Assembly (NCBI RefSeq): GCF_001937195.1
Contig: NZ_MSDO01000009.1
Coordinates: forward strand, 1-64,000
Reading direction: 5' to 3'
Length of the DNA stretch: 64,000 nucleotides
Source: Salinicola socius
Lineage (GTDB): Bacteria; Pseudomonadota; Gammaproteobacteria; Pseudomonadales; Halomonadaceae
The notes below the pieces were generated by a model. The model made no database searches, was not told where the DNA came from, and saw only the letters and a program-made list of their open reading frames with translations. Shown here in pieces: positions 1 to 64,000 of this stretch; within the stretch, counting starts at the first letter, position 1, and every line of letters begins with the position of its first letter. The position numbers were made by a program, and so were the translations under genes.

Positions 1-56
1 AGAGTACCTGACTACGAATCAGGGGGTCGGAGGTTCGAATCCTCCCGGGCGCACCA
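1..56 (+). tRNA. tRNA-Arg(ACG), 3' part, cut by window edge
   Basis: The window opens inside a tRNA. The anticodon stem CCTGA/TCAGG encloses the loop CTACGAA, so the anticodon is ACG (arginine, CGN codons). The T arm with GGTTCGAATCC follows, then the end of the acceptor stem, the discriminator A and an encoded CCA at 54-56. The 5' half lies to the left of the window. A rho-independent terminator follows directly. Confidence 0.93.
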
Positions 57-66
57 TCTTCTCGAG

Positions 67-105
67 AACCCCCGCACTCCTGTTACAAAGGGTGCGGGGG
101 TTTTT
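67..105 (+). terminator. Rho-independent terminator after tRNA-Arg
   Basis: The arms CCCCCGCA (69-76) and TGCGGGGG (93-100) form an 8-bp stem, extendable by AA/TT, followed by TTTTT. It ends the tRNA transcript just before the convergent dusC gene. Confidence 0.9.
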
Positions 106-114
106 GTTCATGGG

Positions 115-1224
115 TCATTCGATTGTGGTCGGGCGCAGGTGGCCCCACGACGGATCGTGCCCGGACTCATCGCTATCCAGACCGGCCAGAAAGGATGGCA
201 GGGCGGTTTCCCGTCGCAATGCCATGAAGCGCGTTGCCGCTTCTGCATCTCGGCCCCGCATGATGTTCAGCCACTGCTTCAGCAACGATACGATCACTTT
301 CTCCTGCATTCCCGCCTGCTGCTTGGCCTGTGCATAGCGCGTCAGCATTGCGCTGCGCGCCGACCACGGCGTCGGCGATAGACGTTCGCCGCCGGAATCC
401 TGCCAGTGACGGATGCGCCGAGCCAGCCACGGGTCGGCCAGCATGCCGCGGCCCAGCATGACATCGTGACAGCCCGAGAGCGTGCGCGCTTTCCAGTAAT
501 CCTCCAGCGACCAGATATCGCCGTTGGCCACCACCGGCACGCTGACGGCGCTGCGGATACGAGCGATCCATTCCCAGTGGGCGGGCGGGCGGTAGCCCTC
601 GCGCCGCGTTCGGGCATGGACCACCAGTTCCTCGGCACCGCCAGCTTCCGCCGCCTGTGCGCAGGCCAGGGCCAGCTGCTTGTCGTCGAAGCCGAGCCGC
701 AGCTTGGCGTTGACCGAAACCCCGAAGCGCCGTCCCGCATCTGCCACCGCCGTGACCACGGCATGAACACGCTCCGGCGTGCGCAGCAGTGAAGCGCCGC
801 CGTCGTGACGATTGACCGTCTTGGCCGGGCAACCGAAGTTGAGATCGAGACGTGTCGCACCCTGAGCGATCGCCTGCTCGGCATTGGCGGCCAGCGCCTG
901 CGGGTCGGAGCCGAGCAGTTGCAACGTGACCGGCGTGGACGACGGCGTGAGCGGCCCCGAACTGCCTGCCGTCGCCAGCTCCGGACAGTGGCGCAGGAAC
1001 ACTCGCGGTGGCAGCTTGGCGTCGACGACGCGCACGAATTCGGTGACGCACCAGTCAAGCGCGCCATCGTCGCTCAGCAGGGCGCGAGTGTCGGCATCGA
1101 TGACGCCCTCCATGGGCGCCAGGCCGATACGGCCCCTCTTGATCGAGGGTGCGCGAGAAAAAGGCACGTCGGGAGAGGCGGTGTCAGAAAAGGCGGTGTC
1201 AAAATAGGAGAAAGGCTGTGCCAT
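115..1224 (-). CDS. dusC: tRNA-dihydrouridine(16) synthase DusC
   Basis: FMN/NADPH-dependent reduction of uridine to dihydrouridine in the tRNA D-loop, position 16 for the DusC class. The 369-residue product has a TIM-barrel start (GLAPMEGVID, about residues 34-43) and the Dus signature LDLNFGCPAKTVNRHDGGA with catalytic Cys132. HARTRREGYRPPAHW and NGDIW are typical of DusC rather than DusA or DusB. It is longer than E. coli DusC (315 aa), mainly through a 30-residue N-terminal lead containing a short duplicated stretch (AFSDTAS). The start is supported by CCGGAGG six bases upstream. The gene converges on a tRNA gene, which I regard as coincidental. Confidence 0.9.
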   Translation of the reverse strand: MAQPFSYFDTAFSDTASPDVPFSRAPSIKRGRIGLAPMEGVIDADTRALLSDDGALDWCVTEFVRVVDAKLPPRVFLRHCPELATAGSSGPLTPSSTPVTLQLLGSDPQALAANAEQAIAQGATRLDLNFGCPAKTVNRHDGGASLLRTPERVHAVVTAVADAGRRFGVSVNAKLRLGFDDKQLALACAQAAEAGGAEELVVHARTRREGYRPPAHWEWIARIRSAVSVPVVANGDIWSLEDYWKARTLSGCHDVMLGRGMLADPWLARRIRHWQDSGGERLSPTPWSARSAMLTRYAQAKQQAGMQEKVIVSLLKQWLNIMRGRDAEAATRFMALRRETALPSFLAGLDSDESGHDPSWGHLRPTTIE

Positions 1225-1327
1225 ACGACCTCCGGAGAATCGGTCGCCACGCTAGCACACCTCTCGCCGAGGACGAATGAAAAGATGAGCGGCACCGTCG
1301 CCGGATTGCCGCTCGTCCTGTGATTCA

Positions 1328-2839
1328 TCAAGTGCTGGCGCGGACGCCAGCCCGTTGCTGAAGCAAGCGCCGGACCGTAAACACCACCGAGAGCACGGCA
1401 AGCAGCAGCAGCGCCGCCGAGATCGGGCGAGTGAAGAATAGCGTCCAGTCCTCGTCGGCCATCAGCGCACGGCGCAGGTTGGTTTCGGCGATCGGTCCCA
1501 GAATGACCCCGAGTACCAGCGGTGCCAGCGGGTAATCGAGCTTGGCCAACAGGTAGCCCACCAGGCCGACGCCGGTCAGAAGATAGAGATCGGTGACTCG
1601 ATTGTTGAGTGCCAGCGCGCCGACCGCGCAGCAGACCAGCACCACCGGGACGATGATCGACTTGGGGATTTCGGTGATCCGCAGGAACCAGCGCATGCTG
1701 ATCAGACAGAAGGCCAGCACCATGCCGGCGGCCACAAACATCGCCAGGAACATGCCGTAGACCAGATCGGCGTTGTCCATGATCAAGCGGGGACCGACGC
1801 TGACGCCCTGTACCATCAGCGCGGCCATCAGTACGGCGTCGACCGCGCTGCCGGGGATGCCCAGCGCGATCATCGGGATCAGCCCGCCGCCGGCCGTGGC
1901 CGAGTTGCCGGACTCCGACGCGACCACGCCGTCGGCGATACCGGTGCCGAAAAGCTCCGGCGTCTTCGACGCGCGTTTGGCCTGATCGTAGGCGATCAGG
2001 TTGGCGATGCTGCCGCCGGCGCCCGGTACCGCGCCGATGACCACGCCCAGCATCGACGAACGCAGCAGATTGCCGGGCCGGCCAAGCACCTCTCGCATTA
2101 CGGCGAACGGTCGAAAATGCATCTTCCCGCTCACCAGCGCCTGCCCCTGATGGAGTTCCGCAGGATTCTCGACTTCGCTGGCAAGCTGGCTGACCGCGAA
2201 GATACCGATCAGCACTACCAGGAATGGAATGCCGGCCGCCAGCACGTCGATACCGAAGGTGAAGCGGGGCACCCCCATCATTGGATCCTGTCCCACCGTC
2301 GCGATGAACAGTCCCAGCAGGCTCATCATCAGCCCCTTGAGAATCGACTTGCCGACCAGGCTTGCCACCACGGTGACGGCGAACAGGATGAGCGAGAAGT
2401 ACTCCCAGGGCCCGAGCTTGACGGCGATCATGGCCAGTGGCGGCGCGGCCACGATCAGCACCACGGCGCTGATCAGCGCACCGAAGAACGAGGCCCAGAT
2501 CCCCAGTGCCAGCGCTCGGCCCGGCTCGCCCTTGCGGGCCATGGGATAGGCATCGAAAGTGGTCGCTACCGCCGAAGGTGTACCGGGAATGCCCAGCAGC
2601 GCTGCGCTGATCAGCCCGCCGGACCCGCCCCCGACATAGACCGCAAGCATGGTCGCCACGCCTTGCAAGGGCGGCATGGTGAAGGTGACCGGCAGTGTCA
2701 GCACGATCGCCATGGTGATCGTGAATCCGGGAATGGCGGCGGCCACGACACCAGCCATGACCCCAATCATCATGCTGACGAGTGTCGCCAGCGAAAACAG
2801 TTGTTCGACGCTGCTGAGCAGTGCATCGGTCATTGGCAT
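1328..2839 (-). CDS. tctA: Tripartite tricarboxylate transporter large membrane subunit TctA
   Basis: Large membrane subunit of a TTT-family secondary transporter that works with a periplasmic binding protein (TctC) and a small membrane subunit (TctB). The 503-residue hydrophobic protein shows the family glycine motifs: AAIPGFTITMAIVL near residue 35, GGGSGGLISAALLGIPGTPSA near residue 72, and GAVPGAGGSIANLIAYDQAKR and SGNSATAGGGLIPMIALGIPGS further on. It is the last gene of the tctCBA set. The gap from tctB is 136 bases and is filled by a 14-bp tandem repeat ending about 38 bases before this start, so downstream translation probably depends on its own, weak, ribosome-binding site. The substrate cannot be read from the sequence. 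Confidence 0.93.
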   Translation of the reverse strand: MPMTDALLSSVEQLFSLATLVSMMIGVMAGVVAAAIPGFTITMAIVLTLPVTFTMPPLQGVATMLAVYVGGGSGGLISAALLGIPGTPSAVATTFDAYPMARKGEPGRALALGIWASFFGALISAVVLIVAAPPLAMIAVKLGPWEYFSLILFAVTVVASLVGKSILKGLMMSLLGLFIATVGQDPMMGVPRFTFGIDVLAAGIPFLVVLIGIFAVSQLASEVENPAELHQGQALVSGKMHFRPFAVMREVLGRPGNLLRSSMLGVVIGAVPGAGGSIANLIAYDQAKRASKTPELFGTGIADGVVASESGNSATAGGGLIPMIALGIPGSAVDAVLMAALMVQGVSVGPRLIMDNADLVYGMFLAMFVAAGMVLAFCLISMRWFLRITEIPKSIIVPVVLVCCAVGALALNNRVTDLYLLTGVGLVGYLLAKLDYPLAPLVLGVILGPIAETNLRRALMADEDWTLFFTRPISAALLLLAVLSVVFTVRRLLQQRAGVRAST

Positions 2840-2876
2840 GGGAAATTCTCTCGTCCCGTTGGTCTTGTTTGAGTGG

Positions 2877-2960
2877 GCTATCAGTCCAGGGCTATCCGTT
2901 CAGGGCTATCCGTTCAGGACTATCCGTTCAGGACTATCCGTTCAGGACTATCCGTTCAGG
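2877..2960. repeat. 14-bp tandem repeat between tctB and tctA
   Basis: Five units of GCTATCCGTTCAGG or ACTATCCGTTCAGG run head to tail from 2891 to 2960. A sixth unit at 2877-2890 has two mismatches. A degraded seventh may start at 2961. The array fills the tctB-tctA junction, so it is transcribed into the 5' leader of tctA. It has no dyad symmetry and no coding sense. Confidence 0.9.
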
Positions 2961-2975
2961 GCTTACGGTCTCCAG

Positions 2976-3509
2976 CTACCAGAGGTGCCCCCGGGGTAGT
3001 GAAATCAGGAACACGTGGCTGAACAGCACGTAGAGTCCTAGGCCGAAGACCGCGGCGATCACGCCAGCAATCAGCAGTCGTCTTCCGCGTCGGGCGCCCA
3101 GAATGACTTGCACCGCCAACAGGAACAGCAGTGATGCCAACGCGAAGCCGATCCACGGCATCAGCAGGGCGTAGAGCGAGAATACCGCCAGCGTGGCAAA
3201 GGCCATGCGGCGCTGGATGAACCAGTGGGTGGCTCCCACGCCCGCCTCACGATCGGTGCGGCGCAGCGCTGCCACCGACTGCACCATGATCGCCAGATTG
3301 AAGGTGATCAACGCGCCCAGAATCAGCCGGGGAAAGGAGCCGGCACCCAGCGGTTCCCACATCGACGAGGGCAGGTCGCCGGCCTGCAGGAACAGACCCA
3401 CGAACAGCGCCGCCAGGCCGGCATTGAAGATGATGTTGGCGAGCGCCTTGCCGCGCTCGCTGTCAGTCTCCCGCTCGACGCGGGAGACCGTGTTGGTGGC
3501 ATCGTTCAT
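2976..3509 (-). CDS. tctB: Tripartite tricarboxylate transporter small membrane subunit TctB
   Basis: The 177-residue protein has four predicted membrane helices, at about residues 24-42, 62-82, 106-125 and 150-170. LGAGSFPRLILGALI is the usual TctB segment. It pairs with TctA in the membrane. Its start overlaps the tctC stop by four bases (ATGA type), which implies translational coupling with the binding protein gene upstream. The sequence alone would be weak evidence; the position between tctC and tctA settles the call. Confidence 0.88.
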   Translation of the reverse strand: MNDATNTVSRVERETDSERGKALANIIFNAGLAALFVGLFLQAGDLPSSMWEPLGAGSFPRLILGALITFNLAIMVQSVAALRRTDREAGVGATHWFIQRRMAFATLAVFSLYALLMPWIGFALASLLFLLAVQVILGARRGRRLLIAGVIAAVFGLGLYVLFSHVFLISLPRGHLW

Positions 3510-4519
3510 CGCGCCAGCTTGCCGGAAAGGCGCTTGATGGTTGCATCGACATCAGCAAGGTAGTCGGCGTAAGCCTGCGGCCCCATGAACTCGACTTCGG
3601 CGCCAGCCTTGTTGACCCGAGAGATGAACTCCGGATTCTGGGACATGGTTTCGAAACCCTTTGCCAAGGTTTCCACCTTGGCCTGATCGATTCCCTTGGG
3701 TGCGACGATGCCGCGGTTGATGCTCAGGTTGAGATTGTCGTAACCGAGCTCCTTGAAGGTAGGTACGTCGGGTGTCTGCTTGAGACGCTCCTTGCTGCCG
3801 ACGGCGAGAAAGCGCAGGTCGCCGTTCTTGACGAACTCCAGGCTCGAGGAGATATCGCCGATCGAGGCGTCGATGTGACCTCCCACCAGCGAACGAATGC
3901 GTGCGCCGGTTCCCTCGAAACCGACGTATCGGAACTGGGCGCCGATAGCGTCTTCGATCATCGCTGCATGGACATGGGGAATGCCGCCGAGGGTGGCGCC
4001 GACACGAATCTCGCCAGGATTGGCCTTGGCGTACTCGGCGAACTCCTCGAATGTCTTCCAGTCACTGTCGGCATTGACCACCAGGTATTGCGGTGAGGAG
4101 GCCAGCGAGGCGATCGGCTGGAAATCATCCCAGTTGAGCTGGGTCAGGCCGGTGGCGTTGGAGGCCATCAGCCCCTCGTGGATCTGACCCACGGTGTAGC
4201 CGTCGGGATCTTTCTGCGCGAGCTCCTTGAGGCCGATGGTCCCGCTGACGCCGGGCATGTTGATCACCGGCATCGGCTGGCCAAGGGTTTCCTGGGCGGC
4301 GTTGGAAATGATGCGCATCAGGGCATCGCTGCCACCGCCCGGCGACCACGGCACGATGAATTCGATGGCGTGATCGGGGTAGTCGTCGGCTTGTACCGAC
4401 TGACTGGTCGCCAGAGCGGCGGCGCCGAGCCCGACGGTCAGTGAAGCGATCGCCGCGCTGGAGGCGAGCGCTCGGCCCAGCTTTCCATGGGCGGCATGGT
4501 GGAGTACGTCGTAGAACAT
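3506..4519 (-). CDS. tctC: Tripartite tricarboxylate transporter substrate-binding protein TctC (Bug family)
   Basis: The 337-residue periplasmic solute receptor has a long signal peptide (about residues 1-45, cut before the DDYPDHAIEF region). The mature protein has the Bug/TctC pattern: IEFIVPWSPGGGSDALMRI, then a conserved glycine-rich ligand loop, VGATLGGIPHVHAAM, and FEGTGARIRSLVGGHIDASIGD. These proteins bind carboxylates such as citrate, glutamate, tartrate or terephthalate, and the ligand here is not determined. The gene lies 123 bases after a CHR-type transporter gene on the same strand. That gap contains a 16-base-period duplication. Confidence 0.92.
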   Translation of the reverse strand: MFYDVLHHAAHGKLGRALASSAAIASLTVGLGAAALATSQSVQADDYPDHAIEFIVPWSPGGGSDALMRIISNAAQETLGQPMPVINMPGVSGTIGLKELAQKDPDGYTVGQIHEGLMASNATGLTQLNWDDFQPIASLASSPQYLVVNADSDWKTFEEFAEYAKANPGEIRVGATLGGIPHVHAAMIEDAIGAQFRYVGFEGTGARIRSLVGGHIDASIGDISSSLEFVKNGDLRFLAVGSKERLKQTPDVPTFKELGYDNLNLSINRGIVAPKGIDQAKVETLAKGFETMSQNPEFISRVNKAGAEVEFMGPQAYADYLADVDATIKRLSGKLAR

Positions 4520-4585
4520 GAGTTGTCCTTATTGATTTGTTGGTTTGACGTCGTGTCGTCTTGCTTCGAATCGTTGTCTGTCTTC

Positions 4586-4615
4586 GAGGTGCTGCTTTTT
4601 TGAGGTGCTGCTTTT
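4586..4615. repeat. Two-copy direct repeat 5' of tctC
   Basis: GAGGTGCTGCTTTT occurs at 4586-4599 and again at 4602-4615, a period of 16 bases. It is 67 bases 5' of the tctC start codon in the leader between the CHR gene and tctC. It is the shortest example of the pre-start tandem repeats seen elsewhere in the window. Confidence 0.75.
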
Positions 4616-4642
4616 CTTCGGCTCGGGCGGTTTTCCCACCGC

Positions 4643-5173
4643 TTATCCGAGCAGAAATCCGCCATAGACCAGGCCAAGAAGCACGGCCCATACCGGATGA
4701 AGCTTGAGTCGCCACAGCATGACGCAGGCGATCGCGGCGATGATCGCAGTGTGAATCCAGCCGGCGTCGCCGACCCCTTCGCTCAGAAACGACCAGGTGA
4801 GATAGCCCATCAGCACCATGATCACCGGTCTCACCCACTGGCTCATCGACTTGACCTTGATCGAATCCCGGTAGCGATACAGGGTTCCCAGTGCTACCAG
4901 CATCAGGATCAGCGAAGGGGCGACGGTGGCAAAGGTTGCCACCAGACCGCCGCCGATCCCGGCCACGTCGTAGCCGATGTAGCCGGCCATCTTGGTGGCG
5001 ATGGGGCTGGGCAGCGTGTTGCCCAGCGCCAGGGTCTCGGCGAACTGCTGTGAAGTCATCCAGCCATAGCGGCCGACCACTTCGTTCTCGACCAGCGGAA
5101 TGATCGCAGGGCCGCCGCCGTAGCCGATGATGTTGGGAATGAAAAAGGCGAGGAACAGATCCCAGTAGATCAT
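4643..5173 (-). CDS. CHR-family (chromate-type) transporter, short chain, second of a pair
   Basis: The 176-residue single CHR-domain membrane protein has the motif FFIPNIIGYGGGPAIIPLVENEVVGRYGWMT near the N-terminus and ALGNTLPSPIATKMAGYIGYDVAG around residue 50. Short-chain CHR proteins are encoded as adjacent pairs that form the equivalent of one long ChrA. This one overlaps the first by four bases, and both are oriented the same way. It lies downstream of gamma-glutamyltransferase and upstream of tctCBA, not near a chrB regulator, so chromate efflux is only the family label. The physiological anion may be something else. Confidence 0.85.
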   Translation of the reverse strand: MIYWDLFLAFFIPNIIGYGGGPAIIPLVENEVVGRYGWMTSQQFAETLALGNTLPSPIATKMAGYIGYDVAGIGGGLVATFATVAPSLILMLVALGTLYRYRDSIKVKSMSQWVRPVIMVLMGYLTWSFLSEGVGDAGWIHTAIIAAIACVMLWRLKLHPVWAVLLGLVYGGFLLG

Positions 5174-5748
5174 GACTCGGTCTCCCCGCTACGCTCGCGC
5201 CGCCGGTCCGGGCGCAGCAGCGCCGCCACCAGAATTGCCGCGATCACCAGCCCCGGGTGGATATCCAGCCCGTAGATCAGGCCACCGGCGATCGCTCCCA
5301 TGATCAGGGTCACGATCCAGCCCAGCACGGCGCGTGATTTTTGAAAGAAGTCCCAGGTCAGTTGGGCCATCATCACCATCACCACCGGGACGACGCCCTC
5401 GCTCATGCCCTGAATCCAGCGCTGATCGCGGTAGCGGGTGAACAGTCCCAACAGCACGACCATTGCCACGATGCAGGGCACGATCACCGCCAGGACGGCG
5501 TTGATGCAGCCCAGCACGCCGCCGACTCGATAACCGATGGTGCCGGCCATCTTGGTCGCGATGGGCCCGGGCAGGGTATTGCCGATGGCCAGCACGTCGC
5601 CGAATTCTTCATCGTTCATCCACTGGTAGCGCGTGACCGCCTCGGCACGAACCAGCGGAATCATCGACGGGCCACCGCCGAATCCCAGCAGGCCGATGCG
5701 CAGGAACGCCACGAACAGGCGTCGCTGAGTCGTCAAGGATGAGGGCAT
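5170..5748 (-). CDS. CHR-family (chromate-type) transporter, short chain, first of a pair
   Basis: The 192-residue membrane protein has the CHR signature FLRIGLLGFGGGPSMIPLVRAEAV at about residues 14-32 and AIGNTLPGPIATKMAGTIGYRVGG at 51-73. It starts three bases after the gamma-glutamyltransferase stop and overlaps the next CHR gene by four bases, so the three are almost certainly translated from one mRNA. The paired topology is usual for short-chain CHR proteins. The substrate is unproven, as for its partner. Confidence 0.86.
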   Translation of the reverse strand: MPSSLTTQRRLFVAFLRIGLLGFGGGPSMIPLVRAEAVTRYQWMNDEEFGDVLAIGNTLPGPIATKMAGTIGYRVGGVLGCINAVLAVIVPCIVAMVVLLGLFTRYRDQRWIQGMSEGVVPVVMVMMAQLTWDFFQKSRAVLGWIVTLIMGAIAGGLIYGLDIHPGLVIAAILVAALLRPDRRRERSGETES

Positions 5749-5751
5749 GGC

Positions 5752-7383
5752 TCAGAGCACCGCGATGCTGGAGTCGGTACGCGGCTCGGTGCCGCCGCAG
5801 TAGATCCCGCTTTCAGGATCGCGCAGAATGATCTGGCCGCGGCCGTAGGCGGTGCTGTCGACGGCCATCGTCATCTGATGACCGCGTACCGCCATCTCGC
5901 GAATCACATGCATCGGATAGCCCGGCTCGATACCGATCTGGCGTCCGCCCATCCACTGCCAGCGCGGTGCGTCCAGCGCTGCCTGCGGGTTGAGGCCGAA
6001 GTCGACCAGATTCATCACCACCTGCATGTGACCCTGCGGTTGCATGAAACCGCCCATCACGCCAAACGGGCCGAGCGCGGTGTCGCCGCGGGTCAGGAAG
6101 CCGGGAATGATGGTGTGAAAGGTGCGTTTGCCGGGCGCCAGCACGTTGACGTGACCGGCATCGAGGCTGAAACCGTGACCGCGATTCTGCAGCGAGATGC
6201 CGGTATCCGGCACTACCACGCCGGAACCGAAACCGTGATAGTTGCTCTGGATATAGGAGACCATGTTGCCGTCGCTGTCGGCGGTAGCCAGATAGACGGT
6301 GCCGCCGGCTTGCGGCTGGCCGGGCTCGGGATCGATGGCGCGCTCGCCGATCAGACGGCGACGGACGTCGGCGTACTCGTCGCTCAGGAGCGAGGCGACG
6401 CTGGTGCGCATGTGCTCGGCCTGAGTGATGTGATGATGGCCATCGGTGTAGGCGAGTTTCATCGCCTCCAGCTGACGATGCAGCAGTTGCGGATCGTCGC
6501 GCACGGTGACATCGAATCCTTCCATCATGCGCAGCGCCATCAATGCCACCATGCCTTGTCCGTTGGGCGGAATTTCCCAGACGTCATAGCCGCGGTAGTT
6601 GACCGAGATCGGATCGACCCACTCGGGCCGATAGTTCGCCAGGTCCTCGGCTCGCAGGTAGCCGCCCGTCGCTCGCGAAAAGGCGTCGATCTTTTGCGCC
6701 AGCTCGCCACGATAGAAGCTCTCGCAGCGGCTCTCGGCCAGCGCCTCGAGGGTTCTGGCCTGGGCCTCGTTGCGGTGGAGTTCAACGGGCTGGGGCGCGT
6801 GACCATTCGGCGTGAAGGCCTCCAGCCACGTCGCGATGGCGGGATCATCCGCCTTGGCACGAAATTCGACCTCGGCGCGCTGCCATAGCAGGCTGATCAC
6901 CGGAGAGACAGGGAAGCCTTCCCGGGCGATGCGGATCGCCGGCGCCAGCAGGGTGGCGAAGTCCAGCTTGCCATACTGCCTGGAGAGCTCGGCCCAGGCG
7001 GCGGGAATGCCGGGGACGGTGACCGGCGTCCAGCCGTGCAGGGGCATCTCATCGTGACCGGCGGCCTTGACCGCCTCGGGCGTCAGCCGCGCCGGCGCAT
7101 GGCCACTGGCGTTGAGGCCATGGAGCTTGCCGCCACCGTCGTGGCCCTCGGCCAGCCACACCAGCGCAAAGGCATCGCCGCCGATGCCGTTGCCGCTAGG
7201 CTCGACCACGGTCAACACCGCTGCCGTCGCGATGGCGGCATCGATCGCGTTGCCGCCCTGGGCCAGCATATCGCGTCCGGCCTGGCTGGCCTGTGGCTGT
7301 GACGCCGCAACCATGCCCCGGCTGGCATAGGTGGCACTACGGCGAGACGGAAAGGGGTTGTTGTGATCGAAAGCGAGTGACAT
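5752..7383 (-). CDS. Gamma-glutamyltransferase family protein (Ntn hydrolase)
   Basis: Two-subunit enzyme made by autocleavage, which transfers or hydrolyses gamma-glutamyl groups of glutathione-like or acylated amino compounds. I choose the ATG at 7383 (543 aa). The frame stays open to 7479, but that lead has no family similarity. The N-terminal part has GNAIDAAIATAAVLTVVEPSGNGIGGDAF. The small subunit starts at the expected threonine of GGTVYLATADSDGNMVS, Thr362 counted from 7383, followed by NYHGFGSGVVVPDTGISLQNRG. No signal peptide is evident, unlike periplasmic E. coli Ggt, so a cytoplasmic acylase or hydrolase role is possible. It is first in a run with the CHR pair and tctCBA. Confidence 0.88.
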   Translation of the reverse strand: MSLAFDHNNPFPSRRSATYASRGMVAASQPQASQAGRDMLAQGGNAIDAAIATAAVLTVVEPSGNGIGGDAFALVWLAEGHDGGGKLHGLNASGHAPARLTPEAVKAAGHDEMPLHGWTPVTVPGIPAAWAELSRQYGKLDFATLLAPAIRIAREGFPVSPVISLLWQRAEVEFRAKADDPAIATWLEAFTPNGHAPQPVELHRNEAQARTLEALAESRCESFYRGELAQKIDAFSRATGGYLRAEDLANYRPEWVDPISVNYRGYDVWEIPPNGQGMVALMALRMMEGFDVTVRDDPQLLHRQLEAMKLAYTDGHHHITQAEHMRTSVASLLSDEYADVRRRLIGERAIDPEPGQPQAGGTVYLATADSDGNMVSYIQSNYHGFGSGVVVPDTGISLQNRGHGFSLDAGHVNVLAPGKRTFHTIIPGFLTRGDTALGPFGVMGGFMQPQGHMQVVMNLVDFGLNPQAALDAPRWQWMGGRQIGIEPGYPMHVIREMAVRGHQMTMAVDSTAYGRGQIILRDPESGIYCGGTEPRTDSSIAVL

Positions 7384-7494
7384 GGCATTTCTCGATTTAT
7401 TGTGAGCCGATTGACCGTGAGACGGTTCGCTGAAGCCGGCCGCCCCGAGATCGAAAGGTCTTACGGTAAACTGATGCAAATCGTTTATGATATA

Positions 7495-7508
7495 AAAAAT
7501 CGATTTTT
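7495..7508. promoter_or_regulatory. Palindrome AAAAATCGATTTTT in divergent promoter region
   Basis: A perfect 14-base palindrome lies in an AT-rich patch (about 7478-7510) between the divergently read gamma-glutamyltransferase and GntR-type regulator genes. A looser dyad, ATCGTTTATGAT, lies just upstream at about 7480-7491. Position and symmetry fit an operator for the neighbouring regulator, but no family consensus proves it. Confidence 0.45.
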
Positions 7509-7609
7509 ACTATGGCGTCGTACTCTCGTGCAGGTCAAGTCCCTTGTCGGCATCATGGGCGACGTCGACAAATCAGTGAGTTCTCGTCATCGAAAGAAGG
7601 TCAGTCTCT

Positions 7610-8335
7610 ATGGGAGCCGAAGTGCCCACCGGCAGCCTGTCGGCCAGCCAGCTGTACGCAGCACTGAAACGCGATCTGATCGGCGGTCGTTTTGCCACCG
7701 GACAGAAGCTCGCCATTACCGCACTCAAGCAGCATTATCGTGTCGGGCTGAGCCCGTTGCGCGAAGCGCTGAATCGACTGGCGGCCTATGGCCTGCTGGA
7801 GCAGGAGAGCCAGCGGGGCTTTCGGGTTCCCGCGCTGAAACGTACCGAGCTGGACGACATCGCCGATTTAAGGCAGCGCTTCGAGGGGCAGGCGCTGGAG
7901 CAGGCGCTCGAAGCCGGTGGCGACGAATGGGAGGCCGGCCTGCTGGCGGCGTTCCACCGGCTCAAGCGGGCGGATGAAGTCTCCGGGCAGCTCGATCACT
8001 GGGAACAGATGCACCTGCAGTTCCATCGTCATCTGCTGGAGCCCTGCGGCTCACCCTGGCTGCTGCGCTTCATCGAACAGCTTCATGATCAGTTCGACCG
8101 CTACCGCCGCATGGCGCCGGCCAACGACGCGGTACGGACGATGCTCAATGATCAGCATGGCCAACTGGTCGACCTGGCGATGGCACGCGATATCGCCGCC
8201 GCCAGAGGTTTGCTCGAAGAGCACATACGGCTCTCCTACGAAGTGGCTCAGGGCGCCTGCCAGGAGAATCGGAGGAGCGGAGGTAGCAACGAGGGGGAGA
8301 GCGAGAGAGAAGGCGGAAGCGTGCCGGGAGCGTAA
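7610..8335 (+). CDS. GntR family transcriptional regulator, FCD (FadR/VanR) subfamily
   Basis: The 241-residue regulator has an N-terminal winged helix (about residues 11-76: YAALKRDLIGGRF...LAITALKQHYRVGLSPLREALNRLAAYGLLEQE, then RGFRVP). An all-helical FCD ligand domain follows (about 85-220), with the metal/ligand histidines in FHRHLLEPCG and LEEHIRLSY. GAAGGT supports the start. It is divergent from the gamma-glutamyltransferase/CHR/tct set and is its likely ligand-responsive repressor or activator. The last 20 residues are a low-complexity Gly/Ser/Glu tail. Confidence 0.9.
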   Translation: MGAEVPTGSLSASQLYAALKRDLIGGRFATGQKLAITALKQHYRVGLSPLREALNRLAAYGLLEQESQRGFRVPALKRTELDDIADLRQRFEGQALEQALEAGGDEWEAGLLAAFHRLKRADEVSGQLDHWEQMHLQFHRHLLEPCGSPWLLRFIEQLHDQFDRYRRMAPANDAVRTMLNDQHGQLVDLAMARDIAAARGLLEEHIRLSYEVAQGACQENRRSGGSNEGESEREGGSVPGA

Positions 8336-8374
8336 CGACGCCGCGGTTCGATCACACGGCGCGAGCGAGCCCGA

Positions 8375-8986
8375 TCAAAGGCGTACCAGTGCGCCTTTGA
8401 GGCGTTGCTCGAGCGACGTCAGCGAGACGCTGTCATCGGCGGGCCATTCCAGTGCCAGGCGCGCGCCGTGGCTATCGTAATCGGCGCTGGCGACGGGGAT
8501 GTCGTGCTCCGCCAGCCAGCGACGGGTTTCCGCCTCATGGCTGAAATCGACCTGGATAGCCACCGCGCGACGCTCGGTGAACGCGCGCCGGGGTAGCGTT
8601 TCGAGCGCCTTGAGCACGGCCTGGGTGTAGGCGCGAACCAGGCCGCCGGTACCCAGCTTGGTGCCGCCGAAATGGCGTGTCACGACAGCGCCGACCTGTC
8701 CCATGCCGCTGCCTTCCAGGGCCTGGAACATGGGTCGTCCGGCGGTGCCGCCCGGTTCGCCATCATCCGAGAATCCGATCGCGACCTGCTCGCCGGGCGC
8801 GCCGGCGATGAAGGCAGAGCAGTGATGGCTGGCATCGGGATAGGTGGCCCGCGCCTCGTTCAGAAGCGTGTCGAAGGCAGCGCTGTCTGGCGCATGACAG
8901 AGCCAGCAGATGAAGCGGCTCTTCTCGATCTCGATGGCATGAACATGACGCTCGGAGGGGGCAAGATCGGGGATCGGATAGCGCAT
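8375..8986 (-). CDS. yigZ: IMPACT/YigZ family protein
   Basis: The 203-residue protein has the UPF0029 (IMPACT) N-terminal domain: HAIEIEKSRFICWL, then SHHCSAFIAG near residue 56, FSDDGEPGGTAGRPM near 72-86 and VTRHFGGTKLGTGGLVRAYTQA near 100-120. A small C-terminal alpha/beta DUF1949 domain follows. Family members bind nucleic acid or ribosomes and the precise bacterial role is uncertain. I start it at 8986. The frame is open to 9613, but the extra part is only the antisense of the LexA-like gene. Confidence 0.9.
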   Translation of the reverse strand: MRYPIPDLAPSERHVHAIEIEKSRFICWLCHAPDSAAFDTLLNEARATYPDASHHCSAFIAGAPGEQVAIGFSDDGEPGGTAGRPMFQALEGSGMGQVGAVVTRHFGGTKLGTGGLVRAYTQAVLKALETLPRRAFTERRAVAIQVDFSHEAETRRWLAEHDIPVASADYDSHGARLALEWPADDSVSLTSLEQRLKGALVRL

Positions 8987-9051
8987 GGAATCTCTTGGTC
9001 GATTCGAGCAGGCAAAGCCTGCTCGGGCCGCTGCCAGTCCGGCCCGATGGC

Positions 9052-9528
9052 TCAGGCCGCCTGAGGCGAGTTGCTGCGCATCACGCCCATGACCAGACCG
9101 AGCACCTGAACGTCCTCGTTCTTCAAGTAGATCGGCGGCATGCTGTCGTTGGCGGGCTGCAGGCGGACGCCGGATTTCTCGATGAACAGCTTTTTCAGCG
9201 TCACTTCGTGATTGTTGATCAGGACTACCGCGGTCTCGCCGTTTTCCGCCGACTCGTAGCGTTCGATGATGATGACATCGCCATCGAAGATGTTGCTGTC
9301 GATCATCGAATCGCCGCGGACGCGCAGCGCATAGGTGTTGCGGCGGACCAGCTTCGCCGGGACGTGCACGGTAGCATTGTCGAGGCAGGCTTCCATCGGC
9401 AGGCCGGCAGCGACCTGGCCCAGCAGCGGGATCTCGACCATATCGGTGGCGTCGATGGGTTCCCAGTTGCCGTCGATCAGCGGCAGATTCGGCTGGCGCT
9501 GGAGATAGCTCGGTGCGGCGTTTGTCAT
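9052..9528 (-). CDS. LexA-like S24 protein without a DNA-binding domain
   Basis: The 158-residue protein consists of the LexA/UmuD self-cleaving domain. The cleavage bond is Ala41-Gly42 in PLLGQVAAGLP. The catalytic dyad is Ser74 in VRGDSMIDSNIFDGDVI and Lys112 in HEVTLKKLF. LexA's winged helix is replaced by about 32 unrelated residues. It is longer than UmuD and closer to LexA around the cleavage site. The start at 9528 has GGGAGA eight bases upstream. No umuC/dinB neighbour and no CTG-N10-CAG SOS box were seen upstream. Possible roles are a UmuD-like polymerase subunit encoded away from its partner or an anti-LexA modulator. Neither is demonstrated. Confidence 0.8.
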   Translation of the reverse strand: MTNAAPSYLQRQPNLPLIDGNWEPIDATDMVEIPLLGQVAAGLPMEACLDNATVHVPAKLVRRNTYALRVRGDSMIDSNIFDGDVIIIERYESAENGETAVVLINNHEVTLKKLFIEKSGVRLQPANDSMPPIYLKNEDVQVLGLVMGVMRSNSPQAA

Positions 9529-9806
9529 CGTCTTCTCCCGAGGTGGTATCGCCATCATAGCAAGGCAAGCGGCTGCGGCAAGTTGATAGCGCCACTTCCC
9601 TTGGCAACTTCACGTTCTTTCTTCACATTCTCGATGTCTGCCGCCGGCCATGCCCAAGTCGGCTCGATGGCTGGCGCGACCGATTCGGCGACATTGACGC
9701 TGGATATCGACCACGCGGTGCCTTAGGCTCTGCCGAAACCTGCAGCGGGCCGCCAAGACGGGCATTTCGCCGCTGTGACATCGGGTCCGGGAGCTCCATT
9801 TACTGC

Positions 9807-12800
9807 ATGCGCCTCAAGTCCATCAAGCTGGCCGGCTTCAAGTCGTTCGTCGATCCGGTCACGGTACCGTTCGACGGCAACATGACCGCCATCGTCGGAC
9901 CCAACGGTTGCGGCAAGTCCAACGTCATCGACGCCGTGCGCTGGGTGATGGGCGAATCCTCCGCCAAGACACTGCGCGGCGAGTCGATGACCGATGTCAT
10001 CTTCAACGGCTCCACCGGTCGATCCCCCATCGGCCTGGCCTCCGTCGAACTGATTTTCGACAATCGCGACGGTGATCTCGGCGGCGCCTACGCCGGTTAT
10101 AACGAGATCGCAGTGAAGCGCCAGGTCACCCGCGAAGCGCAGTCCACCTACTTCCTCAACGGCCAGAAATGTCGCCGCCGCGATATCGCCGACATTTTCC
10201 TGGGCACCGGCCTGGGGCCACGCTCTTACGCGATCATCGGCCAGGGCATGATTTCCCGGCTCGTCGAGGCGCGTCCGGAAGAGCTTCGCAATACGCTGGA
10301 AGAGGCGGCGGGAATCTCCAAGTACAAGGAGCGCCGCCGGGAGACCGAGAACCGGCTGCGGCGTACCCAGGAGAACCTCGAGCGTCTCGACGATATTCGC
10401 GAGGAACTCGACAAGCAGCTCGAACGCCTCAAGCGCCAGGCCGAAGCGGCCAAACGCTATCGCACGCTGAAACAGGAGGAGCATCGCCTGCGGGGCGAGC
10501 TGGCGGTCCTGCGCGAGCGGGCGCTGCGCAGCCAGCAGCGCGACGAGGAAGCCCGCGTGCTCGACTGCGAGATCCAGGTCGAACGCGAGATTCTTGGGCA
10601 GCGACAGTGTGAAACGCGCCTGGAGGAAGGTCGGGAGATGCGCGATGCCGTGGCCGCGGAGCTGGAAACGCATCAGGCCGCGTTCTACCAGACCGGTGCC
10701 GATATCGCCCGGCTGGAGCAATCGCTCGAACATGCCCGCCAGCGCGCGCAGCAGTTGGCCGGTGATCTCGACGGTGCCCAGCGCGAGCGGGATTCGCTGG
10801 CACAGCTGGTCGAGCAGGACGCCGCGCGTCGTGCGCAACTGGAGGCCCGACTCGAGACGCTGCTGCCCGATGCCGAGATTGCAGATGAGGCATTGCTGAC
10901 ATTGGAGGCTCAGCTCGAGGAGGCCGAGGCGGCAGCCCATGAGCGCCAGCAGCAGTGGGAGGCGTTCAACGAACGGGACCGGGACGCACGCCACCGCGCC
11001 GAACGCGAACAGGAGACGATCCAGCGCCTCGAACGCCAGCTCGAGGAGTGGGCCCGCGAGCTCGAGCGCCGTCGGCAGCAGCGGGCGGAGCTGCCCGACG
11101 TCGGTGACCTCGACGTGGAAAGGGAGGCGCTGCAGGAAGCCTTGGCGGTATTGGACGAGCGACAGCAGACGCTGGAGATTCGCCGCGAGGAGCGTCATCA
11201 GTCGCGTCAGCGTGCCCGGGAGGGGCAGGCCGACGTTCAGGCATCCCGGGATAGCGAACGCGAGCGTCAGCATCGTTGCCAGGGAGAGATTGCCTCGCTC
11301 GAGGCCCTGATCGAGGCGGCGCTGAGCGATGACGACGCCAGTCTGGCCGAGCATCTCGATGATCACCCGCTGGCTGACGCGCCGCGGGTTGCCGAGGGTC
11401 TCGCCGTAGCGGAGGGCTGGGAGCGTACCGTTGCCTGGGTGCTCTCGCCCTGGCTCAAGGCGCGTCTGGCGGACCCTGAAGCTGCCCGTGCGCCGCTGGA
11501 ATCGCTGACTCGCGGCGAGCTGCCGGTGGTGTCGGGTCAGGCAGCAGGCGCCGCACCGGCGCAGTCGTTGGGCGCGAAAGTCGACGGTGCCGGCGCGCTG
11601 ACGCTGTTGCTGTCGACGATCCACTGCGTCGACGATTCGGCAACGGCCTGGCAGAGGGCCGCCGAGCTTTCCGAAGGCCACAGCGTGATCACCAAGGATG
11701 GCCTGTGGCTGGGCCACGGTTGGGCCAGGCGTCTGGGGCGGGACGACGCCAACGCGGATAGTGTCTTGCTGCAGCGTCAGCGTCGCGACGTGCTGCTCGA
11801 GGAACTGGCGACACTCGACGCCTCGCTGGCCGAGCGCGAAGCGCAGATCGCCCGCTGGCAGACCGAGACCCACGCCAACGAGGCGGCGCTGGAAACTCTG
11901 CGGCAGGAGGAGCGTGAGCTCGCCGAACAGCGCCAGGTGCAAGCGACCCGACTCGCTACCCTGGAAAGTCGGGTGGAGCATGTGGCCTCGCGACTGCGGG
12001 AGTTCGACACCGAGCAGGCGCAGGGCCAGGAGCGGCAGGCTTCCCAGGCGTTGGAGCTCGAAAGTGCCAGGGAGCGCTGGCAGCAGGCGCTCGATCAGAT
12101 CGAGGCCAACAGCGCCGAGCGCGACTCGCGACAAGCGTCCCGCGAGCAGAGTCAGGCACGGTTGACCGGACTGCGCCAGCAGCAGCAGCAGGCGCGCCAG
12201 ACCCAGCAGCAGCTGGCGCTCGAACGTCAGCGTCTGGAGGCCCAGCGCGGCGAGCTTCAGCAGCAGGCCGAGCGCAGCCGGGAACAGCTCTCTCGGCTCG
12301 AGGAGCGTTGCGAGCTGCTGCGAGAGCAACGCGAGACACTCCACGAGCCCGACGACGATCAACGCGAGCGCCTGGCACAGCTGCTCGAAACGCGATCGCA
12401 GCAGGAAACCGCGCTCAATCGCTGTCGGGATCGCGCCAATCAGATTGGCGAAACGCTGCGTCAGACCGAGATCGATCGCCAGCAGCATGAACGCCAGCTG
12501 GAAGGGCTTCGTCAGCGGCTGCAGGAAGCCAGAATGCAGGTGCAGGCGTTGACGCTCAAGGCCGATGCTCAGCAGGAGGCGCTGGCGGAGCAGCAGCAGG
12601 ACGCCCGCGAGCTACAGCAACATCTCGATCCCGATGCCACCGAATCCGCCTGGCAGACCCGCCTGGAAGAGACCGGCGAGCGCATCCGGCGGCTCGGTGC
12701 CATCAACCTGGCGGCGATTGAGGAGTACGAGCAGCAGGCCGAACGACGCGACTATCTTGAAGCCCAGCATGCCGAGCTCAGCGAGGCGATCGACACGCTG

Positions 12801-13310
12801 GAACGGGCAATCAAGCGCATCGATCAAGAGACACGATCCCGTTTCAAGCAGACTTTCGAACAAGTGAACCAGGGCCTGATGGCACTTTTTCCACGAGTCT
12901 TCGGCGGTGGGGCCGCGTGGTTGAGGCTCACGGGGGAGGATTTGCTGGAGACGGGCGTGGCAATCATGGCCCGCCCCCCTGGCAAGAAAAACAGCACCAT
13001 TCATTTGCTGTCAGGGGGTGAAAAAGCGCTGACGGCACTGTCTTTGGTGTTTGCTATCTTCCAGCTCAATCCGGCCCCTTTTTGCATGCTCGATGAAGTC
13101 GATGCGCCACTCGACGACGCGAATGTCGGACGCTATGCGAAGCTGGTCAAGGAAATGTCCGAGAGCGTCCAGTTCATCTTCATCACCCATAACAAAATTG
13201 CGATGGAAGCTGCCGAACGATTGATGGGCGTGACCATGCAGGAGCCGGGCGTATCCCGTCTGGTATCCGTCGGTGTGGAGGAAGCGGCATCGATGGCAGA
13301 GGCGTCCTGA
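9807..13310 (+). CDS. smc: Chromosome segregation protein SMC
   Basis: The 1,167-residue SMC ATPase organises the chromosome with ScpA and ScpB. The N-terminal head has Walker A GPNGCGKSNVIDAVRWVMGE (about residues 32-51). Long coiled coils rich in Glu/Gln/Arg/Leu flank a hinge at about 500-650. The C-terminal head has the signature LSGGEKALTALSLVFAIFQL and Walker B FCMLDEVDAPLDD. The ATG at 9807 gives a canonical MRLKSIKLAGFKSFVDPV start. The ribosome-binding site is weak. A minus-strand frame runs open through most of the gene, a by-product of its codon use. Confidence 0.97.
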   Translation: MRLKSIKLAGFKSFVDPVTVPFDGNMTAIVGPNGCGKSNVIDAVRWVMGESSAKTLRGESMTDVIFNGSTGRSPIGLASVELIFDNRDGDLGGAYAGYNEIAVKRQVTREAQSTYFLNGQKCRRRDIADIFLGTGLGPRSYAIIGQGMISRLVEARPEELRNTLEEAAGISKYKERRRETENRLRRTQENLERLDDIREELDKQLERLKRQAEAAKRYRTLKQEEHRLRGELAVLRERALRSQQRDEEARVLDCEIQVEREILGQRQCETRLEEGREMRDAVAAELETHQAAFYQTGADIARLEQSLEHARQRAQQLAGDLDGAQRERDSLAQLVEQDAARRAQLEARLETLLPDAEIADEALLTLEAQLEEAEAAAHERQQQWEAFNERDRDARHRAEREQETIQRLERQLEEWARELERRRQQRAELPDVGDLDVEREALQEALAVLDERQQTLEIRREERHQSRQRAREGQADVQASRDSERERQHRCQGEIASLEALIEAALSDDDASLAEHLDDHPLADAPRVAEGLAVAEGWERTVAWVLSPWLKARLADPEAARAPLESLTRGELPVVSGQAAGAAPAQSLGAKVDGAGALTLLLSTIHCVDDSATAWQRAAELSEGHSVITKDGLWLGHGWARRLGRDDANADSVLLQRQRRDVLLEELATLDASLAEREAQIARWQTETHANEAALETLRQEERELAEQRQVQATRLATLESRVEHVASRLREFDTEQAQGQERQASQALELESARERWQQALDQIEANSAERDSRQASREQSQARLTGLRQQQQQARQTQQQLALERQRLEAQRGELQQQAERSREQLSRLEERCELLREQRETLHEPDDDQRERLAQLLETRSQQETALNRCRDRANQIGETLRQTEIDRQQHERQLEGLRQRLQEARMQVQALTLKADAQQEALAEQQQDARELQQHLDPDATESAWQTRLEETGERIRRLGAINLAAIEEYEQQAERRDYLEAQHAELSEAIDTLERAIKRIDQETRSRFKQTFEQVNQGLMALFPRVFGGGAAWLRLTGEDLLETGVAIMARPPGKKNSTIHLLSGGEKALTALSLVFAIFQLNPAPFCMLDEVDAPLDDANVGRYAKLVKEMSESVQFIFITHNKIAMEAAERLMGVTMQEPGVSRLVSVGVEEAASMAEAS

Positions 13311-13519
13311 TGTTGTCGAAAATAGCCAAACTGGCTATGGACGTAATAGGATGTCGCACATGGGATGGAATTGAAGGGTGATTGCTGATGGGCAAAACTT
13401 CACTTGACAAAGAAAAAAAGTAGCCCATTTTTGACAAATCACGCTATGCTAAGGCCAACATGCCGTGAGCATGTTGTCCTCTTCCAGCATAGTGGCACCG
13501 CGAACAGGCAAGACGACCC
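13311..13519 (+). promoter_or_regulatory. smc-zipA intergenic region, AT-rich
   Basis: About 210 bases with a clear AT-rich patch (13395-13450). It contains two TTGACA hexamers (13404-13409 and 13431-13436) and TATGCT at 13445-13450. None of the pairs has standard 17-base spacing, so I do not assign a promoter. It probably lets zipA be transcribed apart from smc. Confidence 0.35.
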
Positions 13520-14776
13520 ATGGAACTAAGAGAGTGGCTGATCATCCTGGGGCTGGTTTTGGTGGCGACCATCGTGGTCGATGGCTTCCGCCGCCTTCAG
13601 CGCCAACGTCGGGTTCCGCGCCTAGATCAGGCGATCGGAGAGAGTGGAACTGACGACGGATCCGAGGCGGATCCGGAACAGGCGGCCCGCGAGGCCGAGG
13701 TCAACTGGGAATTGCCCAATGGAGGGGCACGTGTCGTCCGAGCGGCGACGTTCGAACGTAGCGGTAACGGTGCGGAGCCGGTCAGGCCTTCCGAGCCCAA
13801 GCGTCAGGAGCGGATTCCGAAAGAGGAGCTGCAAAGCAGCATTCTCGATCGTGGCACGCGCTCGTCGTTCGCCGACATGCAGCACAACGTGACGAACAAT
13901 GTGAAGAGTGCGGTTCGTGCCGGTGCCAAGCGTGTCAGTGATTCGGCACACCGTCTGAGCCACAGGCGCGACGATGCCAGGCGTGAAGCGGAGGACGCGC
14001 GGGCGCAGAAAGCGGAGCGTCATCTCGAGCCGCGGCTGGCGTCCGAAGAGGGGATGTCAGCCGAGCCCGCCAGCCGTCTGCAGATCACCACCCTGGTGCC
14101 GAAGGATGGTGATGCCGTCGCAAACGGTGGCCGGCAGGACGTCGAGGAGACGAACGTGGCCGATCAGCCGGAATCGATTCGGTCGGATCGCCGCGCCGAG
14201 CCGAAATGGGAAGGGCAGCCGGCTACCGATCTCGATGCCTCATCGCGCCATGATGTCGTCACCCAGCATCCGGCGGTGGAACGGGCCAAACGTCACCACG
14301 TCAGTGCCGCACGCGCCCGCGAGACGCTGGCACATTCCGACGAGATCATCGTCATCAGCGTGCTGGCCAGAACCGAGGATGGTTTCGACGGTGCCGATCT
14401 GCTCAACTTGATGCTGGCGTGCGGTCTGCGGTTCAGCGAGATGGGGATCTTCCACCGCTACGAGACCGAAGCCGAGGACAGCGAGCTGCAGTTCTCGATG
14501 GTCAACGTGGTCAAGCCGGGGGTGTTCGATCTCGACAGCATGGAGGAGATCGTGACGCCGGGCGTGACCTTCCTGATGCCGCTGCCTGGTGCCAACGATA
14601 CGGCGGCCGCCTTCGAAGCGATGCTGGAGACCGCGATGGTGCTGGTACGCAACCTCGGTGGGGAGCTCAAGGACGAAAATCACAGCGTGATGACCGCCCA
14701 GACGATCGAGTTTGCCCGTCAGCGCGTGCAGGAGTTCGAGCGTCGCCATCGGTTGCATCGCTATCAGGCCAATTGA
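13520..14776 (+). CDS. zipA: Cell division protein ZipA
   Basis: Inner-membrane FtsZ tether and divisome component. The 418-residue protein starts with the N-out membrane anchor (REWLIILGLVLVATIVVDGF, about residues 4-23). A charged, Ala/Glu/Arg-rich linker follows to about residue 265. The C-terminal FtsZ-binding domain starts at SDEIIVISVLARTEDGFDGADLL and includes FSEMGIFHRYE and PGVTFLMPLPGANDTAAAFEAML. The smc-zipA-ligA order is common in gammaproteobacteria. Confidence 0.95.
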   Translation: MELREWLIILGLVLVATIVVDGFRRLQRQRRVPRLDQAIGESGTDDGSEADPEQAAREAEVNWELPNGGARVVRAATFERSGNGAEPVRPSEPKRQERIPKEELQSSILDRGTRSSFADMQHNVTNNVKSAVRAGAKRVSDSAHRLSHRRDDARREAEDARAQKAERHLEPRLASEEGMSAEPASRLQITTLVPKDGDAVANGGRQDVEETNVADQPESIRSDRRAEPKWEGQPATDLDASSRHDVVTQHPAVERAKRHHVSAARARETLAHSDEIIVISVLARTEDGFDGADLLNLMLACGLRFSEMGIFHRYETEAEDSELQFSMVNVVKPGVFDLDSMEEIVTPGVTFLMPLPGANDTAAAFEAMLETAMVLVRNLGGELKDENHSVMTAQTIEFARQRVQEFERRHRLHRYQAN

Positions 14777-17232
<2,456 letters not shown>

Positions 17233-17266
17233 ATGGAGCGGCCGTCGCCGAGTCATCCGGAACACG

Positions 17267-17305
17267 AAAAACGGCGCCACGGTTCGATAACCGTGGCGCC
17301 GTTTT
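17267..17305. terminator. Bidirectional terminator between yheU and the 2HCT transporter gene
   Basis: A long perfect stem, AAAACGGCGCCACGGTT with AACCGTGGCGCCGTTTT around the loop CGAT, is flanked by an A-run on the left and a T-run on the right. It can stop ligA-yheU transcription rightward and the convergent transporter gene leftward. Confidence 0.92.
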
Positions 17306-17341
17306 CATGACCCGGCATTCTGACTGGCCATTGCTGACAAA

Positions 17342-18655
17342 TCAGGTGAAGAACAGCGGCACCACGATGCTGGATATCAGCAGGATCAATGCACCACCGA
17401 GACGCGACGAGATCTGCGCGAACGGCATCAGCTGCATCCGCTTGGCGGCTGAGAGTACTGCGACATCACCCGTTCCGCCCATGTTGGCCATGCACAGTCC
17501 GGCGGTGATCGCGGATTCGATCGGGTAGAAGCCGACCAGCTTGCCGACTAGCCCGGCACCGAACGCTGCGCCGGCGACGACGGCGAAGACGATCATCACG
17601 TAGGTGATGGAGATCGCGTCGATCACCTGACCGAGATCGGTGTAGGCGATTCCGATGCCGAACAGCAGGGCGAAGGTCCAGTTCTTGGCGACGAACTGGA
17701 ACCATTGCGCCGCGGCATCGTTGATCGACTCCGGTACCACGTTGGTGATCTTGAGCACGGCGACCAGAATGATCATCAGCGCGTACGGATGCAGCGGAAT
17801 GAAGCCGCCCAGGATCTCGCCGGCGACGAAAAAGGTGAGTGCGGCGATGATGCCGATACCCAGCTTGGAAAGATCTGGCTTGCTTTCGCGCTCTTCGATT
17901 TCCACACCCGGCATCATCTGGCCATTGCCGGTCAGACTCGGCATGCGATTGGCCAGGCCATTGAGCAGACCGGCGATGATGATGGCGAAGACGTTACCCA
18001 GCGCCAGTGCGGGCACCAGAATGGAGATATAGTAGCTGGCCGGCTGACCCAGCAGCTGCTCGTAGATCTGGCTCATCGGTACGGCACCGGCACCCATGCC
18101 GCCGCCCATGATCGGCAGGGCGATGACCACGACGGCATCCTGCGGCGAGAAACCCATCATCCAGCCGACGGCGATCGCGAACAGGGCCGCGAACAGCACG
18201 GCGCAGACCAGCGGCAAGGCGTAGCGCGAACCGACCTTGACCAGCACCTTGGAATCCATCCCCAGGATGCTGCCGGTGATCAGCGCGGCGATATAGAAGT
18301 TGAGGAAGCCGCCGCCCTTCATGAACTGGGTCACGTTGTCGACGACGCCGGTCGGCAGCCACTGAACGTAGACTAGTGCTGCGGCACCGAAGATGGCGAG
18401 AATGGCGCCGCCTCCCAGATAGGTTTTGACGATCGGTAGCCGATCACCGATAAATCCCATGAGTTCGCCAAGGATCATCATCACCAGCAACGCGCCGATC
18501 ATGCCGGTCGGGATCGTGTCGGTCACCATGGAAGCGATCAGAACCAGCGTAGCGATGGCGAAAAGGGGCAACGGAATGCCGAAGATGGGCGTCGATAGCC
18601 AGCTGTCTCGGCGTCCGGCATCGGACGACGCGGTTTGCGTCACGGTTGAAGTCAT
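17342..18655 (-). CDS. 2-hydroxycarboxylate transporter family protein (CitS/MaeN type)
   Basis: The 437-residue, 11-TM-type secondary carrier of the 2HCT family transports citrate or malate, usually with Na+ or H+. The two re-entrant-loop GGxG motifs are present: IALPIMGGGMGAGAVPMS in the first half and LCMANMGGTGDVAVLSAA in the second. The conserved arginine region lies near the C-terminus (SSRLGGALILL). It is divergent from a CitA/CitB-type two-component system, the classical regulator of such carriers, so citrate or a related C4-C6 acid is the likely substrate. Which acid cannot be read off. Confidence 0.92.
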   Translation of the reverse strand: MTSTVTQTASSDAGRRDSWLSTPIFGIPLPLFAIATLVLIASMVTDTIPTGMIGALLVMMILGELMGFIGDRLPIVKTYLGGGAILAIFGAAALVYVQWLPTGVVDNVTQFMKGGGFLNFYIAALITGSILGMDSKVLVKVGSRYALPLVCAVLFAALFAIAVGWMMGFSPQDAVVVIALPIMGGGMGAGAVPMSQIYEQLLGQPASYYISILVPALALGNVFAIIIAGLLNGLANRMPSLTGNGQMMPGVEIEERESKPDLSKLGIGIIAALTFFVAGEILGGFIPLHPYALMIILVAVLKITNVVPESINDAAAQWFQFVAKNWTFALLFGIGIAYTDLGQVIDAISITYVMIVFAVVAGAAFGAGLVGKLVGFYPIESAITAGLCMANMGGTGDVAVLSAAKRMQLMPFAQISSRLGGALILLISSIVVPLFFT

Positions 18656-18990
18656 GGTTGGCTCCCCAAGGATTTTCGCCCAAAGGGCGTTAGGCGATAT
18701 TCGTGCCCCGTAGGGCGGTACGCAGCCGAGGATAGAGGCCTCACCGCGTCGACCAAGTTTTATGAAATTATTAAAGCCTTATTAAATTATTGAAAGACGG
18801 GCGTTCGCGCCCGGCACAGACCTGGATTGCGCGGTATACCACCATGGTCTAAATCCACGGTCGTACCGGCATGAACCTCGGGGAGCAGTGATGCGGATCG
18901 GCGATGGGCGAGGCGATGGGCGAAACGATAGTCAAACAGGCGCGGATGGGTCCGACACTCCAGCCAACAGGACGAGGTCGGAATGACATC
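18656..18990. promoter_or_regulatory. Divergent regulatory region, carrier/two-component system, with AT-rich direct repeats
   Basis: 335 bases without a gene. The core at 18760-18795 is very AT-rich in an otherwise GC-rich setting. It carries AAATTATT at 18765-18772 and again at 18784-18791, a 19-base offset and so close to two helical turns. CitB/DcuR-type regulators bind AT-rich direct repeats, so this is a good candidate for the response regulator's target. The promoter hexamers could not be assigned. Confidence 0.5.
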
Positions 18991-20613
18991 ATGGCTAACT
19001 GGAAAAGGGGCATGAGGCGCTTGCGTCTGAGTGCCCAGATATCGATTCTGGTCGCCAGCATGATCGTGCTGACGCTGGGTGTCGCACTGCTGCTGTTCAA
19101 CTATCAGCTGCGCGCCAATCTCGAGGAGGCCCAGGGCGAACGGGTGATGGGGCTGGCGGCGGTGCTGGCCGACCGGGAGGACGTCAAGGCGGCGTTGGCG
19201 GCCCGGCCCATCGTCCACGACCCTCGCTCGCCGCTGCGCCAGGAGATCGAACGACTGCGCGAACGCCTGGGGGTGGATTTCATCACGGTCATGGATCTCG
19301 ATCATCTACGCCTGACCCATCCCGATCCCGACGAGGTCGGGCGATATTTCCGCGGCGGCGACGAAGATCCCGCACTGGCGGGTGAATCCTACGTCTCTCG
19401 CTCCGAAGGGACGCTGGGCGTCAGCATTCGCGGCTTTTCGCCCGTGGTCGATGCCCAGGGCACGGTCATCGGAGCGGTCTCGACCGGTGTCACGCTGACC
19501 CGTGTCGGCCTGCTGCTGGCCGAACGACGCCAGAGTCTGTTGATCGGCATCGCGCTGCTGATGCTGGTCGGCGCTTCGGGTGCCTGGTGTCTGGCACGCT
19601 ATATCAAACGCATCCTTCTGGGGTTCGAACCCCACCAGATATCCCAGTGGGTCCGGGAGCGCCAGGCGATGCTGGCGTCGTTACACGAGGGGGTATTGGC
19701 AGTCGATGGCGGGGGCCAGGTCACGCTGGTCAATCCCGCGGCCTGTCAGTTGCTGGATCCCTCGGCGGCGGACGATGGCTCGGGGATTCCGACCGCGACG
19801 CTCAAGGAGCTGTTCGACAGCGGCGTTCCCGCGCTTGATCGTCGGTTGACGCTGAACGGCCGTGCACTGATCGTCAACCGTGTACCGATTCGCGGCGAAC
19901 GCGGCGCGGGCGGCAGCGTGGTGACGCTGCGCGATCGCAGCGAGGTGAACCGGCTGGCGGAAGAGCTGACCGGCGTCAGCCGATACGCCCAGGCGCTGCG
20001 TGCTTCCACCCATGAGTTCAAGAATCGACTGCACGTCATTCTGGGGCTGGTCCAGCTGCGGGATCTGGGGCGCCTGGAGCGCTATCTGCGCGAGCTCGAC
20101 GACACCTTGATCGCCCCGGCGGCGGCGCGGATCGCCGGCGTTCGAGACCCGATCCTGGCCGGCTTCCTGCTGGCCAAGGGAAGCGAGGCCAGAGAGCGGC
20201 GGGTGGAATTCGAGATCGACCTGGAAAGCGAGATACCTGCGCCTGACGAGAGCGAGGTTCTTCACCTGCTGGTGTCAATCATTGGCAATCTGGTGGAGAA
20301 CGCATTCGAAGCGGTCGCCGGACGCGAGGCGCCACGGGTCAGCCTCTCCCTGGGGGTCGATGGCGGGGCGCTGTCCCTGCACGTCTCGGACAACGGTCAG
20401 GGGATGGCCGAGAACCAGCGCCAGCAGGTCCTGCAGCAGGGGTTCTCCTCCAAGGGAGAGGGACGAGGTTACGGGTTATCCCTGGTCAAGGCGCACGTGG
20501 AGTCGCTCGGTGGATCGCTGGCGCTCTATTCGACGCTGGGGCGTGGCACGCTGGTCGAGGTGACAGTACCCTATGCGATGGCGGTAACGCAGGTAACCGA
20601 CGGAGTGACGTGA
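18991..20613 (+). CDS. Sensor histidine kinase, CitA/DcuS family
   Basis: The 540-residue membrane kinase senses extracellular carboxylates. TM1 lies at about residues 14-35, followed by a periplasmic PDC/PASp sensor domain (ERVMGLAAVLADREDVKAAL...GVDFITVMDLDHLRLTHPDPDEVGRYF) and TM2 near residue 180. A cytoplasmic PAS segment is followed by an SpoOB-type dimerisation helix STHEFKNRLHVILGLVQL with phospho-acceptor His341. The ATPase domain has NLVENAFEAV, SDNGQGM and GRGYGLSLVKAH. I use the ATG at 18991, with GAGGTCGGA upstream; the frame is open to 18904. The response regulator starts four bases after the stop. Confidence 0.92.
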   Translation: MANWKRGMRRLRLSAQISILVASMIVLTLGVALLLFNYQLRANLEEAQGERVMGLAAVLADREDVKAALAARPIVHDPRSPLRQEIERLRERLGVDFITVMDLDHLRLTHPDPDEVGRYFRGGDEDPALAGESYVSRSEGTLGVSIRGFSPVVDAQGTVIGAVSTGVTLTRVGLLLAERRQSLLIGIALLMLVGASGAWCLARYIKRILLGFEPHQISQWVRERQAMLASLHEGVLAVDGGGQVTLVNPAACQLLDPSAADDGSGIPTATLKELFDSGVPALDRRLTLNGRALIVNRVPIRGERGAGGSVVTLRDRSEVNRLAEELTGVSRYAQALRASTHEFKNRLHVILGLVQLRDLGRLERYLRELDDTLIAPAAARIAGVRDPILAGFLLAKGSEARERRVEFEIDLESEIPAPDESEVLHLLVSIIGNLVENAFEAVAGREAPRVSLSLGVDGGALSLHVSDNGQGMAENQRQQVLQQGFSSKGEGRGYGLSLVKAHVESLGGSLALYSTLGRGTLVEVTVPYAMAVTQVTDGVT

Positions 20614-20616
20614 ACG

Positions 20617-21348
20617 ATGCGCGTGCTGGTGGTAGAAGACGACCCGATGGTGATGCGGCTCAATGTGGAGTTTCTCAATCGCATTGACGGCATCGACCTG
20701 GTCGCGCAATGCGAGGATTTGCCGGCAGCGAGAGACATGCTGGCAAAAGAGCCAGTGGATCTGCTGCTGCTGGATGTCTATCTGCGCGAACACAATGGCC
20801 TGTCGCTGGTGCGTGATCTGCGCCGCCAGGCCCGTGATATCCAGATCGTGCTGATCACCGCGGCCTCGGAAATGGAGACCGTGCGTGAAGCCAAACATCT
20901 GGGTGTCAGCGACTACCTGGTCAAACCGTTCAAGTTCGAGCGTTTCAAGGACGCTCTGAGCCGTTGCCTGGACACCCACCGCCGACTTTCTCGGCTGCCT
21001 GCGCGCGCCCACCAGCGCGACCTGGATGCACTGTTTCGCCGCGAAGCGGCTGCCAGCCAGCCGGCCCGCCCCGGCGATCTGCCCAAGGGGCTGACCGCCA
21101 ATTCGCTGGCCCAGGTGGCGAGAGCGGCCGCCGAGCAGGAAGGCGCGGCTTTCACCACCGAAGGGTTGAGCGAAAATACCGGCATGTCGCGAGTGTCGGT
21201 GCGCAAGTATCTCAAGCATCTGGTGGATCGCGGCGTGCTCGAGGAGTCCTTCCATTACGGCCAGATCGGCCGCCCCTCCTTTACCTACCGCTGCCTCGAT
21301 GGCGACGCGCTGACGCAACTGGCGGAGACCGGCAGCGCGGGCGCGTGA
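20617..21348 (+). CDS. Response regulator, CitB/DcuR family
   Basis: The 243-residue protein has a receiver domain (residues 1-120) with EDD at 7-9, phospho-acceptor Asp53 in LLLLDVYLREHNGL and Lys103-Pro in YLVKPFKFE. A linker and a C-terminal helix-turn-helix of the DcuR type follow (TTEGLSENTGMSRVSVRKYLKHLVDRGVLEE, then GRPSFTYR). It is co-transcribed with the kinase and probably activates the divergent 2HCT transporter gene. Confidence 0.92.
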   Translation: MRVLVVEDDPMVMRLNVEFLNRIDGIDLVAQCEDLPAARDMLAKEPVDLLLLDVYLREHNGLSLVRDLRRQARDIQIVLITAASEMETVREAKHLGVSDYLVKPFKFERFKDALSRCLDTHRRLSRLPARAHQRDLDALFRREAAASQPARPGDLPKGLTANSLAQVARAAAEQEGAAFTTEGLSENTGMSRVSVRKYLKHLVDRGVLEESFHYGQIGRPSFTYRCLDGDALTQLAETGSAGA

Positions 21349-21401
21349 GCGTCCGGTCGAATCGGTTGTGTCGGTAAATCGGACCGGGAAATCGAGCCGT
21401 A

Positions 21402-23435
21402 TCAGCGGCCGCGAATCAGATCGGCGATGATTCGCCGGCCGGGATGCAGATGATCGATCAGCTCGCGTTCCAGCGGCATTGGCTCGTCGTATAACCGTGA
21501 CGCGATCAGTTCGGCGCACAGCGGCGCGCTGACCATGCCACGAGAGCCGTGGGCCGTACTTACCCAGAGCCCGGGATAATGGCTGCCCGGACGGTCGAAA
21601 CGTCGCTTGGCATCCTTGCCCAGTGCTGCGTAGTCGTCGCGCCAGCACCCGGTATCCGGCAGCGGCCCGGCGTAGGGTGTCTTGTCGGGGCTGGCGGCGC
21701 GAACGCTGGCGCGCCCGGTGCAGTCAGCGGTCGTCAGGCCGGCGAACTGCCCGGCCAGCGCCGGTGCCGTCCGCGCCAACTCGTCGAGATTGCGTCGATG
21801 ATCCACTTCCCGGACGGCGGTATCGTCATCGTTGGGCGAGAAGGTCGCGCCGAAGGTGAGCTTGCCCTCTCGCGCCGGCATCACATAGCCCTCCGCACAG
21901 AGCACGCGCGCCAGCGCCGAGGCACTATCGGTGTCGGTGTCCGCATCGGCGTGCGGCGGCCACGACAGCGTGGAGATCTGGCCACGGACGGATTGCAGCG
22001 GCAGGCCGTCGAGCCAATCGTGGCTGGCGTGGCCGGTGGCGAACACGACCTGATCGACGTCCAGTGAACCGTCTCCCAATTGGAGCTGCCAACCGGCTTG
22101 TGTCTCTCGCAGCGATGTGAGCTCGGTGCGGCGAAGCGCGATGCCTGGCGTCGCCGCCAGATGGTGGCACAGGGCGATCGGATCGACCCAGCCTGCCTGG
22201 GGATAATGAAGGGCGGGCTGGGCCAGATCGATGCCGGCGAGCGCGGCGGCATGAGAAGGATCGCTGGCGGAAACGACAGCCGCCGGCAAGTCGTAGTTGG
22301 CCAGGAACCGCTGCCGTCGCCGATCGTCTCCGGCCAGTTGCAGCAGTCCGCAGTCCGACCACCATTGGCGCTGGGGGTCCAGGCGCGCCAGCCAGCGCTG
22401 CGTATGGAGTAGTGCCGCCAGATAGAACCGGCTCTGGAGATTGGGTTCGATCGCCAGTTTGACGTAGAGCGCCGCCTGGGGATTGCCCGAAGCGCCGGCT
22501 GCGATACCGGCACGGTCGATCAAGGTCACCCGGCTGCCGCGCCGCGCCAGCGCCGCCGCGACGCTGGTGCCGGCAATGCCGGCACCGATGACGGCAACAT
22601 GGCCGACGGCCATGACGGGCGGAGGCTGGAACCAGGGCGTCGTCGCTCGGGAAGACAAGGTCTCGGATGCCGGCGGCACCGATTCGTCTCGCTCGCCACG
22701 CAGCATCTCGCGCTTGCGGCCGAAGCCCGGTACCTTGCGCCAGCGGAAGCCGGCGGCGGCCAGGCCACGACGCACGAAACCCGCGCAGGTGAAGGTGGCA
22801 AAGGTGGCGCCCGTCCGGCTGGCGATGGCCATGGCGGTGAACAGTTCGGGTCGCCACATGTCGGGATTCTTCGACGGCGCGAAACCGTCGAGAAACCAGG
22901 CATCGATCTGGCCGTCCAGACGCGACAGGCAATCCGCGGCGTCACCGAAATGCAGATCCAGCGTGACGCGGTCATCCAGCTGCAGCCGATGGACGCCAGC
23001 CACCGCCGGTGGCCACTGTGCGATCAGCGAGCCGGCCTGGCGTGACAGTTGCGGCCAGCTGCGCCAGGCGCGCTCCAGCGCATCGCGAGTGAGCGGATGC
23101 TTTTCGGTCGAGACCAGATGCAGTCTGGCGCCAGCGGGGGCGTATTCATCGAAACACGCCCAGGCACACAGCATGTTGAGCCCGGTGCCGAAGCCGGTTT
23201 CACCGATCGTGAACGGCCGCGGCTCGTGCCAGTCAGCCAATCGCCGTGGCAGATCGTTGTTGTCGATGAAGACGAAGCGCGTCTCCTCGCGGCCATCCTG
23301 ACGAGAGAAATAGACGTCATCGTAGGCGGTCGAGAAGGGCGCCTCGACGTCGCCATCGTCCACGCGCCAGTCGAGCTCGGCATGATGGATGCCGTGGCGA
23401 TGAGGGGTAACCGTCTTGGCGTTCATGATCGTCAC
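21402..23435 (-). CDS. mnmC: Bifunctional tRNA 5-methylaminomethyl-2-thiouridine biosynthesis protein MnmC
   Basis: Last two steps of mnm5s2U34 synthesis. The FAD-dependent C-terminal domain removes the carboxymethyl group of cmnm5s2U, and the SAM-dependent N-terminal domain methylates the product. The 677 residues match E. coli MnmC (about 668). The methyltransferase part has IGETGFGTGLNMLCAW (about 75-90) and WFLDGFAPSKNPDMW. The oxidase starts at VAVIGAGIAGTSVAAALARRGSRVTLIDR near residue 280, with the family segment TRASVRAASPDKTPYAGPLPD-like further on. The convergent CitB gene ends 53 bases away. Confidence 0.95.
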   Translation of the reverse strand: MTIMNAKTVTPHRHGIHHAELDWRVDDGDVEAPFSTAYDDVYFSRQDGREETRFVFIDNNDLPRRLADWHEPRPFTIGETGFGTGLNMLCAWACFDEYAPAGARLHLVSTEKHPLTRDALERAWRSWPQLSRQAGSLIAQWPPAVAGVHRLQLDDRVTLDLHFGDAADCLSRLDGQIDAWFLDGFAPSKNPDMWRPELFTAMAIASRTGATFATFTCAGFVRRGLAAAGFRWRKVPGFGRKREMLRGERDESVPPASETLSSRATTPWFQPPPVMAVGHVAVIGAGIAGTSVAAALARRGSRVTLIDRAGIAAGASGNPQAALYVKLAIEPNLQSRFYLAALLHTQRWLARLDPQRQWWSDCGLLQLAGDDRRRQRFLANYDLPAAVVSASDPSHAAALAGIDLAQPALHYPQAGWVDPIALCHHLAATPGIALRRTELTSLRETQAGWQLQLGDGSLDVDQVVFATGHASHDWLDGLPLQSVRGQISTLSWPPHADADTDTDSASALARVLCAEGYVMPAREGKLTFGATFSPNDDDTAVREVDHRRNLDELARTAPALAGQFAGLTTADCTGRASVRAASPDKTPYAGPLPDTGCWRDDYAALGKDAKRRFDRPGSHYPGLWVSTAHGSRGMVSAPLCAELIASRLYDEPMPLERELIDHLHPGRRIIADLIRGR

Positions 23436-23560
23436 GCTCGCGGGCCGTCAACCGGTCGACTCGTCAGGGACCGGCGACGCGTTGTATGAAAATTGATCGC
23501 TTGCCGTCAGGCGACGGCTTGTCGGCAGCTTGGGAAGGCGTCCGCGGGATCTTCACAGTG

Positions 23561-23598
23561 TTATCCACAGCAAGTGTGCAAAACCCGGCTGTGGATAA
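23561..23598. promoter_or_regulatory. Inverted pair of perfect DnaA boxes upstream of mnmC
   Basis: TTATCCACA at 23561-23569 and its reverse complement TGTGGATAA at 23590-23598 both match the strongest DnaA-box consensus. Their centres lie 29 bases apart in the 185-base gap between mnmC (start 23435) and the yciI-like gene. They could be a DnaA-controlled promoter element or a titration site. Confidence 0.7.
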
Positions 23599-23620
23599 CG
23601 AGGCGGCTGGAGGGCCCGGG

Positions 23621-23920
23621 TTACGGCAGTACCCGCTTGAACGGTTTGACCCGCACTTGCGAATAGACCCCGGCGGCGACGTAGGGGTCGGCGTCGGCCC
23701 AGCGCTGGGCGGCTTCGAGCGAGTCGAATTCGGCCACGATCAGGCTGCCGCTGAAACCGGCATCGCCTGGATTGTCGCTGTCGATGGCCGGATGGGGGCC
23801 GGCGAGGACCAGCCGCCCCTCGTCTTTCAAGGCTTCCAGCCGTTCGACATGCGCTGGACGGACCGAGAGCCGCTTGTCCAGGCTGTCGTCGATGTCATCG
23901 CTGATGATGGCGTAGAGCAT
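23621..23920 (-). CDS. YciI family protein
   Basis: The 99-residue ferredoxin-like alpha/beta barrel protein contains the family pattern [42 protein letters not shown] and the [25 protein letters not shown] segment, with the conserved His and Asp of this family. The biochemical role is unknown. The ATG overlaps the yciB stop by one base (TGATG), so the two are translationally coupled. Confidence 0.9.
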
Positions 23921-24471
23921 CAGGAACCTTCCTCCGATTGTGATTGCGAAAGGTGGCGGGCCAGAAACAAGCCTTGCCCGACCACGAACAGCAGGGTCAG
24001 CCCCAGCATGCCGAACAGCTTGAAGTCGACCCAGGTCGCTTCGTCGTAGTAGCTGAAGACGTAGACGTTGAGTGCGGCCATGGCGAGGAAGAACAGCACC
24101 CAGGCCAGATTGAGCCGCCGCCAGGTGGCTGCCGGCAGCGACACCGCCTTGCCCATCATCCGCTGGGTCAGCGTCTGGCCGCCGAACAGCGGCGAGAGCA
24201 GAAAGGCAACGCCGAACAGCGCATTGATGACGGTGGGCTTCCACTGAATGAAGGCCGGATTGTGGAAGGCGATGGTGGCGCCGGCCGAGACGATCACGAT
24301 GATCGAGGTGATCAGCAGCATCTTTTCGATGCGGCGCTGACGCCACCAGACGATGCCCAACTGCGCCAGCGTGGCGGGGATCAGCACCATCGTCGCCGTG
24401 ATGATATCGCCGCTCAGATGATAGACGGCGAAGAAGATCGCGATGGGCAGGAAATCGAACAGCAGTTTCAT
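23920..24471 (-). CDS. yciB: Inner membrane-spanning protein YciB (septation protein A family)
   Basis: The 183-residue protein with five predicted membrane helices starts [23 protein letters not shown]. It contains the family stretches [22 protein letters not shown] and [33 protein letters not shown]. The family affects cell-envelope synthesis and septation. It forms a pair with the downstream yciI-like gene and is divergent from the PHP phosphoesterase gene, the arrangement found around yciB-yciI and yciV-yciO in enterobacteria. Confidence 0.94.
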
Positions 24472-24620
24472 ACGGGCTAGGCCTCCGGCGAGTGGTGACG
24501 ACGCAGACGTTTGACCCGGCCCGTCGCGCCCGTCACCATAGTCGATCTATTCTGACAAAGACGCTGGCTGGCGTCATGCCCATGAGCGTTTTTCCCACCG
24601 ATGATCTCGAAATCCACCCG

Positions 24621-25505
24621 ATGAAGCTGGCCGACACGCTCGACGGCATTCGGGGCGTCGATCTACACCTGCACTCCACGGCCTCCGACGGCAAGCTCTC
24701 GCCCGCCGAGCTGGCGGATCTTTGCCATGCCCGCGGGATGACCCACGTCGCGCTGACCGATCACGATACGATCGACGGGATCGAGGAGGCGCGGCAGCGA
24801 TGTCGCCATCACGGCATCAACCTGATGGCGGCCGCCGAGCTCTCCTGCCAATGGCGAGGGATCGGTCTGCACATCGTGGCGCTGCTGCCTCAGGGCACGT
24901 CTTCCGCTCTCGACGCGGGCCTGGAGATACTGGCCAACGCGCGCGACCTGCGATCCCGCGAGATCGCTCACCGCCTGGAAAAGGTCGGGCTGGCCGACGG
25001 GCTAGCCAGGGCGCGACAGGCGGCCGGAAGTGAGCGCCCACTGGGGCGGCCCGACTTCGCGGCGGCGCTGGTTGCGGCCGGCGTGGTCCCGGACGTCAAG
25101 ACGGCCTTCAAACGCTATCTCGGCGCCGGCAAGCGCGGCGACGTCAAGATGCACTGGCCCGAGCTCGCGACGGTCGTCGGTTGGATTCGCGATGCCGAAG
25201 GCGTCGCCGTCGTCGCCCATCCGCTGCGTTACGGCATGACCCGGCGCAAGCGCGATCTGATGTTCTCGGCGTTCATCGACGCCGGCGGCGAGGCGGCGGA
25301 ACTGGTCAGCGGTTACCAGAACCCGGATACGACCCATGACCTGGCCCGGCAGCTCGACTTCCACGGGCTGTATGGCTCGATCGGCAGCGATTTCCACTAT
25401 CCGGGTGGCCCCTTGTCGCCGGGGACGATCAGTCCGCCGCCGCGCTCCCGCGTCAAACCGGTGTGGTGTCATCCGGCCCTGCAACGCTTCGCCGACGGCG
25501 AGTAG
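24621..25505 (+). CDS. PHP-domain phosphoesterase, YciV (RNase AM) type
   Basis: Metal-dependent phosphoesterase. E. coli YciV is a 5'-3' exonuclease on short RNA or 5',3'-bisphosphates. Metal-binding motifs are visible: DLHLHSTASDG near the N-terminus, ALTDHDTIDGIEEA, VVAHPLRYG and IGSDFHYPG. I place the start at 24621 because it gives 294 residues, like YciV. GTG 24492 and ATG 24576/24582 are also in frame, and no start has a good ribosome-binding site. It is divergent from yciB and followed by yciO, as in E. coli. Confidence 0.88.
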   Translation: MKLADTLDGIRGVDLHLHSTASDGKLSPAELADLCHARGMTHVALTDHDTIDGIEEARQRCRHHGINLMAAAELSCQWRGIGLHIVALLPQGTSSALDAGLEILANARDLRSREIAHRLEKVGLADGLARARQAAGSERPLGRPDFAAALVAAGVVPDVKTAFKRYLGAGKRGDVKMHWPELATVVGWIRDAEGVAVVAHPLRYGMTRRKRDLMFSAFIDAGGEAAELVSGYQNPDTTHDLARQLDFHGLYGSIGSDFHYPGGPLSPGTISPPPRSRVKPVWCHPALQRFADGE

Positions 25506-25617
25506 CGCCGCGTCTGTTATTCTTGAGAGCAGTTGTTGTCGAAAGCCAAGATCATCCGTGATCGACCACAGACCTGCGTGGCGGGACGGGTTTCAAAAGC
25601 GGTGTCAGGAGAGCGTG

Positions 25618-26238
25618 ATGACCCAATTTTTCCAGATTCATTCGCAGAATCCGCAAAAGCGTCTGATCGACCAGGCCATCGAGATCCTGCGTCAGGGCGG
25701 CGTGATCGCCTATCCCACCGACTCCGGCTATGCCCTTGGCTGTCGGCTGGGCGAAAAGAAGGCCGTCGAGAAGATCAAATGGCTGCGCCAGCTCGATGAC
25801 CGTCACAACTTCACGCTGGTGTGTTCCGATCTGTCGGAGATTGGCACCTATGCCAAGGTCGACAACAGCGTGTTTCGGCTGCTCAAGTCACACACGCCCG
25901 GCGCCTACACTTTCATTCTCAGCGCGACCAGCGAAGTGCCGAGGTTGCTTTTGCATCCCAAGCGGCGGTCGATCGGCGTCCGCGTGCCGGACCATAACAT
26001 CACTCACGCCTTGCTCGACGCGCTCGGTGAGCCGCTGATGAGCGTGACGCTGATCCCGGCAGGGGAAACCTGGCCGATGACCGACGCGGAAGAGATCCGC
26101 GAGCGCTTCGGGGCGCATCTGGAGTTGATCATCGACGGCGGCGCCTGTCAGCTCGAACCGACCACCGTGGTCGATTTGCGCGAGATCCCGCCGGTGATCG
26201 TCCGCGAAGGGCGGGGTGATTCTTCGGCCTTTCGTTGA
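25618..26238 (+). CDS. yciO: YciO, Sua5/YrdC family
   Basis: The 206-residue protein has a complete YrdC-like fold: AIEILRQGGVIAYPTDSGYALGCRLGEKKAVEKI (about 19-53), KSHTPGAYTFILSAT and KRRSIGVRVPDHNITHALLDALGEPLMSVTLIP. E. coli YciO has the same length. The family is related to the TsaC/Sua5 threonylcarbamoyl-AMP synthases, but YciO itself is a weakly active paralogue. The ATG at 25618 has AGGAGA nine bases upstream, ruling out the longer open frame. Confidence 0.92.
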   Translation: MTQFFQIHSQNPQKRLIDQAIEILRQGGVIAYPTDSGYALGCRLGEKKAVEKIKWLRQLDDRHNFTLVCSDLSEIGTYAKVDNSVFRLLKSHTPGAYTFILSATSEVPRLLLHPKRRSIGVRVPDHNITHALLDALGEPLMSVTLIPAGETWPMTDAEEIRERFGAHLELIIDGGACQLEPTTVVDLREIPPVIVREGRGDSSAFR

Positions 26239-26295
26239 GTCATCCACTGCGTGGACGGCTCGGCCGAGCGGCGCTCGAGCCTTGATGACGAGGTA

Positions 26296-26320
26296 GGGCG
26301 GGACCTGCGGCGTCCCGCCT
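26296..26320. terminator. Hairpin between convergent yciO and acid phosphatase genes
   Basis: GGCGGGAC (26297-26304) pairs with GTCCCGCC (26312-26319), an 8-bp stem with flanking A/T pairing. There is no T-run on either side, so it is only a possible transcript-end structure. It ends seven bases from the phosphatase stop. Confidence 0.4.
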
Positions 26321-26326
26321 CCCAAG

Positions 26327-27115
26327 CTAGCGAGTCTTCAGTGGCGCCGACCACGCTTCGAGATCCGCATCGCTCCAACTGCCGTAGCTGGCGTTGGGGA
26401 ACATGATCCAGTCATCGCCGAAATGGGCATCGTCCTCGGCCACCAGCCGATGCTGGTCCTTCAGGTCGGCGTGATGGAAATCGCTGGAGAAGTCCGCCAG
26501 CGAATCACCCAGTTGCAGGACCAGCTCGTGATCGCGCTCGATGGCGGCGCGGCGCTCTCCCTTCGAGGGACCCAACAGCCGGACCTGGGCGTCGTCGACC
26601 TGGGGCAGATGCAGCGAGCGGAGTGTCGCGAGCGTCGATGCCTTGTTCTCCTGGTAGCGGTCGGAGACGTAGAAAATCGTCACTCCCTGGGCATCGGCGT
26701 AATTCAGGAACCTGCGTGCGCCGGGAATCAGCCGCGGGTGTCCCTCGCGCTCCCACACCTTCCAGGTATCCCAGCCGGTGAAATCGTGACAGGCCTGCAT
26801 GTCGCGGACGAGCAGTGCCGAGTTGTCGATGACGGTCTCGTCCAGGTCGGTCATGATCGCCAGGTTGTCCGCCTCGGGGTGGGCGGCGATCTTCTGCTGC
26901 AATCTCGCCGTGGCCAGGGCGTAGCTCTGCCGCTGCAGTGCATCGACCTCGGCCGACTGCTGTTGATAGCGAAGGGCCATCGCGTAGGCCTCGGGGGCGC
27001 AGGCTTCATCGGCGGCAGCGGCCTGGAAGGTCGAAGCGATACCCAGCATCAAGCCGGTCGTCAGCGCCCACGAGAGTCGGTGCTTGGGGCTGGTCGTGTC
27101 ACTGGTCTTGTTCAT
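26327..27115 (-). CDS. Secreted acid phosphatase, HAD subfamily IIIB (5'-nucleotidase e(P4)-like)
   Basis: The 262-residue exported phosphomonoesterase has a signal peptide at about residues 1-35 (SWALTTGLMLGIASTFQAAAA). The HAD nucleophile motif is AIMTDLDETVIDNS, followed by FYVSDRYQENKASTL and GDSLADFSSDF near the C-terminus. The family resembles the haemophilus e(P4) enzyme but here lacks a lipobox cysteine, so it should be periplasmic and soluble. The start at 27115 is backed by AAGGGA nine bases upstream; the open frame extends nine codons further. Confidence 0.85.
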   Translation of the reverse strand: MNKTSDTTSPKHRLSWALTTGLMLGIASTFQAAAADEACAPEAYAMALRYQQQSAEVDALQRQSYALATARLQQKIAAHPEADNLAIMTDLDETVIDNSALLVRDMQACHDFTGWDTWKVWEREGHPRLIPGARRFLNYADAQGVTIFYVSDRYQENKASTLATLRSLHLPQVDDAQVRLLGPSKGERRAAIERDHELVLQLGDSLADFSSDFHHADLKDQHRLVAEDDAHFGDDWIMFPNASYGSWSDADLEAWSAPLKTR

Positions 27116-27235
27116 TGAAGCGTCCCTTTGAGATGTCGGCACGGTGGCCGGAAAGCATGGCAGGTGGTATCCGAAAAGCGGCTTCGCTCACCCATGGGCA
27201 TCACCAATCGGTTCCAGGGGGAGACGATGCCGCTC

Positions 27236-28903
27236 TCAAACCGGCAGCGCCTTGTGCTCCTCATGGTGCTTTCTCACGCTGGAGCGGAGCCGGTCGTCGG
27301 CCAGAGCCATGCTATCCGGCTCGGCAGTCTCCTGCATCCCGGCGTCGGGTTCCGGCACTGGCGTCTCCAGCCTGAACTGGTTGCATTGCTCCTGCTGGCG
27401 CTGCGCCCGGGCGTCCAGATCCTGCGTCGCCCTGAGCGTGCGTTCCGCCAGCGAGACGTTGCGCTGGGTGGCGATGTCGATGGCATTGATGGCCTGGTCG
27501 ATCTGATGGATGCCGTCGCGCTGCTGCTGGCAGGAGAGAGCGATACCCTCCAGCAACTGGCCGAGCTGATGGCCGGACTGCACGGCGGTGGCCATCGTCT
27601 CCCTGGCCTGGTTCAGGACCTGGGCGCCTGTCCTGACCTGGAGGTGCGTCCCCTCGATCTGTGCCCGGATGGTCTTGGCGGCTTCGGCGGAGCGCGCCGA
27701 AAGACCGCGAACCTCGGCGGCAACCACGGCGAATCCGCGGCCCTGCGCCCCGGCCCGTGCCGCCTCGACCGAGGCATTCAGCGCCAGCAGGTTGGTCTGG
27801 AAAGAGAGCGAATCGATCATCCCGATCACTTCCAGCGACGATTCGGAGCGGGCCTGGGCCGCCTCGATCTCGGTGACCGCGGTGGATATCTGGTCTCCGC
27901 TGGCGTCGATCCGGCGCCGGTTCTCCTCCGACAGCGTCCGTCCCTGGTCGGCGTGATCCGCCGTATGCGCCACGGTGGCAGTGATCTCTTCCATGCTGGC
28001 GGTGGTCTGCTGGAGCGCCTGGGCCTGCTGCCGGCTCTGGTCGTTCAGGGCATGGCTGGCTTCGGTCAACTCCAGCGCGTCGCCACGCAGTGCCCGGCTC
28101 TCCCGTTGCACTTGCGAGACCAGCTCCAGCAGCGAGGCCTGCATCGCGTCGACGCCGGACTTGAGCAACCGCATCTCCCTCACGCCCCGGGTCGACAGGC
28201 GCTGGCTAAGGTCGCCCTGGGCGATGTCGGCGCAGTGTCGCCTCACCTCGCCCAGCGGGCGCAACAGATGGCGCTGGAACATGAAGAAGGCCAACAGGAT
28301 CAACGACAGCGTGACCACGGCCGCCGTGGTCAGCCCGACCTGCAGGAGGTGCACGTCACGCCCCATGGCAGCCGCACCCGACACCGCATTGGCTTTGGCG
28401 GTGGAGGACATGCCGGCAAGACTCGCATCCAGCGCGGCGGTCAGGTCGTTGGCCTGCTTGACGCTGGTTTGATAGGCCGAGACATCCCAAGCCTTCAGCG
28501 TATCGAAGCCGGGCTGGATGCCGTCGTCGATCAGCGCCCTGAAGCGATCGGCGAGATCGCCCCCGGGCGACTCGGGGGTTGCCGGGGGCAGTTCCGCGAG
28601 GCGCTGCTTAGCACTCGCGAAAGTGGCCTGCGCCTGCGCCCAACTCTTCCTGGCGGGCTTGACTCGCAAGCGGTTGTAGTCGGTCTGATAGCTGTCCAGC
28701 AGAACCCGGGTCTGCATCAGTTCGGCATAGAGTTCGCGTGCCATCCCGAGCTGCACGACATTGAGGGCATAGACCGAATCGAAGGCGTTTCTCGCCTGTT
28801 TCATGGCCAGGTAGCTGCCGCCGCCGATGACTGACATCAGCAGCGCGAACAGCAGCAGCATGGCCACGAGGCCGCTGCGGAGCGTGAGGCGAAGCGATTG
28901 CAT
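27236..28903 (-). CDS. Methyl-accepting chemotaxis protein
   Basis: The 555-residue transmembrane chemoreceptor has TM1 at about residues 12-34, a periplasmic four-helix-bundle-type sensor, TM2 at about 190-211 and HAMP ([24 protein letters not shown]). The signalling hairpin tip reads [21 protein letters not shown] and [21 protein letters not shown]. The C-terminus ends [12 protein letters not shown] and lacks a clear NWETF-type CheR/CheB tether. The ligand is unknown. No che genes are nearby, so it serves a distant signalling cluster. Confidence 0.94.
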
Positions 28904-29014
28904 GACAACTCCCGATGATGACGAACCGCCTGGTATGGCATCGTGGGATGGGAGTTTGTCGCCTTTATGTCACAGGTTGATGACAAAAGTTAACGTTTCG
29001 GTGGCCCTGCGACA

Positions 29015-29911
29015 TCAATCACCCTTGTCGTGCGCCTCGGGAGGTTCCGCTTCCGTCTCGTCGTCGTCGGGGGCATTCGGGTCCTGCGTCTCTTCGTTGA
29101 GCCAGGAGCCGCAAAACCGGCAGTACTTGGCATCTCGTTCATGGCCTTCGCGGCCGCAGCCGGGGCAGGCTTCCTCGGAATAGCGCTCGCGCTGGATCGA
29201 ACGAATGACCTCGGCGGAGAAGACCCCGGTGGGTACGGCGATGATCGAGTAGCCCAGGATCATCATGAACGCGGAGATGAACTGCCCCAATGGCGTTACC
29301 GGGGCGATATCGCCGTAGCCGACCGTCGTCAGGGTAACGACGGCCCAGTACATTGCCCGCGGCATGCTGGTGAAACCCGCCTCCGGCGGCTCGATCATAT
29401 AGATGACGGAGCCGAAGATCGTGATGATCAGCAGTATGGTGGTCAGGAACAGCAGGATCTTGCGCTGGCTGCGCTGCAGCGCTTCCACCAGCATGCGGCC
29501 CTCGCCGACGAACTCCATGAGTCGCAGGACCCGGAACACGCGCAGCACCCGCAAGACTCGAACCACCAGCAGCGATTGTGCGCCGGGTATAAAGAGAGCG
29601 AGCCAGGTGGGGAGGATCGCCAGCAGATCGAGAATGCCGTAGAAACTGCGCAGATAACGCAGTGGCCGGTCGAGACAGTAGAGCCTCAGGGCCAGCTCCA
29701 GCGTGAAGATCAGCGTGAAGCCCCACTCCACCACGTAGAAAATCTCGCCGAAGCGCTCATGAAGCCCCGGCACGCTGTCGAGGAAGACGGTCGCCACGCT
29801 TACCAGGATGAGCGTGATCAGTACGATGTCGAAGGCCTTGGCCTTCGGGGTGTCCGATTCGAAGATGATCTGAAACAGCCGTTTGCGTAGCGATGAGCCG
29901 CCCGATTGCAT
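29015..29911 (-). CDS. Voltage-gated-type potassium channel with C-terminal zinc ribbon
   Basis: The 298-residue six-helix ion channel has an arginine-rich S4 (VRVLRVLRVFRVLRL, about residues 118-131). The K+ selectivity filter is TLTTVGYGDIAP, with TTVGYGD at 195-201. After the pore helix comes a short cytoplasmic tail with two CxxC pairs (CPGCG at 249-253 and CRFCG at 264-268), a likely zinc ribbon, then an acidic end. The ATG at 29911 is preceded by an in-frame TTG at 29914. Transport direction and gating are unknown. Confidence 0.92.
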   Translation of the reverse strand: MQSGGSSLRKRLFQIIFESDTPKAKAFDIVLITLILVSVATVFLDSVPGLHERFGEIFYVVEWGFTLIFTLELALRLYCLDRPLRYLRSFYGILDLLAILPTWLALFIPGAQSLLVVRVLRVLRVFRVLRLMEFVGEGRMLVEALQRSQRKILLFLTTILLIITIFGSVIYMIEPPEAGFTSMPRAMYWAVVTLTTVGYGDIAPVTPLGQFISAFMMILGYSIIAVPTGVFSAEVIRSIQRERYSEEACPGCGREGHERDAKYCRFCGSWLNEETQDPNAPDDDETEAEPPEAHDKGD

Positions 29912-30055
29912 CAATTGAGTTCCTGTCCTGGTGGCCGGCTACGCGATGAAGCGCGTCCGATAATTCATTTATATGATGTTCAATTTCTCGGCGCGTCCGC
30001 CGACAATGACACTTCGGGTTCACCGAGGTCGATCGACCGTCAGCCCGGGATATTG

Positions 30056-30500
30056 ATGACGCTGTATGCCGATCTGTTCATCGACTGGACGCGTCGACAC
30101 GACCCCATGTTCTTCTCGATGGCCGATTCGGCGCAAGCCTTCCTCGGTCGACAGCCTGCCATTCACGCCTCTCTCGGCGCTGGCATTCGCGACCCCATCT
30201 GCGTAGCCGGGTAAACGACAAGTTGCGGGTCGTCGAGCAGGGCGGGCGCGTGCTCGAGGAGCAAGCGCAGTCCGGCGAGCTGGTGGAAACCCGCTGTCGG
30301 CATCGCAGTGACGAATGCTGTCGCTTCGAAATGACGTTCGCGACCGGGTCGGTGTCAGGGGCCCTGACATGAGCAGGGTTGTGCCAGCGCAATGGCGATG
30401 GCGTGGCCATTCGCATGGCCGGCACCCAGACCGATACCACGGAACAGCGGCTGGTCGCGGACTTTGCCCCCCTGGCCCTATCGCGTCAGGGGGTCGGGTC
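30056..30500 (+). pseudogene. Decayed PAS-domain (sensor or diguanylate-cyclase type) gene
   Basis: No intact gene lies in 29912-30519, but translation on the plus strand shows PAS pieces. Frame 1 from 30217 reads GELVETRCRHRSDECCRFEMTF, typical of a PAS_3 strand pair. After an in-frame TGA at 30370 the same frame continues with RNGDGVAIRMAGTQTDTTEQRL, the standard end of a PAS domain before the next module. A separate frame at 30056-30214 (starting MTLYADLFIDWTRRHDPMF) may be its N-terminal part, which would need a frameshift. No GGDEF or kinase module follows. The residues are too PAS-like for chance, but the parent family is uncertain. Confidence 0.55.
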
Positions 30501-30519
30501 GCGCTGCCACGTCCCGACG

Positions 30520-31422
30520 TTAAGCAGCGTCATGTCTGAGAGCCAGCCAGTCCTGTCCGCGCCAGGGAACGACGCCCCGACCCAGGTCCGCCAGAATTCG
30601 CTCGGCCGCCTCGATGCGTTCGTCATGCTCCCGGTGCGGAGCAATCCGCCGGGCATTCCATTGCTGAACGAGTCGATCACAACGGTCTCTGGCGGTGGCG
30701 AGCCAGGCGGGGTCCTGGCTGTCCTGCCAGTTGTCGATGGCGTCGATCAGCGCGTCCACCGAAGCCGTCTCGATAACGATGGGCGCGGTCCAGCCGCTGC
30801 CCAGGCAGCCGGCGCGGCTGGCCTTGCTGTGGTTGGCCGGACGCGCCGGCAGCGGTGGGGCGCCTGATGTCGAGGGTTCGCACAGGCGCTGTGCCAGTGC
30901 CCACAGCTGCTCCGGAAGACCGTGCTTGAGCTCGAGCTCGAGCTCGCAGATCGGCAGGCTGGCATCGCCAACGTGAATGGTGCCCTGGTCCAGCGCAATT
31001 TCGATATCGCTGCCCTCGATCTGATACCGCCACAGCCGCCGCTCGAAATCGGTGGTGAATACCGGACGCAGCGTTTCCAGGTCCAGTCCGGAAAGGGCGG
31101 GGTGGTCGAGTTCACGAAGCCCGCCCAGATCGAGACCGGCGGCATTGCACGCGGCGCTGTCGATCGACCACTCCCACTCGCCGCGGCTCGACAGCCCTCC
31201 CTGGCTTTCGGCAGCGCTCTTCAAGGTCTGCAAACGCCGATCATCTTGCCGGCGAACCCGCAATGCGACGCGACGCGACTGCAGAATGCCCTCGGCGGTG
31301 TCGTAATACTGGTTGCCTAGAGAGACCGTGCGCGAGGCCATTGTCTGCAGCAGGGGGTGATCGATCAGGTGGGCAGGGCCTTCCGGCGCCAGCGCCAGTT
31401 TGAGTTCGATCTCGTCGCTCAT
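30520..31422 (-). CDS. CYTH-domain protein, probable inorganic triphosphatase
   Basis: The 300-residue protein starts with the CYTH/TTM signature EIELKLAL (residues 3-10, ExExK). Charged tunnel residues follow: QYYDTAEGIL, ALRVRRQD, RGEWEW, FTTDFERRLW, IALDQGTI and ELELELK. Related YgiF hydrolyses tripolyphosphate. YgiF and many relatives carry a full CHAD domain, but here only about 90 residues follow the CYTH fold (IDAIDNWQDSQDPAWLA...) and I see no clear CHAD histidines. The ATG at 31422 is chosen because CYTH starts there; the frame is open to 31488. Confidence 0.85.
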   Translation of the reverse strand: MSDEIELKLALAPEGPAHLIDHPLLQTMASRTVSLGNQYYDTAEGILQSRRVALRVRRQDDRRLQTLKSAAESQGGLSSRGEWEWSIDSAACNAAGLDLGGLRELDHPALSGLDLETLRPVFTTDFERRLWRYQIEGSDIEIALDQGTIHVGDASLPICELELELKHGLPEQLWALAQRLCEPSTSGAPPLPARPANHSKASRAGCLGSGWTAPIVIETASVDALIDAIDNWQDSQDPAWLATARDRCDRLVQQWNARRIAPHREHDERIEAAERILADLGRGVVPWRGQDWLALRHDAA

Positions 31423-31443
31423 GCATGCTCCCGCGGTGACTGT

Positions 31444-31535
31444 TGGTTGAACGCTGAATGAGGTGCCGGTTTGAACGTTGTCCGGCATCGCTGCTTGAAC
31501 CGGAACCGTGCAGTAGACCGGAACCGGGCATTGGA
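31444..31535. repeat. Degenerate tandem repeat 5' of the CYTH gene
   Basis: Two 18-base units at 31496-31513 and 31514-31531 share ACCGGAACCG with similar ends. More degenerate GGTTTGAACG-like copies lie toward 31444. The array is 5' of the CYTH start codon on the minus strand, like the other leader repeats in this window. Copy number and period are less certain here. Confidence 0.45.
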
Positions 31536-31669
31536 CCTGAGGCGAACCCGATCTCGAATGCGGCTTCGAACGCGAACACGGGCGGCGGCGCCTTCATGAA
31601 TTTTTCATGACGCATCCAGATGCAATCATTATACTGGCGCCGCCACTTCCAACGCATCCAGGCCACGTT

Positions 31670-32350
31670 ATGGTGAGTACCAATCCGTTCTCGGCGCTGT
31701 TTGGACGATCGCCGTTCCAACCGCTTCTGGCTCATATCGTCAAGACCAGCGAGTGCGCCGGCCAGCTGCTGCCCTTCTTCGATGCCGCGCTGGGTGGCGA
31801 TTGGGATGAAGCGAAAAAGCACCGTGAAGCGATTACCCGGCTCGAACACGAGGCGGACGAGCTCAAGACGCAGCTGCGCCTCAACCTCCCCAACACCATG
31901 TTTCTGCCGGTCTCCCGCTCCGACCTGCTGGAACTGATCAGCGTTCAGGACAAGATCGCCAACAAGGCTCGGGATATCACCGGGATCATGTTGGGCCGCA
32001 ACATGATCATCCCCGAACCGCTCGCGGAGCCGATGCGCGATTATCTTCGCACCGCCGTCGAAACCGTCGACCAGGCGCGCAAGGCGCTCGAGGAGCTCGA
32101 GGATCTACTCGAATCGGGCTTCGGTCGCAATGTCTCCGATGTCATGCACGAACTGATCAAGGAGCTGCATGATCTCGAGCACAAGGCCGACGAGCAGCAG
32201 ATCGACATTCGTCGTCGCCTGTTCCAGCTCGAAGCGGAACTGCCGCCGGTCGACGTCATCTTCCTCTATAAAATCATCGAATGGATCGGTGAACTGTCCG
32301 ACCGCGCCGAGCGCGTGGGCAGCCGCCTGCAGATACTGACGGCCCGCTGA
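31670..32350 (+). CDS. DUF47/TIGR00153 family PhoU-like Pit accessory protein
   Basis: The 226-residue all-helical PhoU-like protein starts MVSTNPFSALFGRSPFQPLLAHI. The family features are HREAITRLEHEADELKTQLRLNLPNTMFLPVSRSDLLELISVQDKIANKARD and a second half with LIKELHDLEHKADEQQIDIRRRLFQ. These proteins are encoded next to Pit phosphate transporters and are thought to modulate them. Here pit follows 55 bases downstream. The start at 31670 is the usual family N-terminus, although the frame opens at 31607. Confidence 0.92.
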   Translation: MVSTNPFSALFGRSPFQPLLAHIVKTSECAGQLLPFFDAALGGDWDEAKKHREAITRLEHEADELKTQLRLNLPNTMFLPVSRSDLLELISVQDKIANKARDITGIMLGRNMIIPEPLAEPMRDYLRTAVETVDQARKALEELEDLLESGFGRNVSDVMHELIKELHDLEHKADEQQIDIRRRLFQLEAELPPVDVIFLYKIIEWIGELSDRAERVGSRLQILTAR

Positions 32351-32405
32351 TTGCGGGTCTTCGCCATTCTACGCCTTCGTCACGCCACTCAAGCGAACAG
32401 AGCCT

Positions 32406-33674
32406 ATGTCCATCATTGCGCAATACGGTGATGTCTTCATCATTCTCGCCTGTGTCTTCGGCTTTTTCATGGCATGGGGAGTTGGTGCCAACGATGTCGC
32501 CAACGCCATGGGAACCTCGGTCGGCTCCAAGGCAATCACGATCAAGCAGGCGATCATCATTGCGGTGATCTTCGAGTTTCTCGGCGCCTGGCTGGCCGGG
32601 GGGCAGGTCACCGAAACGATCCGCAAGGGCATCATCGACCCTGCACTGCTCGAGAACGATCCACAGATGCTGGTCTACGGCATGCTGGCTTCGCTGCTGG
32701 CGGCCGGTTCCTGGCTGATGATCGCCTCGTTCAAGGGCTGGCCGGTTTCCACCACGCACTCGATCGTCGGCGCCATCGTCGGCTTTGCGGTGGCGGGGCT
32801 GGGCGTCCAGTCGGTCAACTGGGGATCGGTGGGTACGATCGCGCTGAGCTGGATCACCTCGCCGCTGATCGCCGGCGTGTTCGCTTTCATGCTGTTCCGC
32901 TCGGTGCAGGTGCTGATCTTCGACAGCCCCGATCCCTTCGCCGCCGCCAAGCGCTATGTGCCGGGCTACATCTTCCTGGTCGGCTTCATCGTCTCGATGG
33001 TGACACTGGTCAAGGGGCTGTCCCACGTGGGGCTGCATCTGACCTTCGGCGAGAGTCTGCTGCTGGCGGTGGCGTTCGGCGTGGTGATCATGATGTTCGG
33101 CCTGCTGCTGGAAAACCGGATCAACCGCGGTGATCGGCGGGCCCGCAGCAATTACGACTTTTCCAGCGTCGAGCGTATCTTCGGCGTACTGATGATGTTC
33201 ACGGCTTGCGCCATGGCCTTCGCCCACGGCTCGAACGACGTCGCCAACGCGGTCGGTCCGCTGGCGGCCGTGATCAGCGTGGTCGAGAACGGTGGCGGTG
33301 TTTCCGGCGCGGCGGCGATGCCGTGGTGGGTGCTGGTGCTCGGCGGCGGCGGGATCGTGGTCGGCCTTGTCACCTATGGCCACAAGGTCATTGCCACCGT
33401 GGGTACCGGGATCACCGAACTGACCCCGAGCCGCGGGTTCGCCGCGACGCTCTCAGCCGCTTCCACCGTCGTGCTGGCTTCCGGTACCGGCCTGCCGATC
33501 TCGACCACGCATACGCTGGTCGGCGCCGTGCTCGGCGTGGGCCTGGCCCGCGGCATGGCGGCGCTCAATCTGCGCGTACTCGGATCGATCGTGCTCTCCT
33601 GGCTGATCACGCTGCCGGCCGGCGCGCTCCTCTCCATCGCCTTCTTCTTCATGTTCAAGGGCATGTTCGGCTGA
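32406..33674 (+). CDS. pit: Low-affinity inorganic phosphate transporter, Pit family
   Basis: The 422-residue integral membrane carrier consists of two inverted halves, each with the PiT signature: GANDVANAMGTSVGSKAITIKQA (about residues 29-51) and GSNDVANAVGPLAAV in the second half. Each half is followed by the PVSTTHSIVGAIVG and PISTTHTLVGAVLG loops. It imports phosphate as a metal-phosphate complex driven by H+. It forms an operon with the upstream PhoU-like gene. Confidence 0.95.
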   Translation: MSIIAQYGDVFIILACVFGFFMAWGVGANDVANAMGTSVGSKAITIKQAIIIAVIFEFLGAWLAGGQVTETIRKGIIDPALLENDPQMLVYGMLASLLAAGSWLMIASFKGWPVSTTHSIVGAIVGFAVAGLGVQSVNWGSVGTIALSWITSPLIAGVFAFMLFRSVQVLIFDSPDPFAAAKRYVPGYIFLVGFIVSMVTLVKGLSHVGLHLTFGESLLLAVAFGVVIMMFGLLLENRINRGDRRARSNYDFSSVERIFGVLMMFTACAMAFAHGSNDVANAVGPLAAVISVVENGGGVSGAAAMPWWVLVLGGGGIVVGLVTYGHKVIATVGTGITELTPSRGFAATLSAASTVVLASGTGLPISTTHTLVGAVLGVGLARGMAALNLRVLGSIVLSWLITLPAGALLSIAFFFMFKGMFG

Positions 33675-33825
33675 CGGATCGCTCCGCGCCGGCCCGGGCT
33701 CGACGGGCAGGTCCACCAGTCCGGGCATGCCGGTCGTGGTCTACCGGCCCCAAGCCGCTCTGGTATAGTTGAGGCAGGCCCCACGCGGGTCATGCCTCAC
33801 AGCCCACTGCCGGAGCATCAACCCC

Positions 33826-35136
33826 TTGGACTCGCGTTTCCCCTTCGTCGACTGGTTTCGTCACTCATCGCCCTACGTCAATGCCCACCGCGGCAAGACT
33901 TTCGTCATTCTGATCGAAGGCGAGGCGATGGCATCGTCGCGACGCGGCCAACTATTGCAGGATCTGGCACTGCTGCACACGCTCGGTGTCCGGGTGGTGC
34001 TGGTTTACGGCATCCGGCCGCAGGTCGGCGCGGCGCTGGAGACCGACGGCATCACGCCGATGCGGGTTGGCGGGCGCTGGGTCGCCGATCGCCAGATCAT
34101 GGATCACGTCGAGCGTATCGCCGCCATCCAGCGGCTCGAGCTCGAAGCCCAGCTGTCGCTGGGATTGCCCAATACGCCGTTGCATGGCGTCGAACTGACG
34201 GCGGTTTCCGGCAATCTGGTGACGGCCAAGCCGCTGGGCGTCCGCGGCGGGGTGGATTTCGATCACAGCGGGGAAGTTCGTCGCGTGCGCAGCCAGGCCA
34301 TCGAGAGCCTGCTCGCCGGCGGCAACCTGGTGATTCTGCCGCCGCTGGGCTACTCACGCACCGGGGAGATCTTCGATCTCGACGCCTCGGAAATCGCCCA
34401 GCACGTGGCGGTGTCGCTCAGGGCGGATAAGCTGATTCTGCTGGGCGAGTCGGCCGGGCTGCATGACGACAGCGGCCAGCTGCAGCGCCAGCTGACACCT
34501 GACGAAGCCGACACCCTTCGCGAACGGGCGACTCCCGGCAGCGAACTCTCCCGACACCTGGGTGCGGCCTGCGGGGCGGCTCGTCACGGCGTCGGGCGTA
34601 CCCATCTGCTCTCCTGGCACGATCACGATGCGCTCCTTGGCGAGCTGTTCACTCGTGATGGTATCGGCACCATGATCACCCAGAACCACTATGAGCAGTT
34701 GCGTCAGGCGGTGCTGGACGACGTCGGCGGCCTGTTGGCGCTGTTGAAGCCGCTCGAGGCCAGCGGCATGCTGGTGGCGAGAACCCGCGAGCGGCTGGAG
34801 CACGAGATCGAGGACTACATCGTGATCGACCGCGATGGCATGGCGATCGGCTGCGCGGCGCTGCACGGTTACGCCGACGCCCGGATGGGCGAGCTCGCCT
34901 GTCTGGCCGTCCATGATGATTATCGCCGCGGTGCGCGGGGGGAAACTCTGCTCGAAGAGATAGAGCGGCGTGCCCGCCGGCAGGGGCTCACGCAGCTTTT
35001 TGCCCTGACCACCCATACCACGCACTGGTTCGTCGAACGTGGCTTCTCCATCGCCTCGCCGGAGGCGCTTCCCGATCTCAAGCGCGAGACCTACAACCAG
35101 GCCCGTCGCTCAAAGGTGTTGCTGAAGTCGCTGTAA
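33826..35136 (+). CDS. argA: N-acetylglutamate synthase ArgA
   Basis: First step of arginine synthesis: acetyl-CoA plus glutamate gives N-acetylglutamate. The amino-acid-kinase-like domain (FRHSSPYVNAHRGKTFVILIEGEA, then VVLVYGIRPQVGAALETDG) is followed by a GNAT domain (EDYIVIDRDGMAIGCAALHGYAD, LACLAVHDDYRRGARGETLL). A TTG at 33826 gives 436 residues, like E. coli ArgA (443), with GGAG ten bases upstream. The frame also opens at TTG 33769, but TATAGT at 33764-33769 looks like the promoter -10 there. Feedback inhibition by arginine is usual for the family. Confidence 0.94.
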   Translation: MDSRFPFVDWFRHSSPYVNAHRGKTFVILIEGEAMASSRRGQLLQDLALLHTLGVRVVLVYGIRPQVGAALETDGITPMRVGGRWVADRQIMDHVERIAAIQRLELEAQLSLGLPNTPLHGVELTAVSGNLVTAKPLGVRGGVDFDHSGEVRRVRSQAIESLLAGGNLVILPPLGYSRTGEIFDLDASEIAQHVAVSLRADKLILLGESAGLHDDSGQLQRQLTPDEADTLRERATPGSELSRHLGAACGAARHGVGRTHLLSWHDHDALLGELFTRDGIGTMITQNHYEQLRQAVLDDVGGLLALLKPLEASGMLVARTRERLEHEIEDYIVIDRDGMAIGCAALHGYADARMGELACLAVHDDYRRGARGETLLEEIERRARRQGLTQLFALTTHTTHWFVERGFSIASPEALPDLKRETYNQARRSKVLLKSL

Positions 35137-35225
35137 AGCGACACTCGAAAGCCCCGGATTTCAGCGATGGCGTCGGCAAACGGGGACGCTGTAACTTTAT
35201 GTTTTATAAGGATTCAATGGATTTC

Positions 35226-35268
35226 GGCCGAAAGGCGTCGTGAAATGGCGACGTTTTTCGGCCTTTTT
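35226..35268 (+). terminator. Rho-independent terminator after argA
   Basis: The outer stem GGCCGAAA/TTTCGGCC and inner stem CGTCG/CGACG make a long hairpin that ends in TTTTT at 35264-35268. It lies 90 bases past the argA stop. Confidence 0.85.
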
Positions 35269-35359
35269 GATGACCCTGTCACGCTACTCCCGAGCAGGGA
35301 GCGTTTCTGAATCAATCGACCATATTTAAGATATTGATACTTAAGGTTTTAATAAAACC

Positions 35360-35375
35360 TGGCACAGGTCTCGCT
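35360..35375 (+). promoter_or_regulatory. Sigma-54-type promoter upstream of the glrK operon
   Basis: TGGCACAGGTCTCGCT has GG at 35361-35362 and GC at 35373-35374, exactly ten bases apart as sigma-54 requires. The -24 half TGGCAC is perfect and the -12 half is TCGC instead of TTGC. The predicted start is near 35386. The region just upstream is AT-rich with the inverted repeat TTAAG-N9-CTTAA (35326-35344). No TGTC-N10/11-GACA GlrR-type site was found. GlrR, a sigma-54 activator, is encoded 3 kb downstream. Confidence 0.55.
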
Positions 35376-35385
35376 ATTACCTACA

Positions 35386-35854
35386 GCGAGAGCAACGAGA
35401 TGGTTTCTCTGAAGCTATCTCGTCGGATCTGGTCAGTGCCCCTAACTACCCTGTGCAGGGCCTGGCAGAATTCGACAGCGTCTGCTCCACGCGATGTGTG
35501 ACTTAGGTTGCGATGAGACGGGTGCGGCCTTAACAGGCAAGGAAATGCACCATTAGGGCAAGGATGCCCCGGCAAGGATGCCTTCCCCCTCGCGAGAGGG
35601 GATCCATTGCGATGGGTCGCCGGATTGTTCGGAAATGATCTTTCGATCGATCAGGCGGCTGATTCAGAAACGAAGCAGGCGGTTCGCCGTCACGCTATTC
35701 GATAGCCCCTGAATGGCTGAGTCGAATATCGGCTTCGGGGCCATCTGGCCCGCGGGAGCGGTCTCGAATAGCTGATTCAGGCAGTGTTTCAAGGTCGTTA
35801 TCGACCCTTCAGTTCCCTGCGTACTTGGGCCGGCTCTGCCGGCCCTCTTTTTTT
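35386..35854 (+). ncRNA. Candidate noncoding transcript upstream of glrK (glmY-like position)
   Basis: The 840 bases between argA and glrK hold no convincing protein gene. From the predicted sigma-54 start the RNA would fold hairpins ACGAGAT/ATCTCGT (35395-35423) and CCCCTC-GCGA-GAGGGG (35586-35601, a GNRA tetraloop). It would reach a strong terminator at 35827-35854. In E. coli the sRNA gene glmY, transcribed from overlapping sigma-54 and sigma-70 promoters, lies in the same place upstream of glrK-qseG-glrR. I see no recognisable glmY sequence, and the real 3' end could be earlier. The call rests on promoter, terminator and position. Confidence 0.3.
35827..35854 (+). terminator. Strong rho-independent terminator before glrK
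   Basis: A perfect 8-bp stem GGGCCGGC (35827-35834) with GCCGGCCC (35838-35845) and a TCT loop is followed by TCTTTTTTT. No protein gene ends just upstream on this strand, so it must end an untranslated transcript. Confidence 0.9.
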
Positions 35855-36013
35855 GAGTGGATTCCCGGCGCACGACCGGAGGCGGCCGTCGATCAGGGTA
35901 AGGCTGATATCCCTGCGCGCTCGACGCTTCGACCTGAATGAGCATTCAATAATAATGTTATCCTTGCGGAACGATCCATGACCCCAATGGGCATCCTGCA
36001 TAGAGCGATTTTC

Positions 36014-37573
36014 ATGACCACCGAGTTCTCCCGACGCTGGCGTCCTCGCTCGCTACTGCAACTGGTGTTGCTGGCATTCGTTGTCGTCATGCTGCCGATT
36101 GCGGTGCTGATGTTTCAGGCCGGCCAGGCGCTGTCTCAGCTGTCGACGCTCGCCGACCAGAGCGCTCGGGAAGCCGTCGAAGAGACACGCCGGGCGCGAA
36201 TGCTGAGCTCGCTGGCGCTGCAGATGGAGCGCAGCGCCCGCCAGTACGCCGTGATCGAGGAACAAGGACTTCGGGATATCTACGATCAGAAAGTCCAGCA
36301 GTTCGGGGAGTTGCTGCAACAGCACGAACCGTTGATGCGCGACAATCCCGACTTTCAATCGCTGGACCAGCGCTTTCAGGAGCTGCAGCGCCTGCCCCAG
36401 GCATCGGTGGATGACATGGACGCCTTCCTGGCGCGGTTTTCAGGGTTCGCCACCGAGTCCGATGCGGTAAGGAACGCCACCAATGCGCTGGTCGATGCGC
36501 GTATCGCGGATATCCGCGATCAGGCGAACTCGGTCAAGGCGAGGCTGTGGATGCAGACCGCCGCACTGGTTTCCGCCAGCCTGATCCTGATGCTGTTCTT
36601 CACCTGGTTGATCACGCGACCGATTCGCCAGATCGAGCGGCGAATCTTCGGGCTGGGTAGTGGCGATTGCGATCACGTACCGACCCGCATTCAGGGCCCG
36701 GCGGAACTGGTCCAGTTGGGCGATCGACTCACCTGGCTTTCGAATCGGCTGTCGGAGCTGGAAGCGCAAAAGCAGCAGTTTCTCCGTCACATGTCGCATG
36801 AGCTGAAGACGCCGCTCGCCAGTGTCCGGGAGGGGACTTCGCTGCTCTCCGACGGCGTGGCCGGTGAACTCAACGAGCGTCAGAGCGAGGTCGTGAGGCT
36901 GATCGACGAAAACGGGCAGGAATTGCAGACGCTGATCGAGCAACTGCTGGATTACAACCTGCTGCAGAACAGTCGCCGAATGAAGGTCGCCTCGTTCGAT
37001 GTCGCTACCGTGATACAGGAAGTGCTGGCCAAGCACCGGCTGGCGCTGGACAACAAGGGCATGCAGGTCAAGAGTCCGCACCACCCGTTGCAGTGGCAGG
37101 CGGATCGCGAGCGCACGGTGCGGATCCTGGACAACCTGGTTTCGAATGCCATCGCCTACGGTGACGACGGCGGTCAACTGGTCATCCGCGTTGCACAGCA
37201 GCGCGACTGGCTGGTGCTGGACGTCGCCAACAGCGGCGAACCCATCGCCGAAATCGATCGTGAACACCTGTTCGAAGCGTTCTATCAGGGCAGCGCGCGG
37301 CGCAAGGGCCCGTTGAAGGGGTCGGGCATCGGCCTTTCCGTGGCATCGGACTGCGCCAGGTTGCAGGATGGGGAGCTGGTGCTGGTGGATGACGCCGACC
37401 TCCCGGTCTGTTTTCGACTTACCCTGCCGTGGGCCAATCGCGCGGCTCCCGGTTCGCAACAGGATGCGACGCACGGTTCGCAACACGATAGAGCGCAACA
37501 CGATAATGAAGCCGCGCCAGACGAGTCGCTCCTGGCAGGTGAAGGAAGGAAAGAAACATGGTCAGTCAGATAA
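36014..37573 (+). CDS. glrK: Sensor histidine kinase GlrK (QseE)
   Basis: The 519-residue membrane kinase has TM1 at about residues 14-35, a helical periplasmic domain and TM2 near 192-212. HAMP is followed by the H-box FLRHMSHELKTPLASVREG with the phospho-histidine at base 36797. The ATPase boxes are ILDNLVSNAIAYGDDGG and LKGSGIGLSVASDC. It partners GlrR. I prefer the ATG at 36014, which aligns with E. coli GlrK; the upstream ATG at 35978 is also open. The C-terminus has an odd GSQQDATHGSQHDRAQHDNE-like tail made by a short DNA duplication. It overlaps qseG by 16 bases. Confidence 0.9.
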   Translation: MTTEFSRRWRPRSLLQLVLLAFVVVMLPIAVLMFQAGQALSQLSTLADQSAREAVEETRRARMLSSLALQMERSARQYAVIEEQGLRDIYDQKVQQFGELLQQHEPLMRDNPDFQSLDQRFQELQRLPQASVDDMDAFLARFSGFATESDAVRNATNALVDARIADIRDQANSVKARLWMQTAALVSASLILMLFFTWLITRPIRQIERRIFGLGSGDCDHVPTRIQGPAELVQLGDRLTWLSNRLSELEAQKQQFLRHMSHELKTPLASVREGTSLLSDGVAGELNERQSEVVRLIDENGQELQTLIEQLLDYNLLQNSRRMKVASFDVATVIQEVLAKHRLALDNKGMQVKSPHHPLQWQADRERTVRILDNLVSNAIAYGDDGGQLVIRVAQQRDWLVLDVANSGEPIAEIDREHLFEAFYQGSARRKGPLKGSGIGLSVASDCARLQDGELVLVDDADLPVCFRLTLPWANRAAPGSQQDATHGSQHDRAQHDNEAAPDESLLAGEGRKETWSVR

Positions 37574-38103
37574 GAACGACGTTGGCGCTGGTCGGCGTGA
37601 TGGCACTGGCGGGTTGCCAGTCGCTCTCCCGTGAATCCGTTCCCTACGGTTGCGGCGACATCCCGACTTACGCCGACAATGTATGCCTGGTCGACACCTG
37701 GATCGCGTTCGGCCTGCAGGCCCAGCGCGGCGATGCGGAGTGGCGCGAAGAGATGCTGGCCGACGTCGGCCAGCGTCGTATGGATCAGAAGGCGGTGCGC
37801 GCCGTGGTGCTCTCCTGGGATGGCCCCGGCGAATGGCAAAAGGCATCGAATCTGTACAAGGCGTCGATCGACTCGGCGCCGGCCCGGCTGCAGCCGCTGC
37901 TTCGGCAGTGGTTGAACGAGCTGGAGGCGCGGCGTCAGCTATACGCCCAGCGTGGCAATAGCGCCCGCGGGCAGGGCAGTCGCCACGACGGTACGCAGGC
38001 GCTCAAGCAGGAAAACGAGAAGCTGAAACAACAGCTCAAGGAGATGTCGGACAAGCTGGAAGCCCTGACCGATATCGAACGAACCATCAACGCCCGCGAC
38101 TGA
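37558..38103 (+). CDS. qseG: QseG-like outer-membrane lipoprotein
   Basis: The 181-residue lipoprotein has a signal peptide ending in the lipobox VMALAGC (Cys20), a mature region with several helices, and a C-terminal coiled coil (ALKQENEKLKQQLKEMSDKLEALTDIERT). It lies between the kinase and response regulator genes, as qseG (yfhG) does in E. coli, where QseG binds and modulates the GlrK/QseE kinase. Sequence similarity in this family is low, so the name rests mainly on context. The start has AAGGAAAGAAA upstream. Confidence 0.75.
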   Translation: MVSQIRTTLALVGVMALAGCQSLSRESVPYGCGDIPTYADNVCLVDTWIAFGLQAQRGDAEWREEMLADVGQRRMDQKAVRAVVLSWDGPGEWQKASNLYKASIDSAPARLQPLLRQWLNELEARRQLYAQRGNSARGQGSRHDGTQALKQENEKLKQQLKEMSDKLEALTDIERTINARD

Positions 38104-38249
38104 CACTCGCCCAGCGACCTACACTCACGTCAACCAAGCCATCCGTGCGATTCGTGCAGTATCGGCATCGCACGACCGCGTCACAAAGAGCGTGACAACC
38201 CTTCAATCGGCAACGACAAGGCGAAGCGGTGGCAGGAGGTGCCCATTCG

Positions 38250-39680
38250 ATGTCCCTGAATACAGAAGCTCCCAAGACCCGACCGGTCAGAACGCCGGCC
38301 ATGCAGCCAGGCAAGCGCAGTAACGCGGCCCATATCCTGCTGGTCGACGACGATACCAGCCTGCTCAAGTTGCTGGGCATGCGTCTGGAAAGCCGCGGCT
38401 TTCGGGTCACCACGGCCGAAAGCGGCCGCGAAGCGCTGACCCATATCGAAGAGACCGCGCCGGACCTGGTGCTGTCCGATCTGCGCATGGACGAGATGGA
38501 CGGCCTGGCGCTGTTCCATGAGTTGCAGCGCCGCGTGCCGGGCATTCCGGTAATCATTCTCACCGCCCACGGTTCGATTCCGGATGCCGTCAGCGCGACG
38601 CGCCAGGGTGTGTTCAGCTTCTTGACCAAGCCGATCGATCGCGATGAGCTGTTCGAAGCGATCGACGAAGCGCTCAAGCAGACGCCGACCACGCGTGGCG
38701 AGGGCGGTGAAGCGTGGCGTTCGAAGATCATCACCCGCAGCCCGCAGATGGAGCGCATTCTCGAGCAGGCCTACATGGTCGCCGCTTCGGACGTCAGCGT
38801 GCTGCTGACCGGCCCCAGCGGGAGCGGCAAGGAACTGCTGGCCAATGCCATGCATCAGGCCAGCCCGCGCGCCGACAAGCCCTTCGTCGCCATCAACTGC
38901 GGCGCACTGCCGGAACAGCTGCTGGAAAGCGAACTGTTCGGTCATGCCCGCGGCGCCTTCACCGGCGCCGTGAGTCAGCATGACGGGCTGTTTCTGGCGG
39001 CCGATGGCGGCACGCTGTTCCTGGACGAGATCGGCGATATGCCGCTGCCGCTGCAGGTCAAGCTGCTGCGCGTACTGCAGGAGCGTCAGGTTCGCCCGCT
39101 GGGCAGTACCAAGTCGTTTCCGATCGATGTCCGGATCATTTCCGCCACCCATCGCGATCTCGACCGCGCCATGCACGAAGGCGACTTCCGCGAGGATCTC
39201 TACTATCGCCTCAACGTGGTCAACCTCAAGCTGCCGCCGTTGAGAGATCGCGCCGAAGACATCCCCCTGCTCGCCAAGCACATCGTGGCCCAGGTCTCGG
39301 CGCGGCATAAGCCGTTCGTCAAAGGCTTCTCGCCGGAAGCGCTCAATCTGCTCGCCTCCAGCGGCTGGCCGGGTAACGTGCGCCAACTGGTCAACGTGGT
39401 CGAGCAGTGCGTCGCCCTGACCAGCACCCCGATGATCCCGGAAGCGCTGGTCTCCCAGGCGCTGGTCGCCGAGGAGAACGCACTGCCCTCGTTCAGCGAG
39501 GCGCGTGCGGGTTTCGAGCGCAGCTACCTGATCAAGGTGCTCAAGATCACCGAAGGCAACGTCACCCAGGCGGCGCGCATCGCCGGACGAAACCGCACTG
39601 ACTTCTACAAGCTGCTGTCGCGTCACGATCTGGACCCCAGCACCTTCAAGCCGAGCGCGATGCCGGATCCGGCAGGCTGA
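38250..39680 (+). CDS. glrR: Sigma-54-dependent response regulator GlrR (QseF)
   Basis: The 476-residue NtrC-type activator has a receiver domain at about residues 28-140 with Asp77 ([13 protein letters not shown]). The AAA+ domain has Walker A GPSGSGKE (188-195), the sigma-54-contacting GAFTGA loop (235-240), Walker [13 protein letters not shown] and the ARLRxDLYYRL-like [14 protein letters not shown]-terminal Fis-type HTH ([23 protein letters not shown]) ends the protein. AGGAGGT supports the start at 38250. In E. coli it activates glmY and rpoE. Here the sigma-54-type site upstream of glrK is its natural first candidate target. Confidence 0.93.
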
Positions 39681-39700
39681 CCGCTGCCAATTGACAATGA

Positions 39701-39736
39701 CCCGATCCGGCAAGTGCTGCCGGATCGGGTTTTTTA
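39701..39736 (+). terminator. Rho-independent terminator after glrR
   Basis: A 13-bp perfect stem ACCCGATCCGGCA with TGCCGGATCGGGT is followed by TTTTTT. It ends the glrK-qseG-glrR transcript before the convergent LysR gene. Confidence 0.94.
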
Positions 39737-39756
39737 TGTCGCCGGGGAAGCGAATG

Positions 39757-40686
39757 CTATATCGCGTCCGTACCCGCCTCGCCCGGGGTACGGGGAACCA
39801 GCTCGATAATCCGCTGACGCAGCCATCGGTGCAGCGGGTGAGTCGTGGTGCGGTCATGCCAGACCATGGCCATGTCGAAACCGGGAACGGGGAGCGGCGG
39901 GTCAAGAAGCCGCACCCGACCGACGCGGTCGTTGGCGACTCGAGTAGGGACCAGAGCGATCATGTCGCTGCGCGCAACGATCTCCGGCACCACCAGAAAC
40001 CCCGGCGCCGACAGGGCCACCCGGCGACGCAGGCCGACGGCGGCCAGCGCATCGTCCACGGGGCCATGAAAGCCGCCGCCTTCCGGCGAAACGATGACGT
40101 GGTCCAGTCGGCAAAAGGTGTCGAGATCGAGGGGGCCCGGCAAGGCCGGGTGGTCGGGACGAACGATGGCCACGTACGCCTCGCGATAGAGCGTGCGCAT
40201 GCGCAAGGTTTCCGGCGCCGTCCCGGGCGTCGTCAGGGCCAGATCGACCTCGCCGCGAGCCATCTGCGCATCGAGGGTCGCCGTATCTATCGTTCGCCAC
40301 GCAATGCGGATCCCCGGGGCTTCGCGACTCAAGGCCAGCGCCAACGGCATCAGCACCGAGTACTGCACATAGTCACTGGCGGCGATGGCGACCGTAGCCT
40401 TGGCCGTGGCCGGTTCGAAAGGGCTGGTGTCAGCGATGACCTGTCGCACGCCTTCGAGGGCGGCGTGCAGTGGTGCCTGGAGCTCGAGTGCCCGCTGGGT
40501 CGGGATCATGCCGCGCTGGGCAGGCAGCAACAGCGGGTCCCCCAATAATTCTCGCAATCGGGTCAAACGGGTAGAAAGGGCCGGTTGGCTAAGATGCAGT
40601 CGCTTGGCGGCACGACTGACATTGCGTTCGACCAGCAGCGTGTCGAGGGTCACCAGCAGGTTCAGATCGAGTCGATCAATATCCAT
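39757..40686 (-). CDS. LysR family transcriptional regulator
   Basis: The 309-residue LTTR has an N-terminal winged HTH (residues 7-65: LNLLVTLDTLLVERNVSRAAKRLHLSQPALSTRLTRLRELLGDPLL), with the PQRG-like region of NodD/PcpR-type members. A two-lobed effector domain follows (ATVAIAASDYVQYSVLMPLALALSREAPGIRI). It is divergent from the NQO1-like flavoprotein gene, 112 bases away, and is its probable regulator. The effector is unknown, possibly a quinone or electrophile. Confidence 0.9.
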   Translation of the reverse strand: MDIDRLDLNLLVTLDTLLVERNVSRAAKRLHLSQPALSTRLTRLRELLGDPLLLPAQRGMIPTQRALELQAPLHAALEGVRQVIADTSPFEPATAKATVAIAASDYVQYSVLMPLALALSREAPGIRIAWRTIDTATLDAQMARGEVDLALTTPGTAPETLRMRTLYREAYVAIVRPDHPALPGPLDLDTFCRLDHVIVSPEGGGFHGPVDDALAAVGLRRRVALSAPGFLVVPEIVARSDMIALVPTRVANDRVGRVRLLDPPLPVPGFDMAMVWHDRTTTHPLHRWLRQRIIELVPRTPGEAGTDAI

Positions 40687-40798
40687 TGTATTTATACCAA
40701 GACATAAAATATCCGATTTCTACAATACCAGACGACACGTCAAGATCATGGCCGAACGTGATCATTCCCCGATCATTGCCACAATGAGGAACCGGCCC

Positions 40799-41614
40799 AT
40801 GAGTCATATTCTGATCGTCCATGCCCACCCCGAGCCTCAGTCTCTGACCAGCGCATTGAAGGATCTGTCACTGGAAATTCTGCAGGCGCAGGGGCACGAG
40901 GTGCAGGTTTCGGATCTCTATGCCATGCAGTGGAAAGCGATCGCCGATCGCAAGGACTTCATCGAGACGGTCGACCCGGATCGATTGCGCTATATCGCCG
41001 AATCCCGCCATGCCTATGCGTCAGAGACGCAGACCCTGGATATCGCCGCCGAGCAGCGCAAGCTGCTGTGGGCCGATGCCGTTCTGTTCAGCTTCCCGCT
41101 GTGGTGGTTCGGCATGCCCGCGATTCTCAAGGGATGGGTCGATCGTGTGTTCGCTTTCGGGTTTGCCTATGGCGTCGGCGAACACGGCGGGGAACGGTGG
41201 GGCGATCGTTATGGCGAGGGCGTATTGGCCGGACGGCGGGCGATGCTGATCCTGCCGATTGGCGGGCGCGCGCCGCACTACAGCGATCGCGGCGTCAATG
41301 GCAGCCTGGAAGAGATCCTGTGGCCGATCCATCACGGCACGCTTTACTACCCCGGAATGGAGGTGATGCCGCCCTTTCCGGTGTATCAGAGCGACCGGCT
41401 CGACGAAGCCGGCTGGCAGCAGATAGCGGTCGATCTCAAGCGTCGTCTCGATCGGCTGTTCAGCGATGCGCCCATCGCGTTTCGGCGTCAGAACGGCGGG
41501 CATTACGACACCGATCAGCGTCTCAAACCGGGCCTTGGCCAGGGTGAAGGCGGGACGCGCATCCATCTCTTGCAGCCGGGAGACCCCGAGGAGCGGCTGG
41601 TACAGGGTGTATGA
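40799..41614 (+). CDS. NAD(P)H-dependent oxidoreductase, flavodoxin_2/NQO1-like family
   Basis: The 271-residue FAD or FMN quinone reductase-like protein starts MSHILIVHAHPEPQSLTSALKDLSL, the family's phosphate-binding loop. FSFPLWWFGMPAILKGWVDRVFAFGFAYG (about residues 98-126) is the WWFxxPAxLKxWxDRV signature. LPIGGRAPHYSDRG-like and IHHGTLYYPGMEVMPPF segments follow. Family members make two-electron reductions of quinones or azo/nitro compounds. The start has AGGA nine bases upstream. It is controlled, by inference, by the divergent LysR protein. Confidence 0.88.
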   Translation: MSHILIVHAHPEPQSLTSALKDLSLEILQAQGHEVQVSDLYAMQWKAIADRKDFIETVDPDRLRYIAESRHAYASETQTLDIAAEQRKLLWADAVLFSFPLWWFGMPAILKGWVDRVFAFGFAYGVGEHGGERWGDRYGEGVLAGRRAMLILPIGGRAPHYSDRGVNGSLEEILWPIHHGTLYYPGMEVMPPFPVYQSDRLDEAGWQQIAVDLKRRLDRLFSDAPIAFRRQNGGHYDTDQRLKPGLGQGEGGTRIHLLQPGDPEERLVQGV

Positions 41615-41755
41615 AGGAGGATGGCGTGGCCGCGAAAGCAGAATTGCCATTATCGTTACGGCCCCGGTAACCAGATTCCCCACCATGGCCTCTTCAGGCC
41701 TTCGGCAGTGGCTTTTGGGGCGCTACAGATTCATCCGATGTCGTGTCTTCAGCGT

Positions 41756-43000
41756 TTATGACACCCACCTCGCTCTGGCACGCTTCACTTGACCTAGAAT
41801 GTGATGGCTGAGGCGTTCGATCAGCGTTTGCTCGGTGCCTTGGCGGGCAACAAGCGCCAGCCGAACGCTGACCCGCTCGACGGCATCTGGCATGGACTCG
41901 GCAAGCGCGAGACCTTGTTGTCGGAAATAGCGCGGCTGCAGCTCAAGCTCTTCGGCGCAGGCATCAAGCTGTTGGCGGCCAATCTGGCCTGGTCGGTTCT
42001 CGCCCCCCAGGCTGAACGCGAACCGCCGAGCCAGGCCTGAATAAAGATTCGTGCCCATCAGATCGTAAAACGGCGCCAGGCGAGGGCCTTCAGTCGTAAA
42101 CAGCACGGACAGATTCTTGGCGTGACTATCGTGGTTGCCGATCAGCAGGTTGAAGAAAACCCAACGAATGAAGCGCTGATGGTCGGTCAGGGGAACCTCT
42201 GCTCGCTTCAGCAACTCTCGACAACGGGCGAGACCGGGGCCACCATCGCTTTCATACTTGACGTCCGATCGGACCCCGGCGAGCTGGCAGAAATCCAGTT
42301 GATGCAGGCGGCGCAGCTCGCCTTTGTCATCCCATATACGATCGTAGCGAGTGATGAGACAAGCCTGCGTTTCCGGTTGATAGACAGCTTCGGCTGCCCC
42401 TAATCCCAGTTCTTTGGCCAGCTGTTGGCCAAACGTTTCGTTCAGCGCCGAGGCCCAGACGCTATCGAACGTGCGGATGTCCGGTTTGAGGATATGACTG
42501 GAAGGGGAGGAGCCCTCGGGTAGATAGGGGATACCCTCTTTCACCATCAACAGGCGTTTATTTTGGGCGCCGGCCAGGGATAGACGCGCGTCTGTCCCTT
42601 CGAAGCTGCTCAGTGTGGGCTCTCCGTTGGCAAGGCTGCGAGCCAATTCGTCCCAGGTGGTCTGCCGATATCGGACTGCTTTCGGTCGCACCCCCGATGG
42701 CTGCAGAGAGAAGCCGCTGGCGGTATCGCCGCCCACGGCATCCAGCAGCCCGAAGAGCGTGGTAGCGTGCCTTTGCTGCTCCAGAAATTCGCGTAGTCGA
42801 CCTTCCGGCAATAGATTTTCGAAGAACGATTCGACGCCAGTGCCTGCGTGCATCGGGACCTCGGCTGGCAACCCTGGCGCCAGTGACAGGCCACCGTCGT
42901 CGATCCAGCTCTGGGCATAGCAAAACCGTAGTGGTTGCTCGTCGAAGAGAGTGCCGACTTGCGACTCTGCCGCGTAGAGATCCAGCGATCGCACACTCAT
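41756..43000 (-). CDS. hipA: HipA-family serine/threonine kinase toxin
   Basis: The 414-residue PI3K-fold kinase toxin contains the N-terminal couple_hipA subdomain (about 1-100, FFENLLPEGRLRE). The nucleotide loop and autophosphorylation site is ARLSLAGAQNKRLL, with Ser141 equivalent to the regulatory Ser150 of E. coli HipA. The catalytic motif is NHDSHAKNLSVL (289-300) and the metal-binding motif is APFYDLMGTNLY. All key residues are intact. E. coli HipA phosphorylates GltX. The start overlaps the hipB stop by four bases. It is read away from xseA in a single antitoxin-toxin operon. Confidence 0.92.
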   Translation of the reverse strand: MSVRSLDLYAAESQVGTLFDEQPLRFCYAQSWIDDGGLSLAPGLPAEVPMHAGTGVESFFENLLPEGRLREFLEQQRHATTLFGLLDAVGGDTASGFSLQPSGVRPKAVRYRQTTWDELARSLANGEPTLSSFEGTDARLSLAGAQNKRLLMVKEGIPYLPEGSSPSSHILKPDIRTFDSVWASALNETFGQQLAKELGLGAAEAVYQPETQACLITRYDRIWDDKGELRRLHQLDFCQLAGVRSDVKYESDGGPGLARCRELLKRAEVPLTDHQRFIRWVFFNLLIGNHDSHAKNLSVLFTTEGPRLAPFYDLMGTNLYSGLARRFAFSLGGENRPGQIGRQQLDACAEELELQPRYFRQQGLALAESMPDAVERVSVRLALVARQGTEQTLIERLSHHILGQVKRARARWVS

Positions 43001-43251
43001 TCGGCGCTACCTTTGCGTCGAATGGACACTTCCAGCCCCATCAGATCGAGGACATCGAGCACCTTCTGCATCTGAAGTGTCGGTTTGCCTTTCTCCAGGT
43101 CGACGACGAACCGGTTACCCGTGCCCGCTAACCCCGCCAAATCGGCTTGGAGCAGCTTCTGTTCCCGGCGCAATTGTTGAACGATCTCACCGATTGCTTC
43201 GGTCGAGCGAACGGTTTGGGGTAGGGAGGGGGATTTTTCCGTTCGAGCCAT
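42997..43251 (-). CDS. hipB: HipB-family antitoxin
   Basis: The 84-residue XRE/Cro-type HTH protein (about residues 18-75: IGEIVQQLRREQKLLQADLAGLAGTGNRFVVDLEKGKPTLQMQKVLDVLDLMGLEVSI) is the labile antitoxin and autorepressor of hipA. It is translationally coupled to hipA. The upstream region carries three near-identical palindromes that are its likely operators. Confidence 0.93.
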   Translation of the reverse strand: MARTEKSPSLPQTVRSTEAIGEIVQQLRREQKLLQADLAGLAGTGNRFVVDLEKGKPTLQMQKVLDVLDLMGLEVSIRRKGSAE

Positions 43252-43266
43252 GGTGGTCTCCCGAAG

Positions 43267-43280
43267 TTACCGAACGGTAA
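43267..43280. promoter_or_regulatory. hipBA operator 1
   Basis: TTACCGAACGGTAA, a palindrome with half-site TTACCG, centred at 43273.5, 16 bases 5' of the hipB start codon. Confidence 0.8.
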
Positions 43281-43315
43281 TAATAGCGTTTCTCAAACAA
43301 TGATACGCCAAAAGA

Positions 43316-43329
43316 TTACCGATCGGTAA
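43316..43329. promoter_or_regulatory. hipBA operator 2
   Basis: TTACCGATCGGTAA, extended to a perfect 16-base palindrome by A/T at both ends, centred at 43322.5. It is 49 bases from operator 1 and 49 from operator 3. Confidence 0.82.
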
Positions 43330-43364
43330 TTTCCAGCGAAGATTGGCGATTCAAAGCCGATTTA

Positions 43365-43378
43365 TTCCCGAGCGGTAA
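43365..43378. promoter_or_regulatory. hipBA operator 3
   Basis: TTCCCGAGCGGTAA, one half-site perfect and one with a single change (TTCCCG), centred at 43371.5. It lies only 21 bases from the xseA stop codon. Confidence 0.75.
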
Positions 43379-43398
43379 CTTTCTGATTCTGGCCTGCT

Positions 43399-44805
43399 TC
43401 AGCGCTTCAGCCGCCGCTTCACTTCCAGCTTCAAACGGCCTTCGCCGAGGCGGGCCGTCAGCATCTGGCCGGGCTGGGTCTGGCTGACGGCGCGGACGAC
43501 CTGGCCACTATCGTCCTGCAGGATCGAGTAGCCTCGGCCCAGCACGGCCAGCGGGCTGACGGCGTTGAGCTCACGCGCGATTCCCTGCAGGTTCTGGCGT
43601 TCCTGGTGCAGCCGACGACGCTGAGCGGTGTCGAGCCGCTGGCGAAGCTGGTCGATCCGTTCCCGCGACTGGCGCAGCGTGCGGCTGGGGTCGTGCAAGG
43701 TGAAGCGTCGGTTGGTGGCATCGAGCCGCTGGCGATCCCGCTGCAGACGCTGGCGCATCGCCAGTTGCAGCCGCCGATCCAGCGCCGCCAGATGCTGGCG
43801 CTGCTGGGCGAGGCGTTCGCCGGGGTGGCGCAGCCGGGCGCGCAGATGATCGAGCCGCTGGGATTCGGCGTTGAAGCGCCCGCGCCACGCCTGATGGAGC
43901 CTTCTCCGCTGCTGATTCAGCGTCGCCTCGAGATCGCGGCGGTCCGGCACCAGCCGTTCGGCGGCGGCGGAGGGCGTCGGCGCGCGCACGTCGGCGGCGA
44001 ACTCGGCCAGGGTCACGTCGACTTCGTGGCCGATGGCGGCCATCACCGGCAGCCTGGAGTGGAAGATCGCCCGCACCAAGTGTTCGTCGTTGAATGCCCA
44101 CAGGTCTTCCAGACTGCCGCCGCCGCGGGTGATCAGGATCGCATCGAAGGGATCGATCGCCGGGCGCCCGATGTCGTTGTGAGTCTCCACGTCTTTGTGA
44201 GTCTCGGCATCCTTTCGCGCCTGACGATTGATCAGCGCCAGCGCGCGAATCAGCGCCGGCGGTGCCTCGCGCCCCTGAACCACGGACGGAAACACGCTGA
44301 CGCGAACCATCGGCCAGCGCGCCTGCAGCACCGCCAGTACATCGCGAATCGCCGCGCCGGTGGGGGAGGTGATCAGCGCCAGATGGCGGGGCGGGTAGGG
44401 CAGCGGCCGGGCGTTGGCGAACACGCCTTCGCCGCTCAGCTGCTGCTTCAGGCGTTCGTAGGCCGCCATCAACTCGCCTTCGCCGCTGGGCTGAACGGCA
44501 TCGACGATCAACTGGTAATCGCCGCGCGGCTCGAAGATCGACACCCGTCCGCGAACCTTGATCCGGTCGCCATCCTTCAGCGGCGTGCGCGACAGGCTCG
44601 CCCGGTTGCGGAAGAACGCACACTTGAGCTGGGCCTTGGCGTCTTTCAGGCTGAAGTAAATGTGGCCGGAGGCGGGCCGCGCCAGCCCCGAAATCTCACC
44701 CTCGACCCAGCAGTCGCCGAAGCCGCGCTCCAGCATCTGGCGGGCCTGGCGGTTGAGATCGCTGACGGAGATCGCCTGTGGCGACGGTGAGGTGAACGCA
44801 GGCAT
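43399..44805 (-). CDS. xseA: Exodeoxyribonuclease VII large subunit XseA
   Basis: The large subunit of exonuclease VII degrades single-stranded DNA. The 468-residue protein has the N-terminal OB fold (SVSDLNRQARQMLERGFGDCWVEGEISGLARPASGHIYFSLKD, about residues 13-55). The catalytic core follows with ITSPTGAAIRDVLAVLQARWP, LITRGGGSLEDLWAFNDEHLVRAIFHS and VMAAIGHEVDVTLAEFAADVRAPTPSAAAE, then a long coiled coil. A local repeat DAETHKDVETHNDI sits in the core as an insertion. XseB is not in the window. Confidence 0.95.
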   Translation of the reverse strand: MPAFTSPSPQAISVSDLNRQARQMLERGFGDCWVEGEISGLARPASGHIYFSLKDAKAQLKCAFFRNRASLSRTPLKDGDRIKVRGRVSIFEPRGDYQLIVDAVQPSGEGELMAAYERLKQQLSGEGVFANARPLPYPPRHLALITSPTGAAIRDVLAVLQARWPMVRVSVFPSVVQGREAPPALIRALALINRQARKDAETHKDVETHNDIGRPAIDPFDAILITRGGGSLEDLWAFNDEHLVRAIFHSRLPVMAAIGHEVDVTLAEFAADVRAPTPSAAAERLVPDRRDLEATLNQQRRRLHQAWRGRFNAESQRLDHLRARLRHPGERLAQQRQHLAALDRRLQLAMRQRLQRDRQRLDATNRRFTLHDPSRTLRQSRERIDQLRQRLDTAQRRRLHQERQNLQGIARELNAVSPLAVLGRGYSILQDDSGQVVRAVSQTQPGQMLTARLGEGRLKLEVKRRLKR

Positions 44806-44870
44806 GGGCTGACCCGAAAGGAAGCGGTGATGAATGGTCGAAAGCCTAGCACGAAGCCGGGGGCCCTGGT

Positions 44871-44950
44871 GCTGGTCAGAAACGATGCTGATCAGAAGCG
44901 TTGCTGGTCAAAAACGGCGCCGGTCGAATACAGCACCGATCGAACCCGCA
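44871..44950. repeat. 16-bp tandem repeat between xseA and guaB
   Basis: Five head-to-tail 16-base units start at 44871, 44887, 44903, 44919 and 44935. The first three are close to GCTGGTCAGAAACGAT and the last two have drifted. The array sits 65 bases 5' of xseA and 15 bases before the guaB -35 hexamer, in the divergent promoter region. Confidence 0.85.
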
Positions 44951-44964
44951 ACCGACGCTTGCCA

Positions 44965-44993
44965 TTGAGAGGCAACGGCCAAGCGACTATAAT
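44965..44993 (+). promoter_or_regulatory. Sigma-70 promoter of guaB-guaA
   Basis: TTGAGA (44965-44970) and TATAAT (44988-44993) are separated by 17 bases, a near-consensus promoter. Transcription would start near 45000, leaving a 5' leader of about 147 bases before the guaB ATG. I recognise no riboswitch in that leader. The tandem repeat just upstream could affect activity. Confidence 0.85.
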
Positions 44994-45146
44994 GCGCGAT
45001 TAACTTTTCGCGGCTCCCGGTTCATTGCCGAGTCCACACTGCAAGAACGGTCTCCAAGGCTTGTCCCAGGGCATTCACCTTCAAGACCATCGCGGTGCCG
45101 CAGGCTGTCACAGGCTCCCCACCACCTGCCAATTGGGTTTCCGACC

Positions 45147-46616
45147 ATGCTACGTATAGCGCAAGAAGCTCTTACGTTCGACGACGTATTACTCGTACCC
45201 CGCTACTCGGATGTCCTGCCCAGAGACGTCGACCTCAAATCCCGCCTGACCCGCAACCTGACCCTGAACATCCCGCTGCTCTCTTCGGCCATGGATACCG
45301 TGACCGAAGCGCGTCTGGCGATTGCCATGGCGCAGGAAGGCGGTATCGGCATCATCCACAAGAGCATGTCGATCACCCAGCAGGCCGCCGAGGTCCGCAA
45401 GGTCAAGAAGCACGAGAGCGTTATCGTCAAGGACCCGGTCACCGTGGGCCCCAACGCCAAGCTGCAGGATCTGCTGGAGATGGCCAAGGAGTACGGCTAT
45501 TCCGGCTTCCCGGTCGTCGAGGGCGAGACCCTGGTCGGGCTCGTCACCGGGCGCGACATGCGCTTCCAGCCGGATTACAGCGACAGCGTCGAAGCGATCA
45601 TGACCCCGCGTGAAAAGCTGGTCACCGTGCCGGAAGGCACCTCGCTCGACGTGATCAAGACCAAGCTGCAGGAAAACCGCATCGAGAAGATCCTGGTCGT
45701 CGACAAGGACTTCCACCTGCGCGGCCTGGTCACCGTGCGTGACATCGAAAAAGCCCGCACCTACCCGATGGCCGCCAAGGACGCCGATGGCCGCCTGCTG
45801 GTCGGCGCCGCCGTCGGCACCGGCCCGGAAACCCCGGACCGTATCGCCGCGCTGGTCGAAGCCGGCGTCGACGTGCTGGTCGTCGATACCGCCCACGGTC
45901 ACTCCAAGGGCGTCATCGATCGCGTGCGCTGGGTCAAGGAACACTACCCGGAGCTGCAGGTGATCGGCGGCAACATTGCCACCGGCGACGCTGCCGTGGC
46001 ATTGGCCGAAGCCGGCGCTGACGCGGTCAAGGTCGGTATCGGCCCCGGCTCCATCTGCACCACCCGCGTCGTCACCGGTGTCGGCGTGCTGCAGATCACC
46101 GCCGTCGCCAACGTCGCCGAAGCGCTCAAGCCGTTCGACATCCCGCTGATCGCCGATGGCGGCGTGCGCTACTCCGGTGATATCGCCAAGGCGATCGTCG
46201 CCGGCGCCAGCACTGTCATGCTCGGCAGCATGCTCGCCGGCACCGAGGAAGCACCGGGTGAAGTCGAACTGTTCCAGGGCCGCACCTACAAGGCCTATCG
46301 CGGCATGGGCTCCATGGGCGCGATGTCCCAGACCCAGGGCTCCTCGGATCGCTACTTCCAGAGCAAGGATGAAGGCGTCGAGAAGCTGGTGCCGGAAGGG
46401 ATCGAAGGCCGCGTGCCCTACAAGGGCCAGATGAGCGCCATCGTTCACCAGATGATGGGCGGCCTGCGCGCCTCCATGGGCTACACCGGCTGCCACAACA
46501 TCGACGAGATGCGCACGCTGCCGGAGTTCGTCAAGATCACCGGTGCGGGCATTACCGAGTCGCATGTACACGATGTGCAGATCACCAAGGAAGCGCCGAA
46601 TTATCGCGGCGCTTGA
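45147..46616 (+). CDS. guaB: IMP dehydrogenase GuaB
   Basis: Oxidises IMP to XMP with NAD+, the committed step to GMP. The 489-residue TIM barrel ([17 protein letters not shown] start) has a CBS-domain pair at about residues 93-205, the catalytic cysteine in [15 protein letters not shown], the flap [20 protein letters not shown] and the C-terminal [15 protein letters not shown]. The ATG at 45147 is chosen by family alignment, although the frame is open to 44901. Confidence 0.97.
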
Positions 46617-46746
46617 TTGACCCGTTAGTCGGAAGAGGGAAGGGAGAAGTGGGAAGTGCATCTTTCCTCTTCGCTCTTTCCTCTTCATTCTTTTCCGGCC
46701 GTGCTTTTGTCTCGGCAATTGAAACCCTTACGGCGGTGGCCCCTTC
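46617..46746. other. Purine/pyrimidine mirror tract between guaB and guaA
   Basis: A 26-base purine-rich run (about 46631-46657, GGAAGAGGGAAGGGAGAAG then GGGAAG) is followed by a pyrimidine-rich run to about 46695 (TTTCCTCTTCGCTCTTTCC). GAAGAGGGAA can pair with TTTCCTCTTC to form a hairpin in the guaBA mRNA. It has no T-run like that of a terminator. Confidence 0.55.
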
Positions 46747-48321
46747 ATGACCGACATCCATTCGCACAAGATCCTGATCCTCGACTTCGGCTCCCAGTAC
46801 ACGCAGCTGATCGCCCGCCGCGTGCGCGAGATCGGCGTGTTCTCCGAGATCCGCGCCTTCGATATCACCGAAGAAGAGATCCGCGAATACAATCCCAACG
46901 GCATCATTCTCTCCGGTGGGCCGGAATCGGTCTCCGAGCTGGGCTCGCCGCGGGCGCCGGCATGCGTGTTCGAGATGGGTCTGCCGGTCTTCGGCATCTG
47001 CTACGGCATGCAGACCATGGCCGAACAGCTCGGCGGCGCCACCGAAGGCTCCAACAAGCGCGAGTTCGGTTATGCCCAGATCAGCGTCGCCTCGGAAGAC
47101 GACCTGCTCGGCGGTATCAAGGATCATGTCGATCACGACGGCGGGGCACTGCTGGACGTGTGGATGAGCCACGGCGACAAGGTCGCCCGCGCCCCGGCGG
47201 AATTCACCGTCACCGCCTCCACGCCGAGCTGCCCGATCGCTGCCATGACCTGGCCGGAAAAGCGCTTCTACGGTGTGCAGTTCCACCCGGAAGTGACCCA
47301 CACCCTGCAGGGTCAGCGCATCCTCGAGCGCTTCGTGCTGGATATCTGCCAGGCGGAAAAGCTCTGGACCCCGGCGCAGATCATCGAAGACCTCACCGAG
47401 CGCGTCCGCGAACAGGTCGGTGATCGCCACGTGCTGCTCGGTCTCTCCGGTGGGGTGGACTCTTCCGTGGTTGCGGCGCTGCTGCACAAGGCGATCGGCA
47501 CGCAGCTCACCTGCGTATTCGTCGATAACGGCCTGCTGCGCAAGCAGGAAGGCGACCAGGTGATGGAAACCTTTGGCCAGCACATGGGCGTCAAGGTGAT
47601 CCGTGTCGATGCGGAAGACGAGTTCCTGGGCAAGCTGAAAGGGGAGAATGACCCCGAAGCCAAGCGCAAGATCATCGGCAACACCTTCATCGACGTGTTC
47701 GACCGTGAAGCCGCCAAGATCGACGGCGTCGAATTTCTCGCCCAGGGCACCATCTACCCGGACGTGATCGAATCCGCCGCCAGCAAGACCGGCAAGGCCC
47801 ACGTGATCAAGTCGCACCACAACGTCGGTGGCCTGCCGGAGACCATGAAGCTCAAGCTGGTCGAACCGCTGCGGGAACTGTTCAAGGACGAAGTGCGCAA
47901 GCTCGGCCTCGAACTCGGCCTGCCCTACGACATGGTCTATCGTCACCCCTTCCCGGGGCCGGGCCTCGGCGTGCGCATTCTGGGTGAGGTGAAGAAGGAG
48001 TACGCCGACATTCTCCGGGAAGCCGATGCCATCTTCATCGAGGAACTGCACAACTTCGACTGGTACCACAAGACCAGCCAGGCGTTCGCCGTGTTTCTCC
48101 CGGTGAAGTCAGTCGGTGTCGTCGGCGACGGCCGCCGCTACGAATGGGTCATCGCCATTCGCGCCGTCGAAACCATCGACTTCATGACTGCACGCTGGGC
48201 CCACCTGCCGTATGAGTTGCTCGAAAAGGTCTCCAACCGCATCATCAACGAGATCAGCGGCGTGTCGCGCGTGACCTATGACGTTAGCAGTAAGCCGCCG
48301 GCAACGATTGAGTGGGAATGA
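46747..48321 (+). CDS. guaA: GMP synthase (glutamine-hydrolysing) GuaA
   Basis: Converts XMP to GMP with ATP and glutamine. The 524-residue protein has a class I amidotransferase domain (catalytic Cys in [10 protein letters not shown], His and Glu in QFHPEVTHT) and an ATP-pyrophosphatase P-loop ([17 protein letters not shown]). The C-terminal dimerisation domain ends [11 protein letters not shown], as is universal. The 3' end of guaA is a known integration site for genomic islands, and AT-rich DNA begins right after it here. Confidence 0.98.
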
Positions 48322-48343
48322 GGCTTTACCAACCTGCCGAATG

Positions 48344-48369
48344 AAAAGCCCGCCAATTGGCGGGCTTTT
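48344..48369 (+). terminator. Rho-independent terminator after guaA
   Basis: An 11-bp stem AAAAGCCCGCC (48344-48354) with GGCGGGCTTTT (48359-48369) has an AATT loop. The symmetric A/T tails could serve both strands, so it may also stop the minus-strand AIPR transcript. Confidence 0.93.
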
Positions 48370-48486
48370 GTTTCACTGCATTGACTAACGAAGTATTTCG
48401 CGTAACTAAAAATATCAATTGCAGTTGACTTCCTCTCTAGTAAGATTTACCAGTTGAGGCTGAAAATATAATTTTTCCATCAAATG

Positions 48487-50169
48487 TTATATGATTCCAC
48501 GAAACATTTCTTCAATGGGTTCTGCTTTCTTCCGAATTACATCCTTATTATACTGAGCAAGTATTTTGGCAGACGTTGCTTTTGCCCATTTTTGGCTTTT
48601 TAGATCATTTTTATAATCGAAATTTTCATCATCTTCGATTGCCAGTTCAGCATTTAAATCGTTAGCAGCAGCAATAGCCAGTTCTTGGAAACCATTCACA
48701 AACTCGTCAAGTTTGCCAGATGACACGATTAGTTTAAGGTTGTCTAGTAATCTTGCGCCATAAGGGGCAGATTTGATAATGGTTATCACGGAATAAGCTA
48801 AAAAATATTGTGCAAGTTTGTAGTTTGCAAATGATCTATTTTCAATATGTTTAAGTGCTGGTTGTACAGATTCAAAGCTCTTCCATAGAGCGATTACGCG
48901 CTCTCCCGTAACATTAGGCCTGCCAAATATGTCTGCATGAAGTTCGTCCATGATTTTATATTTTTGATGGCAGCTCCATGGTTGTCCTAAGTCTAAGGCA
49001 AGGAGTATCAAGCCTGCGTATTCGTTAGGAATTACCTCTTTGCCACGGTTGTTTTCGCCTTGCTTTATTTCATAAGCAATTTGGGCGTCAGATGATCGAT
49101 CTACTTCAGTTTTTAATCTTTGTTGTAAGTTGTGATTTGACTTGAGGTCTCGTGCTTTAATAGCGTTTTGATTGTTGCTGTTTTGTGTTATCCGTTGAGA
49201 TAAGGCGGTGTCGCCCTTGACTTCAATAAGTTTGACTAGAATTTTTAGATCATCTGTTATCTTAGACTTTTCGGATAGCAATGAGGAAAGGCTCTGAGCA
49301 CCATTTACGACCACATAATCCGATACCGTTATAGCTTGACTGTCCGAAGACAGTATGTTTTTGCACAGCACGTTAATGCCATTGTGATACAGTGGGAAGT
49401 TACAATGTTCCCTCTTTAAAGATATGCTCTTTTTTAAGCCTTTGTTTACCTTGGTATTGCCTAAGGAAAGCCTTACATTTTGCTCAAACAATTTTCCATC
49501 CGATATTCCCGACATCTTAACAAGATTTAATGCTGGGGCTAAAAATATTTTAGTCGAGGCGCCACCCGCATTATACGTAATTACATCACTATCAGATACG
49601 TCGAACATGAACTCCTGCGATACACCACCATCGATTTCAAGATCGACATATTCATTTGCTATCCTAACGGCATCATAAAGTTCGAGTCCTTCAGCTTTGC
49701 TAATATACTGTTGCGCATCAGAATTGGCTGCCGCATTGGATATAAATATTCCAACTATGTCATAGCCGGAATCCACTTTCTCGGCAACTTGATTCCTAAT
49801 CAAGGCCTGTTTTAATCGTGGGTTTTTAGTTTCGGTGACCATTTGATTGATATACTCAGGCACGTCGAACTGCTTGAGAGCTCCAATAAAGCTTTTTAAA
49901 TCTGTATCACCTAGAGTTGCGCGATCGTTTTGCTTGGTTTTGGATTGAATGATGTAGACAATTTCTGCGACATTGTCTAAATATATGGCGTCAATGCCTT
50001 TGTCGTGCTTTGCATCAACACATGCATCGTCAGTTTCAAATTCATCTAACCTCAAGATGTTTTCTAGGAACCATTTTAAAAACCTTCCTGAAAAGTCACT
50101 AGACCGAGTGTTATAGTATTTTAAATGTTTTTCGTGAAAAATCTCTTGCTTTAATTCTGACGGTTTCAT
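48487..50169 (-). CDS. AIPR family protein (abortive phage infection type) with N-terminal nuclease-like motif
   Basis: 560 residues. The AIPR core has LFEQNVRLSLGNTKVNKGLK (about 227-246), FPLYHNGINVLC (258-269) and VVVNGAQSLSSLL (287-299). An N-terminal PD-(D/E)xK-like motif is GIDAIYLD with Asp60 and IIQSKTK with Gln75/Lys77, as in Mrr-type nucleases. Family members are linked to phage-resistance loci and to some restriction-like systems, and the exact activity is unproven. The gene is far richer in A+T and in AAA/AAT codons than its neighbours, and it has no partner gene. It directly follows guaA on the opposite strand. These are signs of horizontal transfer. Confidence 0.85.
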   Translation of the reverse strand: MKPSELKQEIFHEKHLKYYNTRSSDFSGRFLKWFLENILRLDEFETDDACVDAKHDKGIDAIYLDNVAEIVYIIQSKTKQNDRATLGDTDLKSFIGALKQFDVPEYINQMVTETKNPRLKQALIRNQVAEKVDSGYDIVGIFISNAAANSDAQQYISKAEGLELYDAVRIANEYVDLEIDGGVSQEFMFDVSDSDVITYNAGGASTKIFLAPALNLVKMSGISDGKLFEQNVRLSLGNTKVNKGLKKSISLKREHCNFPLYHNGINVLCKNILSSDSQAITVSDYVVVNGAQSLSSLLSEKSKITDDLKILVKLIEVKGDTALSQRITQNSNNQNAIKARDLKSNHNLQQRLKTEVDRSSDAQIAYEIKQGENNRGKEVIPNEYAGLILLALDLGQPWSCHQKYKIMDELHADIFGRPNVTGERVIALWKSFESVQPALKHIENRSFANYKLAQYFLAYSVITIIKSAPYGARLLDNLKLIVSSGKLDEFVNGFQELAIAAANDLNAELAIEDDENFDYKNDLKSQKWAKATSAKILAQYNKDVIRKKAEPIEEMFRGII

Positions 50170-50777
50170 TGTTTAGGCTCTTTTTTGAAAATGTGTTGAG
50201 CGAATATATTTAATATCAGCTAAGGTCTGTTACGTCAACAATGGTTTTTCAGTGCGCCGGGCGGGTTGAATTTTTAGCTTTACTTCATTCTGAATAAAAG
50301 ATATCTAGCTGCACAATGCATCACCTAACTCATTATCTCATATCAGCGCTGGGGTCCAGGAATGCCATAGTGGATTCAAATATATCATATGCCTGCCTTC
50401 GATATCTGCGGAGTCGGTACCCTGATCCAGTCTGCGGGGTTATTCGGGAATCCATGGTTTAGAGTCGAGATCAGCACCCCGGTCCCTTTCTCTACTGGAA
50501 TTTAACAAGCCGTGGGCAACGCGATGGTGGAATCACTGTTGATGATCTGCCCTTGCCTTTACGCTCGATTTGGGCAGCACTGCGCTGGGCTTGCTCATAG
50601 GCGAGACGAAATCCGAACGGGCTGATTTCAGGCGTCCGGTATCATGATTTTCGTTTAACGATTAAAGAAGTGTGGCGGAATGTCGTTATTAGACAGACAC
50701 TTGCATCGTGAGAGAACGTGCGGTGTGTTTCCGAAGGCCTTCAAGAGCCTACCTGTACTTCAAGAGAACGTAGATTA
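50170..50777. other. Gene-free, AT-to-GC transition region
   Basis: About 600 bases with no convincing gene. Base composition stays AT-rich to about 50400, then returns to the chromosomal level near 50500. At 50507-50530 the sequence AAGCCG-tg-GGCAACG-n5-GTGG resembles the end of guaA (48292-48315) with the same spacing: 17 of 24 bases match. On the minus strand about 48 codons are open (50653-50504, containing FRLAYEQAQRSAAQIERKG), perhaps a mobile-gene remnant. I cannot name it. Confidence 0.5.
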
Positions 50778-51293
50778 ATGAGCTTCAAGACCCTTGCCGC
50801 CCTAATGGGCACCTGCGCTGCGCTCAGCCTGACCGGTTGTGCTTCCATTGTTGGCGACAGCGATCAGAGCCTGACGATCAGCAGCTCGCCCTCCGACGCG
50901 GCGGTCGTCATCACCGACGAGACGGCCAAACAGATATTCGTTGGCACGACGCCCACCACCGTGACGCTGAAGAAGTCCGATGGCAGTTACTTCGGCGGGA
51001 AGACCTATCACGTCGAGATCGACAAGCCGGGATACCAGACGCGCGAGATGGAGCTGACCGCGTCGGCAAACGGCTGGTACATCGGCGGTAACATCCTGTT
51101 CGGTGGCCTTATCGGCTGGTTGGTCGTCGACCCGTTCAGCGGCGGGATGTACACGTTATCCCCGGATGAGATCAACGCTGACCTCGGTGATGCAGTATCG
51201 ATCGAGGGTGAGAGTCAGTCACTCAACCTGGTCATGATGGAAGACGTGAGCGCCGACATGAAAGACAAGCTGGTCAAGATCGGACAGATCTGA
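50778..51293 (+). CDS. Putative PEGA-like lipoprotein
   Basis: The 171-residue lipoprotein has a signal peptide with lipobox LSLTGC (Cys20), then SIVGDSDQSLTISSSPSDAAVVITDE, TTPTTVTLKK and YHVEIDKPGYQTREMELTA. This pattern is seen in PEGA-type surface-layer beta repeats. A glycine-rich hydrophobic segment near residues 100-120 (GGNILFGGLIGWLVVDPFSGGMYTL) is typical of small Gram-negative lipoproteins of unknown role. I start it at 50778; the frame opens at 50718. Confidence 0.8.
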   Translation: MSFKTLAALMGTCAALSLTGCASIVGDSDQSLTISSSPSDAAVVITDETAKQIFVGTTPTTVTLKKSDGSYFGGKTYHVEIDKPGYQTREMELTASANGWYIGGNILFGGLIGWLVVDPFSGGMYTLSPDEINADLGDAVSIEGESQSLNLVMMEDVSADMKDKLVKIGQI

Positions 51294-51299
51294 CCTTCA

Positions 51300-51323
51300 C
51301 AGGCCGGGCGCTTGCCCGGCCTG
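51300..51323 (+). terminator. Hairpin after the lipoprotein gene
   Basis: CAGGCCGGGC (51300-51309) pairs with GCCCGGCCTG (51314-51323) in a perfect 10-bp stem with a four-base loop. The following ATCCTCTCTCTCC is T/C-rich but not a true T-run. Confidence 0.7.
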
Positions 51324-51418
51324 ATCCTCTCTCTCCACTCCCATCAGCCCATTCACTCCCATCAGCCCATCCATTCCCAAGAAAGCCGAATGCCTCTCTA
51401 TGCTTAGCGTGCGTCGAC

Positions 51419-52150
51419 TCAATTCGCCGATGCCGTCGGGCGAATGGTGATCTCGGTGGTATCGACGCTGGCCGGCGCTTCGATGAGCTGTCGGACGGCG
51501 CGGGCGATGTCGACCGGTTGCAGGGCGATGGCACGATAGTCGTCCATGAACGCGGCGGTTTCGTCGTGGGTGATGGTCGCGGCCAGGTCGCTGGCGACGA
51601 CGCCGGGGTTGACGCAGGTCACGCGAATATTCGAACTCTCCTGGCGCAATCCATCGGAGATCGCACGGACCGCGAACTTGGTGCCGCAGTAGACCGCGCC
51701 GGTGGGTACGGCCTGTAGGGCGCCGATGGAGCCGATGTTGATGATCTGGCCCTCGGCCTGACGCTCCATTACCGGCAGCACGGCGCCGATTCCCCACAGC
51801 ACGCCCTTGATGTTGACGTCGACCATGCGCTCCCATTCGTCGAACTTGCCAGCGGAAAGCGGCGAGAGCGGCATGATGCCGGCGTTGTTCACCAGCACGT
51901 CGATACGCCCCCAATGATCCAGCGCAGTTTGGGCGAACGCGGCCATGGCGTGTCGATCCGTGACGTCCAGTGCGCGCACTTCCACGGTACCGCCGTTTTC
52001 GCGAATGTCCGCCGCGATCTGCTCGAGTTTGTCGACGCGGCGCGCGCCCAGCAAAACGCTGGCCCCGGCGGCGGCCAGTTCGCGGGCGATACCCTCACCG
52101 ATTCCGCTGCTGGCACCCGTGATCAAGACGATTTTGCCTTTCATGCTCAT
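51419..52150 (-). CDS. SDR family NAD(P)-dependent oxidoreductase
   Basis: The 243-residue classical short-chain dehydrogenase has the nucleotide-binding motif TGASSGIG (about residues 10-17), NNAG (87-90), and a catalytic set with Ser in INIGSIGALQ and YxxxK as YCGTKFAV. The substrate is unknown. The similarity is to the clade often annotated as oxidoreductase near LysR genes. GGAGAGAAG lies seven bases before the start. The divergent LysR gene, 172 bases away, is a plausible regulator. A 12-bp tandem repeat occupies the leader. Confidence 0.92.
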   Translation of the reverse strand: MSMKGKIVLITGASSGIGEGIARELAAAGASVLLGARRVDKLEQIAADIRENGGTVEVRALDVTDRHAMAAFAQTALDHWGRIDVLVNNAGIMPLSPLSAGKFDEWERMVDVNIKGVLWGIGAVLPVMERQAEGQIINIGSIGALQAVPTGAVYCGTKFAVRAISDGLRQESSNIRVTCVNPGVVASDLAATITHDETAAFMDDYRAIALQPVDIARAVRQLIEAPASVDTTEITIRPTASAN

Positions 52151-52168
52151 GGTCTTCTCTCCTGTTGT

Positions 52169-52228
52169 CTCTGGAATGCGCTCTGTAATGAGCTCTGGAA
52201 TGAGCTTTGAACCGAACTCTGGAGCGAA
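52169..52228. repeat. 12-bp tandem repeat 5' of the SDR gene
   Basis: Five units begin at 52169, 52181, 52193, 52205 and 52217: CTCTGGAATGCG, CTCTGTAATGAG, CTCTGGAATGAG, CTTTGAACCGAA, CTCTGGAGCGAA, then CTCTCG. The array ends 19 bases 5' of the SDR start codon, just outside its ribosome-binding site. Confidence 0.88.
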
Positions 52229-52322
52229 CTCTCGTTCGGCTCCGGTGAGCAACAAGATAGGGCGCGAGACTGTTGAACAGAATATGCTGAACGCTGGACA
52301 CATCGGTTAGCAGAATTTACCA

Positions 52323-53213
52323 ATGAACAATGATCTCAATCTCCTGACGATGTTCGTCGCTGTGGCAGAAGCGGGAAACTTCCGCGCCGCCGCCGACCGG
52401 CTGGGTGTGACGCGCTCCGCCGTGAGCCAGGGTGTCCGGCGCCTCGAAAGCGCGTTGGAAAGGCCGCTCTTCAACCGGACCACGCGTAGTGTTCGGCTGA
52501 CGCAAGAGGGCGAGCGGTTGCTACAGGCGGTTTCCACTCCGCTGGCGGAACTCACGGCCGTGCTGGAGGCCACGCTGGATTCACCCGAATCGCCCCACGG
52601 CATGCTGAAGGTCACGGCGACGTCGATTGCGGAGCGGTTTCTGTCGGGGCCGCTGATCGCTGATTTTGTCGAGAAGTATCCCCGCGTCACGCTGGATGTG
52701 ACGGTGACCGACGAGGAGTTCGATATCGTCGCGGGCGGGTTCGACGCGGGAATCAGACTTGGGGAGGTGATCGAGCAGGATATGGTTGCCGTCCCGCTGA
52801 CCGGGGAACAGCGTCAGGTCGCCGTCGCTTCGCCGAACTATCTGGCCCGCCACGGTCAGCCGGCGCGTCCGCAGGAGTTGGTCTATCACCGCTGCATCGG
52901 TTGGCGTCCGCTACCTGAAACGGCGCCGTATCGATGGGAGTTCGAAGGCGACGGCAGGGCGTTTGACGTGGCGGTCGAGCCGCAGGTGACCACCAACGAC
53001 ATGCTGTGGATGATCCGGACATCGCTTGCTGGCGGCGGCATCACATTCGGGATGGAAGAGACGTTTCGACCCTATATCGAGCGCGGCGAACTGATCACGA
53101 TCCTGGATGAGTGGCTGCCGCCTTTCGCCGGCTTCTATCTCTACTATCCGAGCCGCCGCACCGTCACGTCTAGGCTTCGCGCCCTGATCGATCACGTTCG
53201 CGAGTATCGATAG
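52323..53213 (+). CDS. LysR family transcriptional regulator
   Basis: The 296-residue LTTR of the CrgA/AaeR-like group has an HTH at residues 3-62 (LNLLTMFVAVAEAGNFRAAADRLGVTRSAVSQGVRRLESALERPLF) and an effector domain with ERFLSGPLIADFVEKYPRVTLDVTVTDEEFDIVAGGFDAGIRLG. It is divergent from the SDR gene and is its likely regulator. The mesX/mesD genes lie downstream, but a 228-base gap suggests a separate promoter for them. Confidence 0.91.
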   Translation: MNNDLNLLTMFVAVAEAGNFRAAADRLGVTRSAVSQGVRRLESALERPLFNRTTRSVRLTQEGERLLQAVSTPLAELTAVLEATLDSPESPHGMLKVTATSIAERFLSGPLIADFVEKYPRVTLDVTVTDEEFDIVAGGFDAGIRLGEVIEQDMVAVPLTGEQRQVAVASPNYLARHGQPARPQELVYHRCIGWRPLPETAPYRWEFEGDGRAFDVAVEPQVTTNDMLWMIRTSLAGGGITFGMEETFRPYIERGELITILDEWLPPFAGFYLYYPSRRTVTSRLRALIDHVREYR

Positions 53214-53244
53214 ACGGCACGACGACCCTGGCTTCCAATCACAT

Positions 53245-53261
53245 CATGAGTCTGCCTCATG
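53245..53261. promoter_or_regulatory. Inverted repeat upstream of mesX
   Basis: CATGAG-N5-CTCATG is a perfect 6+6 dyad containing a T-N11-A spacing like LysR-type sites. It lies about 180 bases before mesX in the 53214-53441 gap. It is a candidate operator for a methionine-related or neighbouring regulator. No match to MetJ boxes was found. Confidence 0.4.
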
Positions 53262-53441
53262 TTCTGGTGAGGCTAAATCACTTTTCCTCATCTTTTCACT
53301 CTGGCATAAAGTACCCATCATTTTTCGATACTCAGACACGATGACGTTTATCCCTGGGCACGTAGGAATCGCGCGAACTCGCTCTTACGTGAATGCCGGT
53401 AAATGAATCGATTGTCTGCTTGACCAGGGTACGGGTTAGCG

Positions 53442-54425
53442 ATGAACAGCCAGTTCAGTTTCGACATCAAGAGCATCCGGTTCGACGAGCATTACCGTCC
53501 GGCCGAGAACACGCGCACGACCACCAACTTCGCCAACCTGGCAAGAGGGGAGCGTCGAGAGGAGAATCTGCGCAATACCCTGACGATGATCGACAACCGT
53601 TTCAACGCGCTGGCGCATTGGGACAACCCCAAGGCGGATCGCTACGCCGTCGAGCTCGACATCATCACCGGCGAGCTGAGCGTGGGGGCCGAGGATGAGG
53701 ACGACACCTTCCCGGCGATCGAGATGCTGAAAACGACGATCATCGACAAGCAGACCGGCAAGCGTATTCCGGGCATGGTAGGGAACAACTTCTCCTCCTA
53801 CGTGCGCGACTACGACTTCAGCGTCTGGCTGTCGGAGCACAACCGGGATCGTTCCGAATTCGGCATCCCGGAGGGGTTTGGCGATCTGCACGGCAAGCTG
53901 TTCAAGCGCTTCGTCGACTCCGATGCGTACCGGGCTTCCTTCAGCAAGGCGCCGGTCATCTGTCTCAGCGTCTCCAGCAGCAAGGTCTACCGCCAGACCG
54001 ACAATCGCCACCCGGTGCTGGGCGTGGAGTACGAAAACGATGAGTCCTCGCTGACGGACTTCTACTTCGGCAAGATGGGCCTGCAGGTGCGCTACTTCAT
54101 GCCGCCGCATGCCGTCGCGCCGCTGGCGTTCTACTTCTCCGGCGATCTGCTGGCCGATTACAGCGATCTCGAACTGATCAGCGCCATCAGCACCATGGAG
54201 ACGTTCCAGAAGATCTATCGTCCCGAGATCTACAACGCCAATTCGGTGGCCGGCAAGATCTACCAGCCGAGCCTCGAGCATCAGGACTACTCGCTGACGC
54301 GCATCGTCTACGATCGCGAAGAGCGCAGCCAGCTCGCCGTCGAGCAGGGCAAGTTCACCGAGCGGCACTTCATCAAGCCCTACCGCCATGTGCTCGAGCA
54401 GTGGTCGGCCGATTATTCCCCTTGA
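53442..54425 (+). CDS. mesX: MesX family protein (DUF1852), putative oxygenase partner of MesD
   Basis: The 327-residue DUF1852 protein has conserved stretches FDIKSIRFDEHYRPAENTRTTTNFANLARG, MVGNNFSSYVRDYDFSVWLSEHNRDRSEFG, CLSVSSSKVYRQTDNRHPVLGVEYENDESSLTDFYFGKMGLQVRYFMPPHAVAPLAFYFSGDLLADYSDLELI and MQTF-like TMETFQKIYRPEIY. Family work places MesX as required, with oxygen, for the folate-independent methionine synthase MesD, encoded 81 bases downstream here. No signal peptide is seen. The reaction MesX performs is not established. Confidence 0.87.
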   Translation: MNSQFSFDIKSIRFDEHYRPAENTRTTTNFANLARGERREENLRNTLTMIDNRFNALAHWDNPKADRYAVELDIITGELSVGAEDEDDTFPAIEMLKTTIIDKQTGKRIPGMVGNNFSSYVRDYDFSVWLSEHNRDRSEFGIPEGFGDLHGKLFKRFVDSDAYRASFSKAPVICLSVSSSKVYRQTDNRHPVLGVEYENDESSLTDFYFGKMGLQVRYFMPPHAVAPLAFYFSGDLLADYSDLELISAISTMETFQKIYRPEIYNANSVAGKIYQPSLEHQDYSLTRIVYDREERSQLAVEQGKFTERHFIKPYRHVLEQWSADYSP

Positions 54426-54505
54426 TTAACCCGTTCCAACGACTCTTTTTGGTCAACCCGTTACAACGACATTCTTTGATCAACCCGTTATTAAGGTCAT
54501 TTTTG
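54424..54505. repeat. 27/28-bp tandem repeat immediately 5' of mesD
   Basis: Three units start at 54424 (28 bases), 54452 (27) and 54479 (27). All contain AACCCGTT followed by an AACGAC- or AAGGTC-like stretch and a T-run ending in G. The third copy carries the AAGG ribosome-binding site of mesD and ends two bases before its ATG. The first begins at the mesX stop. Confidence 0.85.
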
Positions 54506-54506
54506 C

Positions 54507-55538
54507 ATGAAGACTTTGTTGCCCACGTCGACGGCCGGTAGCCTGCCCAAGCCCGCCTGGCTGGCCCAGCCCGAGACGCTCTGGTCGCCGTGGAAACTGC
54601 AGGACGAGGAGCTGGCCGAGGGCAAGCAGGATGCGCTGCGGGTCTCCCTGCACGATCAGCAGCGGGCCGGTATCGATATCGTCAGTGACGGCGAACAGAC
54701 CCGTCAGCACTTTGTCACCACCTTCATCGAGCACTTGAGCGGCGTCGATTTCGAAAAACGTGAAACCGTCAAGATCCGTGATCGCTACGATGCGAGTGTG
54801 CCGTCAGTCGTCGGTGCGGTCTCTCGCGTCAAGCCGGTTTTTGTCGAAGATGCCAAGTTTCTACGTCAGCAAACCGACCAACCCATCAAGTGGGCGCTGC
54901 CGGGCCCGATGACCATGGTAGATACGCTCTATGATGGTCACTATAAAAGCCGCGAAAAACTGGCCTGGGAGTTCGCCAGGATTCTCAACCAGGAAGCCCG
55001 CGATCTCGCCGCCGCCGGCGTGGACATCATTCAGTTCGATGAGCCCGCCTTCAACGTCTTCTTCGACGAGGTGAACGACTGGGGCATCGCCGCGCTGGAA
55101 AAAGCCATCGAAGGCGTCGAGTGCGAGACCGCCGTGCATATCTGCTATGGCTATGGCATCAAGGCCAATACCGACTGGAAGAAGACTCTGGGCTCGGAGT
55201 GGCGCCAGTACGAAGAGATCTTCCCCAAGCTGCAAGCGTCGAACATCGATATCGTCTCGCTGGAATGCCAGAACTCCCATGTGCCGATGGAGCTGATCGA
55301 ACTCATTCGAGGCAAGAAAGTGATGGTCGGGGCGATCGACGTGGCCACCAACACCATCGAAACCCCGGAAGAGGTCGCCGAGACCCTGCGCAAGGCGCTC
55401 AAGTTCGTCGATGCCGACAAGCTCTACCCCTGCACCAACTGCGGCATGACGCCCTTGTCTCGCCGGGTGGCCCAAGGCAAGCTCAGCGCTCTGAGTGCTG
55501 GCGCGGAGATCGTTCGGAAGGAGCTCGCGGCTCGATAG
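54507..55538 (+). CDS. mesD: Methionine synthase MesD (core MetE-like)
   Basis: The 343-residue catalytic-domain-only MetE relative keeps the zinc ligands: His211 and Cys213 in AVHICYGYG, Glu253 in SLECQNS and Cys309 in YPCTNCGM. It lacks the N-terminal half of MetE. IQFDEPAFNVF and GAIDVATNTIETPEEVAETLRKAL are typical. With MesX it belongs to the folate-independent, oxygen-requiring methionine synthase family. The methyl donor is not known. It probably shares an mRNA with mesX. Homocysteine is the expected acceptor. Confidence 0.9.
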   Translation: MKTLLPTSTAGSLPKPAWLAQPETLWSPWKLQDEELAEGKQDALRVSLHDQQRAGIDIVSDGEQTRQHFVTTFIEHLSGVDFEKRETVKIRDRYDASVPSVVGAVSRVKPVFVEDAKFLRQQTDQPIKWALPGPMTMVDTLYDGHYKSREKLAWEFARILNQEARDLAAAGVDIIQFDEPAFNVFFDEVNDWGIAALEKAIEGVECETAVHICYGYGIKANTDWKKTLGSEWRQYEEIFPKLQASNIDIVSLECQNSHVPMELIELIRGKKVMVGAIDVATNTIETPEEVAETLRKALKFVDADKLYPCTNCGMTPLSRRVAQGKLSALSAGAEIVRKELAAR

Positions 55539-55647
55539 CAGGGTTCCAAACGGCGAAAGACGCGGCGGTGGTCATCAAGACCCTGGCCGGTGGTTGGCAA
55601 AACGTTGCCGGCACCGGCCTTCAAGCGTTTCCGGGAATCCCTTTACC

Positions 55648-56124
55648 ATGACCACCGTTGCCATCTTCGTCGACACCCAGAACGTCTACTACACCGTGCG
55701 CGATGTTTACGCCAAACAGTTCGACTATCGCCGGTTCTGGGCGAAGGTGACCGCGAACCGCGAGGTGCTGACCGCGCGCTGTTATGCCACCGACAAGGGC
55801 GACGCCAAACAGCGCGGCTTTCAGAACACGCTGCGAACGATCGGTTTCGAGGTGAAGCTGAAGCCATTCATCCAGCGTGCGGATGGCTCCGCCAAGGGCG
55901 ACTGGGACGTGGGCATCACGCTCGATGCCATCGATTACGCGGTCCAGGCGGATGTGATCGTGCTGGTCTCCGGCGATGGCGACTTCGACCTGCTGGCGAG
56001 GAAGATTCGCGAGGTGCACGGCAAGCGCGTCGAGGTCTACGGCGTGCCCCGGCTCACCGCCCACTCCCTCATCAACGCCGCGAGCCAGTTCATACCCATC
56101 GAAGGCGACCTGCTGCTGGGGTGA
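55648..56124 (+). CDS. NYN-domain protein, LabA/DUF88 family
   Basis: The 158-residue PIN-like NYN fold starts TVAIFVDTQNVYYTVRDVY. Other acidic residues lie in GDWDVGITLDAIDYA (about residue 84-98) and VLVSGDGDFDLLARKIREVHGKRVEVYG (about 103-130). These make up the metal site of putative RNases in this family. It stands alone with mesD 110 bases upstream. The ATG at 55648 gives the family's normal beginning; the frame is open to 55495. Confidence 0.9.
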   Translation: MTTVAIFVDTQNVYYTVRDVYAKQFDYRRFWAKVTANREVLTARCYATDKGDAKQRGFQNTLRTIGFEVKLKPFIQRADGSAKGDWDVGITLDAIDYAVQADVIVLVSGDGDFDLLARKIREVHGKRVEVYGVPRLTAHSLINAASQFIPIEGDLLLG

Positions 56125-56245
56125 TACGGCCGCGTGGTGCTCGGTTCCTAAATTACCCTTATCAAGAAAATCCCTTTGACGGCCGATACTTGGTTAGCGG
56201 CTTGCCGCGGCAAATACCAAGAAAAGATTCAAAAAGGGAACAGTG

Positions 56246-56698
56246 ATGTATCAGAAAGCGATTCTCGGCGCACTCATCACAACGACGCTGCTGATTTCAG
56301 GGTGCGCTTCGGTGCCCATGGGATCCAGCGACGAAGATTTGGCACTCAAGCAATTCCCCACACCTCCAGAAGGTGACGCTGGCCTCTACGTCTACCGTGA
56401 CAGCTTCATGGGCAAGGCATTGAAGAAGTCTGTCACCCTGGATGGCCAACTTATTGGTGAGACGGCCAATGGAGTCTATTTCTACGAATTAGTCGAGCCG
56501 GGCGAGCACAGCCTGTCGACGGAATCCGAGTTCAGTGACAATAAGCTCGTCTTTACCGCCAGAGCCGGCGAAAATTATTTCGTCGAGCAGTACATCAAAA
56601 TGGGTGTGTTCGTTGGCGGGGCAGGTCTCGAAATGAAGAAAAAAGAGGAGGGTATGAAGGCTTTGCGAGAGTGCTGTCATTTGGCCGCACCGCATTAA
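56246..56698 (+). CDS. DUF2846-type lipoprotein
   Basis: The 150-residue lipoprotein has a signal peptide with lipobox LLISGC, followed by PPEGDAGLYVYRDSFMGKALKKSVTLDGQLIGETANGVYFYELVEPGEHSLSTESEF. This is the DUF2846 pattern of small outer-membrane lipoproteins. The start uses AAAAAGGG upstream; a GTG one codon earlier is possible. No operon partner is seen. Confidence 0.82.
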   Translation: MYQKAILGALITTTLLISGCASVPMGSSDEDLALKQFPTPPEGDAGLYVYRDSFMGKALKKSVTLDGQLIGETANGVYFYELVEPGEHSLSTESEFSDNKLVFTARAGENYFVEQYIKMGVFVGGAGLEMKKKEEGMKALRECCHLAAPH

Positions 56699-56795
56699 GG
56701 CGTATTCGCTATTCATCAGAGAAGCCCTGAAAACCCAGGACTTTTCGATGTATGGAAACGCTCCCGCTCCCGCTGACGTACTGCTATCGCGTCGT

Positions 56796-58358
56796 TCACC
56801 GATGCACCCAATCAAGATGCTCGAACGCCCCCCGGGCGTGATCCTCACGGAACATTTCGTGGTCGCGGCGCACGCGGTCGGCGGCCTCAACAGCGAACTC
56901 GACCATGTCTTCGGTAAACAGTGCCGGCGGGCCGATGGCTTTCACGATCGCCGGTTCGATGTTGTAGTCGACCCTGCCGGATTCGTCGGAGCGGGCGTGC
57001 ACGGTGGCCAGTACGCCGCCGCAGATGCGGGCGTACTCCTTCCACTCGCTTTTGGAGAGATCGTCCAGGTCGATATCGTCGCGAAACGGGGCGCGCTCGC
57101 GCGATAGATAGCTCAGACCGTCGAACTCGACGTGGCCGTAGAATACGTCGCCGCGTACCAGATGCACGGCCTGGGCGTGGCTGACGCGCTCGGCGAGGGT
57201 GTCGAGCTCGTAGGCCGAAGGCGGCACCAGACCGGATAGGGCAGAGCGTCGGGCCTGCTTGAACTCGATGATCAGATCGTCCGTACCGTCGCGCTCGGGG
57301 CCTTCGATCAGCACGTAGTAGCGGTTGAGACCCAGCGAGGCAGTGCCCTGGCCGCGACGTATCGCGACATCCTTCACGCGCATGGCTTTCTCGTTCAGCC
57401 CTTCCTCGTTCAACCCTTTCTCGTCAAGCCCTTCCTTGTCCATGCGCCTGGCGCGTTCCGGGACCTCGATCTCGTTCTCCTCGATCAGCCGGTCGGTGAT
57501 CGTCTGGAATTCGTCGCGACGAGACGAGATCGGCACCAGTTTCTGGGTGGGGCGAAAGCCGCAGCGGCTCTCGTCGAGATAGTCGTCGATCAGCCACTCC
57601 GCGCGGTCTTCGTCGGCGTCCTTGAACAACTTGCGAATGAGCTTGGGCGCGTTGTCGTAGCGCATCTCTTCATCCTGCTCGGTGCCTTCGCGAGCCAATC
57701 GCTCCATTTCTTCGATATAGCCCCGCACGAAATGGCGCACGATCTTGATCTGATGCTTGCGCTTGAGCTCTCCCTCGGCCTCCGCGGCGATCATGAAACC
57801 GACCGCGCCACGCTTGATATCCCAGGTGAACGGGGCGTAATAGGCCTCGTCGAAATCGTTGACCGAGAAGATCGGCACGTTGTTCACGTTGGGCATGACG
57901 CCGAAATTGCCGGGGTGGACGTCACCCAGCGCCAGCACAGTCGGCATCCAGGCATCTTCGCCGGCCATGTCGCGATAGAAAAGCAGCGCCGTGCCGCGAA
58001 AGAACGAGAACAGCGAGTCGGAGAGCTGATCGAACTTGACGGTAGCGTCTTCGGAGCCGTCCGCGATGCGAGTCCGGTGATCCTCGCGCAGCGTCTGGCG
58101 TACGTGGCGGCGGCGATAGTGGCCGGTCAACACGCGCGGGCGCAGCACGAACTCTCCACCAGCCACGGCTTCCGCCAGACGTTTGAAGGTGTCGAAACGC
58201 GTCGCCGCCTCCGGCTCCTCGGGCGCAGGCTCTGCAGGTAAGCGCCGCTCGAGCGCTGCCGCCAGTTCCGCCTTGCTCATCGAGGAACGCCCCGGGATAT
58301 CCCGCTGCTGAGCGCGTTCGTAAAGCGCCTGGCGCGTAGGTTCTGCTTGCTGGTTCAT
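56796..58358 (-). CDS. DUF2252 family protein
   Basis: The 520-residue DUF2252 protein has a kinase-like core: FFRGTALLFYRDMAG, LGDVHPGNFGVMPNVNNVPIFSVNDFDEAYYAPFTWDIKR (about residues 140-180) and LGLNRYYVLIEG. The GDxHxxNFG stretch and downstream DFDE resemble catalytic and metal motifs of protein-kinase-like folds. Activity is unknown. The N-terminal 50 residues look like a SAP/Rho-N type helix pair (RQALYERAQQRDIPGRSSMSKAELAAAL). A short in-frame repeat DEKGLNEEGLNEKAM sits before MRVKDVAIRRGQG. AAGGAG marks the start. Confidence 0.85.
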   Translation of the reverse strand: MNQQAEPTRQALYERAQQRDIPGRSSMSKAELAAALERRLPAEPAPEEPEAATRFDTFKRLAEAVAGGEFVLRPRVLTGHYRRRHVRQTLREDHRTRIADGSEDATVKFDQLSDSLFSFFRGTALLFYRDMAGEDAWMPTVLALGDVHPGNFGVMPNVNNVPIFSVNDFDEAYYAPFTWDIKRGAVGFMIAAEAEGELKRKHQIKIVRHFVRGYIEEMERLAREGTEQDEEMRYDNAPKLIRKLFKDADEDRAEWLIDDYLDESRCGFRPTQKLVPISSRRDEFQTITDRLIEENEIEVPERARRMDKEGLDEKGLNEEGLNEKAMRVKDVAIRRGQGTASLGLNRYYVLIEGPERDGTDDLIIEFKQARRSALSGLVPPSAYELDTLAERVSHAQAVHLVRGDVFYGHVEFDGLSYLSRERAPFRDDIDLDDLSKSEWKEYARICGGVLATVHARSDESGRVDYNIEPAIVKAIGPPALFTEDMVEFAVEAADRVRRDHEMFREDHARGAFEHLDWVHR

Positions 58359-58579
58359 GGGCACTCCTTGCCTGTCCTGACTGCGCTGGAGATGGAGAGG
58401 TCGTTGAGGGGTCCAGCATGCACGACTTGCCTGGCGGTTGCATGCGTGCGCCGAAGCGGGGTGGCCAAGCACTTGCTGAGGCAATTGCCGGTATCCAGCC
58501 TAGACTAAAGTCCCGGTCGCGCGAGCCGATTTTTTTCGAAGAGAGTTGATACGCTACGGTCAAACGGCGTCTCTCTTTC

Positions 58580-58714
58580 ATCGCCGCCTACGACGAGCGC
58601 CCGTTTCATCGCTCCCGAACCGAGCGTCTCTTTCATCGCTCCCGTATCGAGCGTCACTTCCATCGCTCCCGTACCGAGCGTCACTTCCATCGCTCCCGAA
58701 CCGAGCGTTAAGGC
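58580..58714. repeat. 27-bp tandem repeat immediately 5' of lldD
   Basis: Four clear 27-base units start at 58607, 58634, 58661 and 58688. Each is CATCGCTCCCG-n-A-n-CGAGCGT followed by C-n-CTT. A degraded fifth unit lies at 58579-58606. The last ends six bases before the lldD ATG, and its terminal TTAAGGC provides the ribosome-binding site. Confidence 0.9.
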
Positions 58715-58720
58715 GAATCC

Positions 58721-59917
58721 ATGATCATTTCAGGTCCTTCCGATTACCGGCGCGCCGCCCAACGTCGTATTCCTCGTTTTCTGTTCGACTACCTCGATGG
58801 CGGTGCGGTGACCGAGAGCACCATGCGTGGCAACGTCGAGGCGCTGCAGGCGATTCCGTTGCGCCAGCGGGTGTTGCAGGGCGGCGGCACGCCGACGCTC
58901 GAAACCGACGTGCTCGGTAGCCGTTGGCAGATGCCCGTGGCGCTGGCACCGATCGGGGCCACCGGCATGTACGCCCGTCGCGGTGAAGTGCAGGCGGCGC
59001 GAGCCGCGCAGAAGGCGGGCATTCCCTACACGCTCTCCACGGTGTCCGTCTGTTCGATCGAGGAGGTGGCAAAGGCTGCGGCGGGGGAGTTGTGGTCCCA
59101 GCTCTACGTGCTGAAGGATCGCGGTTTCATGCGGAATGCGCTGGAGCGAGCCTGGGCTGCTGGCATGAAAACGCTGGTGTTCACGGTCGACATGCCGCTA
59201 CCGGGGTCGCGCTACCGCGATCGCCACTCTGGCATGTCCGGCCCTCACGCCAAGCTGCGCCAGTACGCTCAAGCGCTGACACATCCCCGCTGGGCGTTCG
59301 ATGTCGCCCTCCAGGGCAAGCCGCTGTCGTTCGGCAATATCGAAGCCTACACCGGCCGCCAGATGAACATGGACGACTACATGGGCTTTCTGGCCAAGAA
59401 CTTCGACCCTTCCATCAGTTGGAGCGAACTGGAGTGGATTCGGGATAGCTGGAAGGGCAATTTGGTCATCAAAGGGCTGCTGGACAAGCAAGATGCGCGA
59501 GATGCGGTAAGAATGGGCGCCGATGGCATCATTGTCTCCAACCACGGCGGGCGCCAGCTCGATGGTGCGATTCCCACCGCCCAGGCGCTGCCGCGTATCG
59601 TCGAGGCGGTCGGGGACGAACTGACGGTGCTGGCGGATTCCGGCGTTCGCTCCGGGATGGATGTGATCAGAATGTTGGCGCTGGGTGCCAAGGGTGTCCT
59701 GCTCGGCCGCGCTTACGCCTATGCACTGGCGGCCGAAGGGGAGCGTGGCGTCTCGCATCTGCTCGACCTGATCGCCGCCGACATGCGCGTGACCATGACG
59801 CTGATCGGTGCCAACTCGCCGGCCGATATCAGCGCCGATCATCTGGATTCCGTCGCGAGGGAGCTGAAGGGCGAGCAGCGTCCGGCGGTCGCGGAGCCCG
59901 ATAAAGCGGCGTTCTGA
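58721..59917 (+). CDS. lldD: L-lactate dehydrogenase, FMN-dependent (LldD family)
   Basis: The 398-residue FMN alpha-hydroxy-acid dehydrogenase oxidises L-lactate to pyruvate at the inner membrane, feeding electrons to quinone. The start is [32 protein letters not shown] and substrate residues include [33 protein letters not shown], the catalytic His in [13 protein letters not shown], and [11 protein letters not shown]. No lactate permease or LldR lies beside it. The next gene is a convergent LysR. Confidence 0.93.
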
Positions 59918-59985
59918 TTGGTGATCGTCACTGACGATTCGATCGATGATTGATCGTCGTCTATGCCGTCGATCGGCAGGCGACC

Positions 59986-60882
59986 TCAGCGCAGACCCTC
60001 GATCTGGCGCAGGCGCGAGGCGGCGAAGTCGATGAAGGCGCGGACCTTCGCCGCCGCTCGGCGTCCTTCGACATGGACGAGATGAATCGGTAGCGGGGCG
60101 GGTTCGTGCTTCTCCAGAACGGTCTGGAGACGGCCCGACCCGAGATCGGGCCCGACCTGATACGACAGCACACGGCACAGGCCCCAGCCTCGTCTGGCGA
60201 TATCGATGGCCGCAGCCAGGCTGCTGACCGTGAGCTGAGGATTGACCCGGACGACATGCGTCCCATCCCTCCCGAGGCGCCACTCGTTCAGCGGCGGGGT
60301 GGATCCGCTCGAAACGACGCGATGAGAGACGAGCTCGCTCGGATGTTCGGGCCGGCCGCGCGTGGCGAAATAGTCGGGCGACCCGCAGATGACGCGGCGG
60401 ACCTGGCCGATGCGGACGGCGGCCAGCTCGGATGCGGGCAGGTGGCCGATGCGTACGGCGATGTCGAAGCCTTCCTCGACCAGGTTGACGATGCGGTCCA
60501 CCATCAGCACGTCGGCGCGGACCTGGGGATGGTCATCGAGAAATTCGGTGAGCAGCGGCGCGACGTAGATTCGCCCGAACTCCTGTGGACAGGTGATTCG
60601 CAGTTGCCCGACGGGCGTGTTGGCTGCGCCCGAGGCCATGTCGTCGGCGGCTTGCAGATGAGCGAGGATCTCTCGCACCTCCCCGAGATACGTCTGGCCG
60701 ACCTCGGTCAGCCTGACTCGCCGCGTCGAGCGGGTGAAAAGCCGGGCACCGAGGGCGGTCTCGAGCATGTTGATGGCTCGTGTGGCTGAAGGCGCACTGA
60801 GCCCGGTGGCGCGGGCACCCTTGGCGAAGCTTTCCGCTTCGGCGACGGCGACGAAAACTTTCAGGGCCTGAAGGCGATCCAT
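59986..60882 (-). CDS. LysR family transcriptional regulator
   Basis: The 298-residue LTTR of the CrgA-like group has HTH residues 3-62 (LQALKVFVAVAEAESFAKGARATGLSAPSATRAINMLETALGARLF). An effector domain follows (GQLRITCPQEFGRIYVAPLLTEFLDDHPQVRADVLMVDRIVNLVEEGFDIAVRIG). It is divergent from the GST/flavoprotein pair, 144 bases away, and is the likely regulator of that unit rather than of lldD, which is convergent. Confidence 0.91.
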   Translation of the reverse strand: MDRLQALKVFVAVAEAESFAKGARATGLSAPSATRAINMLETALGARLFTRSTRRVRLTEVGQTYLGEVREILAHLQAADDMASGAANTPVGQLRITCPQEFGRIYVAPLLTEFLDDHPQVRADVLMVDRIVNLVEEGFDIAVRIGHLPASELAAVRIGQVRRVICGSPDYFATRGRPEHPSELVSHRVVSSGSTPPLNEWRLGRDGTHVVRVNPQLTVSSLAAAIDIARRGWGLCRVLSYQVGPDLGSGRLQTVLEKHEPAPLPIHLVHVEGRRAAAKVRAFIDFAASRLRQIEGLR

Positions 60883-61026
60883 GACGTCTTGCTCAGTTCG
60901 GGGTCAATGATAGTTTCAGCATGCAAAGTGGTGCCTTTCAGAATAGACCGATTCTTCCGCCACTCGTAAGGATCTACAGTGGCTTCTTCGATAACCCCAC
61001 CCATCCATGGGATTAAGGAGCCTGTC

Positions 61027-61680
61027 ATGTCGAGCGCCGACCTTGAAACCAACGCCCTCACCGATCAGCCCGTAAAACTCTATCGCAACCCCAAGTCCGG
61101 CCACTGCCACCGCGTCGAGCTCATGCTCGCGCTGTTGAAGATCCCCTACGAAAACGTCGATCTCGACATGGCCAACGGCGCCCATCACGAGCCTGACTAC
61201 TTGAAGATCAGCCCGCTGGGGCAGGTGCCGGCGATCGATGACAACGGCATTGCGCTTTCGGATTCGAACGCCATCCTCGTCTATCTGGTCGAGCGCTACG
61301 GCGATCCTGCTCTCTGGATCGGCACCGATCCGATCGAGAAGGCTCGAGTTCAGCGCTGGCTTTCCATCGCGGCGGGCGAGATCGCCGCTGGCCCCTGTGC
61401 CGCGCGTCTTGTCACCGTATTCGACGCCCCGCTCGATCACGAGGGCGCCAAGGCGAAGGCGCATAAGCTTTTCGTGATGATGGACGCCCATCTCGACGGT
61501 CGCGACTGGCTGGCAGCCGACAGGCCGACGCTGGCCGACATCGCGGGCTACAGCTATATCGCCCATGCGCCGGAAGGTGGCGTCGGTCTCGCCGACTATC
61601 CGCACGTCCGGGCCTGGCTCGCGCGTCTCGAGTCACTGCCACGCTTCATCGGCATGGCCCGCTCGCCGGTACTCGCCTGA
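61027..61680 (+). CDS. Glutathione S-transferase family protein
   Basis: The 217-residue GST has a thioredoxin-like N-domain (LYRNPKSGHCHRVELMLALLKIPYENVDLDM, then ISPLGQVPAIDDNGIALSDSNAILVYL) with a cis-Pro in VPAI. An all-helical C-domain follows (DWLAADRPTLADIAGYSYIAHAPEGG). AAGGAG seven bases before the ATG at 61027 settles the start. The flavoprotein gene starts 28 bases downstream, so the two form an operon. The substrate is unknown, perhaps an electrophile handled together with the flavoprotein. Confidence 0.91.
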   Translation: MSSADLETNALTDQPVKLYRNPKSGHCHRVELMLALLKIPYENVDLDMANGAHHEPDYLKISPLGQVPAIDDNGIALSDSNAILVYLVERYGDPALWIGTDPIEKARVQRWLSIAAGEIAAGPCAARLVTVFDAPLDHEGAKAKAHKLFVMMDAHLDGRDWLAADRPTLADIAGYSYIAHAPEGGVGLADYPHVRAWLARLESLPRFIGMARSPVLA

Positions 61681-61708
61681 GTCGAAAAGGTTCGAACGGA
61701 GGTCGGTC

Positions 61709-63436
61709 ATGACACACGAAACGATGCCTTCCCAAGAGACGACTGTCCAAAATCCGCCGTTCCACGAAGGCGAACTCGAGGCGCAGCGGCGCGCCGGGGT
61801 GGCCAGTATCGCCAGCTCGGCAGGTCGTTTCATCCGCGATCACATGCCCGCGCAGCATCGTGAGTTTTTCAGCAGCCTGCCTTTCGTGGTCCTCGCAGCC
61901 GGCGACGAAACCGGGCGTCCCTGGGTCACGTTGCTGGAAGGGAAACAGGGATTCATCGCCGCACCCGATCCGCGCCAGCTGACGGTCGCGGCGAAACTCG
62001 GTGCTCAAGATCCGCTGGCGTCGACGTTCGGCGCCGGAACCGATGTGGGTCTGCTCGGCATCGAACCGGCGACGCGGCGGCGAAACCGTGTCAATGGGGT
62101 GATCAGACCCGCTGGCGATGCCTTCGTCATCGAGGTGCGACAGAGTTTCGGCAATTGCCCGCAGTACATTCGCGAGCGCGAATGGCGGTGGGTCGGTCCG
62201 GCGATCGATACCCGTGCGACCGTATCGGATCGACTGGCGGCGGAGCAGCGGGCTCGGATCGTCGCGGCCGATACCTTCTTTATCGGCTCCGGCTTCAGTT
62301 CTGCCCCCGGCGGCGAATCGGGCGGAGAACCGGGCAGCGAGACAAGCATGAGCCGAGGTTACGACGCCTCTCACCGGGGCGGCGATCCCGGCTTCGTGCG
62401 GGTGACCGAGAACGGAACGCTGCAGATCCCGGACTACGCCGGCAACAACTTCTTCAACACGATCGGCAATCTGATCCAGGACCCGCGCGTGGGGCTGCTG
62501 TTCGTCGACTTCGAGAGCGGCGGCATGCTGCAGATCACCGGCCGGGCCCGCATCGACTGGGCGCCGCAGGAGAGTCGAGTTGAGATCCTCGACCCGAACG
62601 CGAAGCGATGGATCGAGGTGACCGTCGAGCAGGTCGTGGACCGCCCGGCGGCACTGGCCCTGAGATGGCATCGCGAAGACGAGGCACCATTGCGACTGGA
62701 AGTCGTCGACAAGGTGATCGAAAGCGACCAGATCACCTCCTTCTATCTGGCCGATGCCGGAGGTCGCGCGCTTCCGCCCTTCGAGGCCGGTCAGCATCTG
62801 GCGGTCGAGCTGGAAATACCGCATCAGTCCATTGCCAACCGCCCGGCGCGGGTCGGTCGCAGCTACTCGCTCTCGGGATCGCCATTCGCGGGGACATATC
62901 GGCTTAGCGTCAAGCGGGAAGATAGGGGCGTCGTGTCGCGCTTTCTGCATGACCGGATCGGTATCGGCGACAGGATCGCGGCGCGCTCGCCCGCGGGTGA
63001 ATTCGTCGTGCCTCCTCGGCACGGACCACTGGTGCTGGTCAGCGCCGGCGTGGGTATCACGCCGATGCTCGCGATGCTGCACGCGGTCGTGGCGGAAGCG
63101 GACAACGAGCGCCGCCCGGTCTGGTTCGTGCATGGCACGCGCAATGGCGGGGTTCACGCCTTCCGGGCCGAGGTCGAGGCGCTGCTGGCCCAGTCCGGCA
63201 GCGTGGCGCGACGCATCTTCTACAGTGCCCCGCGGTCGAGCGACAGGCCGGCTATCGACTACGACGTCAAGGGACGGATCACGGCCGATGACCTTCTCGG
63301 GCTCGGCGCCGGGCGGGAGGCGAGCTATCTGCTCTGCGGTCCGGCCCGGTTTCTCGCCGAGCTCAGCGCCGGGCTGGAAGATCGTGGTGTCGATGCGGAG
63401 CGGATCGGCTTCGAAACGTTCGGCCCGGCGGGGTGA
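61709..63436 (+). CDS. PNPOx-like / ferredoxin-reductase fusion flavoprotein
   Basis: 575 residues in two parts. The N-terminal PNPOx-like split barrel (about 40-330) includes FFSSLPFVVLAAGDETGRPWVTLL, GIEPATRRRNRVNG, QSFGNCPQYIREREW and IPDYAGNNFFNTIGNLIQDPRVGLLFVDFESGG. The C-terminal FNR unit (about 340-575) has RSYSLSGSP (flavin), LVSAGVGITPMLAMLHAV (NAD) and YLLCGPARFLAEL. Related fusions end in a plant-type 2Fe-2S domain; here the protein stops at FETFGPAG. GGAGG lies eight bases upstream of the start. It is likely a redox or detoxification enzyme working with the GST. Confidence 0.85.
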   Translation: MTHETMPSQETTVQNPPFHEGELEAQRRAGVASIASSAGRFIRDHMPAQHREFFSSLPFVVLAAGDETGRPWVTLLEGKQGFIAAPDPRQLTVAAKLGAQDPLASTFGAGTDVGLLGIEPATRRRNRVNGVIRPAGDAFVIEVRQSFGNCPQYIREREWRWVGPAIDTRATVSDRLAAEQRARIVAADTFFIGSGFSSAPGGESGGEPGSETSMSRGYDASHRGGDPGFVRVTENGTLQIPDYAGNNFFNTIGNLIQDPRVGLLFVDFESGGMLQITGRARIDWAPQESRVEILDPNAKRWIEVTVEQVVDRPAALALRWHREDEAPLRLEVVDKVIESDQITSFYLADAGGRALPPFEAGQHLAVELEIPHQSIANRPARVGRSYSLSGSPFAGTYRLSVKREDRGVVSRFLHDRIGIGDRIAARSPAGEFVVPPRHGPLVLVSAGVGITPMLAMLHAVVAEADNERRPVWFVHGTRNGGVHAFRAEVEALLAQSGSVARRIFYSAPRSSDRPAIDYDVKGRITADDLLGLGAGREASYLLCGPARFLAELSAGLEDRGVDAERIGFETFGPAG

Positions 63437-63453
63437 AACGGATCGTAGGGATC

Positions 63454-63490
63454 AAAAAATACCCCAAGGGGGAAACGCCCTTGGGGTATT
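63454..63490. terminator. Bidirectional terminator between the flavoprotein and sorbosone-dehydrogenase-like genes
   Basis: A 13-bp stem AATACCCCAAGGG (63458-63470) with CCCTTGGGGTATT (63478-63490) has AAAAAA at its left side. That is the T-run for the minus-strand gene ending at 63535. It also closes the flavoprotein operon. Confidence 0.9.
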
Positions 63491-63534
63491 GCGCGACAGC
63501 ATCACTGCGTCAGGCGATCGTGAGACGATGACAT

Positions 63535-64000
63535 TCAGGGAGAGTTGCTGGCCTCGCCTTCGGACGTGGCCGATCCGTCGTCCGGCGCGGTGGCTTGTTC
63601 ACCGCTCGTGTCGGATTCCATCGCCGTACCAGACTCGTCTCCGGACATGGTGGCGTCATCCGCGGCTGCGGCAGAACCCTCTTCAGCCATCGTGGATTCA
63701 TTCGCGGGCACGGCCGCGCCATCCCCGGCGGCGGCGGATTGGCTAGTGCCGCTATCCTGCTCCGCGCTGGCACCGTCCCGCGTCACGCGCCACACCGCGT
63801 TGGTCAGATCGTCGGCAATGATCACCGAGCCATCCGGGGCGACGGTCACGCCGACCGGGCGGCCACGCGTCCGGCCATCATCGGTGAGAAAGCCGGAAAC
63901 GAAGTCGATGGGGTCTCCGGCAGGTTCGCCGTTCTGGAACGGTACGAACACGACCTTGTAACCGACGGGATCGGCGCGGTTCCAGCTGCCGTGCTCGCCG
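63535..64000 (-). CDS. PQQ-dependent sugar/sorbosone dehydrogenase-like protein, C-terminal part
   Basis: The visible C-terminal segment, running off the right edge, reads GEHGSWNRADPVGYKVVFVPFQNGEPAGDPIDFVSGFLTDDG then RGRPVGVTVAPDGSVIIADDLTNAVWRV. This is the last blade pattern of the soluble glucose/L-sorbosone dehydrogenase beta-propellers (GSWNR...GYK, GRPVG, DD). An unusual acidic Ala/Ser/Asp/Glu/Thr tail of about 80 residues follows (SAAAGDGAAVPANESTMAEEG...). The N-terminus and signal peptide are outside the window, so the family is clear but activity is not. Confidence 0.8.
   Translation of the reverse strand, partial: GEHGSWNRADPVGYKVVFVPFQNGEPAGDPIDFVSGFLTDDGRTRGRPVGVTVAPDGSVIIADDLTNAVWRVTRDGASAEQDSGTSQSAAAGDGAAVPANESTMAEEGSAAAADDATMSGDESGTAMESDTSGEQATAPDDGSATSEGEASNSP

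Follow-up and report, generated by a model that had tools for sequence, protein, structure and literature searches.

In Escherichia coli, the small RNA gene glmY lies directly upstream of glrK-qseG-glrR, and PMC6075780 and PMC8745638, in their available text, describe glmY-glrR control in Enterobacteriaceae and Proteus. The corresponding locus of Salinicola socius (Halomonadaceae) raises the question of whether a small RNA occupies this position there and what it may do. We analyzed a window of 64,000 nucleotides (contig NZ_MSDO01000009.1, positions 1 to 64,000), in which argA (stop codon at 35136) and glrK are separated by a gap of 841 bases (35137-35977). An initial annotation of this DNA had noted a sigma-54-type promoter and an orphan terminator in this gap of about 840 bases, at the glmY position, and had assigned a sigma-54 activator to the neighboring operon. 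These observations were confirmed, the activator by a glrR match above the model cut-off. The genes of the operon are as follows.

35978..37573, + strand: glrK, sensor kinase (position and HisKA/HATPase domains; no GlrK-specific model matched)
37558..38103, + strand: qseG (PF13942 lipoprotein above cut-off; NCBIfam NF007997 below cut-off)
38229..39680, + strand: glrR, sigma-54 activator (NF011695, 803 bits versus a cut-off of 763)

Genome searches also detected genes for CsrA and RapZ. Positions 1-53 of the window are a tRNA gene that has lost its 5' end at the window edge.

A conserved candidate RNA gene in the argA-glrK gap

35386..35854, + strand: predicted small RNA gene, about 470 nt (conservation, fold, promoter, terminator)
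35827..35854, + strand: intrinsic terminator of the RNA (8-pair all-GC stem 35827-35845, T tract to 35854)

The minimum free energy of 35386-35856 corresponded to z = -4.8 relative to dinucleotide shuffles. The terminator had been described as an orphan, and indeed it ends no protein gene; argA is followed by a second terminator-like hairpin of its own (35226-35263), which is separate from that of the RNA. In relatives, the RNA is mostly 440-560 nt long, with shorter forms (152 nt in L057), and in those gaps for which its 3' end was placed, glrK starts roughly 55-250 bases downstream of it.

Using blastn on 117 genomes, we matched the gap in 54/73 Halomonadaceae genomes and in 0/44 genomes outside the family. 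The count of 54/73 is a lower bound, as two genomes that were missed (G046 and G060) contain 16 or more bases of the 3' element described below, and presence counts are biased upward because the gaps were found via similarity to the gap itself. Beyond the genus Salinicola, similarity was mainly found in two blocks, 35476-35592 and 35803-35855, the latter with up to 100% identity over 51 bases; the promoter elements fell outside the matched blocks in most of these genera. The promoter, GlrR, IHF, and 3'-element counts given per 54 refer to the 54 extracted argA-glrK gaps.

The exact 16-mer TTCAGTTCCCTGCGTA occurred in 12/390 genomes of the order, all of them within the 18 Halomonadaceae sampled. 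A scan of named genomes with the 19-mer yielded at least 118 stretches. Among the 80 matches listed, 79 were Halomonadaceae by record title, from Halomonas (including H. elongata, L259), Salinicola, Kushneria, Billgrantia, Litchfieldella, Modicisalibacter, Chromohalobacter, Cobetia, and others, genera that we take to be members of the family, and one was a "Chloroflexi" metagenome-assembled genome without a good promoter-like site. Among these same 80 matches, 71 lay upstream of glrK, 62 of these on a stretch that also includes argA, and the other 9 were at different places. Removing L213, L216, and L245, which have short upstream DNA, from the 71 left 68 loci. These and a dereplicated alignment of 49 sequences (A1) are cleaner sets than one of 130 RNAs, which counts some species twice. 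In other families, neither a 12-mer of the 3' element nor a 13-mer of the 5' domain was present in any of 20 upstream regions fetched; these were drawn from 34 sub-cut-off GlrR hits of >500 bits, and GlrK was recognized in 16 of the 20.

A glmY-like control region precedes the predicted RNA

35171..35188, + strand: distal GlrR-type site CGTCGGCAAACGGGGACG (6/8 to TGTC-N10-GACA; 189 bp upstream of the first T of the -24 element)
35236..35253, + strand: proximal GlrR-type site CGTCGTGAAATGGCGACG (6/8 to TGTC-N10-GACA; at -124, within hairpin 35226-35263)
35327..35339, + strand: IHF-type core TAAGATATTGATA (9/9 to YAANNNNTTGATW; at -33)
35360..35375, + strand: sigma-54 -24/-12 element TGGCACAGGTCTCGCT (GG-N10-GC; predicted start at about 35386)

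The sigma-54-type promoter proposed by the initial annotation at 35360-35375 stood. TGGCACAGGTCTCGCT is the sole zero-mismatch match to the pattern TGGCACNNNNNTNGCW within the 64 kb, and because an estimated 0.24 matches per 64 kb would be expected by chance on both strands, the motif by itself is unremarkable; what is notable about it is its position and its conservation. The best -24/-12 score was 10, 9, and 8 of 10 in 48, 5, and 1 of the 54 gaps. Shuffled gaps reached scores of 10 and 9 in 0.08 and 2.1 per 54, so that a score of 9-10 was seen in 53/54 gaps compared to 2.2 per 54 expected in shuffles. The 68 glrK-linked loci among the matches listed, which were scored without such a control, gave 10, 9, and 8 in 52, 15, and 1 cases.

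The available text of PMC6075780 gives the QseF consensus as TGTN12ACA, with three sites and assistance by IHF, and that of PMC8745638 gives TGTCN10GACA. We scored TGTC-N10-GACA and found two weak sites in the window, 65 bp apart, where no canonical GlrR site had been recognized before. Since about half of the shuffled upstream regions reach 6/8 somewhere, two sites with this score are unimpressive in one genome. They nevertheless occupy both of the positions that are conserved in relatives. A site of at least 6/8 was present at the distal position (-195 to -177) in 50/54 gaps and at the proximal position (-129 to -111) in 53/54; both positions, whose limits were picked after viewing the palindrome scan, were filled in 49/54 gaps compared to 0.4 in shuffles. 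The spacing of the pair was 64-68 bp in 47 of these 49. The best score was 8, 7, and 6 of 8 in 10, 33, and 11 gaps, and mononucleotide shuffles gave 0.2, 3.3, and 25.7 per 54, which makes 43/54 gaps at 7-8 versus 3.5 expected.

The same scan detected three TGTC-N10-GACA sites, an IHF core, and TGGCACAGTTACTGCA at glmY of E. coli MG1655, and the inner bases of the gap sites resemble those of the E. coli sites (TGTCGCTTTCTGGCGACA and two others). GlrR control is the natural reading of the paired palindromes, which GlrR would bind. An IHF-type core was located at -32 to -34 with scores of 9, 8, 7, and 6 of 9 in 17, 21, 14, and 2 gaps, that is, at least 7/9 in 52/54. The best core in a wider stretch of shuffled sequence had these scores in 0.2, 2.8, 20.5, and 28 cases, and 38/54 gaps at 8-9 compare to 2.9 expected.

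The terminator-like hairpin that follows argA is built around the proximal palindrome, and so one sequence may serve both roles. Other families showed related arrangements. At L335, in the stretch from about 860 to 40 bases before glrK, a sigma-54-type element and two GlrR-like sites 68 bp apart precede a small lipoprotein-like open reading frame (ORF) instead of the RNA. At L336 and L343, GlrR-like palindromes are immediately upstream of glrK, which suggests autoregulation.

Taken as a whole, the locus has the makeup of a sigma-54/two-component sRNA: a -24/-12 promoter, activator sites, a terminator, and no conserved reading frame. Sequence conservation strongly supports a predicted discrete small RNA with its own control region and terminator; its transcription, CsrA binding, and targets are what we infer from these data. 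A literature search, in which subscription papers were thinly covered, retrieved no published report of the RNA, and its novelty is unproven.

The 5' domain carries CsrA-type hairpins

35476..35592, + strand: conserved 5' domain (47-nt stretch 35477-35523 plus GGA hairpins)
35521..35551, + strand: hairpin 1, bipartite stem with unpaired AAGGA
35556..35569, + strand: hairpin 2, GGGC[AAGGAU]GCCC, CsrA/RsmA-type hexaloop
35571..35582, + strand: hairpin 3, GGC[AAGGAU]GCC, CsrA/RsmA-type hexaloop

The initial annotation had named conserved structure in relatives as a test and had suggested aligning the gap across Halomonadaceae. This comparison revealed, besides the control elements, a conserved RNA structure made of GGA hairpins, with covariation in two of the three. 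In the 49 dereplicated sequences, 93.8% of the cells of the GGA domain were paired, and both sides had changed in 11/18 pairs. Four of five covariation measures were reached by 0/500 shuffles and the fifth by 1/500, for a structure derived from the very alignment on which it was tested; structures slid along the alignment paired in just 27-39%. The covariation comes from hairpins 1 and 2, where the loops remain A-N-GGA-U while the stems change compensatorily. The stem of hairpin 3 is nearly invariant and contributes no covariation. Pairing failed at the closing pairs of hairpin 2 (12/49) and hairpin 3 (10/49) and at the innermost pair of helix 1 (21/49). RNAalifold also drew A-N-GGA-U hexaloops from this alignment.

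In the 68 loci among the matches listed, we counted 104 A-N-GGA-U hexaloop hairpins in 30.8 kb of RNA, compared to 30 on the two strands of 1.06 Mb of flanking DNA, an enrichment of about 120-fold in a test devised after the loops had been seen. Counting any GGA in any hairpin loop gave a weak signal (2.87 versus 2.28 in shuffles), and the RNA of the window has 8 GGA in total versus 8.3 expected from composition. Hexaloop hairpins were absent from 9/130 RNAs and numbered two per RNA at most; L056 and L057 lack the GGA hairpins. In the fold of the window's own RNA, rival pairings compete with hairpin 3 (z = -1.3).

The three GGA start at 35541, 35562, and 35576, 21 and 14 nt apart. According to the available text of PMC7652899, a CsrA dimer bridges sites 10-63 nt apart, best above 18, and CsrA recognizes ANGGAN hexaloops and the SELEX consensus RUACARGGAUGU. 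The AAGGAU loop fits both. The RsmZ-2 hairpin, CCCCG-AAGGAU-CGGGG, binds RsmA in the available text of PMC4066749.

The 47 nt at 35477-35523 are conserved beyond what the GGA hairpins explain. This stretch is not coding, because indels in L037, L047, and L048 put it out of frame; for the same reason we rejected a small ORF, MCDLGCDET, that recurred among 12 RNAs examined. At L052 (2050-2136, reverse strand), a 5' GGA domain follows a weaker sigma-54-type element, and the 3' element was absent from the 130 nt inspected. A 5' GGA domain found by itself suggests that the 5' and 3' domains may be modular.

A 3' element shared with sibling RNAs

35805..35823, + strand: conserved 3' element CCCTTCAGTTCCCTGCGTA, candidate base-pairing seed (conservation)

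Before the terminator, CCCUUCAGUUCCCUGCGUA was exact in 47/54 RNAs, and its core, AGTTCCCTGCGTA, was present in 54/54, each with a T run no more than 50 nt downstream. The same 3' element was found in five siblings away from glrK (L221, L232, L234, L251, and L254), whose sigma-54-type elements score 9-10 of 10 and whose GlrR-type sites, at -114 or -115, match 6-7 of 8 bases. L053 and L054 (reverse strand) hold siblings similar to these five, and L050 (about 1978-2205) holds the same sibling as L234; these three are near frames that look aldo/keto-reductase-like or GGDEF-like by their motifs. The hexaloop hairpin is absent in L232 and L254, and some siblings have GGA-loop hairpins with different stems. 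In L040 (2101-2917) and L045 (2429-3255), two tandem 3' modules lie between argA and glrK, each copy with a top-scoring sigma-54 element. Sibling and tandem copies suggest a family of RNAs sharing one seed. L051 (about 2131-2177, the same place as L226) has the 3' element and a terminator without a good promoter; its surroundings are phage-like, with repressor-like and recombination-like frames recognized by eye, and a phage-borne copy of the seed is possible.

Searches of the own genome, of the family, and of glmS established no conserved mRNA target for this element. In the own genome, seed complements were not in excess over reversed-pattern controls (23 versus 25; 19 versus 17). The best start-codon-proximal site, in the leader of a sulfate-binding protein gene (L107), was set aside, as its conservation extends to part of the genus and weakens in the rest. 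The leader of a pilT-like gene (L120) pairs with the 3' element. Across Halomonadaceae, the seed complement preceded an ATG at 39 places in 30/81 genomes, of which 16 were discarded as the antisense of the RNA gene itself (GAAGGG continuation). In 20 translated loci, recurrence amounted to two same-genus pairs, L145/L146 before a 451-codon frame and L149/L150 before a frame of 26-27 codons.

We rechecked glmS in 19 Halomonadaceae loci of 30. In 10/14 loci of the genus (for example, L096 and L105), the 3' element paired with one common site, about +37 to +60, with energies of -18.9 to -24.4 kcal/mol, mostly -20.7, that 0-11/50 shuffled seeds equaled. This pairing is modest and involves coding sequence that is itself conserved, at the margin of the examined stretch. 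Among five other Halomonadaceae loci, only L094 was similar, the rest pairing at other places or with a strength that many shuffled seeds equaled, and glmS leaders outside the family had no common site by eye.

Relation to known regulatory RNAs

The initial annotation had seen no glmY sequence similarity, which agrees with our searches: the GlmY/GlmZ Rfam models did not match at the gathering score or at E<=10, and E. coli GlmY had no blastn similarity to the RNA. Matches of the Rfam SorY and suhB models in the terminator region were rejected as far below the gathering score. The resemblance to GlmY is one of location and control, with sigma-54, GlrR-type, and IHF sites in front of a gene directly upstream of glrK-qseG-glrR, and with two TGTC-N10-GACA sites 63 bp apart in E. 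coli and 65 bp apart here. Even so, two GlrR-type positions are conserved here versus three sites in E. coli; the best IHF core of E. coli glmY is at -150, with an 8/9 candidate on the other strand at -31, compared to -33 here; and the flanking gene is argA instead of purL. The RNA itself differs in its unrelated sequence, its 2-3 times greater length, and its CsrA-type loops. By its sequence it is outside the GlmY family, and from its control sites we infer that it is made like GlmY. Of the earlier suggestion of a GlmY analogue, the regulatory half has strong sequence support, with sigma-54, GlrR-type, and IHF-type sites conserved over many genera; a GlmY-like function is a possibility, with a RapZ gene present and the modest glmS pairing in most loci of the genus, and in place of a sequence or Rfam relation there are CsrA-type hairpins.

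Like CsrB/CsrC and RsmX/Y/Z, the RNA presents GGA in hexaloops of stable hairpins, and AAGGAU is the RsmZ-2 loop motif. Unlike CsrB-type sponges, it offers few sites: no more than two hexaloop hairpins and, besides them, one bipartite hairpin whose GGA is unpaired. Scanning the window against all Rfam gave no match to Csr/Rsm RNAs, and the RsmZ model had none above the cut-off in 38 genomes. One RsmZ-like match of 39 bits, below the cut-off, was seen at L349 in G020, a genome in which blastn missed the RNA; the model also weakly matches two unrelated control genomes. The GacA-type palindrome, TGTAAG-N6-CTTACA, was found in 0/54 gaps with slight degeneracy allowed. The control elements are of the GlrR/sigma-54 type, unlike those of the Gac-controlled CsrB/RsmZ RNAs.

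Qrr RNAs (LuxO) and CrcZ (CbrB) are sigma-54-dependent RNAs of an NtrC-type regulator, and the RNA described here resembles them as a predicted sigma-54-driven small RNA paired with such a regulator, although activator and RNA differ. McaS and GadY are controlled by systems other than GlrR/sigma-54. Both of these E. coli RNAs act by base pairing and are bound by CsrA as well, with few GGA sites (available text of PMC7652899 and PMC10729762). The RNA shares with them the few GGA sites and a presumed base-pairing role, and we claim no sequence relation; its presumed seed, unlike theirs, is common to sibling RNAs. By analogy, it may act like McaS or like an Rsm RNA.

Alternative explanations

We consider it probable that this is a GlrR/sigma-54-driven RNA of the GlrK-QseG-GlrR system that binds CsrA via its 5' domain and base-pairs via its 3' element. 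An RNA under the same control that would act by base pairing only, its GGA hairpins being structural or bound by a partner other than CsrA, is unlikely. It would account for L056 and L057, which keep the 3' element and promoter without the GGA domain, and for siblings that share the 3' element, including the two without the hexaloop hairpin. Against it stand the A-N-GGA-U loops retained despite compensatory changes in the stems of hairpins 1 and 2, the strong enrichment of the exact hexaloop, and the GGA-loop hairpins that some siblings hold on different stems. We regard as quite improbable a functional GlmY/GlmZ of unrelated sequence, with RapZ as its partner and glmS under its control. The failure to match GlmY/GlmZ by Rfam or blastn, a length 2-3 times that of GlmY, and glmS leaders without a common site outside Halomonadaceae argue against such an RNA, which would otherwise fit the shared locus, the same kinds of control elements, and the presence of a RapZ gene. 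The glmS site at +37 to +60 bears on both sides, as the best pairing of the 3' element in the 10 genus loci and L094 and as a modest site in coding sequence, at the edge of the examined stretch and mostly absent from other Halomonadaceae loci.

The RNA ends close to glrK, some read-through is plausible, and in Proteus mirabilis glmY-qseEGF is co-transcribed (available text of PMC8745638). That the RNA serves the glrK operon as a leader or attenuator is nonetheless very unlikely, given the T run after the 3' element in 54/54 copies and the siblings with promoter, 3' element, and terminator away from glrK. A chance collection of motifs in ordinary intergenic DNA would suit the expectation of about 0.24 sigma-54 patterns per window and the weakness of the window's GlrR sites; its probability is negligible, as it is refuted by independent elements conserved over many genera, with controls.

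Proposed role in Halomonadaceae

For the CsrA-binding, base-pairing RNA that we favor, the conserved elements suggest the following model. Phosphorylated GlrR, looped by IHF, would activate sigma-54 RNA polymerase, giving an RNA of about 470 nt. The tandem A-N-GGA-U hairpins of its 5' domain would bind CsrA, at a spacing within the bridging range of the dimer, with the result that CsrA is titrated or that the RNA is placed under CsrA control; two hexaloops per RNA at most are few for a titrating RNA. The 19-nt 3' element beside the terminator would be the base-pairing seed, presumably with Hfq. An envelope-sensing two-component system could in this way feed, via one RNA, into the Csr network as well as a group of mRNAs. 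We put forward more tentatively, as possible but somewhat short of probable, that the GlrK-QseG-GlrR system of Halomonadaceae runs the Csr network directly, through a dual-function RNA and same-seed siblings that capture CsrA by tandem hexaloop hairpins and pair with mRNAs.

In the available text of PMC7366521, Halomonas anticariensis is listed with an unknown Csr/Rsm RNA partner. Litchfieldella anticariensis FP35 (L207, the same species) carries the RNA with at least one hexaloop hairpin. If the proposal is true, the RNA would supply, at least in part, the missing Halomonas Csr/Rsm RNA, with sigma-54/GlrR replacing Gac control, and the glmY control region would have been retained while the RNA within it was replaced. 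The same control architecture before an unrelated RNA in another family suggests that the lasting unit may be, rather than any particular RNA, a GlrR-controlled RNA slot.
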